Below, one piece after another: positions 1-41,055 of a stretch of DNA of 41,055 nucleotides. Position numbers and translations under genes: made by a program. Positions within the stretch are counted from its first letter, which is position 1, and each line of letters opens with the position of its first letter. The DNA comes from a virus, in the IMG/VR virus record IMGVR_UViG_3300045911_000142, positions 1 through 41,055 of that record. One strand, given 5' to 3'. The notes beneath the pieces were generated by a model that did no database searches, was not told the DNA's origin, and saw only the letters and a program-made list of their open reading frames with translations.

Positions 1-662
1 GCTTGTATAAATCCAGAGAAACTTTCGAAAACAATATCTTGATATCCCGGCTGTGCAACACTATGGTCTTGTAAAAAGGCGACACGAAATTCGTCAGAAC
101 TGAAAGAATATGAAGACAGAGCTTCAATTAAAGCTTGATTAACTAGATCGATCATCACAGTTTTTGAAACCGATCTCTTATATTCTGGATCGTTTACAAG
201 ATAACCATTTGCAGTGTTATATTCTAACAACCAATCGGATACCAATTGATTAAGAATGTCTCCAGCTATTTGTATCTTTCTCAACCACAGTGCCCTAATG
301 CTTGTAAAAGTATCATCTAGGTTGACGTTAGCACGAATGACATATGCACGATTTCCGATTTCTAAAAACTTCAAAAGCGCGTCTAAACCATATTCATTAC
401 GCACATCACCATGATGTGGCAAACCGCCTGCTGATTGGTAATATTTAGGGACACCATAAAGTTCCAGTGCTTGTTTAATAGACGTTACAGTTCTGAGAAC
501 ACCGTATTCGTATGTGCCGATTGCGGGGGTTTCGCCATCTAATTGTTTCTTTTCATCTGCGGTGGCAATAAAGAAAAGAGGTAATGCTGTAGCTTGTCCC
601 GGAATATAAAATGATTCGTCAATGATTGTTACATCGACATTCGGGCTGATTAATTGGGCCAT
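1..662 (-). CDS. 18: Tail sheath protein, gp18-like, N-terminal part (runs off left edge)
   Basis: The 220 codons visible begin MAQLISPNVDVTIIDESF and continue with no stop to the window edge, so the C-terminus is missing. The opening (Met, short polar stretch, then a conserved proline and a beta-strand VDVTIIDES) and the following AxxxPLFFIATADEKK segment are typical of contractile sheath proteins of T4-like phages, which polymerise around the tail tube and contract on infection. The ATG is supported by a TAAGGAG ribosome site 8 nt upstream (671-676 on the complement) and by an exact TATAAATA late promoter further upstream. It is the last visible gene of the minus-strand tail operon, directly after gp15, a natural neighbour since gp15 caps the sheath. 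Family assignment rests on pattern recognition of the N-terminus only. Confidence 0.85.
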   Translation of the reverse strand, partial: MAQLISPNVDVTIIDESFYIPGQATALPLFFIATADEKKQLDGETPAIGTYEYGVLRTVTSIKQALELYGVPKYYQSAGGLPHHGDVRNEYGLDALLKFLEIGNRAYVIRANVNLDDTFTSIRALWLRKIQIAGDILNQLVSDWLLEYNTANGYLVNDPEYKRSVSKTVMIDLVNQALIEALSSYSFSSDEFRVAFLQDHSVAQPGYQDIVFESFSGFIQ

Positions 663-691
663 TTATAAATCTCCTTAGAATAACCTAAAAA

Positions 692-699
692 TATTTATA
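692..699 (-). promoter_or_regulatory. T4-type late promoter of gp18
   Basis: Exact TATAAATA octamer on the minus strand, 30 nt upstream of the gp18 ATG, in the short gp15-gp18 gap. T4 late promoters consist of this -10 octamer recognised by gp55-loaded RNA polymerase; a gp55 gene is present in this window. Confidence 0.7.
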
Positions 700-725
700 A
701 GTATTGCATTTATAATTGCAATAAT

Positions 726-1511
726 TTACTTAGGAAATTTGTATCTATCAATGTCAAACAAATCTTTATATGGCGGTTCTGGTCTATTTACATCTTTGAC
801 AACTTCAGTAGTAGGACCGTCAGACGCAGTAATAGCAGCAAGACGTAATTTGATTTCTTTAATATAATTATTTTTTATGTTTGCCGGTGGTGATAGATAA
901 AGTCTAACTGCGAAAGTTAATGAATTCTGAATAATTCTAGCATCCTGATTTGATGGATAATTCGTTTGATTGTTAATACTTAATAATTCAACTGAAAAAA
1001 TCTTATTCCAATCATATAAATCATCACTAGTTTGTAATATTATATTTGGGTTAAAAAGCATTAATATTTGTTCCAACATTTGGAAATTTTGATCTTCGTT
1101 AGATGCATAGGTATTTAATTCCACAGTCATCATATAAGGAATTGGCATCATTGTTTCTACAACTTTTAAACCATCTGGAAATGATCCTCCTGATGGTAGG
1201 ACTGTTTTTCTCTTATATTGATCAACCCCCTTCCTCATTTCTGGAGCTTGTTCTATTCCAGAAACATAAAAAGATATCAAAGGTAAACTGATGGGTTTTT
1301 GGGCATTTTCTGCAAGAATTGCGTTCACTACTCTATCAGCATTACCATATCTAACTGGAACTGTAATCAAGTTAGATGTAGAATTAAAATCATTTTTTCC
1401 AACAGAAACTTGCAAGCCTGAAAAAACTGCCGCAAATTGTGTTATTCTATTTTTTATCTGACCATCATAAAAATATGTTTCTAGACTTTTAGAAGATGGA
1501 AAATCACTCAT
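726..1511 (-). CDS. 15: Tail sheath stabiliser / tail terminator, gp15-like
   Basis: 261 aa, close to T4 gp15 (272 aa). In T4, gp15 forms a hexameric ring that caps the tail tube and sheath and joins the tail to the neck. The pattern fits: an N-terminal YFYDGQIKNRITQFAAVFSGLQ segment, a strand with VPVRYGNADR, LPLISFYVSGIE, then P-IPYMMTVELNTYASNEDQNFQMLEQILMLFNPNI, which matches the conserved core of the family (elementary strand, then EDxFQxxEQIL-FxP). The start ATG follows the giant gene's TAA by a few bases; its AGG ribosome site lies inside the end of that gene, so translation is probably coupled. The neighbour downstream is the sheath gene. Confidence is high on family. Confidence 0.85.
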   Translation of the reverse strand: MSDFPSSKSLETYFYDGQIKNRITQFAAVFSGLQVSVGKNDFNSTSNLITVPVRYGNADRVVNAILAENAQKPISLPLISFYVSGIEQAPEMRKGVDQYKRKTVLPSGGSFPDGLKVVETMMPIPYMMTVELNTYASNEDQNFQMLEQILMLFNPNIILQTSDDLYDWNKIFSVELLSINNQTNYPSNQDARIIQNSLTFAVRLYLSPPANIKNNYIKEIKLRLAAITASDGPTTEVVKDVNRPEPPYKDLFDIDRYKFPK

Positions 1512-1514
1512 AAA

Positions 1515-4500
1515 TTATACCTGTATATTTTCTAGTGTTATGGTGATTGGTGGTGTGTATACTTCTATATAACTGTTCATATCTGTAACTTTACAACGGT
1601 ATGTACCAACAAGAGTTGAACCGCAGTTGACTACTGCTGAAAAGTATACAAGAAATCCACCGCCTATCGTGTTAACCTGAAACATATTTCCACTGACATG
1701 TTCCCAATCATAAGAGTAGCTACCAGAACCTCCGGTCACAAAGACTTCAGTATTAGGTGCATTTTCTGTATTTATAGCTTTAAAACCAGATGTACAAGTA
1801 GAAGAAGCATAAACACTATATGAATTTAGAGTTGCAACCAATGGAGCGGGCGATGGTGTAACTGTTGGTGTAACTGTTGGTGTTCTAGTAACAGTAGGCG
1901 TTATACTGGGTGTTATACTAATAGTAGGCGTGCGCGTAGGTGTAATACTAATAGTAGGAGTTATACTCGGTGTTATACTAATGGTTGGCGTTATGCTTGG
2001 CGTTACACTGATTGTTGGTGTAATACTAGGTGTAATACTAGGTGTAATACTTGGTGTTACAGAAGATGTAGGTGTAACACTCGGTGTTCTTGTAACTGTT
2101 GGTGTTATTGTGACTGTAGCCGAAGGCGTAATACTTGGGGTTACCGAAATGGTTGGAGTTACCGTAGGTGTTAGACTTATAGTTGGTGTAATACTTGGAG
2201 TAATACTAATTGTTGGTGTAACTGTTGGTGTAATACTTGGAGTAGTACTAATTGTTGGTGTAACTGTTGGTGTAACACTTGGTGTTCTAGTTGGTGTTCT
2301 AGTTACACTCGGTGTTAAAGAAATTGTAGGTGTAATGCTTGGAGTATTGCTTATTGTAGGCGTAATACTCGGAGTTACAGAAATGGTTGGCGTTACTGTT
2401 GCAGTTGGTGTAACGCTTGGAGTCACACTAATTGTAGGTGTAATGCTTGGAGTCACACTAATTGTAGGTGTAATGCTTGGAGTATTGCTTATTGTAGGCG
2501 TAATACTCGGAGTTACAGAAATGGTTGGCGTTACTGTTGGCGTTAGTGATGGAGATGGGGTTGGGGTAATTGAAGGGGGTGGAGGTACTGTCGGAACTTC
2601 CACTTCATCTATAAAGCATAAACCACCATCTTCATACTGTTCAATTTCTACAGTGTTGTTTCGAGGCTTAACAATATTTCTAATAATCTGTAGTCCGACC
2701 CAAGAAGTCTTAAATATTTCTTTATATTCTTTCTTTGTTGTAAATGCCTCGTGCAAACAATTAAAAAATATCTTATTGACTTCTTCAGCAGTAAAAGAAG
2801 AATATATTGTATTCATGGTGAATAATATATTTTCTATAGTGTCAAAAGTGAAATCGTTTAAAAACTGCAATATGTTTACATTTGAATAAGTATTCTCTGG
2901 ATTCTCAAGTGTTTTGATGACAATATCTAAGGCTCTACGCCCATCCATAAACGCCTGTTCTGGATTCAAACCAAATCTAGTTTGTGCCTGATAAAGACCA
3001 TCATACACGACTCTATTAAGGGCAGGGACAACCTCACTTGTTATAACATTATCAGTTGAAATCTTATAACCTATAATACATTCTATGAGTTTTTTCCACA
3101 AATAATAATCTATCTTTGAAAATTGTTTTTCTCTAAACAATTTCCATTCCACATGTTTATTCTTCTTGGAAAGTGAAATAGTATCTAAACGATCCCTTAA
3201 AGTTCCATCTACTGTAAATCTCAATACATATCTGTTATCAGATTTAACAGTGCCTTCTAAACCTTTAATTATTAATTTAGTATAACGATATGGTAATACA
3301 GTTTTATCTTCATCATATGTCAAGCCATAAATCACGCCATAACCTCCGTCTGAGGTTCTGAAACCATCTGGTATCATGTATGGCTTAGGAATATTTTGTA
3401 ATTCTTTTGTAGCTTGAACCAAGTTAGTCGCTAAAGTATTATTAAATTGTTTTTTATTGTAGACATTATATGCCCAATAATAATATTTGTCTATGAACTT
3501 GTTAGAGGTTTCATCAAAGAACTGTTTCTTGGTGTATGGAACATATCTTTCAATAGTACCAAACTCCGGTTCAAATGTAGTAGGATCAGGCAGCCTTCTA
3601 ATCAAGGAAACAATATCTCCCACTTTAGGTTTTCTTGTCTGTCCAGAAACAAGAATTGTTCCTTGTACAACAGTGAATAAGTTAGTTAGAACATTTGGCA
3701 TGATTGAAAAATCATAAATGCCATTTACATATACGTCTACTGCATCTCCATAATTTAAAGTTAAAGATGGTTGTCCTAAAGAAACAGTTCCAGAAATAAC
3801 TTCTTCATAAACATCTTCATAAACTTCTCTTATTGGTCCATTGCCCGTTAGATATGTTATAAAATATTTTGCATATGGTGTATTAATTTCTGAATCTAGA
3901 TTATGATTAGGATTGACATCAGATTCAACCCATTCCAACAACTCTATCTTTCCATAATCTGCCAATTTACCCCAATTAAATATTCTATCATTTATATTAG
4001 GCATTAATGCAGGATCATCATATGGTAAATATTTTGCATGTTTAGTATTAAACCATACCGTTCCTAATTTGTTTTCAGCCCAAGTTGAGGTATCCTTTGG
4101 AATCTGCAAACCATTTGTATAATCCGCTGGATCATTTTTGGATTCAATGTCAACAATACCATAGGCAACAGTGTAATGTTGCCCGCGAGCAGGATTCCAT
4201 ATTTGAATATCTTCAACTACAACACCAGCAGTCTTATCAATCAATTTTGCAGGAGAATTCTTTCCTTCATCATAGTTGAATGTTATTACTTCCATAAACT
4301 GGAAGAATCTTGGATCAACAATTTTTGTTTCAAAAAAACCAAAAAGTCTTGGACCAGATGTTGGGAACAGTTGAATGGTGGTTTTGTTCAAAAACTTGAA
4401 ATCAACTTTATCAACTAATACAACTTCTTTATTAAGGTCAAAGTCATAATATTTTATAAAAGCAGCATCGGCTGGCTTATCTAAGAAGAAATAAAATCTA

Positions 4501-7500
4501 GAAGATATAAATTGTACCCTACTTTGAGCATTCTTGAAATGCTGCTGCACCTTTGCACTAATATAGAATGCATTATCAGGCGATAGTAAATATTCTTGTT
4601 CTGGCTGATCTAACCATCTATCTTGATCGGTTAGTCTTATAGACGTAAAGGTTGGATCGAGGGCGATTCCATCTGGTTGAACAAATTCTAATCTTAATTC
4701 TTTCCTTATAACATCTTCATGAGTTAATTTTAGTTCTGGATATATTTTCTTTTGAGAACTTCCAAATTCTGCTATCTTATATGCCCAGAATTCGTCTACA
4801 ACAGCACTCTCAAAACGTTTTTGATTTGTAAACGCATTAACTGCGGTGTTTGTACCCTTTTGCTGTATCATTCCCTTCCAGAATAAGAACTGTGTCTTTT
4901 GATTTATATTCAAATCATCCATAAAATCATATGGTCCATCATAGCCCATAGATTTTCTTAGTTCTTTAGTGGTTTTCTTCGTTTCGATACTCTTTAAAGA
5001 ATCATAATAATATCTAAAATCATCCACAGAAGATTCTATATTCTGAACTAATGTGTTGCCATTAATTACAGAACCTGCTAAGTTTGGACGAAGAGTATTA
5101 ACGTTAGGTCTTGAATATTCTAGGAAGAATCTTGGTAAATTCAGACCTAAGAACGGGTCATATATCAATGTATTAATAACTGAATAATTGTTTATAGTTA
5201 GTACATGCTCATATGCATCTATTGATTTTTTAACACCAGTTATGTCAACTTTATTATTTGATAATATGCCTCTCTTGAAAAAACCATCATAAGTTTTTAC
5301 ATATTCAAAACGTTTATCATTACTTTCTTTTACAATTCCTAATAAAGATATTACTGATTTTTTATCATTTCTTACAAACAATAGCTTATCTGGATACATC
5401 AGTTCAGTAGAATTTGTATATACTAGCGTTGAAGATTTATTATCAAAGCTCTCTGACAATACACCAATCGGCGTATAGATTGTAACTTCTTGATTTATAG
5501 GATTTATTGAAAAGGAAGGATATCTTTCCTCATAATCTGAAAGTTGTATGAATATTTTACCAATTTCAGATGTTGTAACTGGTATGAATCTACCCTGTAC
5601 AGCGTCTAAGCGAGAGCCTGCAAGTCTAAATTTTTTATTATTGCTAGTTCTTACAATATAATAAGGTATTGATTGATTTATCATATTGTCAAGTGGTTTT
5701 GGTAAAGTGCTGCCTTCTTCCCCAAGTAAAAGAACAGGAGTACCATTTTCCCAAGTTGCAATAGAAGCATCTGATATTTCAAAAACTTGCTCTGACAAAT
5801 TTACTGTTATTGGATAACTTAAATAATCTGTTTGGCGAATAGCATCCAATTTGAAAGCCCAATCGATAAATTTCTCTAAATGTAACTGCCAAGTATTATT
5901 TCTTTGTGTTTCAAGATCAATATTTGTACCGGTTTCGTTTTCACAAGCAAATCCCTTATCTAATAAGTATTGCTCATATCCCGTTACTATATCAATCACA
6001 TCTTGAATGCCGGTGCATTTCAAAACATTAAATGACATTACTGATCTTTTATCAATAACATGTTTTCTCCAGTTTGATTTTACTGTAGCACCAGAAAGTG
6101 CCTTAAACGTTTGAGATATAGCACCTATAAAATGATTTCCGCTTCCGCCAACTGATGGAATTAATCCTTCTGTGGAGTATGCATATTCGTCTGGGAGTTC
6201 AAATAATTTAAAAGAAAAATCATCTATTTTCTTTACATAATATGGAGTAAATTGATCGAAAGGTGAAGGTAAAATACCTAAAGTGTTCAAAAATACTTCC
6301 TTTCCATCAACCCAATCTTCCGGTAGTGGCAAACGGTTCTTGTTGTTTGCAAACCCGTTAACTATAATGTCAGTTAATGGCATATCTTCATCTACATAGA
6401 TTGTGGTTGTATCATTTTTAACATCGTAAAACACATTATTTACCGTATACTCGCCGTCAAACTGTGTAGAATCAGAAATTTCCAAAATGTCGCTAATATC
6501 AAAATATTTTGTTAAATTTCCACTAAATTTAAAGTATTTTTCAAATTTTAAATTTTCAACCAATGGTCCAGTAAAGAATTCAAATTTACTACTCATAGTA
6601 GAAAAGAATCCTGTATCCACGATATCAACGGCAGATAGCATTCCTGATAAATTACTATGAATTTTAATATTACCGGATTCTAGTACAGCTTCTCCATAAT
6701 CTGCAATTTGCTCATTCAGTATTCTTAATACATCTCTAACAGTATAACCATCGACCATAGTAATCTGTACAACGATGGTGTCAGCAGAATTAAAAACTAA
6801 TGTTGCATTATATGTATTACCAATAAGATATGCCGGAACATCAATAAATGAAAGACTCTCGCCATAATTAATAGTCTGATATCCTCTCTGCGGTCTTATA
6901 CCAGCACCAATAATTTTAAACTTATTAATTTCTACTATATCACTACCAGAAGTAAATAAACACGGGTAGTTTTGAACTCCATAAAATTTAACGGCAGCAT
7001 CATGTGGCGCTTGGATAGAAATCTCAGTAACCCATTCGTTTCCATAATCACGAATCTTGGAATATTTTGAAGGAATACTTAACAGTTTCGCGTTCAACGC
7101 ATACTGTGTAGATTGTTCAAAGTTTCTAGTCTTCTTCAAGCCGATATGAAAGTCTTTCTCAGTTATATCAAAGTTTTCACTAAAAATTGAAAAATTATTA
7201 ACATCAATTACAGAATCAAATGTATACCCTAAATAAGTTTTCCAATTCTTCCAAAGTTGTCTAAAATTAGAAGCAGAACCATCCAAATTATTATATCTTA
7301 AATAATTTACAAACCACTGATTCAAACCATTAACTGTAAATATATTACCATCAATGATATCACCATGAAATAGTGTATTTTTATGAGAGAATACATTCTT
7401 ATAATTAGAATCTACTTGTAAGCAATCTACATCTAAAAGTTTATTTCCAAAGGATTGATTTAAAAACTTAATAGGATCAAGCAAATATGCAATTTTCAAC

Positions 7501-10500
7501 TTGTCATAAACATAATCAATAGAATTTCTCCATTCATATTCCAAAGGTGACATATTACCAAATTTGAAATCATATGATGGAACTGAAACAGATTCATTTA
7601 TTGATACATCAAAAAGACTTCTAACGCGCGGATCGCTGCTATTATCAGAATTCCAATATGGAGGTAATAATTCATCCGGGGCTATTCCATCCGCTGTTGT
7701 AACAGAAGACACATTAACAGACACATATGTGTAAATTTTGTCTACTTGACCATATGAACCCAGCCCTGCATACCCATTAGGATCGGTCGCGCCAATTGGT
7801 ATCACACCGTTAAACACATTTGTCCACATGATAGATTTCCATCTACGATTTGTTAGTAACGATGTATTTTTATAAAAACTATCCCACCAAGCAGGTTTAT
7901 CTTTAAATCCTTGTAACTTCCACGGCTCTAGATGTGGGTATGGAGTACCATAAAATTTAGTATAAAGTGCCTTCCAAAAAGCCGGAAGATTAGAACCAGA
8001 GATATTGTCAATAGGTAGTGTGTTTACTATGCTATTACTATAATTCCACGTATACGGGTTATTCTGAGAATATTGTGTGTTTACTGTATAATTTATCTTT
8101 TGCCTAAATGCATAATTCTCAAAACTTTTCTTCTCTAACTTGAAGAAGTCAGGATTGTTTATTGTTTTATCAAAATCATAAACTATGTCTATATTTTGTT
8201 CAACAAGAAGATTTCTTTCAACTTCTAATATCACATTGCCTAAAATTTCTTCAAAGGTGATTTCAACCCAACCATTATCCGTAGTGTTTACAAACAACGA
8301 CTTTGTTGTTCCTAATTTTCTGATAACAAAATTGCTAGAAGTTAATGGGAATGGATCGGATTGATTTGTTACCGTTTGAAGTTCCACTAAGTTTTCTTCG
8401 ACTAAGAAATTATATAATATTTCTTTTTCTGCTTTGTTAAAAATAATTGGGTAAACATGGCCAGTATGACATACCACCTCAGATATACCCAATTTATTGT
8501 CGTAAAGAAATATTGGATCACTAAATTCGCAAAGACCAAATCTAGCAGCAGAAGATATCCAACCATGTAACCCGGAAGTAGAGTCTCCATACCATTCATC
8601 AAATTTTTTATTGTTCCTAATTTCATCTATAATAAAATTAGAAACTGATGTTATAAAACTTTGAATTGTTGTTGTATCTAATTTAAAAACGTCAAGAATC
8701 TTATCTTTAAATGTTTCTTTTATCCAATTTTGTTGTGAATCATATTGATTCTTTGCGAACTCTATCACTTCTAAAGAATCAATACCATCAGTGAACAAAG
8801 ATGACGCTAATAAATTAAATCCATCATTAAACTGTTTAATTGTACCACCAACACCATAGTTTATTTTTTCATTTGCATAAATCGTGTTTGACGCTGAACT
8901 AATTAAAGATTCTATTGGTTGTGAATTAATTATGCTTGAAAAATGAGTGAAGAATTGCTCATATGATATAGTTTCATAATTATCAGATTCTAAATTATAA
9001 AACATTTGATCTGAAACATTCCAATCATCTCCAATCTTTGTTGGTACCGTCTGCTCAAGATTCAAACCATGACGCCAAACACTACGTTTAACATTTTCAG
9101 ATAAATCATTATACAATAATAAATTATTTTTTTCTATTAATTTATTTTCAAATATTGGAAACCCATTTGCTGTCCTTTCTATTCTTTTTAGCAAGAACTT
9201 ATCTATATCAGCCGAATCAGATTCTTTAAACTTAAAAATACTGTTTGCTGCGTCTAATGGAGTACCATCAACATCATAAATTGCAAAGAAAGGATATTGG
9301 TTCTTTTCAGTCTTTATTTGGGTAACTTCTCTCAATCTTGTTAAGTTTACCAATTCTGTACCTGAAGGCGTATTTAATCTGACTGCTCTCCTTCCAATAT
9401 CTTTTTTATCAAACTCACCCAATCTAACTTCTACAATGTCATCAACATTTATAATTACATTATCGTAGAACTTTATACCACCGCAGAAATCTGGATTCAC
9501 GAAAGATGGTATATCAATATAGTTACCTATCTGTTTAATGCCATTAATATAAACTCTAATATCACCTTCTTGATAATCGTCAAACAAAACTAAATCATGT
9601 AATGAATAATCATCACCGTGATAAAAATAAAATGTTGGTCCGGCCTTAGAAGTACCACCAGAATCTAAACGCAATCTGTAAACTTGTTTATATAAAAATA
9701 TATTGCTAAAATAGTTATAATCGTCAATAAATTGGTTTTGTAAATTTATATCAAAATTGCTATATTTTAGATATGTGGAAAACATATCATTTTCTACTTC
9801 AATTTTAGAAGTAGGTGCCACATGCTTAACTCCGAAATACTGAAATTGGTTAGCATCATGTCCAAGCCATTCATCACCAAACGAGGTGGTTGTCGGGCCA
9901 ATATAAGCACCAACAGGTAAATCATTAATATCTGGAAACTGCTCTGCTATCTCTATTTTTGAGACATACCTACTAGTCGGTGATATTTTATCGAATGATT
10001 TATTGTTGATAGTGTATATACCATTATTAAAATCAAATCCCGATAGTTTAATTTTTTGTCCTATTTGCAAGTCTGAAACTATATCACCAAATTTTGAATT
10101 AAAAACAATAGTTTTTGTATTTTCAAAATAAAATTCATTACCTTGTGAAATTCTAATATCATGAATTTCAAACATAATTGGTTGTTGATTTATTTCTTTA
10201 TACTCAGCACTTGTTGTCTTTCTATATCTCCAATCAAATGATGTATTTGATCTGTTGGATAATTGAACATAAGGGAGATATTCAATGATTGGTAGTTGAG
10301 CCTTAGTCTTATTATTTAAATTAAATATTTGAGTCTTATGCTTCCACTTGTTTTTAGACGACCAATCATCAGTTTGGGTGAAATTAACCGTGTAAGAGCT
10401 TCCAACAAAGTTTAAAACTTTTGAAAAATTTAAATAAATTGTTAACCAAGATAGTCCATCAAACTGCTTTAAACGATCAGAAACAGTATCGTACCAAAGA

Positions 10501-11867
10501 TCATAAAGTGCCGGTGAAGATGGTTGGGTTGCTGATTTAATAGTATCAAATGTTCTTTCTCTTAATATATTGTAGGTAATATTTGATGTGTTAAAGAATC
10601 TAATATCACTATCTAACACCAGATCAAAGGTAGATACTGATCGAATATAATACTCACCTAATAATGGAGTTCCATTAGTAATTTTCAGAACATCTCCGAT
10701 ACCTATGTTTTCTGTTACAAAGTCCACAGTATAATCTTTGAAGACATTTGATCCTGATTCTACAAAACCTTCATTCGTACCTTCAAAAACCTGTGAATAT
10801 TTTGACCAAATCAATCGACCAAGGGTTTTATCTGACCAAGATTCATTTTTAAATGTGAATGCAAATTTATCTCGAATTGACTCAGTTTCTCCTTCTGTCA
10901 AATATATTAGTGGGGTAAGAGACAGATACGACACAGAAGGATTGGAAATAAGTTCATTTACTTCAACAATTGTATTTCCGTTTGAATCTAATTGGCTAGA
11001 TTTTACAGTATAAAATGCATCCTGTACGCCTTTAGCCAATAAGATGTAATCTTTTTTAAGTACATTCTCCAAATCGCCAGCGATGATAAAATTATTATTA
11101 ATTACATCAACCGACAAAACTTCACTGAATGCTCTGGATACACTTATAACATTTGTTGATAGTGTTAAATCAATAGTTATCTCTGTTAAACCAGAGCCTG
11201 TATTATAAGTAGAAGAAATTACATTTGCGGTTATAAATTCAGAATTAGATAGAAACAGAATAATCGGTCTATTAGATTCGAATTTTTGAACATAATTTCC
11301 ACTAATGCGTATAAGATTTCCGGTTCCACTTACTACTTCATATGAAGTTGTATTTCTATGTACGTTAGCTTTTGTAAATTGACTTCTAGATAATGACCAA
11401 TTAACTCTATTTTTTATAGTAACATACTCTGGTGTTTCGCTGAAAATTTCAGAATCCCAATAATAATCTCCATAATTTATAAGTTTGTCTATGTCTACTG
11501 GCGGAACCCAATTGAATGCTAAAGAATTAGCAATCTGATCATATTTTGATATGTCAACACCAGAATTTTCTAGTTTTCTAATAATATCTTTAAATGTCAA
11601 ATAATAATCTTCAGTGCCAACGCTTGCTCTCAAAACTGGCTGTAATTGATTTTGCTGCTTAAATGCAGTATTTTCTTTTATCTGGAAACTCTCGTCATCA
11701 TTTAGAACAGCACGTCCAATGTAACCAACAACTCTTTTAGAGTCGTCCTTGGTTAAAAATCTATTGAATAGATTTTCATTTATTGCTTCAGCTATTCTGG
11801 TTTGCTTTGGCGAAACTAGTAAATTGTTTAAATTTGTTCTCTTAGATGAGTAATCAGAATTATTCAC
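1515..11867 (-). CDS. Giant virion structural protein (3450 aa) with Thr/Pro-rich stalk and Ig-like C-terminus
   Basis: It lies directly after gp6, where T4 has gene 7, so a baseplate-wedge or tail-fibre role is inferred; no homology to gp7 could be tested. The N-terminus (about 1-180) has a [20 protein letters not shown] motif that I associate with large structural proteins of marine T4-like phages. The long middle is rich in beta-strand, Asn, Tyr and Asp residues and has no recognised enzyme motif. About residues 3091-3341 are a low-complexity stalk of TPSITPTIS-type repeats. The last ~108 residues ([19 protein letters not shown]..., GTYRCKVTD) look like an Ig/PKD-like beta-sandwich with three cysteines, suited to surface binding at the tip of the stalk. 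The start is GTG, chosen because an AAGGG ribosome site lies 6-7 nt upstream and an exact late promoter 25 nt upstream. Confidence 0.75.
1846..2598 (-). repeat. In-frame Thr/Pro/Ser/Ile repeat tract of the giant structural gene
   Basis: About 250 codons of a 10-residue-like unit ([10 protein letters not shown] and variants with N, L, I, R). At DNA level it contains a 30-nt unit repeated in tandem at 2431-2460 and its neighbours, and a perfect 78-bp direct repeat at 2323-2400 and 2461-2538 (offset 138 bp, a multiple of three). Such perfect copies imply recent duplication and allow in-frame expansion or loss by slippage or recombination. The long open frame on the opposite strand here is a by-product of the repeat. 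Confidence 0.9.
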
Positions 11868-11891
11868 TTTAACCCTTAGAAACCTTTAACA

Positions 11892-11899
11892 TATTTATA
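11892..11899 (-). promoter_or_regulatory. T4-type late promoter of the giant structural gene
   Basis: Exact TATAAATA on the minus strand in the 60-nt gap after gp6, 25 nt upstream of the GTG start. Confidence 0.7.
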
Positions 11900-11927
11900 T
11901 AAATTCAAAAGCGGAAAAAACGGCTTA

Positions 11928-14822
11928 TTACACTTTTTGTCTTAAAATATCGGGATTAAAGGATTCAACTATTTCAATATCATTTACTGAAATAGAAGGT
12001 TGAATAATTTCATCTTCTTTGGCAAATATCTGGAACATATCACCAAAGGAATTGTTTGCATTTTTTGGAACAACAACCACAGAATCTATATCGACTGGCA
12101 ATTTATTATGAATAAATGCTGCTAATTCTGTAAAGTAAAATGTTTCTCCAAATTCCCATACATTTATATCGAAAAACTCATTTATCGCGTCCACAACTAA
12201 TATTTTAATTTGATTATTAGTCAAGTTTCTATTAGCAGACCTAATAACTTTAATAAATGCTTTCAGATCATCGTTTGCTTTATCTCCAAAAATAAGTTTA
12301 ATCTTTCCGGGATGTAAAATTATTGTATCAGATATCATTTTATTATTTAATAATCTATTATAATCTGCCCTCAACTGATAGGAGGTTGGCATATCTGGCT
12401 TTTCTGAATCTCTTCCAGATAACCAGTTTCTTAAACTATTATAATACCCACGTTGAATTATAAAAATATCGATAATGTTGGATGGAGACGGATCGATTAG
12501 ATGGTATCTGGGAGTTCTGTGAAGCCATAAGAAATTTATACCTGAGATACCTCGCTCGCGCTTCCAAAGACCATCATTATTTGCAACTGATTGGTTAAAC
12601 TTTAGTATATTTTCAGAAGTTCCGGGAACCCAAACCCACTCACTGTTTACATCCCTTCTATTAAAATAAACATAAGAATTTTGACCTATCAAAAATGAAA
12701 CTGTTGGGTCTTCAACTAAACCATCTTTATTTGAATCACCCGGAAGAATTACTAATTCTCTTATGCTTTCTAGACCAATATTTTTTCCAACATCTATTAT
12801 TTCCTGAGACAGAACAGAAAAATTGTAATTTTGAGTTAGAATACCCTGCGTTCCGACATTAGCTTTAAGGACAACAATTTCATCTAAGTTGGAATTCAAC
12901 GTGTCGTATGTAATAGTCTTTCTCTTGTCATTAGAAATATAAAAGTCTGTTTCTGTACTATGAGCGATAAGCCTATTTCCTGTAAAAGAGATAGTCCAAC
13001 TATTATCTACGTTTGCGGTTATAACAACCCACCAATCTGATGGTTGATTTCCTTCTGAGAAGAAATCCCATATGTTATTAGATATATTATATTTTAAATA
13101 TATTGAACTTGGGGTGTTGTTAATTTGAATTAGTAAAAAATCTTCCAATTGACTTCTTTCTGTAGCCAAAAATTTATTTCTTACACTTCGTGGTTGTACA
13201 CCTTCCAAAACAGACTTGATAAAGAAATCTTCTGAAGAAAAAATAGGTTCTATATGATTGTTGATTAATGCATTAATCAACGGTATATTCTCTCCACCAT
13301 CTTCGTCTGGAAGTTCTCCGCCAGATATTTGATAAATCACTTGTTTCGTTTTAAAGTATAAAACTAAATCATCCCCAAATATCTTTACATTTTCATAATA
13401 TTCATTCGGATCATGCCAATATATGTATTTTGAATCTCCGGCAAACGTTCTATTGATAGCTCTAAGTTTGAGAATAGAGTTATCTTGCAATAAAAATTCA
13501 TTGTAGTCTCTACCATTAACCATTCTATCTTGTGTGTAATAGACGGATGGAGCAACTCTCTTTATTCTGTCGATAGACTCACTAGGTGCAGAATTTTGAA
13601 TAGGGTCAACCAGACTAAATGTAAATGAAAAAGTTTGATTATTATTATTTTTATCAAAATAGTTTATAGTGGCTGTCTGGTTCTGGATTGCTGTAGTCGG
13701 TATCACCAACTCAGAATTAGATGAAACTCTATACCATATATCAAAAGTTCCAGATGGTATGTTGGCAAATTTACCATCACCAAATATCAATCTAAAGTTA
13801 TCTCTATCTAAAGTTTCTATTTCAAATTTGTTTCGTTGCGGATTAGTGTTGAATATAACATTTTGTGAATTAGCTAAATCCACACGCTGCCACTCACCAA
13901 GTCTGACAGTGGCAGTTGTATCAGAACCAGATAAAATTTCTCCAGTATTTGGATCGATGTTATTAACCCATACATCTATTTCATTACAATTATCTACCCT
14001 TACATCGAAAAATTGATTAGGAGTCACACCATCAAATGTAGTTGTAGTTTTCTGTAGTGTACCTTGCTTGGTAAAAATGAAAAATCCAGTATTTTCTGAA
14101 CCGTCACCTAGTCCATCGTTCAAATATAAAATGTTAAATCTTGAATTTATTTCGGGACGTTTTTCTAATGGTCCAAATTCATTTAATACAGAAGGTACTA
14201 ATTCCATTGGATAATTTTCATTGGAAACACTTATATTGTATGGTATAACACCATTAACTAAAGGTTGGTTATTTAATTCATACAATTCAATTCTAACATC
14301 TTGTACTTGTACACGGTCAGATGGTAATACAGTACCGAAATTTTGAGATAAGATAGAATTTAAAACTAAAATAAATTGTTCTTTCCAGTTAGTATTGATT
14401 TGATCGTTCCAATTTACTATAACGTTTGAAAGATCATTGCCGTTAGAATCAAATATCCTCTCTGTGGTAGATATAGAATTAATCTTAACTAACCCACGGG
14501 ATGGAATGTTTCTAGATGAAGAGTAAGATAATAATTTAGCTAATCTTAAAACTGATTCTTTTCTTTCAGCAGTTGTAATAAAATTTTCATGGGTATTTAA
14601 ATCCAATCTATAAGCAATAAGTTCTGCAACGTATGCAAAACTTTCTATGATAGTGACTAATTCCGAGGTTTCAATAAAATCAGAAAATGCCTCCGGGAAA
14701 TAAATTTTTAAGTGGTCCAATAAAGATTGCTTTATAGACTCGTAATCCCAAGCAGCAAAGTTTATCTGCTGAAACGCATCATATACCTTTTCCCATGTTT
14801 CTGCTCTATTAATTTTACGCAT
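11928..14822 (-). CDS. 6: Baseplate wedge protein, gp6-like
   Basis: 964 aa; T4 gp6 is 660 aa, so this is an enlarged member. In T4, gp6 dimers form the continuous inner ring of the baseplate and hold gp25 and gp53. The N-terminus (INFAAWDYESIKQSLLDHLKIYFPEAFSDF, then LVTIIESFAYVAELIAYRLDLNTHENFITTAERKESVLRLAKLLSY) is the conserved gp6/baseplate-J opening: a helix, a YFPE-F segment, and a helix-rich stretch of the form AYxxExxxYRxDxxxxENFxxTAxxxxSxxxLA. The C-terminal part (about 870-950, KVIRSANRNLTNNQIKILVVDAINEFFDINVWEFGETFYFTELAAFIH) fits the J-family C-terminal domain. The middle has inserted beta-rich segments of unknown role. It follows gp25 by 37 nt, with a near-consensus late promoter between. 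Confidence 0.9.
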   Translation of the reverse strand: MRKINRAETWEKVYDAFQQINFAAWDYESIKQSLLDHLKIYFPEAFSDFIETSELVTIIESFAYVAELIAYRLDLNTHENFITTAERKESVLRLAKLLSYSSSRNIPSRGLVKINSISTTERIFDSNGNDLSNVIVNWNDQINTNWKEQFILVLNSILSQNFGTVLPSDRVQVQDVRIELYELNNQPLVNGVIPYNISVSNENYPMELVPSVLNEFGPLEKRPEINSRFNILYLNDGLGDGSENTGFFIFTKQGTLQKTTTTFDGVTPNQFFDVRVDNCNEIDVWVNNIDPNTGEILSGSDTTATVRLGEWQRVDLANSQNVIFNTNPQRNKFEIETLDRDNFRLIFGDGKFANIPSGTFDIWYRVSSNSELVIPTTAIQNQTATINYFDKNNNNQTFSFTFSLVDPIQNSAPSESIDRIKRVAPSVYYTQDRMVNGRDYNEFLLQDNSILKLRAINRTFAGDSKYIYWHDPNEYYENVKIFGDDLVLYFKTKQVIYQISGGELPDEDGGENIPLINALINNHIEPIFSSEDFFIKSVLEGVQPRSVRNKFLATERSQLEDFLLIQINNTPSSIYLKYNISNNIWDFFSEGNQPSDWWVVITANVDNSWTISFTGNRLIAHSTETDFYISNDKRKTITYDTLNSNLDEIVVLKANVGTQGILTQNYNFSVLSQEIIDVGKNIGLESIRELVILPGDSNKDGLVEDPTVSFLIGQNSYVYFNRRDVNSEWVWVPGTSENILKFNQSVANNDGLWKRERGISGINFLWLHRTPRYHLIDPSPSNIIDIFIIQRGYYNSLRNWLSGRDSEKPDMPTSYQLRADYNRLLNNKMISDTIILHPGKIKLIFGDKANDDLKAFIKVIRSANRNLTNNQIKILVVDAINEFFDINVWEFGETFYFTELAAFIHNKLPVDIDSVVVVPKNANNSFGDMFQIFAKEDEIIQPSISVNDIEIVESFNPDILRQKV

Positions 14823-14845
14823 TTAATTACCAGTAATTTTCTTAT

Positions 14846-14853
14846 TATTTATT
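14846..14853 (-). promoter_or_regulatory. Probable late promoter of gp6 (7/8 match)
   Basis: AATAAATA on the minus strand, 24 nt upstream of the gp6 ATG; one mismatch to TATAAATA. Spacing equals that of the exact sites, but the gap is AT-rich and chance matches are likely. Confidence 0.45.
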
Positions 14854-14859
14854 TTTTTG

Positions 14860-15237
14860 TCAGGATTCAAAATCTATCCTAACATCAAGTCTATCGGTTA
14901 TTTTTAGTTCGACGAAAAACAAATCTGCTAAAATTACAATAGCAGACTGATCATATAATGGTTCAACAGATAATCTAAGTAACTCTACTCTAGGATCATA
15001 TCGTAAAACATTTTCTACGTCTGATCTTATAGTAGAAACTAACTCTTCTGTCAAAGGTTCAAATAATACATCTGGTAATATTGTACCAAATGTCGGCATC
15101 ATTAGCCTATCGCCTTTTTTTGTGAAAAGATGACGCATAATATCGGCTTTAACCAACTCAACATCGGTTAAAGAAAATGTTCCATTCTTTTCATAATTTT
15201 CTGATGAAAATCCCTTATATAAAATATTTTTTTTCAT
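14860..15237 (-). CDS. 25: Baseplate wedge protein, gp25-like
   Basis: 125 aa, near T4 gp25 (132 aa). The family (gpW/gp25) is the core wedge protein conserved in all contractile injection systems and primes sheath assembly. Recognisable features: FSLTDVELVKADIMRHLFTK, then KGDRLMMPTFGTILPDVLFEP, where the G-R-x-P-FG-LxxxLFEP pattern (residues about 41-60) is the family signature, then TIRSDVENVLRYDPRVELLRLSV. It sits between the gp5-linked orphan and gp6, the expected wedge grouping. An AT-rich AAATAAATAAA stretch lies only 6 nt before the ATG, too close to be its promoter. Confidence 0.95.
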   Translation of the reverse strand: MKKNILYKGFSSENYEKNGTFSLTDVELVKADIMRHLFTKKGDRLMMPTFGTILPDVLFEPLTEELVSTIRSDVENVLRYDPRVELLRLSVEPLYDQSAIVILADLFFVELKITDRLDVRIDFES

Positions 15238-15252
15238 GATTTTATTTATTTT

Positions 15253-15585
15253 TTATCGTCTCCAGAACTTATTACGTTTTATTTCTTGGTCGCCTTCTAT
15301 TTTACCTATAGGTTCTAACCCGTCTGGGGAAGTTTTATTATCATATTGATCATAATGATGAACGTTTTTCTTATATTCATCATTCATTTCATTTGGTGGT
15401 GGTGTAGTATCACCTTTCATAACTCTAGGCCACGGCTCATGCTCTGGAACACGGTTAGTCCATAGTGCAGCCTTTGCTTCCGATAGACATGCTGGAGAAG
15501 CGTATGGTGGAGCATACTGGCTCTGTAGACCATCCAAATTAAAATCTTGAAATCCGTTAACAACATTAAAATTTATAGGATTCAT
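15253..15585 (-). CDS. Small baseplate-operon protein of unknown function (110 aa)
   Basis: No confident family. The protein is polar, with Pro/Asn-rich linkers, no membrane segment and no signal peptide. A compact central motif, WTNRVPEHEPWPRVM (about residues 42-56), resembles a segment I recall from C-terminal regions of hub/lysozyme proteins in some T4-like phages. It starts 6 nt after the gp5-like stop and ends 15 nt before gp25, so it is co-translated with them. A detached C-terminal piece of the hub or a small hub/wedge accessory are both possible; this is inference. Confidence 0.6.
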   Translation of the reverse strand: MNPINFNVVNGFQDFNLDGLQSQYAPPYASPACLSEAKAALWTNRVPEHEPWPRVMKGDTTPPPNEMNDEYKKNVHHYDQYDNKTSPDGLEPIGKIEGDQEIKRNKFWRR

Positions 15586-15591
15586 ACTGAC

Positions 15592-18162
15592 TCAACCCTT
15601 TATAAAATCATGATTTGAATAATAGAAAATACTCTGTGGTAAACCATCAAAAAATGGAATATCAAAAGATGGAACATCATCAATAGAAATATCAAAATCT
15701 AAACCGGAAAGGAACTGGATAGCAGAACTCAAATTTCCGATTGGATTTGTGATAGCTCCTAATGCAGCAGACAATCCGCTAATATCTAATGGAAAAATTT
15801 CATTAGCAAAAGAAAATACTGGACCCAAACCTAAAGCTAATGTACCAAGGTTAAATACGGTACTGTCCAACGTATTCACCATACTGATAAGACTTCTAGC
15901 CTTTTGTAATGGATTAAGTAAACTATCTAGTGATTTAAAGGTTATGTCGCTAGGCGATTGTAACTCTACCTTGCTTTGAGTCAATTTTAATAAAGTTGCA
16001 TTACTTAGACCTGAAATCGGAATATAATCTTTAATTAGTGATCCTATATTAGCGCCCGGACCTCCGCCGCTTGAGAAAAGCATGTTAAATGCTTCTTGTG
16101 GAGACTGTCCATTACACATTGCTGCGACAGCCGCACGAGCCTCATCTAAAAAGTTTAAATATTTTCCTGACGTGTAAACTGTCCAAGGTGAAAAGTCTTT
16201 TCCACCCTTTGAGATAGCAAAGGCTGCTTCGGCGTTTGTTTGTGGGTCAAAAAGTCTACCATCAGCAACTCTTAATAAATCTGCCCCACTGTAATTTTGT
16301 GGGTTTCTTAAGGTTCGTATCTGCCATAAACCATGTGACGGACCCCATTTATCATTCTCAAGTTGGGTATCGCCTATAGCGTTTGGATTATATGAAGATT
16401 CGCCTTTAGCTATAGCTACTGCAACGACTAAAGCGTCACCTCTAAATCCAGCATTATATGCTGCTCTTGCCACCATACCGGCACCTGTTCCGGTAACGGG
16501 GACAGAATTTCCTATATCACAGTTTCCAATATTTTGCGGTGGTAATGGTCTATCTTGAATAGTAGGTTTACCTATCTCTAATTCCATTGGCTGTTCTGAT
16601 TTACCTTTGACTTTTTTGTTAGAAGTCCAAGATATACCCTGACTAGAAACACCATATTGAGATTCTGGCGCTTTTATAAAAACACCACCAGATGAACCAG
16701 AGTTTGCGCCAACGGCTTCTAACGTAACGTCCTGTGATATAGATTTTATATTAAGTGTTTGTTGCGATCCAACATCCATTTTGCCTCTAAAAGAGAATAC
16801 CTCTGCGTCGCCGTTAGAAGCCATCTTCTGTTTACCAAGTGCGAATCTATTAACGTCGCCCTGAACTATTTCATTAATATCAGCACTTATTGTCAAATTA
16901 TAGTTTCCAGAATTTGTAATTGTGTTTATATCATTTTCTACATGTAAAAATAGAGTATCACCGATAGACTCACATTTCTTTCCACCTATTTCAACTAGTG
17001 TGTCTAGTCTAGAATAATGTCTTATGTTCTCATTTGAAATAATATGAAAATCATTCTCTGCTTGAATTCTTATTTCTCCATCGTTTGGTATTGAATCCAG
17101 ATTTTCTTGTCCGGTATTATTACCGGAATAAAGATGAATACCCTTTTTTGCATGTACTCTAAAAGTTTCATCTGTGGAGAAATTTATATCCTTTTCTGTT
17201 CTAACAGATAATCTGCGTTTGGCATAAATGTCTATATTCCCACTTGAATCCATTTCAAGCCATGAATTTCCTTCATTAGTCATCAAATAAATTCTTTCAT
17301 TAGTATCATCAAATATCAATTGATGACCAGTAGCAGTTCTTATTCTTATTCTAGAGTTGAAGGCTCTGTCATCCATTGAAAATGCATGAAAACCCGGAGT
17401 TGTTATTCCGTAAACTCTAGATGAAAGAAAAGCCCCTAAGTTTTTATAACCAGTCCAATCGTATCCGTGTGCGCCAAGGACAGGCTTAACCCAATCATCC
17501 TCTTCTGCGGCTGAAATATCAGAATACTGTTGGTCTAAATATGTCGATTTTTTAGAATTTGGAATTTGGCCAACATCTTTATCTACGGCTGCCGCTTGAT
17601 AATCTGCACCTCTTGTCTTCCATTCTCTAGATTTTCTATCGACAAAAGCTTTTGTGAAGTTAGCATATAATGGCTGTATAGGTGATTTCGCGGATGTTAA
17701 TGGACCATCCGGTAATCCTGCGCCACCCCAATTGTAGCGCCCGTGCATTAAGGTGTGTGTTTCTTGATGCTCTGGTAAACAACCTATCCAAAATCTTCTC
17801 TTAAAATCTCCATCTATACAACCAACTAATACTTTAGCACCCTGTTCTGGAATTGCCCAGAAGCCGTAATGTATAGCACCATTAGATGTTTCTGGTCCAG
17901 ATGAAACACCTCGTGTAAAACTATTATTTTTAATCACGCCACCAAATGGTGTTACATAAGCACACCAAGGTAAATGATGTATTTTTTTAGGTGAATCATT
18001 CAAAGCGGGACAAAATATCTGTAATCTTCCCTGCTGTAATGGATCATCAGTATTTACAACAACCCCAAGAGTCAACCCAAAAGGTGATGGAAATTTAGTA
18101 CCATCACCATCGCCTGATAAATCCTTATATTCTTGTAAAAACTTCTCTACAAATGGAAACAT
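15592..18162 (-). CDS. 5: Baseplate central spike/hub protein with muralytic domain, gp5-like
   Basis: 856 aa (T4 gp5 575 aa). In T4, gp5 carries an OB-fold, a lysozyme domain and a beta-helix needle that punctures the envelope. Here residues about 26-140 form the OB-fold part (FGLTLGVVVNTDDPLQQGRLQIFCPAL ... HYGFWAIPEQGAKVLVGCIDGDFKRRFWIG). Residues about 265-480 are repeated short strands (IRIRTATGHQLIFDDTNERIYL, GNIDIYAKRRLSVRTEKDINF, ...) like a VgrG/gp5 beta-helix. Residues about 560-685 are a lysozyme/transglycosylase-like fold with candidate catalytic Glu588 in AKGESSYNPNA and GPSHGLWQI at 608-615. The C-terminal ~150 residues are hydrophobic and unassigned. The enzyme domain thus follows the helix instead of preceding it as in T4. 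The ATG overlaps the stop of the upstream hub gene (TAATG). Confidence 0.88.
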   Translation of the reverse strand: MFPFVEKFLQEYKDLSGDGDGTKFPSPFGLTLGVVVNTDDPLQQGRLQIFCPALNDSPKKIHHLPWCAYVTPFGGVIKNNSFTRGVSSGPETSNGAIHYGFWAIPEQGAKVLVGCIDGDFKRRFWIGCLPEHQETHTLMHGRYNWGGAGLPDGPLTSAKSPIQPLYANFTKAFVDRKSREWKTRGADYQAAAVDKDVGQIPNSKKSTYLDQQYSDISAAEEDDWVKPVLGAHGYDWTGYKNLGAFLSSRVYGITTPGFHAFSMDDRAFNSRIRIRTATGHQLIFDDTNERIYLMTNEGNSWLEMDSSGNIDIYAKRRLSVRTEKDINFSTDETFRVHAKKGIHLYSGNNTGQENLDSIPNDGEIRIQAENDFHIISNENIRHYSRLDTLVEIGGKKCESIGDTLFLHVENDINTITNSGNYNLTISADINEIVQGDVNRFALGKQKMASNGDAEVFSFRGKMDVGSQQTLNIKSISQDVTLEAVGANSGSSGGVFIKAPESQYGVSSQGISWTSNKKVKGKSEQPMELEIGKPTIQDRPLPPQNIGNCDIGNSVPVTGTGAGMVARAAYNAGFRGDALVVAVAIAKGESSYNPNAIGDTQLENDKWGPSHGLWQIRTLRNPQNYSGADLLRVADGRLFDPQTNAEAAFAISKGGKDFSPWTVYTSGKYLNFLDEARAAVAAMCNGQSPQEAFNMLFSSGGGPGANIGSLIKDYIPISGLSNATLLKLTQSKVELQSPSDITFKSLDSLLNPLQKARSLISMVNTLDSTVFNLGTLALGLGPVFSFANEIFPLDISGLSAALGAITNPIGNLSSAIQFLSGLDFDISIDDVPSFDIPFFDGLPQSIFYYSNHDFIKG

Positions 18163-19991
18163 TATGCGTAACCATCCCTTCTCAATAATACTAATTCTTG
18201 TGTGAAAATTCCGCCCATGACATAATTCACTACACTTGAAACATGGTAATAATATGTATGATAAAAAAACTCTGGTTCATTTTCTGGTGTTATTTGGCCA
18301 ATATTTGCATTATTTCTTATTTTTATAGAAAGTTTTACATACATTGGAAAATACTCTGGATGCTTGTATAGTGCTGGTGAATCTGGGTCTCCTCTAAATG
18401 TTTTAAGAGGATTTCTAGCAATATCGCTCATCAAATCTGGGTTGCCAACTATTCTTAAAGTTATGCTCGAATTTTGCATGATTGAATTAGTATACATTTG
18501 ATAATCGATAGCTGCAGATTTATCTCCATATTCTAATGTAAAGTTGTTAGGAGATACTAAAAATCTTTTACCACTAAAAGCGGTTTTAAAAAACGGCCTT
18601 TCTGGCGCTCTTTCTAATGTTATTTGTTCTCTATCTCCCATAACTACAAATGTATCAGTATCATTTGTTTGTTCTTCGTGAACACCATAATCTACATCCG
18701 TAGTATTGAATCCTGTAACGCTAATTATGTCTGGATTTGGATTCGAAGAATCATGTAATACAAATTCCAATGGATTTATTGCGCCCTCTCCCGGTCCAGT
18801 ATCCTTAAAATCTTGAAGATTAAAGGGATTGTTAATCTTTTTAATTTTATGCATTACCTTGTACTTTGGGGTAGAACATGTTGTATATACACTGACATTA
18901 ACTTTATAGATTTTTCCAGATTTTGCGTCTTCGCCTACTCGCTTAGAGTACTTCATAAGATGATCTATTGCGTCAAAGGTTTTTAGATTATTTGGCAATG
19001 TTATAGACCTAATACCGGGTTGTATTTGAGATTGCTCTGGCTGTTCAAAATACAAATTTCTATTATCTACCAAATATCCAGCGTAATCATCTACTTCGAA
19101 ATAATAGTCTATCGGTAATGGTTTGCCACCATCTTTTTTCTGTTTTGGAGATTTTATCTTATAACTATAATTTGTATTAACTTTAGCAAGCCATTCTTGT
19201 AACTGACGTTTATGTTCAAAATTTTGATCATTAAATTCTTTTTCCAGACCCATAAAAATATCTTTTAAATTTTTCATAGGTTTGCTCTTATCCTGCCTTA
19301 TTTTTCTGGCAGGCTTTTTGATTCCATCCTCTTGTGATCTAAGCATAATTCCACCAGAAGCACCTAATGCTGGTGGAATCTCATTAGATAGTGGTGATTC
19401 TTTATGAGTAATGGTAGTCTGCGATAGACTAGAAAGTGTATCCATCTGTGCAATACTATTATATGCCATCAAAAAATACATTTTATATACCGGTGCTATT
19501 TTTTTCTGACCTATTGAATATGTGTTATCAACTATTGAAAATATCAACGGTTTTGATTTTATAACTAAATTTTCGCCAGTTGTCGTCTGACCTATAAAAA
19601 ATGTAGTAAGGGACCATGCCATTTGAGATATTGACTTATTAAATCTTTGAGAAACTGTTTTTAATTCATCCAAAAAATAACCGCCCGGTCTATCTACTAT
19701 AGTAAAAGTTCCGTATGCCGCTGTTGTATTTCTATACAAAGGACTTCTATAATCAAATCTCCATAAAAGTTCATGTAATCCATATTTACCATCAACTACA
19801 TCATTTAACATTATCATTCCGGGTTCACAAGCTCCGGGGGCGTTATAAATTTGTCCAACAGCATGTGCGTTCTTATCTGAAAGAAGACCAATTTGTGCTG
19901 TAGAAGCGGCTTCATATGAAGGAAACGCTAATAAATGAAATTTTGTAGTATAAGATGTTAATCTAGAAAGTGGATTTTCAGGTGTTGACAT
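18162..19991 (-). CDS. 27: Baseplate hub protein, gp27-like
   Basis: 609 aa; T4 gp27 (391 aa) is the trimeric hub that connects the gp5 spike to the tube. Assignment rests on position (immediately upstream of gp5, 1-nt overlap) and on the C-terminal segment EFFYHTYYYHVSSVVNYVMGGIFTQELVLLRRDGY, which has the hub pattern in which an xYxVxSVxHxFxxGxFTQxLxLxR strand pair closes the fold. The N-terminal part with WRFDYRSPLYRNTTAAYGTFTIVDRPGG may be a tube-like domain. The central part (about 225-300) is Lys-rich and probably flexible. Its start lies 14 nt inside the gp53 gene. No enzymatic motif seen. Confidence 0.72.
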   Translation of the reverse strand: MSTPENPLSRLTSYTTKFHLLAFPSYEAASTAQIGLLSDKNAHAVGQIYNAPGACEPGMIMLNDVVDGKYGLHELLWRFDYRSPLYRNTTAAYGTFTIVDRPGGYFLDELKTVSQRFNKSISQMAWSLTTFFIGQTTTGENLVIKSKPLIFSIVDNTYSIGQKKIAPVYKMYFLMAYNSIAQMDTLSSLSQTTITHKESPLSNEIPPALGASGGIMLRSQEDGIKKPARKIRQDKSKPMKNLKDIFMGLEKEFNDQNFEHKRQLQEWLAKVNTNYSYKIKSPKQKKDGGKPLPIDYYFEVDDYAGYLVDNRNLYFEQPEQSQIQPGIRSITLPNNLKTFDAIDHLMKYSKRVGEDAKSGKIYKVNVSVYTTCSTPKYKVMHKIKKINNPFNLQDFKDTGPGEGAINPLEFVLHDSSNPNPDIISVTGFNTTDVDYGVHEEQTNDTDTFVVMGDREQITLERAPERPFFKTAFSGKRFLVSPNNFTLEYGDKSAAIDYQMYTNSIMQNSSITLRIVGNPDLMSDIARNPLKTFRGDPDSPALYKHPEYFPMYVKLSIKIRNNANIGQITPENEPEFFYHTYYYHVSSVVNYVMGGIFTQELVLLRRDGYA

Positions 19992-20343
19992 TTGTATAAC
20001 TTACACTTTTGTTTATTATTTCGGAAAATACTCTTGAGCGAGATGGTAATTTTAAATTAGCTCCTGCAATAAACTCTTCTTCGATATCTACGATACTATT
20101 GTATTGTAAAATTACCCACATCAAATCTGACCTACCATATAAATCATACGCCAATAAATCAGGTCTTTTATGGTATTGAAGTGGTAATTCAAAAATCTCA
20201 ATATCATCATTTTGATTTTTCAGAATATCTGTTCTTTTACTCCAAAAGGAAATTTTTGACCCTGAGCGTTCGTACTCCCCACCCTGAATTATTCTACTAT
20301 ACTTCTTTTTATCTGAAGTTTTATCTTTATAAGGTAAAAACAT
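19978..20343 (-). CDS. 53: Baseplate wedge protein, gp53-like
   Basis: 121 aa (T4 gp53 is 196 aa; short versions are usual outside T4). Recognisable core: SRIIQGGEYERSGSKI, then IEIFELPLQYHKRPDLLAYDLYGRSDLMWVILQYNSIVDIEEEFIAGANLKLPS. The pattern RPDxLAxxxYGxxxxxWxIxxxNxxxDPxxxxxxGxxLxIP is the gp53/LysM-like wedge signature. In T4, gp53 clamps gp6, gp25 and gp7 when the baseplate ring closes. It starts 3 nt after the upstream gene's stop and overlaps the next gene by 14 nt, so it is in one translation unit. Confidence 0.9.
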   Translation of the reverse strand: MFLPYKDKTSDKKKYSRIIQGGEYERSGSKISFWSKRTDILKNQNDDIEIFELPLQYHKRPDLLAYDLYGRSDLMWVILQYNSIVDIEEEFIAGANLKLPSRSRVFSEIINKSVSYTNVNT

Positions 20344-20346
20344 AAA

Positions 20347-21105
20347 TCACCAATTCGGCAATCTGCCGCTCCTGAAAGAATTAATATCAAATTGTTTCAA
20401 ATCATTTATTGATCTACCTTCCTTCAATGAAATCGTAACTTCTGACAAGATGGGGACTTTATGGCCTGAAGATGCACTAATATAGTCAACATCTTCAGGA
20501 AATGTAAAGTTTAATTCTGTCAATACAACAGTTATATTATTAAACATTCCATTATAACCTGAAAGTTGAAGAATTTTTGGGGTAGATTGCCCAGCACTTC
20601 CAGTTGCGAGTTCTATGCCACTACCACTACCCTCCTGACCAGCACCTTTCTCCGGCATACGCCACGATCTTAATAATCTAATTATCGTATACGTATAATC
20701 AGCTTCAGATTGCGTTCTAGCAAAAAGTTTAGCCGTAATAGAAAACATTCTACTAGGACTACCCAGATAGTAAATTATAGAAGCTGGCATTCTTATATCC
20801 GATATCTCGCCATATGTTGCCGAGCTAGATTCTGAGACGTTTGGTGTAATTAAAAATGTAACACCAGAGTTTGATAGACCTGCACCTAATAAGAAATTTC
20901 TTGCTTCATTTTCTAATCCACTTCTAAAATTTTCAAATCCACGCAGAACCATATCACGAGCCGGCGCATTTAACGTGTTAGATAAAGCAGCAACAGATGA
21001 TGCTTGTTGATTCAAATAATTACTTGATTGAACCAAACTGCTAGTTCTAACAATTTGACTTATATCAACTTTATTTTTTGGCTCCAATCTTACAAATGTG
21101 GTCAT
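20347..21105 (-). CDS. Baseplate tail-tube cap/initiator, gp48/gp54-like
   Basis: 252 aa. After a polar helical N-terminus (1-75) there is a tube-like beta domain: FLITPNVSESSSATYGEISDIRMPASIIYYLGSPSRMFSITAKLFARTQSEADYTYTIIRLLRSWRMPE, a Gly/Ser linker, then LSGYNGMFNNITVVLTELNFTFPEDVDYI and VPILSEVTISLKEGR. This layout (strand with MP.SI.YY.GS..R.F...A.L.ART..EA......I..LR.W..P, ending with an EVTISLKE strand) is what I know from gp48/gp54 tube-initiation proteins, which seat the first gp19 ring on the hub. It is shorter than T4 gp48 (364 aa) and gp54 (320 aa), and I cannot decide between them. First gene of the minus operon, behind a possible late promoter. Confidence 0.75.
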   Translation of the reverse strand: MTTFVRLEPKNKVDISQIVRTSSLVQSSNYLNQQASSVAALSNTLNAPARDMVLRGFENFRSGLENEARNFLLGAGLSNSGVTFLITPNVSESSSATYGEISDIRMPASIIYYLGSPSRMFSITAKLFARTQSEADYTYTIIRLLRSWRMPEKGAGQEGSGSGIELATGSAGQSTPKILQLSGYNGMFNNITVVLTELNFTFPEDVDYISASSGHKVPILSEVTISLKEGRSINDLKQFDINSFRSGRLPNW

Positions 21106-21122
21106 ATGTTAAACTTTTTAGG

Positions 21123-21130
21123 TATTTATT
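21123..21130 (-). promoter_or_regulatory. Probable late promoter of the minus-strand baseplate operon (7/8)
   Basis: AATAAATA followed by CC on the minus strand, 18 nt upstream of the first ATG of the operon. One mismatch to TATAAATA. It faces an exact plus-strand late promoter 37 nt away, making a divergent pair. Confidence 0.5.
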
Positions 21131-21166
21131 ATTAAATATGTTATCAAAAAACACGTAAAATTAAAA

Positions 21167-21174
21167 TATAAATA
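21167..21174 (+). promoter_or_regulatory. T4-type late promoter of the gp26-like gene
   Basis: Exact TATAAATA, 21 nt upstream of the gp26-like ATG, followed by an AGGAAA ribosome site. Confidence 0.7.
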
Positions 21175-21194
21175 ACCAAAAATAGGAAAGTCAA

Positions 21195-22028
21195 ATGACA
21201 GAAAAAATTAATCCATTACTTGAACAATTAAAAAGAATACCCGGAGAGACCTACAGACTCCCATCCCGAGGTATGTTTTATCATAATGGTGAATTAGACC
21301 CCGAAGTTAAAAATGGGGAAGTGACCATTTATCCGATGACAACGGTTGAAGAATTACTGATGCAAACTCCAGATGCAATATTCCAAGGTACCGCAATCGA
21401 AAAAACGATTGCTGCTTGTGTTCCACAAGTTAAAAAGCCTCGCCAGTTATTAGCTTTGGATATTGATTTCATCTTGACTTGTATAAGGAAAGTTTCATTC
21501 GGTAACGATTTACCAATAAAGTATAAATGTAAGTCTTGTGGTGAAGAAGCTAAAGAACATGAATACCTAATCCCACTTTCTCACTTCATAAAAAATACGA
21601 AAGAAATAACAAAGGAAGATTATGAAAATTGTATCATAAATCTTGATGATAAATTTGAAGTAAAATTGAAACCTGTAATATTTGAAGATTTGATTAAATT
21701 GATGCAATTAGAAGGCCCAAGGGAAGAACAAACAACCGAAGAGAAAATTGAAGCTCTTGATAAAATTTTCGTCGAATCTATGGCATCGCTTATAGAGCGG
21801 ATAAACACGGTAGAAGACAAAGAACAAATTAAGGAATTCTTATCAAAACTTTATAGAAATTTAAAAGAAGACCTTTCTACCCAAATAACAGAACGTAACA
21901 AGTGGGGGATAGAATTCAATTATGAAATAACTTGTAAAGATTGTAAGAAAAAAGAAAACATAAGTATGTATTTGAATCCAACAAGTTTTTTTATGCTACC
22001 CTCAAGTCGAAAGATCAAGAAAAAATAA
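21195..22028 (+). CDS. 26: Baseplate hub assembly protein, gp26-like (0-frame product)
   Basis: 277 aa (T4 gp26 208 aa). The N-terminus, LLEQLKRIPGETYRLPSRGMFYHNGELDPEVKNGEVTIYPMTTVEELLMQTPD, is the hallmark of the T4 baseplate-assembly family (IPGxTxRLPSRGxFYxxGELxxxxxxGEVxVxPMTxxDExxxxxPDxL). Two CxxC pairs, C112/C115 and C247/C250, could form one zinc ribbon. The family helps build the hub and is thought to act as an assembly factor. The ATG has an AGGAAA ribosome site. The gene ends in an A-rich region, and a U_UUU_UUU slippery heptamer with downstream stem-loop sits 12 codons before its stop; see the separate frameshift entry. Confidence 0.88.
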   Translation: MTEKINPLLEQLKRIPGETYRLPSRGMFYHNGELDPEVKNGEVTIYPMTTVEELLMQTPDAIFQGTAIEKTIAACVPQVKKPRQLLALDIDFILTCIRKVSFGNDLPIKYKCKSCGEEAKEHEYLIPLSHFIKNTKEITKEDYENCIINLDDKFEVKLKPVIFEDLIKLMQLEGPREEQTTEEKIEALDKIFVESMASLIERINTVEDKEQIKEFLSKLYRNLKEDLSTQITERNKWGIEFNYEITCKDCKKKENISMYLNPTSFFMLPSSRKIKKK

Positions 22029-22052
22029 AAAAAATGATGGATGATTTGAGGG
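21986..22052 (+). promoter_or_regulatory. Candidate programmed -1 ribosomal frameshift site
   Basis: Heptamer T TTT TTT at 21986-21992, in the correct phase for -1 slippage (0-frame Phe265-Phe266). A 6-nt spacer follows, then a stem 21999-22009 / 22042-22052: seven perfect pairs CCCTCAA/TTGAGGG plus four more including two G-U, with a 32-nt A-rich loop. The loop contains the 0-frame stop (22026-22028). After the slip the -1 frame is open to 22225. All three classical elements (slippery site, spacer, structure) are present. Confidence 0.8.
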
Positions 22053-22228
22053 AAAGTTCAAGAATCTTAATTGAAAATGCAATTTCTTTGGCTTATTTGT
22101 CTAGAGGTGCCATTCCCTATGAAACTGTCATGACAATGTGCGCCGCTGAAAGGAAAATAGCTTTTAATTATATTCATGAACATATTAAAAATGAAATCAA
22201 AGCGCGCCCGGAGTCCCCAAATTATTAA
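21992..22228 (+). CDS. -1 frame extension of gp26-like protein (gp51-like tail part); ATG-initiated form would be 22034-22228
   Basis: In the -1 frame 78 codons follow the slippery site, giving a 344-aa fusion. The segment reads YATLKSKDQEKIKKMMDDL, then RESSRILIENAISLAYLSRGAIPYETVMTMCAAERKIAFNYIHEHIKNEIKARPESPNY. The AYLSRGxIPYxxVxxMxxxERKxxxxYIxExIK pattern resembles the short helical second component of tail-assembly chaperone pairs. A separate start at the ATGATG (22034) would give 64 aa, but no Shine-Dalgarno precedes it (only A residues) and the coding-like sequence continues upstream of it, so fusion by frameshift is the better explanation. The next gene's ATG lies 1 nt after its stop. 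Confidence 0.72.
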   Translation, partial: YATLKSKDQEKIKKMMDDLRESSRILIENAISLAYLSRGAIPYETVMTMCAAERKIAFNYIHEHIKNEIKARPESPNY

Positions 22229-22229
22229 T

Positions 22230-22895
22230 ATGTCCATCATAACAATAGACCCCTCTCTGAACTGCACTGCTGTAGTTGTGGATGATGTGAAATACTGTTT
22301 TGTAAAAGAAGATATATGTCACACATCCACGGGGAAGTATAAAAAATGGTTTGAATCAGTAGAGCATTTAATCAACATTGTACCTATTAATTACAAAAAA
22401 ATAAATTTATTTTCAGAACAAGAAATTGCAAAACTAAAAGATTTTGATAATATAACAGATTTAATAATAGAGACAACCATACCAAAAAATATTAAAAGCG
22501 CAAATGTGTTCATAGAAGGGTATAGTTATTCATCTATGGCCGGACCTTTAATTGATTTAGTTTCTTTCACTACATTATTAAGGTATAAACTGTTAAAATA
22601 TAATTTTAACATAACCATAGTACCACCGAAAACACTCAAAATGAAAGCCGCTCAGTTTACATATGAGCCTATTAAAAAAGGTAAAAAAATTGAATATAGG
22701 AACAATCAAGGGATATCTGGTGGACAATTCAAAAAGCCTGAAATCTATAAAACTTTGATTGAAAATAAAAATTTAAATTGTGAATGGGTTAGATTTTTAA
22801 GAGATAATAGTGAAGAAATATTAAAAGGTAAGAATATACCAAAACCCATAGAAGACATAAATGACGCAAAGTTATTGTATGAAATGTATAAATAA
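22230..22895 (+). CDS. RuvC-like (RNase H-fold) Holliday-junction nuclease
   Basis: 221 aa. The acidic triad/tetrad of RuvC-type resolvases is visible: D7 in MSIITIDPSLNCTAVVV, E96 in ANVFIEGYSYSS, and D209/D212 in IEDINDAKLLYE near the C-terminus, in the right order and fold context. Such enzymes cut four-way or branched DNA; in a T4-like phage it could act beside or instead of endonuclease VII during packaging or recombination. The start at 22230 is chosen because the protein begins immediately with the first RNase H strand; an upstream in-frame ATG at 22176 lies inside the previous gene. It is not obviously a gp49 relative. Whether it is a true resolvase or another RNase H-fold nuclease cannot be decided by eye. 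Confidence 0.78.
   Translation: MSIITIDPSLNCTAVVVDDVKYCFVKEDICHTSTGKYKKWFESVEHLINIVPINYKKINLFSEQEIAKLKDFDNITDLIIETTIPKNIKSANVFIEGYSYSSMAGPLIDLVSFTTLLRYKLLKYNFNITIVPPKTLKMKAAQFTYEPIKKGKKIEYRNNQGISGGQFKKPEIYKTLIENKNLNCEWVRFLRDNSEEILKGKNIPKPIEDINDAKLLYEMYK
22887..22894 (+). promoter_or_regulatory. T4-type late promoter of the internal-head-protein candidate
   Basis: Exact TATAAATA overlapping the last codons of the RuvC-like gene, 25 nt upstream of the next ATG (ribosome site ACAGGA). Confidence 0.65.
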
Positions 22896-22918
22896 TTAAC
22901 AAAATACAGGATAAAATA

Positions 22919-24094
22919 ATGTCTTTCTTAAAAGAAGCTGTTAATTATATTAGAAATTCATTTCTCACTGAAGCATCTTCTCAAGATGTTTATAATGAAA
23001 TTGTTTCTGCAGTTAATGCAGTTGAACCATCTAACGAACGTAATAGCGCGGTCAGTGGACTATGGGTGGCCGGGTTAATGAAAGGATTAATGTCAAATGA
23101 CAGTAACACAAATATGTTGTTGGCTGCATACCGTGGTAATAGATTAGACCCGGAATCAAAAGAATATAGAGATGCAAGAAGAATACTTGCAGCATTACAA
23201 GTTTTAAGAAAATATAATTTAGTAACATCTCAAAATGATCAATTTTATTTAAATAAAGATAAGAGAGAAGTTATTTCAAAATTTTTAGCAAGAATCACAC
23301 AATATTCACACGATGCAAAAGATAGAAAGGATTTAGCAAAAAACGTTAGATCAGCAGAGTATGGTTCTGATCAAGAATGGTATGATAATTTATCATCTGA
23401 TCAAAAACATGCCGTACAATTAATAAAAGACATGGATTTAAAAGATATTGCATTATTGAATAGATTAGTCTCTAAAAAGGAAAGTAAAAAATCATATGTT
23501 GATTTAATTCAACAATTAGAAATTAGAGGTAATCAATCTGTTGATAAATTTAAAGCTATGGGCATCATCAACGATGACAATACACTGAATAGTTACTTAT
23601 TATCTTCATTGGACTCTATTATAAATGATCCTCAATTTGAAACAAGATTAAAATTTATAAACAGAACAATGAGGGACAAGTTGTATCGTTCAGCAGCAGA
23701 TAAAGCATTAAACCTCTCTGCATTAGCAAAAAATGTTTTAGATACAGACTTTGGTAGAAAGGCACTGTCTTTGATAGATGGTCCACTTGCATCAGACATT
23801 GAGGATTTGAAAAAAGTGTTCGGCGGTGCAACAGTTAAAAAATCATTACTTATAAAGTTGAAAAAGTTTGGTTTAGTTGATGCCGGTAATGGACTAACTG
23901 ATCTGGGCAAAGCAGTTTCTGCGTTAATTAAGAAAGGTTATTCTAAAGCAGATTATCAAGACGTTAGAAAGGGAGTAAACTACTCTGGGATGCGTCCATC
24001 TGAAGACTCTATTGTAAGAGATAGATTGAATAAACGTGCAGCAGATAGAAAATCTGAAATTTCTAATATAATAAGAAGAAATCAAAGAGCTTGA
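22919..24094 (+). CDS. Putative internal head protein with winged-helix-like repeats (391 aa)
   Basis: Not recognised by family. The first 18 residues, MSFLKEAVNYIRNSFLTE, form an amphipathic helix ending in LTE followed by Ala, which matches the T4 gp21 protease cleavage rule ((L/I)-x-E then a small residue) and resembles the capsid-targeting peptides of T4 internal proteins. The rest is basic and helical. Up to three segments look like winged helix-turn-helix units: residues about 88-127 (LAALQVLRKYNLVTSQNDQFYL...), about 195-235 (VDKFKAMGIINDDNTLNSYL), and about 303-340 (KSLLIKLKKFGLVDAGNGLTDLGKAV). Together with its exact late promoter this suggests a protein packaged with, and possibly bound to, the DNA. 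This is inference. Its stop TGA lies inside the -35 box of the downstream RNA promoter. Confidence 0.65.
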   Translation: MSFLKEAVNYIRNSFLTEASSQDVYNEIVSAVNAVEPSNERNSAVSGLWVAGLMKGLMSNDSNTNMLLAAYRGNRLDPESKEYRDARRILAALQVLRKYNLVTSQNDQFYLNKDKREVISKFLARITQYSHDAKDRKDLAKNVRSAEYGSDQEWYDNLSSDQKHAVQLIKDMDLKDIALLNRLVSKKESKKSYVDLIQQLEIRGNQSVDKFKAMGIINDDNTLNSYLLSSLDSIINDPQFETRLKFINRTMRDKLYRSAADKALNLSALAKNVLDTDFGRKALSLIDGPLASDIEDLKKVFGGATVKKSLLIKLKKFGLVDAGNGLTDLGKAVSALIKKGYSKADYQDVRKGVNYSGMRPSEDSIVRDRLNKRAADRKSEISNIIRRNQRA

Positions 24095-24121
24095 CAAATC
24101 AAAAAAACTATCGTATAAATA
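24091..24121 (+). promoter_or_regulatory. Strong promoter of the noncoding RNA (sigma70 consensus, overlapping a late octamer)
   Basis: TTGACA at 24091-24096, 17-nt spacer, TATAAA at 24114-24119: the sigma70 consensus with a single mismatch in the -10 box. The -10 is also an exact T4 late octamer TATAAATA (24114-24121). Transcription would begin near 24127. No start codon with a ribosome site follows within 500 nt other than the helicase start. Confidence 0.8.
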
Positions 24122-24126
24122 CCCTC

Positions 24127-24665
24127 AAGGAAATTATAAAAGGATTTAATACAACTAGGTAATTCTGAAAAGGCTGCACGGGTACGCATAGCGTCGAAGT
24201 CGAGTGTGATATGTAAGATTGGAATTGTCTTACATCTAGTATTCACCAAGGTCTTTGTAAGGGTTTGTATATCTAAAAAACTTTGCAGAATTAAGTATCA
24301 GATATATAAAACTTGACTTACTAAAACGGCTTGATTGATTCCACAGTCAAGCAATCCAAGATATGATGTGGATGATTCATATCGCGGAAGCCGAGTACAT
24401 CTCTCCTTATGATGTACCGATCCCTATGGTAGTTGGGATAAATCTACTGGGTTTGGATTAGCGTTCAGTTTTCCCAGATATAATAAAATATATCTAAAAA
24501 ATGGGGAGGAGGAATTATTGCTTTTGAGTACCTTGAGCAAGATTGAAAGTAGATGCCGAACAAAGTGAGGCATCTAGCGGCGAAGCCGCAATGTTAGAAA
24601 ATAGATTAAAAAGAATCACCTCTTAAAATCGAACGCAGTGAGATTTTAAGAATGACTTTTCTTTT
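24127..24665 (+). ncRNA. Candidate large structured noncoding RNA (about 540 nt)
   Basis: This 600-nt region holds no ORF of note on either strand but many perfect hairpins: 24211-24218/24228-24235 (8 bp), 24268-24274/24300-24306 (7 bp), 24329-24334/24347-24352 (6 bp), 24360-24366/24377-24383 (7 bp), 24395-24401/24411-24417 (7 bp), 24420-24424/24435-24439 (5 bp), 24476-24482/24489-24495 (7 bp), 24518-24523/24535-24540 (6 bp), 24550-24557/24569-24576 (8 bp), 24577-24581/24585-24589 (5 bp), 24621-24630/24642-24651 (10 bp). Longer-range pairs also fit: GTAAG 24257-24261 with CTTAC 24317-24321, and TAATTC 24160-24165 with GAATTA 24512-24517. A 6-bp loop-loop pair joins TCCACA (24340-24345) and TGTGGA (24367-24372). 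The last hairpin followed by a T-rich stretch could end the transcript. It is not a tRNA and lacks recognisable group I intron core elements. Membership of ROOL, GOLLD or another ornate phage RNA class could not be tested. Confidence 0.75.
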
Positions 24666-24703
24666 ACATCGGGCCAGTGTATACTAAAGAAAAAAGGATA
24701 ATT

Positions 24704-26326
24704 ATGTCCAAATCAATTACATCATACTGGCCAATGAGTACACCTATGCGTAAATCGCAACAAATTGTACTTGATTGGATTGAAAAGCAGCCATCACATA
24801 TAAAATATTTCATAGCCGAGATGCCAGTTGGTTCAGGTAAATCTCCAGTTGGTATTAATTTTAGTTCTTATTTTTCTGCACTTGCAGGTACAAGTCCTGC
24901 AGGTAATGGAATCGTTTTCACACCACAGAAAATATTACAAAAGCAATACGAGACCACCTTTAATAACCAAGTCGCGGGTTTATATGGAAAAAATAATTAT
25001 ACATGCATGTTGAAAAACACATCATGTGATATTGGAACACTAGTTAAACCGGAATGCCCTGACTGTCCTCATGCAAAAGCTCTTGAAAAAGCAGATGCAT
25101 GTGGTAATGCGGTTTTAAGTTACAGGCTTGGCTTGCTACATGCATTATTAAAGTCTAGACTAATTAGAAAGAAGAAAATATTCATTCTTGATGAATGTCA
25201 TACTTTAGAAAATCACTTAACTGAATTTTCATCTATTAATATATCTGAAAGAACATGTAAGAAATACAATGTTTTGTTTAGGAAGCCAAAAACCATATAT
25301 GATGCACTTTCTTTCTTGGAAACAGATTATTTGCCTGCACTTAATGCATGGATAGAATTAATGCGTCCAGCAATTGAAAGAACAATAAGTATTGCGGAAT
25401 ACAGACCAGATTCTTTATCTAAATCAGATATGGAATCCATTCTAGAATTTGAAGAGGTCATTAAATCTTCAGAATTGATTATCAATTTGCTAGCACAGTC
25501 TGAAAACAAAGACATAACTAAAGAATATGCATTGATAACAGAAAAGGCATATTTCAAGTTTAAAGAACTCTTCGGAAGAAGAGTATTCTCTAAACTTTTA
25601 GATGAAAAGGCAGAAAAAATGCTATTCATGTCTAGTACCATTTTAGATCACAAAGCATTTTGTGCTGATTTAGGGATAGACGTGGCTAATGCTGCCTTCA
25701 TATCTGTCGATAGTGAATTTTCTAATGAGCATAGGCCGGTTTTTTTCATGCCAAGGGCAAAAATGACATTCGGTTGGGATTTACCTGAAAGAAAATCTGA
25801 CAGAGAAAAAATGATATCTGCAATAAAAATGTTATTAACTGAAAACCATTGCGATGACAATGGTATAATTCATACAGGTAGTTTTCAAATTGCAAACTGG
25901 TTAGTTAAGGAATTAGCAAATATTGATACCCATATAATTTATCATCATGGTGAGGAAGGTGAAGAGACTCGGGATGTAGTTATTGATAAATTTCAAAATG
26001 ATGAAACTGACAAGCCTAAAGTTTTAATCAGTCCTTCTATTACAGAAGGACTTGATTTAGTAGGTGACAAAGGAAGATTTGCAATATTTGCAAAGGTGCC
26101 ATACTTACAACTTGGGGATTCATGGGTTAAGGGAAGACTTAATCTATCTCAAGAGTGGTATAATAGACAGGCTATGATCGCTATAATTCAAGGTGCTGGA
26201 CGTGTTGTCCGTGGGCCTGACGACTGGGGTTATACATACATTCTTGACGAAAGCTTTGAACTTTTGTATTCTAAAATGGAGAATAAAATACCCAAATGGT
26301 GGAAAGACGCATATGAAAAGGTATAA
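24704..26326 (+). CDS. DinG/XPD-type superfamily 2 DNA helicase with probable Fe-S cluster
   Basis: 540 aa from the ATG at 24704, preferred over an upstream in-frame GTG (24677) because an AGGA ribosome site lies 5 nt before it. Motifs in order: Q-like TPMRKSQQ; Walker A AEMPVGSGKS (about 38-47); cysteines C101, C108, C118, C121 (and C133) between motifs I and II, spaced as in the XPD/DinG iron-sulfur insert; Walker B ILDECHTLENH (about 161-170, DECH variant of DEAH); SAT-like FMSSTIL; and motif VI IIQGAGRVVRGPDDWG (about 495-509). Family members unwind DNA 5' to 3'. It is not one of the standard T4 helicases (gp41, Dda, UvsW), so its role here, perhaps fork or R-loop processing, is inferred. 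It lies downstream of the RNA promoter and may share its transcript. Confidence 0.85.
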   Translation: MSKSITSYWPMSTPMRKSQQIVLDWIEKQPSHIKYFIAEMPVGSGKSPVGINFSSYFSALAGTSPAGNGIVFTPQKILQKQYETTFNNQVAGLYGKNNYTCMLKNTSCDIGTLVKPECPDCPHAKALEKADACGNAVLSYRLGLLHALLKSRLIRKKKIFILDECHTLENHLTEFSSINISERTCKKYNVLFRKPKTIYDALSFLETDYLPALNAWIELMRPAIERTISIAEYRPDSLSKSDMESILEFEEVIKSSELIINLLAQSENKDITKEYALITEKAYFKFKELFGRRVFSKLLDEKAEKMLFMSSTILDHKAFCADLGIDVANAAFISVDSEFSNEHRPVFFMPRAKMTFGWDLPERKSDREKMISAIKMLLTENHCDDNGIIHTGSFQIANWLVKELANIDTHIIYHHGEEGEETRDVVIDKFQNDETDKPKVLISPSITEGLDLVGDKGRFAIFAKVPYLQLGDSWVKGRLNLSQEWYNRQAMIAIIQGAGRVVRGPDDWGYTYILDESFELLYSKMENKIPKWWKDAYEKV

Positions 26327-27008
26327 AAAATTTATAAATTTATCTAAAAAAATACGTAAAGATAAAGTTTTTCAATTAAAAAACAAAATAAAAAATTGCA
26401 AAGAAAATTGCAGTTCTAAGTTTTATACTCACTTGATGCTTGCAGAGCCAGATAGAAATCCAGAATTTAACCAATGGTTTGATATTTATTTTCCTAGTAA
26501 AAAAAGAAAAGATATCATTTGGAATGCATGTATTACTACGACAAGACAGGAATTGTGGGATACTGTCTCTAATATGGCTTTTGAGGAAGAATCTAATATT
26601 TTAACACTAGAAGAAAGAATTAATTCTATCAAAATGGTTTCTAAACCGGCTTCTTATGATAAAAAAGGTAAAATACTGACGTATTCAGTAGAGTTTATAA
26701 CTCCAACTTTTGAAAAATTAGGTGGTTTAACCAGCATCGAATATAGAGAAAATCTAGAAAGAGAAATAATTTCAACTAAACCGCCTAAAGTGTATGAGTA
26801 TTTTAAAATTCAAAAAAACTATGCATATGGGATCGGGTTACACATGGTAATAGATGTTCCGTATTTGACTAAAGAAAACATGGAAGAAGCGGTAGAAAAG
26901 TTCTTCAGTATTGGTGAAAGAAACTGGATATCAAAAACTTCAGCCAGTGAAGATAATTTGATATTTCAAATTAAAAAAGATTATTTCGGGAAATTTAGTA
27001 ATACTTAA
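26313..27008 (+). CDS. Phage protein of unknown function (231 aa)
   Basis: No family recognised. The start at 26313 is chosen because a GGAAAG ribosome site precedes it and it overlaps the helicase end by 14 nt, a normal coupled arrangement; an in-frame ATG at 26193 lies deep inside the helicase. The first 35 residues are very basic (KRYKKFINLSKKIRKDK...), with two cysteines at KNCKENC. The body is mixed alpha/beta with EFNQWFDIYFPSKKRKDIIW and a segment YAYGIGLHMVIDVPYLTKENMEEAVEKFFSIGE. No membrane segment. Its position with a helicase suggests a DNA or RNA transaction, but nothing in the sequence proves it. It ends 12 nt before the shared terminator. Confidence 0.7.
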   Translation: MKRYKKFINLSKKIRKDKVFQLKNKIKNCKENCSSKFYTHLMLAEPDRNPEFNQWFDIYFPSKKRKDIIWNACITTTRQELWDTVSNMAFEEESNILTLEERINSIKMVSKPASYDKKGKILTYSVEFITPTFEKLGGLTSIEYRENLEREIISTKPPKVYEYFKIQKNYAYGIGLHMVIDVPYLTKENMEEAVEKFFSIGERNWISKTSASEDNLIFQIKKDYFGKFSNT

Positions 27009-27020
27009 ACAGATAAATTT

Positions 27021-27046
27021 AAAAATCCCCCATTTGGGGGATTTTT
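27021..27046. terminator. Bidirectional intrinsic terminator
   Basis: Perfect 11-bp stem 27021-27031 / 27036-27046 (AAAAATCCCCC paired with GGGGGATTTTT) and loop ATTT, with A-tract and T-tract on the two sides. It serves the plus-strand unknown gene and, from the other side, the gp46 gene whose stop codon starts at its edge. Confidence 0.95.
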
Positions 27047-29208
27047 TATTGCGTCAATGTTGAGAATCCATTTTTTAGTTCAACATTTATAGTTTTACTG
27101 AACATATTCGTAACTTCATCACGATGTGATATAACCAACATGGACAGTTTATTTTCTACCGCAACAGACTTAATCATTTTTACGGCTTGTAAAACACCCA
27201 AACTACCCAGTCCAACGTCTAAACATTCATCTAGAATACAGAATGATATTTTTCCATGTCTGGCTTGTAATACGTCTCTAAACGCAAAAGATAATGCCAA
27301 ATTTATTCTAGCTTTTTGCCCAGCCGATAGATTTCCGTAATTAATAGATGTTCCAAACTGTTTGATTTCTGCCGTCATGTTATCTGTGAATTGAACTTGA
27401 TGTGGTAATCCCATTTTTTTAAGATACATCTGCAATCGATTGTTTAATAACGGGATGTTTTTATTTAATAGATTTTTTCTTATAAATGAATCTTTCTTTG
27501 TTAATAATTTATATAAGAAATTTTGGTGTTCTATCTCTGATCTGAGTTCCTCAATTTTTGAATAGTCACACTTTTTCGGAGGATTTTGTTCTAACTCTTG
27601 TATCGCTTGTTGGTATGGATTTTCAGCATTGACTAATGAATTCAGTTCATTTATACTTGTGTTTATTTGTAAAATTATAGAATTCAGTGATTGTCTATTA
27701 TTACCATTCAATCGTCGTTGTAATTCCGCTATTTTTGCTATTGATTCATCTAACTTAATACTCAATTCAGTATTATCAATACTTGATTCATTAAGTAATG
27801 AATATGGGTTTTCAGCAGATTTAATAGATTCTAACTGCTCTTTTTTGTTTTTAATTTCATTTAATTTCTTGTTAAGAGTAACAATATTATCAGCACCAAC
27901 ATGCTCTTTTAAAGTTGTAACCTTATTAGTTATCTTTTTAAGTTTATTTTGGATTTCAATAATATTCTTATTATTTTCTGTTAAAGAAGACTTATATTCG
28001 ACAATTTTTAATTCTAGTTCATCTACTTTCAAACTTGCCGATTCATACTTTTGCAGGCAGTATGGACATTTTGATTCTACTAGATGAGAAATTTCTTTTT
28101 CGGTTTGCTTTATTGTTTCAGAAAGTGTCTTATTCTCCGAATTTAATTTTGTTAATAGTATTTCCAATTCTGAAGATTCTTTCTTATATTTTTCTAATAG
28201 TTCACAAACTTCAATTTTACTTATTATAAGTTCTTCATCTACAGATTGTAGATAATCTTGAATATCTTTTACTTTTTGTTCATTATCAGAAATCCATTTG
28301 TAATATTTAATATTATTATTTTTGATTTCTAACTCTTTCTTTTTATTTGATTCAATTTGATCTGATATCCTGTCTCTCTCACGTTGAATTAGTGCGAGTT
28401 CTTCTACCGATGCCAGAAGATCATTATAATAATTTATATCATGACTTTCAATGAATTGTTTAATTTGTATTATTTTTTGAGACTGAGAAGAGTCCCAAGA
28501 TATCTTTTTTTCCTTTAGAGAATTTATTTGATATTGATATCGCTCTTCTGCTTGTTTAATTTCTTCTAAAATACCAAGATGTAAATTCAGATCACTATTT
28601 GTAGTCTTAATTTTTTCTTTAAGTAATTCCGCCTTTTGTGATATTTCAGTATAACCAAATAAATTTTCTAGGAAATCTCTTTGGTTAGCTTTTGAAGTGT
28701 GAGAGGCTGGTAAACTCAAAAATGGTTCATGTGTAGCAGAAATAGCAACAATTCTAGTAAAAACTTCAAAAGGTATGCCTATTATTGAGGTTATAAAATT
28801 GTTAGTTTCAGAAACCGAACTTTTGGTTATATCTTTAAATTGTCCATCTTTTTCAATCATGAACAACACACCATCACCACCCCTAGCAGAGTTTTTCCGA
28901 AATCGTATGATTTTGTATATAACACCATCCTTGTCGAAGGTAAGTTCAACCTCCATATTTTTCTTATTAATATTGTTAATAAGATTATTCTTTTCTATAT
29001 CCTCTATTGTATTATCATACAATGCGTAAGTTATAGCATGTAATATAGTGGTTTTACCTGAGCCATTACTATCAACAGCACCATCCACAGACGAATCTAG
29101 ATTCTTACCTAAAATTAGGGTTGGCTCGGTAAAATCCAAATTTACAGTAGTAAAATTATTACCATATGAAAGAAAATTTCTTAAAGAGACTGATATAAAT
29201 TTCATCAT
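27046..29208 (-). CDS. 46: Recombination endonuclease subunit gp46 (SbcC/Rad50-like ATPase)
   Basis: 720 aa (T4 gp46 560 aa; longer coiled-coil arms here). The N-terminal lobe has ISVSLRNFLSYGN and Walker A NGSGKTT (about 48-54). A long coiled coil follows, broken by a zinc hook CPYC (C381, C384), then the second coil. The C-terminal lobe carries the ABC signature NYGNLSAGQKARINLALSFAFRD and Walker B FCILDECLD, then the D-loop GLGSLGVL and ISHRDE. With gp47 it resects DNA ends for recombination-dependent replication and host DNA breakdown. Its ATGATG overlaps the gp47 stop (ATGA), with a second Met possible. The operon order 55-47-46 parallels T4. Confidence 0.95.
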   Translation of the reverse strand: MMKFISVSLRNFLSYGNNFTTVNLDFTEPTLILGKNLDSSVDGAVDSNGSGKTTILHAITYALYDNTIEDIEKNNLINNINKKNMEVELTFDKDGVIYKIIRFRKNSARGGDGVLFMIEKDGQFKDITKSSVSETNNFITSIIGIPFEVFTRIVAISATHEPFLSLPASHTSKANQRDFLENLFGYTEISQKAELLKEKIKTTNSDLNLHLGILEEIKQAEERYQYQINSLKEKKISWDSSQSQKIIQIKQFIESHDINYYNDLLASVEELALIQRERDRISDQIESNKKKELEIKNNNIKYYKWISDNEQKVKDIQDYLQSVDEELIISKIEVCELLEKYKKESSELEILLTKLNSENKTLSETIKQTEKEISHLVESKCPYCLQKYESASLKVDELELKIVEYKSSLTENNKNIIEIQNKLKKITNKVTTLKEHVGADNIVTLNKKLNEIKNKKEQLESIKSAENPYSLLNESSIDNTELSIKLDESIAKIAELQRRLNGNNRQSLNSIILQINTSINELNSLVNAENPYQQAIQELEQNPPKKCDYSKIEELRSEIEHQNFLYKLLTKKDSFIRKNLLNKNIPLLNNRLQMYLKKMGLPHQVQFTDNMTAEIKQFGTSINYGNLSAGQKARINLALSFAFRDVLQARHGKISFCILDECLDVGLGSLGVLQAVKMIKSVAVENKLSMLVISHRDEVTNMFSKTINVELKNGFSTLTQ

Positions 29209-30227
29209 AATTCTTCGTAAATCCTCAATAATTTTTGATTGTCTATTGTATCACTTTTCATTTGTCTTATCATTTCTTTGATGAGATTAGACGTACTTTC
29301 CATTTCCATATCTGTTAAGTCTATATTAGTATCGCCCTGTTTTTCTTCAAAGCTGTATTGCTCTTCTAAAGATAATTCTCTTAAATTATATTTTTTTATT
29401 AATTTTTCTTTAATATTAGAAGATTCTTCTAAAGTCATTTCAACATCTACAATACATCTGATTCTAGCATTTTTAAAAAGATATTGTTTTGGAGAATTAA
29501 TAATGTCACTAAAATTACATTTTACGTACTTGGGGCAATCTACCCAATTTTTATATTCAATTTTATTATTTTTTATATCGAATATACACATTCCCCTTTC
29601 AAAATCATTTGCATCTCCAAAATCGGCTGGAAATGCATTACCAATATAGTGAACATTATCTTTGTTTTGGCGTCTATGAAAATGACCTGAAAAAATCCTT
29701 TTAAACTTTTTAAAAGTTCCATGCTCTGGACCGTGGTCTAAAGTTCTATACTCGCCGGTAACGACGAATCCTTTAAATTCAAAATGTCCAAAAACGTAAT
29801 CAACATCATAGTTAATAAGGCTTGCATACTCATCCGGGAAAAGATATGGGCATATCAATAACTTATCTTTTTTCAACTCAAGGATTTCGTTTACAAGTGT
29901 TATATTTGATAATGATTCAAATGGATTAGTTGTAAAAACTTCACGATTATTTCTAAAATATAAATCGTGATTACCTATTATTACATAAACTGGAACCCCC
30001 AAATTATTCAATTTAGACATCCCTTCATATGAATATTTTAGTGTCATTCCATTAATAGAGTTTCTATGTTCATGCCAATCACCCAAGAAGAAAATGCCAT
30101 CTATCTCTTTATCATTTTTGACTTGATCACAAAACCAATCAATATAATTTAAACAGTCTTGGTTATGTATATCACTATTATTCATTCTACCGAAATGGAT
30201 ATCAGTAAACATAGCAATCTTTTTCAT
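29205..30227 (-). CDS. 47: Recombination endonuclease subunit gp47 (SbcD/Mre11-like)
   Basis: 340 aa, matching T4 gp47 (339 aa). All metallophosphoesterase motifs are present in order: FTDIHFG (D9, H11), FLGDWHEHRN, IIGNHDLYFRN, FGHFEFKG, and SGHFHRRQ. These bind two metal ions for the nuclease reaction. It forms the complex with gp46 encoded directly downstream. The ATG overlaps the gp55 stop by 4 nt (ATGA), so translation is coupled. Confidence 0.96.
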   Translation of the reverse strand: MKKIAMFTDIHFGRMNNSDIHNQDCLNYIDWFCDQVKNDKEIDGIFFLGDWHEHRNSINGMTLKYSYEGMSKLNNLGVPVYVIIGNHDLYFRNNREVFTTNPFESLSNITLVNEILELKKDKLLICPYLFPDEYASLINYDVDYVFGHFEFKGFVVTGEYRTLDHGPEHGTFKKFKRIFSGHFHRRQNKDNVHYIGNAFPADFGDANDFERGMCIFDIKNNKIEYKNWVDCPKYVKCNFSDIINSPKQYLFKNARIRCIVDVEMTLEESSNIKEKLIKKYNLRELSLEEQYSFEEKQGDTNIDLTDMEMESTSNLIKEMIRQMKSDTIDNQKLLRIYEEL

Positions 30228-30784
30228 TTCTGGTTTTCCTCGTCATCTTCACTTTGAACAGATTCTTCCAATTCGTCATGATGATATAAGTTGTCAGGAT
30301 CAACTAATGTATCTCTAATGTCTGTAATTTTATCAATTTTATCTAACTCATCATTTATAATAAAATCTCCGTGGTCAAAGAAATCATCTTCGTGATATTT
30401 CTCTAGATATGTGAAAGATGGAGTTAACCCAATATCAATAAGCACTTCGTCTTTAATTTCTCTCTGCTTTTTTTCGTGGTTTAGGTACTGATAAAAAGCA
30501 TGTCGAATTATTTGCGTAAAATATGCGAATGGATTTTTACTTTTTTCAGGATCGAAAGATTTCCATACTTTAACTATAGTTAACATGGCGAAGGCTTTCA
30601 TGTCTTCTTCATAAGAATAAATTCTCGAATAATCGCTATGTTTTGAATATCGTTCACATAACATTCTCAACATTTCAGCTAGTTTGTTTGACATTTTTCC
30701 TTGTGATCGACTTAACTCTATTTCAGTTAATAAATCAGCATTGTTAATATAGTTTTTGGGTTTCTTTTTGACCTTTTCCATCAT
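30224..30784 (-). CDS. 55: Late-transcription sigma factor gp55
   Basis: The opening PKNYINNADLLTEIELSRSQ closely follows T4 gp55 (KYNYVNNKELLQAI...), and the core has SYEEDMKAFAMLTIVKVWKSFDPEKSKNPFAYFTQIIRHAFYQYLNHEKK, the sigma region 2 (-10 recognition) pattern also seen in T4. The C-terminus is very acidic (HDELEESVQSEDDEENQ). Two adjacent ATGs exist; the second (30781) has the better 6-nt spacing from AGGAG and gives 185 aa, the T4 length. gp55 with the sliding clamp and gp33 directs RNA polymerase to TATAAATA promoters, several of which are visible in this window. It is itself behind a sigma70-type promoter, as expected for a gene needed before late transcription. Confidence 0.93.
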   Translation of the reverse strand: MMEKVKKKPKNYINNADLLTEIELSRSQGKMSNKLAEMLRMLCERYSKHSDYSRIYSYEEDMKAFAMLTIVKVWKSFDPEKSKNPFAYFTQIIRHAFYQYLNHEKKQREIKDEVLIDIGLTPSFTYLEKYHEDDFFDHGDFIINDELDKIDKITDIRDTLVDPDNLYHHDELEESVQSEDDEENQK

Positions 30785-30816
30785 TTTCTCCTAATATGTT
30801 ATATACATACATGGTA

Positions 30817-30844
30817 ATTATAGCATATTTTAATAATAATGCAA
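30817..30844 (-). promoter_or_regulatory. Sigma70-type extended -10 promoter of the gp55-gp47-gp46 operon
   Basis: On the minus strand: TTGCAT (30839-30844), 16-nt spacer, perfect TATAAT (30817-30822) preceded by TGC (extended -10). It lies about 33 nt upstream of the gp55 start and does not match the late octamer. Confidence 0.75.
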
Positions 30845-30866
30845 GAATTTAATATCTATCATTAAA

Positions 30867-30874
30867 AATAAATA
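30867..30874 (+). promoter_or_regulatory. Probable late promoter of the tape-measure gene (7/8)
   Basis: AATAAATA, 26 nt upstream of the ATG at 30900, the same spacing as the exact late sites. A TATAAT-like hexamer nearer the ATG (30889-30894) is too close to the start to be sure of. Confidence 0.45.
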
Positions 30875-30899
30875 GTAATTATATTGGATATAATTCATA

Positions 30900-33734
30900 A
30901 TGGATGCAAAAACTTCTGCAACTTTAGATCGTTTAGTGCAATCTCTTGATAAGCTCCAGAATTATATGGCTAGAAACTACAATTCTGGTCGCGGAGGTGT
31001 AGGAACTTCGGAACGAAGGTCAACAACATACTTTAAAGATTCTGACAAATTGCGCTCTGCTGAGATACAAAAAACTAGAGAAATAATAGATTCAACTACC
31101 GCATTTAAAATGCTTAAAGAAGCTATTAAGGGTTCTTCTAGAATGGCCGAAATCTTTACAGGTGAAGTTAGAAGAATTTATACTGAAGCTGATAAAGTTT
31201 TAGAAGAATATGAGGATACTCATAAAGACTTCATAGAATCGACAAGAAAGTATTTACAAACCCAAGGTTTGAATAATAAAGTATTGTATGAAAGTAGCAA
31301 AAATTTTAATATACTTGCAAATACTGCAAAAAGTTTAACCGATGCTTTTGATGAATATAGTACTCAACAAGAATTGGTGCAAAGTTTAAAAGAACAAGAA
31401 ACCAAACTCAGAGAGAAACGTGCTGCTACTAAAGATAGCGACGAACAAAAGGAATTAGACAAACAAATTAAAGCTTTATCTAAGAAGTTAAAGGCTGCAA
31501 CTGAAGCTGAAGAAGATGCTTTACAAAAATATCAACAGATTTATAATTCTAGACCAGTTCAAAATTTAGGAGAAGTTTTTAAAACTATTGATAAATCTCA
31601 TCCTATTTGGTTGCAGATGAACGAGGGATTGAAAGAATGGATTGAAACTGGCACTACTCAAAAAATAACTTACCAACAATTAAATACAGAGCTTCATAAA
31701 TTAATTGAAAATACTAAAATATATGATGAAACTTTAGTGGCTGTTGGTAAAGGCATGGAAGAGAGTTTGGAAAATTTCCAAAACTCATTGGTTAATTCTA
31801 TTCGAAATTTAAAAGCAGCAATTGCAGCAGGCGGTGCCATATTTGGTAGCAAAGTTATTGATGGTGTATTGGCACAGTTTAGGTATGGAATAATCCAATC
31901 TAATTTCACAGAAGCTTTACTTTCTGGTATATCTGATCCTAAGATGAGTCAAATCTTAGGTGACTACCAAACTGAATTGCGCAACTTGGCAGGCTCCGCT
32001 AATCTTGTTGATGCTTCTGATGATTTCAGGAAGGCCATAGAAGGTTCTGCTCGTAAAATGGGCCTAATTGGTGACGAAGCTGCCGATTTTACTGCTAACT
32101 TAATTAGAATGAAATATTCTATTGGTTTGGGAAGTAAAAATATTGACAGTTTTTATGACGGTATATCTGCTATAGCTAGAAGTGCCTTTATGACTAAAGA
32201 AGAGGTTATTGGTGTAATGCAAGACCTCCAAGAAGCCAACATATTGGGCACAATGAGAACTGATATCAAAAATGCTAAAGAAAGAGAAGAAGCAATACAG
32301 GCAGATATTGCAGCAATGCTTCGTCACGGCAAAGCGTTGGGTTTGACCACTCAACAAACTTTAGCATTTAGAAAAGAACTGGCCGGAAAGCGTTATAGTT
32401 CATTAGAAGAATTGATAAAAGCAAGGATTGGTGCATCTATGGCACAGTCAGCTCTTGGGCTTAACTTTGATATGGAAAAGGTTCAGGAGGCCAAGCGTAA
32501 GAATGCAATGGGAATTGCATCTGAAGAAGAACAAAAACTTTTGTTGGATTTTAGAACTGCAACTCAAAGAGCCACTCTTAATAAAATTGAGAAAGAAGGT
32601 GAAAGTGGATTAATATTTAGACAAATGTTAGATACAGTCAGCGGCGGAGACGCAGGTGTATCTTCGCAAGAACTATTAGAAGCCAAGGCTGCAAAATCAA
32701 CCCAAAGATCAGCATTTGAAGGGGATGATGCGGCAATCAAGAGATTTATGGAAGAAGGCATATTACCTTTGAATGTTAAATTTATAGAAGGTCAAAAGTC
32801 TTTCGCTGATCTAAAAAAGCAAGTTGAAGAAGTTGATAGTGCATTAGGCATATTTGAATCTGCAATACCTGATATTGTCGCAATATACCAAGGTTTAGGA
32901 CAAAACCCAGCGTTTGCATCACTTGTCGGTGGTGGCATTATATCAGCAATAGGTGGAGTATTTCAAACTATTGTTGCTGCTAGAATATTAACCCATCTTG
33001 GATTTCCTACTATAAGACAAATATTATTCGGTGGAGCCAAAAAACTTTGGAGTGGTGCGTTAAGTGTTTTCACTTCACCGTCTATGGCTAGATTTGGTCA
33101 ATTTTTACTTACTTTTGGTAGAAATGCATTGTCTTTGATAAATCCGATTGCAAAGCTTGGTGCAGCTTTCGCTGCAGGCTACGCTATTGGTACAGTTCTA
33201 TATGATGAAATATTATCAAAATCTGAGTTCTTTATACAAATATTAAACATGTTAGGTGGTGCAATCCAATCGACTGTTGGGTGGATTCAAAAGAATGTCT
33301 TAGGATTGCTCAGTGATGAACAAAAAATAGCGGGTGAAGAAAATATAAGAATAGGTCAGACGCAACTCAAGGAAGGTCAAGCATATTTTATTGGTAAAGC
33401 CTTCGATGCTGCAGCAGCAGTCGGATTAGCGTCAAAAGAAGAAGCAAATGCCGCAAAAGAAAAAATTTATGAAACCATCAATAAAACATCAGAAGAAGAA
33501 TATAAGAAAAGACAAGAAGAGAAAAAGGCTCTTGATGAAAGAATTGCAAAGGCAGTCGAAACGACTGCTGAAAATACCGGTAAGGTGGCTACCGCAGAAG
33601 AGCAAAAAAAGCAAGAAAGACAACAAAAAGCCTTTGAGACTAGAAGTATCCATGATATGGAAAGTGCATTAAGCGGAATAAACACAGAAATTTCAAATAG
33701 AATGAAAAAATATACCGATGTTAATAATTACTAA
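30900..33734 (+). CDS. Probable tail tape-measure protein
   Basis: 944 aa. It has the composition expected of a tape measure: long helical, charged N-terminal half (coiled coil about 150-225, LKEQETKLREKRAATKD... KQIKALSKKLKAATEAEED), a hydrophobic Gly/Ala segment at about 305-328 (AAIAAGGAIFGSKVIDGVL), two more at about 672-702 (FASLVGGGIISAIGGVFQTIVAARIL) and 735-768 (FLLTFGRNALSLINPIAKL... AGYAIGTVLY), then a Lys/Glu-rich coil. The protein would fill the tube and set tail length; at the usual 0.15 nm per residue 944 aa predicts roughly 140 nm. T4's equivalent gp29 is 590 aa and lies with the hub genes, whereas here it stands alone just before the portal. No peptidase motif seen. Confidence 0.72.
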   Translation: MDAKTSATLDRLVQSLDKLQNYMARNYNSGRGGVGTSERRSTTYFKDSDKLRSAEIQKTREIIDSTTAFKMLKEAIKGSSRMAEIFTGEVRRIYTEADKVLEEYEDTHKDFIESTRKYLQTQGLNNKVLYESSKNFNILANTAKSLTDAFDEYSTQQELVQSLKEQETKLREKRAATKDSDEQKELDKQIKALSKKLKAATEAEEDALQKYQQIYNSRPVQNLGEVFKTIDKSHPIWLQMNEGLKEWIETGTTQKITYQQLNTELHKLIENTKIYDETLVAVGKGMEESLENFQNSLVNSIRNLKAAIAAGGAIFGSKVIDGVLAQFRYGIIQSNFTEALLSGISDPKMSQILGDYQTELRNLAGSANLVDASDDFRKAIEGSARKMGLIGDEAADFTANLIRMKYSIGLGSKNIDSFYDGISAIARSAFMTKEEVIGVMQDLQEANILGTMRTDIKNAKEREEAIQADIAAMLRHGKALGLTTQQTLAFRKELAGKRYSSLEELIKARIGASMAQSALGLNFDMEKVQEAKRKNAMGIASEEEQKLLLDFRTATQRATLNKIEKEGESGLIFRQMLDTVSGGDAGVSSQELLEAKAAKSTQRSAFEGDDAAIKRFMEEGILPLNVKFIEGQKSFADLKKQVEEVDSALGIFESAIPDIVAIYQGLGQNPAFASLVGGGIISAIGGVFQTIVAARILTHLGFPTIRQILFGGAKKLWSGALSVFTSPSMARFGQFLLTFGRNALSLINPIAKLGAAFAAGYAIGTVLYDEILSKSEFFIQILNMLGGAIQSTVGWIQKNVLGLLSDEQKIAGEENIRIGQTQLKEGQAYFIGKAFDAAAAVGLASKEEANAAKEKIYETINKTSEEEYKKRQEEKKALDERIAKAVETTAENTGKVATAEEQKKQERQQKAFETRSIHDMESALSGINTEISNRMKKYTDVNNY

Positions 33735-33751
33735 CAGATAAAATTTAAATT

Positions 33752-33759
33752 CATAAATA
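33752..33759 (+). promoter_or_regulatory. Probable late promoter of the portal gene (7/8)
   Basis: CATAAATA, 21 nt upstream of the portal ATG in the 45-nt gap; one mismatch to the late consensus. Confidence 0.45.
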
Positions 33760-33779
33760 TTCGATAAACAGAGAAATAG

Positions 33780-35462
33780 ATGGCTATAACGAATTTTTAT
33801 AAAATTATAAAGCCTGCGGCACAAAATGCTGTAATAGGTAATAATCAAGACCTTAATGGTTATGGTGGTACATATGGAAATCTTACATGGTACCACCGCT
33901 TAATTACTGGTTCTTCCCAGAGAATACATCGTTATAAAGAATACGATGTTATGGATAATGATGTTGATATAACTAAAGCATTAGACGTAGTTGCAGAAGA
34001 AATTTGTGGAAATAATCCTAAAACTGAATTACCTTTAGAAATTAAAATTGTTGCAGGATCAGAACAAACCGTTACTAGTTCTCAAGTTATAACATTGAAA
34101 GCTGCATTAAGAACTTGGTGTAAGATTCACGATTGGAAATCCAGAATGTTTACAATCGCTAGAAATACGATAAAGTATGGTGATTGTTTCTTTTTAAGAC
34201 CAAAAAAGTTTGGAAAGAAATATATTTACATTCATCCTAAGAATGTCCAATCTGCAATTGTTGCTGAAGATGACATTACCGAGGTCAGAGGTTGGCAGAT
34301 AAAATTGGATTTTAATAATCCAAATACACCATACGGTAATTTCCAATTAAACAACTCCACTGGAGCTTATGGTATAACAAATGAGTATGGGATCGAAATA
34401 GTAAAAAGCGATGATGTGATTAGGTTTAGTTTAAATAGTGATATGACAGACGAGGCCCCATTTGGGGAATCCATCCTACGTTCAATTTATAAAACATTTA
34501 AACAAAAAGAATTATTAGAAAGCGCAATTTTGATTTATAGAATTCAAAGAGCGCCTGAAAAGTTAGTTTTTAATGTAGATGTTGGCAAAATGCCCGCATC
34601 TATGGTTCCTAGATTTTTAGAAAATTTTAAAAATGAAATTAAGCAGAAAAAAATTCCCACACAATATAATGGTCAAACTCAAATAGAATCCGTCTATAAT
34701 CCAAATAGTATGTCTGAAAACTATTATTTTGCCAAGAGGTCAGATGGGTCAGGTACTTCAGTTGAAGTACTACCGGGTGGACAGAATTTAGGAAATCTAG
34801 AAGACTTGGACTATTTTTATAATAAAATGTGGAGAGGCTTGAGAATTCCTAAATCATATTTTGACGGGACCGCAGAAGGCGGCGGTGTGGCTAACGACGG
34901 GAAGGTTGGAATAGCTTACATACAAGAAATTAAATTTGCATTGTATATAGAAAGACTACAAAGGGACTTGGAAAGAACTTTTGACTCTGAATTCAAAAGA
35001 TTTTTACATGATGCAAAAATAAACATAGACCATACTATATTTGAAGTAGTATTACCCGAACCTTCTAATTATAGTAAGTCTCGTCAACAGAGCATTGATG
35101 CTGACCTGCTTAACAATTACACTAATGCTGATGGTATTAGTTCGCTATCTAAGCGTTTTGCTCTTAAAAGATATCTTGGTCTTACTGAAGATGAAATTAA
35201 AGAGAACGAACGTCTTAAGAAAGAGGAATTGGGTATGGACCCTGATGGTGATGACATTCTTGATCTTCCTAAGATATATGCCCCAGACCAAGCAGAAGCT
35301 GGTGGTTTCGAGGGTGGATTAGGTGGAAGTATAGGTAGATTACCGGGTGACACTGGACCAGTTTTCGGCGACCAAGAATCTCCAGAGGAAAACACTGATA
35401 ATAATATAGAAGCCGAAATACCTACTGAAGAGCCTACAGCGGAAACTCCACCTAAAACTTAA
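33780..35462 (+). CDS. 20: Portal protein, gp20-like
   Basis: 560 aa (T4 gp20 524 aa). Conserved portal sequence is clear: WYHRLITGSSQRIHRYKEYDVMDNDVDITKALDVVAEEI near the N-terminus; RMFTIARNTIKYGDCFF; the DVIRFSLNSDMTDEAPFGESILRSIYKTFKQKELLESAILIYRIQRAPEKLVFNVDVG core; and LPGGQNLGNLEDLDYFYNKMWRGLRIPKSYFDG. The dodecameric portal is the DNA entry/exit ring and seeds head assembly. The C-terminal ~70 residues are Gly/Pro/Glu-rich and probably disordered. It is the first gene of a head cluster in T4 order (20, 67/68, 21). Confidence 0.95.
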   Translation: MAITNFYKIIKPAAQNAVIGNNQDLNGYGGTYGNLTWYHRLITGSSQRIHRYKEYDVMDNDVDITKALDVVAEEICGNNPKTELPLEIKIVAGSEQTVTSSQVITLKAALRTWCKIHDWKSRMFTIARNTIKYGDCFFLRPKKFGKKYIYIHPKNVQSAIVAEDDITEVRGWQIKLDFNNPNTPYGNFQLNNSTGAYGITNEYGIEIVKSDDVIRFSLNSDMTDEAPFGESILRSIYKTFKQKELLESAILIYRIQRAPEKLVFNVDVGKMPASMVPRFLENFKNEIKQKKIPTQYNGQTQIESVYNPNSMSENYYFAKRSDGSGTSVEVLPGGQNLGNLEDLDYFYNKMWRGLRIPKSYFDGTAEGGGVANDGKVGIAYIQEIKFALYIERLQRDLERTFDSEFKRFLHDAKINIDHTIFEVVLPEPSNYSKSRQQSIDADLLNNYTNADGISSLSKRFALKRYLGLTEDEIKENERLKKEELGMDPDGDDILDLPKIYAPDQAEAGGFEGGLGGSIGRLPGDTGPVFGDQESPEENTDNNIEAEIPTEEPTAETPPKT

Positions 35463-35468
35463 TTTAGT

Positions 35469-35476
35469 AATAAATA
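35469..35476 (+). promoter_or_regulatory. Probable late promoter of the prohead core genes (7/8)
   Basis: AATAAATA in the 36-nt gap after the portal gene, 23 nt upstream of the next ATG, followed by an AAGGAA ribosome site. Confidence 0.45.
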
Positions 35477-35498
35477 ATAAAAATAAGGAAATATAAAA

Positions 35499-35930
35499 AT
35501 GGTAAAGACAAATCTTTCAAAATTCATAAATTCAATCATTGATAATGATTTTACTTCTGCTGAGAAATATCTTAAAGAAGTAATGACCGAAAAATCACAA
35601 AATATTCTTGCTGAGGACCACGATGATGTGATGTCTGCTGAAGAAATGCATGAGTATATTGAAAAACTCTGGAAAAAGACAAAAACTGATAGTCAGAAGA
35701 GAGATTTCCTAAAGCATGTTTCAAAAGCATTAAGAAAAGAAAAATGTTCAGAAAAAGATTTCGAAGAGTGTGCTGAAAAGGTCTGTGAAAAAGGTAAGAA
35801 ACATTGTGATGATTTAATTCATTCATTAGAAAAAGTTCTTGGTATAACTGCTAATCCTAAAAAGGCTAAACAGGAAGTTAATAGAGATAGAGCACGCACT
35901 ACAGAAAGAGTTAAGAAGACGGTATCGTGA
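35499..35930 (+). CDS. Prohead core protein, gp67/gp68-like
   Basis: 143 aa, highly charged. The N-terminal 40 residues, LSKFINSIIDNDFTSAEKYLKEVMTEKSQNILAED, follow the pattern of T4-type prohead core proteins (short helix, IxxxD, A-rich helix, then an (I/L)-x-E site, here ILAE, where gp21 could cut). The middle has four cysteines (KCSEKDFEECAEKVCEKGKKHCDD), unusual for a core protein. It follows the portal, the position of T4 gene 67. The same N-terminal pattern recurs in the 131-aa protein downstream, so the two are probably diverged paralogues. The exact T4 equivalent is uncertain. Confidence 0.75.
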   Translation: MVKTNLSKFINSIIDNDFTSAEKYLKEVMTEKSQNILAEDHDDVMSAEEMHEYIEKLWKKTKTDSQKRDFLKHVSKALRKEKCSEKDFEECAEKVCEKGKKHCDDLIHSLEKVLGITANPKKAKQEVNRDRARTTERVKKTVS

Positions 35931-36133
35931 AAATACAAAATCTTTTAACTTATCTTACGGGGAGTTTTAAACTCCCCAATGTTTATAAGGATAAAGACCC
36001 TAAAAAGAAAATCATAAAGTTAAAGAAAAATAAGTATGGTGCCGAAAATCCATCATCTTTATTTACAGGTGGTTATACAGTTCCAGTATCTGATATTGGT
36101 GGCGGCGAAGGTAATGGTGGTGGTGTAGAATGA
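35927..36133 (+). CDS. Small head-cluster protein of unknown function (68 aa)
   Basis: GTG start overlapping the previous stop (GTGA) and its own stop overlapping the next ATG (ATGA), so it is co-translated with the core genes. Residues 1-20 are hydrophobic/aromatic (IQNLLTYLTGSFKLPNVY), then very basic (KDKDPKKKIIKLKKNK), then a Gly-rich tail (SDIGGGEGNGGGVE). A perfect 19-nt palindrome lies in codons 11-17. No family recognised. A basic core or decoration peptide is possible but unsupported. Confidence 0.6.
   Translation: MKIQNLLTYLTGSFKLPNVYKDKDPKKKIIKLKKNKYGAENPSSLFTGGYTVPVSDIGGGEGNGGGVE
35959..35977 (+). other. Perfect palindrome/hairpin inside the 68-aa gene
   Basis: GGGGAGTTTTAAACTCCCC, 9+1+9 nt. 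It would fold into a stable hairpin just after the gene's start. No T-tract follows, so it is not a standard terminator; it may modulate translation of this small gene or be a protein-binding site. Confidence 0.6.
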
Positions 36134-36327
36134 AACAGAGATTTAAACAATTCATTTTAGAAAAATATATTCATTATATTGATACTGTAAAGGATCAAGA
36201 TAATTATGACACAGACGATGAAAATAAAATAAATAATAAAGATAAAAAGAATATGGATTTAAAAAAGATTAAATATTCTTTTAATTTGATTAAATACTTA
36301 CAACAGGCAAATGCCGGAGACAGATAA
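36130..36327 (+). CDS. Small head-cluster protein of unknown function (65 aa)
   Basis: ATGA overlap with the preceding gene and TAATG overlap with the next. The N-terminus MKQRFKQFILEKYIHYI has an ILE site and resembles the short targeting peptides of T4 internal proteins (MKTYQEF-IxE style). The middle is rich in Asp/Asn/Lys (KDQDNYDTDDENKINNKDKK) and probably disordered. It could be a small core or internal protein; no family recognised. Confidence 0.55.
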   Translation: MKQRFKQFILEKYIHYIDTVKDQDNYDTDDENKINNKDKKNMDLKKIKYSFNLIKYLQQANAGDR

Positions 36328-36722
36328 TGGAAAAAGAACAATTATATAAGTTTGTTGATGCAATCATTAATGATGATATTGAAGCTGCAAAAATAGCTTT
36401 TCATAACTTTTCAGTTGAAAAGACAAAAACAATTTTAGGTTTACAGCAATCAGAAGCAGATGAACCTGTTACTGAATCTGAAAAAATTTTTGAAGAATTC
36501 AAGCAACAATTAGTTGAATTTATTGGTAACGACTCTCCAATTCGTTTAGATGGAGATTATGTACTGGTTAAGGGTAAAAAGGTAGGTCTTATAAAGAATG
36601 ATTTAAACGATATTGATTCTGGAATTAACTTTGTTACATTAGATGGTTCTTTCAGTAAAGAATTTAATTCTGCAGAAGATTTATACAAGTTTCTAATGCA
36701 AAGATATGGAGTTAAGGGATGA
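36327..36722 (+). CDS. Prohead core protein, gp67/gp68-like (second copy)
   Basis: 131 aa. N-terminus LYKFVDAIINDDIEAAKIAFHNFSVEKTKTILG matches the same core-protein pattern as the 143-aa gene (KFI.. IINxDxxxAxxxxxxxxxEKxxxIL). The C-terminal half differs: SPIRLDGDYVLVKGKKVGLIKNDLNDIDSGINFVTLDGSFSKEFNSAEDLYKFLMQRYGV, a compact alpha/beta segment. Ribosome site GGAG, TAATG overlap upstream and ATGA overlap with gp21. T4 order (67, 68, 21) supports a gp68-position core protein. Confidence 0.75.
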   Translation: MEKEQLYKFVDAIINDDIEAAKIAFHNFSVEKTKTILGLQQSEADEPVTESEKIFEEFKQQLVEFIGNDSPIRLDGDYVLVKGKKVGLIKNDLNDIDSGINFVTLDGSFSKEFNSAEDLYKFLMQRYGVKG

Positions 36723-37351
36723 AAACACAATTATTAGTAGAAAGCATATCTGCCACTGAAGGTGATATTGTAACAGAATCACTTAATGATGGTAAGAATG
36801 TATATTTAAAGGGCGTGTTCATGCAGGCCGGTGTAAAAAACAGAAACGGTAGAATTTATCCTATTAATGAAATGCAAAATGCAGTTAATAAGCTAAATGA
36901 AAGTATAAAACAATATGGCGGCGTGTTCGGAGAGCTGGACCACCCTAATGGCATCCAAATCAATATGGATAGAATATCACATGTTATCACTGAATGCTAC
37001 ATGGATGGAAATAATGTTATAGGCAAGGCTAAAATATTAGGGACTCCAATGGGGTTAATTGCCAAAGAGTTAGCTAATTCTGGCGTTCGTTATGGAGTAT
37101 CATCAAGAGGTACTGGTACTGTGAATGAATCAGATGGTACAGTATCTGGATTTAATATTGTTACTGTAGATTTAGTAGCAACCCCATCGGCACCGGGGGC
37201 ATATCCACAATCAGTGATGGAGTCTTTACAATCATTGAAGTCTGGACAAAAGTTATTGACACTTGCTGAATCTATACAGTATGATAAGTCTGCACAGAAG
37301 TTCTTTAAAGACGCATTTAGAGAATTCTTTCGAGATATTACTAAAAAATAA
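36719..37351 (+). CDS. 21: Prohead maturation protease, gp21-like
   Basis: 210 aa, equal to T4 gp21 (212 aa). Conserved sequence: LKGVFMQAGVKNRNGRIYP; GGVFGELDHPNGIQINMDRISHVI with candidate catalytic His75; GVRYGVSSRGTG with candidate Ser128/129; and FNIVTVDLVATPSAPGAYPQ with a possible third residue Asp151. The enzyme matures the head by cutting scaffold and capsid proteins after (L/I)-x-E and then itself. Its own N-terminus has such a site (LLVE-S). A GGAG ribosome site and ATGA overlap couple it to the core gene upstream. The usual next genes (22 scaffold, 23 capsid) are absent here; a homing endonuclease starts at its stop codon. Confidence 0.95.
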   Translation: MKTQLLVESISATEGDIVTESLNDGKNVYLKGVFMQAGVKNRNGRIYPINEMQNAVNKLNESIKQYGGVFGELDHPNGIQINMDRISHVITECYMDGNNVIGKAKILGTPMGLIAKELANSGVRYGVSSRGTGTVNESDGTVSGFNIVTVDLVATPSAPGAYPQSVMESLQSLKSGQKLLTLAESIQYDKSAQKFFKDAFREFFRDITKK

Positions 37352-38970
37352 TGGCAGCATCTGATTTAAAAAAAAATGCTTGGAAAACATTATCCCCAAC
37401 CTTAAAAGTTGGGGATTTTGCTTCATTGAAATGGCTTTCCGATGAATACCCACCCGGAAAATCTACTAGTAACATTCATATCAAACACCCACAGGGGTAC
37501 GTTGATCTAATCGAATGTACCAGTTTCTTAGAAAAATCTGCAACTAATAGTCAAAGACTATGGCACATCAGAACAGAACTTTATAATTCAAAGTGTGAAA
37601 ACTGTTCTAACACTACTAAATGGCAACCAAAAATTTTTAGTTATTCTAGGTTTTGTAGTAAAAAGTGCTCTAATAATAGCTCTAATACTAAGATGAAAAG
37701 GGTAGAAACTAATATTAAAAAATATGGAACTACTTCATTTTCTAAAACAGAATCATTTAAAAATCTGTATAAGTCTACAGATTTTATAGATAAAATAGTT
37801 TGTGAACATGAAAATAAAAATAAACAAGAAAAAAAAGAAAGAATTCATCATACTAAAACGAATACATGGAAACAAAATAACCCATCACCATTCTGTGATC
37901 CTAAAATACAATATAAGATAAAAAAGACATTTGAAGAAAAATATGGTTGTCACCCAACTAGAAAACGATTTTCAAAAGATACATTGAGTATTATTACAGA
38001 TGTAAAAAAAATAAAATATTTACATTATGATAATAATTTATCACTATCAGAGATATCTAATATTTGTGAAAACTACGATATAAGTAGTATTTCTGATATT
38101 TTAAAGAAAAACAATATTCCAGTACTAAACACCTTTCGTTCTATTGCTGAAAAGGAAATATGTGATATTCTCTCTAAAAATAATATAGCATTTACTACTA
38201 ATAATAGGGATACTATACCTCCATATGAATTAGACATATTGATCCCATCAAAGAATATTGCAATAGAATATTGTGGTTTGTACTGGCATAGCGAAAAGGC
38301 TGGTAAAGATAAAAACTACCATAAGATGAAATTTGATTTGTGTAAGTCTAAAAATATTAAGCTTATAACTATTTTTGAAGATGAATGGCTTGAAAAGAAA
38401 AACATAGTTATATCTTCGTTGAAGCACAAACTAGGTATTTCTAATTCTCAAAGAATATATGCTAGAAAGACTGAAATAAAACATGTTGATGAATATATAA
38501 AATCAAAATTTTTCGATTCTTATCATATTCAGGGCAATGGTCCATCATCAATAAACCTTGCATTATATTATAATAACAATATAGTTGCCTGTATGGGTTT
38601 TATAAAACAAAAAGATCATTATATTTTAAATAGATATGCTACTAGTTGTAATGTTGTTGGTGGCTTTACAAAATTATTAAATTATTTTAGAACTAATAAA
38701 AATTTTCCAAAAATAATAACATATGCAGACCTTAGATGGAGCGCCGGTGATCTATATGAAAAAAATGGATTTAGACTTGATAAAATCATAAAACCAGATT
38801 ATTCGTATTTTAAAGGCAACAATAGATTTCACAAGTTTAATTTCAGACATACTGGAATGGGACGAAAACTTCAAGTATATGACCCTAATATTTCAGAGTC
38901 TAGGAACATGCAGAATAATGGTTATAGTAAAATATATGATTGCGGTAAATTAAAATATATAATAGATTAA
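37351..38970 (+). CDS. Free-standing homing endonuclease (EDxHD/Vsr-like nuclease fold)
   Basis: 539 aa. A DNA-binding-like N-terminal part has a CxxC...CxxxC cluster (C82, C85, C102, C106), probably one zinc, and basic repeats. The catalytic domain (about 262-365) reads SIAEKEICDILSKNNI, PPYELDILIPSKNIAIEYCGLYWHSEK, YHKMKFDLCKSKNIKLITIFEDEWLEKKNIV: the EDxHD pattern of phage homing endonucleases related to PD-(D/E)xK and Vsr enzymes (candidate E267, D295, E306, H313). A C-terminal domain (about 370-539) carries INLALYYNNNIVACMGF and ADLRWSAGDLYEKNGF. Such genes cut alleles lacking them and spread between related phages. Its ATG overlaps the gp21 stop (TAATG) with no Shine-Dalgarno, so translation probably depends on coupling. 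Codon use is even more A/T-rich than that of the neighbours. Confidence 0.88.
   Translation: MAASDLKKNAWKTLSPTLKVGDFASLKWLSDEYPPGKSTSNIHIKHPQGYVDLIECTSFLEKSATNSQRLWHIRTELYNSKCENCSNTTKWQPKIFSYSRFCSKKCSNNSSNTKMKRVETNIKKYGTTSFSKTESFKNLYKSTDFIDKIVCEHENKNKQEKKERIHHTKTNTWKQNNPSPFCDPKIQYKIKKTFEEKYGCHPTRKRFSKDTLSIITDVKKIKYLHYDNNLSLSEISNICENYDISSISDILKKNNIPVLNTFRSIAEKEICDILSKNNIAFTTNNRDTIPPYELDILIPSKNIAIEYCGLYWHSEKAGKDKNYHKMKFDLCKSKNIKLITIFEDEWLEKKNIVISSLKHKLGISNSQRIYARKTEIKHVDEYIKSKFFDSYHIQGNGPSSINLALYYNNNIVACMGFIKQKDHYILNRYATSCNVVGGFTKLLNYFRTNKNFPKIITYADLRWSAGDLYEKNGFRLDKIIKPDYSYFKGNNRFHKFNFRHTGMGRKLQVYDPNISESRNMQNNGYSKIYDCGKLKYIID
37392..37416 (+). terminator. Terminator-like hairpin within the first codons of the homing endonuclease gene
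   Basis: 9-bp stem ATCCCCAAC (37392-37400) / GTTGGGGAT (37408-37416), loop CTTAAAA, then TTTTG. It lies 41 nt after the gp21 stop, where a terminator for the head operon would be expected, but is inside codons 14-22 of the endonuclease. Confidence 0.6.
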
Positions 38971-39116
38971 TATTTATTATTTAAATAATCTGCATCATTA
39001 TAAATTCCATCTTTAGCATTTTTAAAAACGACAGCACCATCGCCATCTAATTTAGATGATATCTGATCATAATATTTTAGTTTTTCAGGATTGGAATGTA
39101 AATTGTATAAATTCAT
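38967..39116 (-). CDS. Repeat-less, leader-only member of the MORN-like family (49 aa)
   Basis: It begins MNLYNLHSNPEKLKYYDQIS, the conserved leader of the neighbouring genes, continues SKLDGDGAVVFKNAKDGIYND, and then stops after ADYLNNKY instead of entering the 24-residue repeats. The ATG overlaps the upstream paralogue's stop (ATGA), as for the other members. Its stop overlaps the stop of the convergent endonuclease gene in a TTAA. It is either a decayed copy or a genuine short form; the open frame argues against simple decay. Confidence 0.6.
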   Translation of the reverse strand: MNLYNLHSNPEKLKYYDQISSKLDGDGAVVFKNAKDGIYNDADYLNNKY

Positions 39117-39595
39117 TTGATTCGTCTTCCACCAACCCACCATTGCTGACTACCATCTGCATAAATCACAGCAGGCTTGTCCCCATCCCTGTGTCGTTTG
39201 CCATCCTTGTACCAAAACTGGCTACCATTTGCATAAATGATAGCAGGTTTGTCTCCATCTCTGTGTTTTTGGTCATTCTTGTACCAAAACTGGCTACCAT
39301 CTCCCAAAATTGCAGCGGGCTTGTCTCCATCTCTATGGCGTTTGCCATCCCTGTACCAATACTGGCTACCATCTGCATGAATCGCAGCAGGTTTATCTCC
39401 ATCTCTGTGGAGTTCACCATCCTTCCACCATTCCTGAGTACCATCTGCATGAATTATAGCAGGCTTGTCACCATCATTATGAATTTCACCTTCAGCATTT
39501 TTAAAAGCGATAGAACCATCATCATCTAACTTAGACGATAACTTGTCATAATATTTTAATTTTTCAGGATTTGTATGTAATTTATATAAATTCAT
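39113..39595 (-). CDS. MORN-like repeat protein, array copy 1 (160 aa)
   Basis: A 37-residue leader (MNLYKLHTNPEKLKYYDKLS, then SKLDDDGSIAFKNAEGE) is followed by five 24-residue units of the type HRDGDKPAxIxADGSQxWYKDGKx and the end RRIK. These repeats belong with MORN-variant repeats common in giant viruses and in some phages (WYxNGxxHRxDGPA style), which fold as successive beta hairpins. No signal peptide or membrane segment. Function unknown. Stop and start overlap the next gene (ATGA), with the GGAAGA ribosome site lying in the codons for the conserved DGRRIK end of the previous gene. Confidence 0.8.
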   Translation of the reverse strand: MNLYKLHTNPEKLKYYDKLSSKLDDDGSIAFKNAEGEIHNDGDKPAIIHADGTQEWWKDGELHRDGDKPAAIHADGSQYWYRDGKRHRDGDKPAAILGDGSQFWYKNDQKHRDGDKPAIIYANGSQFWYKDGKRHRDGDKPAVIYADGSQQWWVGGRRIK

Positions 39596-40149
39596 TTGAT
39601 TCGTCTTCCATCAACCCACCATTCCTTTCTACTATCTGCATGAATCACAGCAGGCTTGTCTCCATCTCTGTGGAGTTTGCCGTCCTTGTACCATTCCTGA
39701 GTACCATCGGCCAAAACCACAGCAGGCTTATCTCCATCTCTGTGAAGTTGGCCATCTTTGTACCAATACTGACTACCATCTGCATGAATCGCAGCAGGCT
39801 TGTCTCCATTTCTGTGTTTTTGGCCATTCTTGTACCAATACTGACTACCATCTGCACTAATTACAGAAGGCTTGTCTCCATCTCTATGGCTTTGGCCATC
39901 TTTGTACCACTCTTGAGTACCATCGGCCAAAATCGCAGCAGGCTTGTCTCCATCCCTGTGAAGTTTTCCATCCCTGTACCAATACTGGCTACCATCTACA
40001 CTAATCAGAGCAGGCTTATCGCCATCTCTGTGGATTTCACCTCTAGCATTTTTAAAAATGAAATCACCAAAATTATCGTCTAACTTAGACGATAACTTGT
40101 CATAATATTTTAATTTTTCAGGATTTATATGTAGATTGTATAGGTTCAT
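39592..40149 (-). CDS. MORN-like repeat protein, array copy 2 (185 aa)
   Basis: 38-residue leader (a variant with DDNFGDFIFKNARGE) and six 24-residue units, ending VDGRRIK. It differs from copy 1 by one more unit. Residues W/Y, G and HRDGDKPA are constant between units; the variable positions are those after PA, and at ADGSQ and KDGK. ATGA overlaps at both ends. Confidence 0.8.
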   Translation of the reverse strand: MNLYNLHINPEKLKYYDKLSSKLDDNFGDFIFKNARGEIHRDGDKPALISVDGSQYWYRDGKLHRDGDKPAAILADGTQEWYKDGQSHRDGDKPSVISADGSQYWYKNGQKHRNGDKPAAIHADGSQYWYKDGQLHRDGDKPAVVLADGTQEWYKDGKLHRDGDKPAVIHADSRKEWWVDGRRIK

Positions 40150-40700
40150 TTGAATCGTCTTCCATCAATCCACCGTTGCTGACTACCATCTGCCAAAATT
40201 ACAGCAGGCTTGCCATAATCCCTGTGTTGTTTGCCATCCTTGTACCAAAACTGGCTACCATTTGCATAAATGATAGCAGGATTGTCACCATCCCTGTGTT
40301 TTTTGCCATCTTTGTACCAATATTGACTACCATTTGAATAAATCGCAGCAGGCTTGTCTCCATCCCTGTGGATTTTGTTGTTTTTATACCACCACTGACT
40401 ACCATCTGCATAAATCATAGCAGGTTTGTCTCCATCTCTGTGAAGTTTACCATCCTTGTACCAATACTTGTCACCATTTGCCAAAATCACAGCAGGTTTG
40501 TCTCCATTTCTGTGAATTTTGCCATTATTATACCACCACTGACTACCATCTGCCTTAATTACAGCAGGATTGTCTCCATCATTATGAATTTCACCTTTAG
40601 CATTTTTAAAAACGACAGCACCATTATCGTCTAAGTTAGACGATAACTTGTCATAATATTTTAATTTTTCAGGATTTGTATGTAGTTTGTATAAATTCAT
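40146..40700 (-). CDS. MORN-like repeat protein, array copy 3 (184 aa)
   Basis: 37-residue leader and six units, among them QHRDYGKPAVILADGSQQRW at the end and KIHRNGDKPAVILANGDKYW near the start. The latter two sections are shared almost word for word with copy 4. ATGA overlaps at both ends. Confidence 0.8.
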   Translation of the reverse strand: MNLYKLHTNPEKLKYYDKLSSNLDDNGAVVFKNAKGEIHNDGDNPAVIKADGSQWWYNNGKIHRNGDKPAVILANGDKYWYKDGKLHRDGDKPAMIYADGSQWWYKNNKIHRDGDKPAAIYSNGSQYWYKDGKKHRDGDNPAIIYANGSQFWYKDGKQHRDYGKPAVILADGSQQRWIDGRRFK

Positions 40701-41055
40701 TTGATTCGTTTTCCATCAACCCACCATTGCTGACTACCATCTGCCAAAATTACAGCAGGCTTGCCATAATCCCTGTGTTGTTTGCCATCCTTATACCAAT
40801 ACTGACTACCATCTGCATGAATCGCAGCAGGCTTGTCTCCATCTCTGTGAAGTTGGCCATCTTTATACCAATACTGACTACCATCTGTATGAATCACAGC
40901 AGGCTTGTCTACATCTCTGTGAAGTTTGCCATCCTTGTACCAATACTTGTCACCATTTGCCAAAATCACAGCAGGTTTGTCTCCATTTCTGTGAATTTTG
41001 CCATTATTATACCACCACTGACTACCATCTGCCTTAATTACAGCAGGATTGTCTC
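40697..41055 (-). CDS. MORN-like repeat protein, array copy 4 (N-terminus beyond right edge)
   Basis: The frame is open to the window edge and enters in the middle of a unit (DNPAVIKADGSQWWYNNGKI), so the leader is off the edge. About five units are visible, ending QQWWVDGKRIK. One unit has HRDVDKPA and the last HRDYGKPA. The start apparent at 40969 is only an internal Met and is not the real start. Confidence 0.8.
   Translation of the reverse strand, partial: DNPAVIKADGSQWWYNNGKIHRNGDKPAVILANGDKYWYKDGKLHRDVDKPAVIHTDGSQYWYKDGQLHRDGDKPAAIHADGSQYWYKDGKQHRDYGKPAVILADGSQQWWVDGKRIK

Follow-up and report, generated by a model that had tools for sequence, protein, structure and literature searches.

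What does a densely packed phage genome keep in 609 nt that encode no protein? In the stretch of DNA analyzed here, 41,055 nt long and hereafter called the window, the coding fraction is 0.97 and the largest gap between genes, at 24095-24703, spans 609 nt versus 115 nt for the second largest. It holds no open reading frame (ORF) of at least 60 aa, the longest fully contained one being 49 aa, and the original prediction of some 600 nt without a coding frame, exceptional in so dense a genome, is thus upheld. The surroundings are those of a T4-like myovirus: the window, a fragment of such a genome, encodes gp53-, gp6- and gp25-like baseplate proteins, a baseplate hub, a gp46/gp47-like nuclease, a RuvC-like resolvase, a portal and a gp21-like protease. 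Judging by the helicase and the protease, the nearest named phages share 48-62% protein identity with the window: XacN1, a Xanthomonas phage of 384 kb, and CM1/RAS14, Stenotrophomonas phages of 320 kb; given this kinship, the window most likely comes from a jumbo phage. The gap is flanked by two genes:

22919..24094, + strand: upstream neighbor, a 391-aa protein (no Pfam/PHROG match)
24704..26326, + strand: DinG/XPD-like helicase, the neighbor used for synteny (protein matches, alignment)

The gap had been described as lying between a head-protein gene and a helicase gene. The helicase is indeed there; it is DinG/XPD-like, and four of its cysteines (101, 108, 118 and 121) are invariant, as expected of an Fe-S helicase. 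The head protein is not borne out, since the upstream protein matches nothing in Pfam or PHROG; XacN1 and RAS14 have counterparts at the corresponding position, only about 20-22% identical.

Does the gap encode a structured RNA? In MFE folding, the whole gap (24121-24703) reaches a z score of -3.6, with 0 of 100 shuffles as stable, and the core alone (24121-24520) a z score of -2.0, with 5 of 100 shuffles as stable. As the core reaches only -2.0, folding energy by itself is modest evidence that would not settle the matter; the decisive evidence is covariation.

Relatives of the locus

A corresponding gap precedes the DinG-like helicase in about 18 further metagenomic phages, whose helicases are only about 41-49% identical, and in most of the closer IMG/VR loci the noncoding gap measures about 600-870 nt. 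The relatives were collected by a helicase-alignment search of IMG/VR (21 loci, then more); single-sequence queries with the helicase and the 391-aa protein returned nearly nothing from that database. At the DNA level, blastn of the gap against phage records gave no meaningful relative, just a chance piece covering 8%. One DNA pattern scan found three known members and five chance contigs, another found known members only, and two more found no match; a narrow DNA pattern had no match in bacterial genomes. The relatives' gaps have several motifs in common: ACAAUUU..UCUUGAACAGGCUGCAC, GGUCG, AAGGUCUNNGUGAG, UUGACUYACUAAAAC, AUGG..GGAUAAAU, GGGUUUGG and AAAAAYGGGGGWRGGG.

Architecture and covariation of the RNA core

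Twelve loci were segmented by hand into helices, and two domains were made into covariance models: R1 (82 positions), comprising helices H and E and hairpin F, and R2 (92 positions), comprising pseudoknot K/L, stem M and the purine tract, with helix L absent from the covariance model. Hairpins B, C/D, G, I and J are based on the hand-made alignment. The core and its elements are as follows:

24150..24521, + strand: modelled span of the conserved, structured RNA core (structural alignment of 12 loci by hand; covariance-model matches)
24172..24176, + strand: GGCUG motif, 5′ arm of proposed long-range pairing A (51 of 54 cells paired)
24185..24193, + strand: small hairpin B (36 of 36 cells paired, varied pairs, hand-aligned)
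24204..24246, + strand: hairpin C/D, outer 3 bp and inner 5 or more bp (96 of 96 cells paired, many pair types, hand-aligned)
24249..24328, + strand: domain H-E-F (model R1)
24329..24352, + strand: hairpin G (69 of 69 cells paired, hand-aligned)
24360..24383, + strand: hairpin I with a UGGAU-type loop (53 of 60 cells paired)
24388..24392, + strand: AAGCC, 3′ arm of proposed long-range pairing A (hand alignment)
24395..24417, + strand: hairpin J (hand alignment), missing from L008, L012 and L024
24420..24447, + strand: H-type pseudoknot K/L (covariation, held-out test)
24449..24475, + strand: stem M (GGG/CCC) around the GGGUUUGG motif (36 of 36 cells paired, 3 of 3 pairs double-changed)
24496..24513, + strand: conserved purine tract AAAAAAUGGGGAGGAGGA (alignments)

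Domain H-E-F runs in the order GGUCU, helix H (arms 24257-24261/24317-24321), helix E, hairpin F with its ryGRNAUU loop, and UNAAAAC. The pseudoknot is formed by K (24420-24423/24436-24439) and L (24429-24432/24444-24447). The architecture of hairpin C/D is also visible in loci that were not used for the alignment. In L009, the loop of hairpin J is enlarged by a long insertion, at least about 70 nt in size. A short ORF downstream of the purine tract, with the tract serving as its Shine-Dalgarno sequence, was considered and rejected, no frame being kept by eye.

Whether homologues keep the helices had been named beforehand as the test that could overturn the original prediction, and they do keep them. 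In the building set, 97.5% of R1 cells are paired and 18 of 18 pairs show at least one double change (0 of 500 shuffles; slid controls 29-46%), while R2 has 96% of cells paired and 10 of 11 pairs double-changed (0 of 500 shuffles; slid controls 39-55%); helix L is 100% paired there, with double changes in all four of its pairs. Both alignments were fitted by eye, with loops abridged or N-padded for model building, a concern that held-out loci answer. Across a search space of 759 kb from 84 sources, both models match the unused loci L042, L046, L055/L056, L037, L040 and L049; L022 is matched by R1 only and L013 by R2 only, and these two, together with L017, are divergent in parts of the RNA. 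All held-out matches lie upstream of the helicase and on its strand, R1 followed by R2, with E values between about 2e-8 and 1e-4 for R1 and between about 1e-8 and 0.013 for R2. In an alignment fitted by the covariance model, 94.3% of the cells in their R1 helices are paired and 14 pairs are double-changed; for helix L, which is not part of R2, the paired share is 96.4%, and three of its four pairs are double-changed. When whole records were searched with R1 and R2, each genome gave a single significant place, every time the site upstream of the helicase. The close helicase loci L007 and L023 have gaps of 309 and 431 nt and no significant R1 or R2 match in their records, so the RNA is dispensable in some relatives.

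Where at least eleven perfect hairpins and nested long-range pairings had been read from the window, covariation supports about ten local stems, the pseudoknot among them, and long-range pairing in part of the family only. Pairing A (GGCUG/CAGCC) becomes GGUUG/CAACC in L008 and L012 and lacks its 3′ partner in L017, L042, L049 and others; it has partial support.

Promoter and 3′ end

How would such an RNA be transcribed? Two elements bracket the core:

24091..24119, + strand: promoter TTGACA-17-TATAAA (read from sequence; conserved in most relatives)
24538..24649, + strand: 3′ hairpins, including UCUUAAAAUC-GAACGCAGUGA-GAUUUUAAGA, followed by a U-rich stretch (sequence, folding of relatives)

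The promoter reported at the start of the gap can be read directly: TTGACA (24091-24096) overlaps the stop codon of the upstream gene and is separated by a 17-nt spacer from TATAAA (24114-24119). It matches the consensus at 11 of 12 positions, a score reached by 0 of 200 shuffles, and was missed by a simple promoter scan because that scan requires T at the last -10 position. In nearly all members, TTGACA or a near-match with 16-18 nt spacing lies about 100-190 nt 5′ of the R1 domain, mostly at 9-11 of 12 to consensus; L011 is the exception, and the promoters of L017, L042, L037 and L049 are weak versus shuffles. Extended to TATAAATA (24114-24121), TATAAA is also compatible with a T4-type late promoter and could be a site for a late sigma factor, a gp55-like one being encoded in the window. 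Directly before the helicase, several relatives have a second good promoter and the window a weak one.

The hairpins at 24538-24649 are a possible, terminator-like end of the RNA. All 18 loci examined have a hairpin in the interval from the purine tract to the helicase; it usually outdoes shuffled sequence clearly in strength and is often tipped by a GAACGAAGUGAG-like sequence. Together, the RNA's own promoter and the intervening hairpin suggest a transcript independent of the helicase. The GAACGAAGUGAG and GCGAGCGUCAGCGAG hairpin tips, which may form tandem G-A pairs, recur after the RNA core in the relatives' 3′ parts and are present within the window at 24538-24649 only.

Comparison with known RNA families

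None of the 4227 models of Rfam 15 reaches its gathering score in the window or any of six relatives, low-threshold matches being chance ones, and within 24000-24800 the GOLLD, ROOL, OLE, HEARO and raiA models are without a match even at E≤10; hence the RNA is not assigned to any of these five. Membership in GOLLD or ROOL, raised earlier as a possibility, is accordingly dropped in favor of a separate, uncatalogued family, and we found no description of it in open-licence papers. The window RNA is a new family of large structured phage RNAs without an Rfam counterpart.

ROOL and GOLLD are phage and prophage RNAs of about 600-800 nt that form RNA-only nanocages (PMC12286853). Like them (PMC12286853), the window RNA is large, richly folded, pseudoknotted and apparently an independent phage RNA, but its conserved core of about 370-400 nt is shorter. 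Whereas ROOL and GOLLD often lie near tRNA islands (for GOLLD this is usual, not universal), the 41-kb window has no tRNA gene. Few families of large structured phage RNAs have been described, and ROOL and GOLLD are still without a known function; the window RNA adds a covariation-supported family whose genomic address is fixed.

Other RNA-like elements at the helicase site

Is the same address used by other RNAs? Between the same two genes, XacN1 has a gap of about 740 nt and RAS14 one of about 870 nt, of which about 290 nt are common to both at 70% identity (E 8e-28). The shared element possibly has, in the order of the window RNA, a C/D hairpin, an H-like stem followed by GAAA, and a G tract, and in XacN1 a AAUAAACCCCCC/GGGGGGUUUAUU pairing can be read. 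Its gap position is identical to that of the window RNA, but R1 reaches the XacN1/RAS14 site only at E 2-4, which is not significant, and R2 has no match there; homology of the XacN1/RAS14/CM1 element to the window RNA is no more than plausible. ORF313 of XacN1 (L003 5772-5933), a small ORF annotated inside this noncoding gap, is probably spurious.

A second covarying RNA family at the helicase site, group D, comprises L048, L052, L054, L068, L021, L065 and L059, and its model, R3, was confirmed on the unseen locus L057 (E 2e-14). It features a C-tract/G-tract pairing, CCCCUUC/GAAGGGG and CCCGUC/GACGGG. R3 does not significantly find the window group, so homology of groups A and D is conjectural. 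A third RNA-like type precedes the helicase in L038, L044 and L053, with 59 nt shared by L038 and L044 at 76%.

In phage PA5oct, a long RNA-like stretch at 75.80-76.75 kb (L095 5800-6750) has a TTGACA-17-TATAAT promoter and lies, as the window RNA does, near gp46/47/55-like, resolvase and baseplate hub genes; a helicase neighbor was not seen there, and R1 and R2 searches of the stretch were not significant. It is annotated as four tiny ORFs, small coding sequences that are probably spurious. A 130-nt domain of the stretch has two further copies (83-84%) in NC_071039, one at 12.9 kb and one at 246.1 kb; at the latter, 246116-246734 is annotated as “putative lncRNA, ncRNA004, based on RNA-Seq”, an RNA known here from the database record alone. 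Like the window RNA, ncRNA004 is a large jumbo-phage RNA, but there is no detectable sequence similarity between them, blastn of the 130-nt lncRNA domain giving no match to the window RNA at E 0.01. The 12.9-kb copy of the domain lies inside the terminal repeat and carries no RNA annotation.

Possible functions

What, then, is the RNA likely to be? At a probability of roughly 0.68, we read 24127 to about 24520 as an uncatalogued gene for a large structured noncoding RNA, single-copy within a T4-like jumbo-phage clade, transcribed from its own promoter and acting in trans as a stable fold. Position, structure and promoter are conserved and coding is lacking; the earlier proposal is right about a large structured noncoding RNA that precedes a helicase gene and has a promoter of its own, which is sigma-70-like. 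By analogy, the gap-borne PA5oct stretch, whose domain is 83% like an RNA-Seq-annotated lncRNA, also counts toward an RNA gene. Transcription would start at the sigma-70-type promoter, apart from the downstream helicase, and might extend to about 24655 if the 3′ hairpins are included. Action in trans is inferred from the RNA's own promoter and the intervening hairpins, both consensus-type evidence; the stable folded molecule may serve as the scaffold of an RNA-protein particle or form an RNA-only assembly like GOLLD and ROOL. The comparable sites in the cultured phages XacN1, RAS14/CM1 and PA5oct open the way to expression, deletion and structure experiments; relatives of PA5oct can be grown on a standard laboratory strain.

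A broader and rather doubtful idea is that T4-like jumbo phages throughout keep one slot by the baseplate-hub, resolvase and helicase genes for one ancient, fast-diverging large structured RNA, which would merely seem to be several families (the window group, the XacN1 group, D, E and PA5oct) and would have a common role, possibly at a replication origin. If so, the core machinery of jumbo phages includes an RNA that has been overlooked and is currently annotated in some records as probably spurious small ORFs.

Could the locus itself be a replication origin? R-loops are known at origins from T4 origin transcripts and plasmid ColE1 RNA II, and the window RNA might likewise be a structured origin transcript, its G-rich tract starting an RNA-DNA hybrid that the DinG-like helicase removes. 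It shares with those systems a G-rich tract, a (here predicted) structured transcript and a possible R-loop helicase close by; the purine tract, conserved and A-rich/G-rich, toward the 3′ end of the core and the neighboring DinG-like helicase, RuvC-like resolvase and gp46/47-like nuclease fit this picture. In two of five genomes, the global minimum of cumulative GC skew falls at the RNA (RNA at 258 kb and minimum at 260 kb; 219 and 215 kb), a third genome has a local one there (212 and 210 kb), and gene orientation diverges about 3 kb upstream of the RNA. However, the skew signal, with minima in three of five genomes, is mostly explained by gene orientation, as regression indicates; after correction it is not significant (best case 20 of 200 permutations, change point +2 kb), and XacN1 has no minimum at the site. 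Moreover, group D and XacN1 offer the G tract an internal pairing partner instead, and the RNA is missing from some relatives. We regard an origin transcript as unlikely.

A leader acting in cis, akin to a riboswitch or attenuator that controls helicase expression, is quite improbable. Wherever found, the RNA precedes the helicase and shares its strand, and the second helicase promoter is weak in the window; however, the RNA has its own promoter and strong hairpins ahead of the helicase, several relatives have that second promoter in good form, and size and complexity exceed those of usual leaders. The leader reading is further weakened by L007 and L023, which keep the helicase without the RNA. 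Finally, a ribozyme or the RNA component of a phage-specific processing enzyme would account for the many conserved unpaired nucleotides and the pseudoknot, as in catalytic RNAs, but with no similarity to Rfam ribozymes, introns or RNase P and no splice context it is very improbable.

Other features of the neighboring genes

Two of the helicase genes carry an intein, with Hint and homing endonuclease domains, in the P-loop (L055 2747-5458 and L064 2978-5461), the insertion point in L055 being APVG^C...HN^SGKS. In the window, a homing-endonuclease-like ORF (37351-38970, + strand; PHROG 3339) lies directly 3′ of the gp21-like head protease, where scaffold and capsid genes are expected. The largest protein of the window, with 3450 aa (1515-11867, - strand), matches in part a PHROGs family of giant virion structural proteins.
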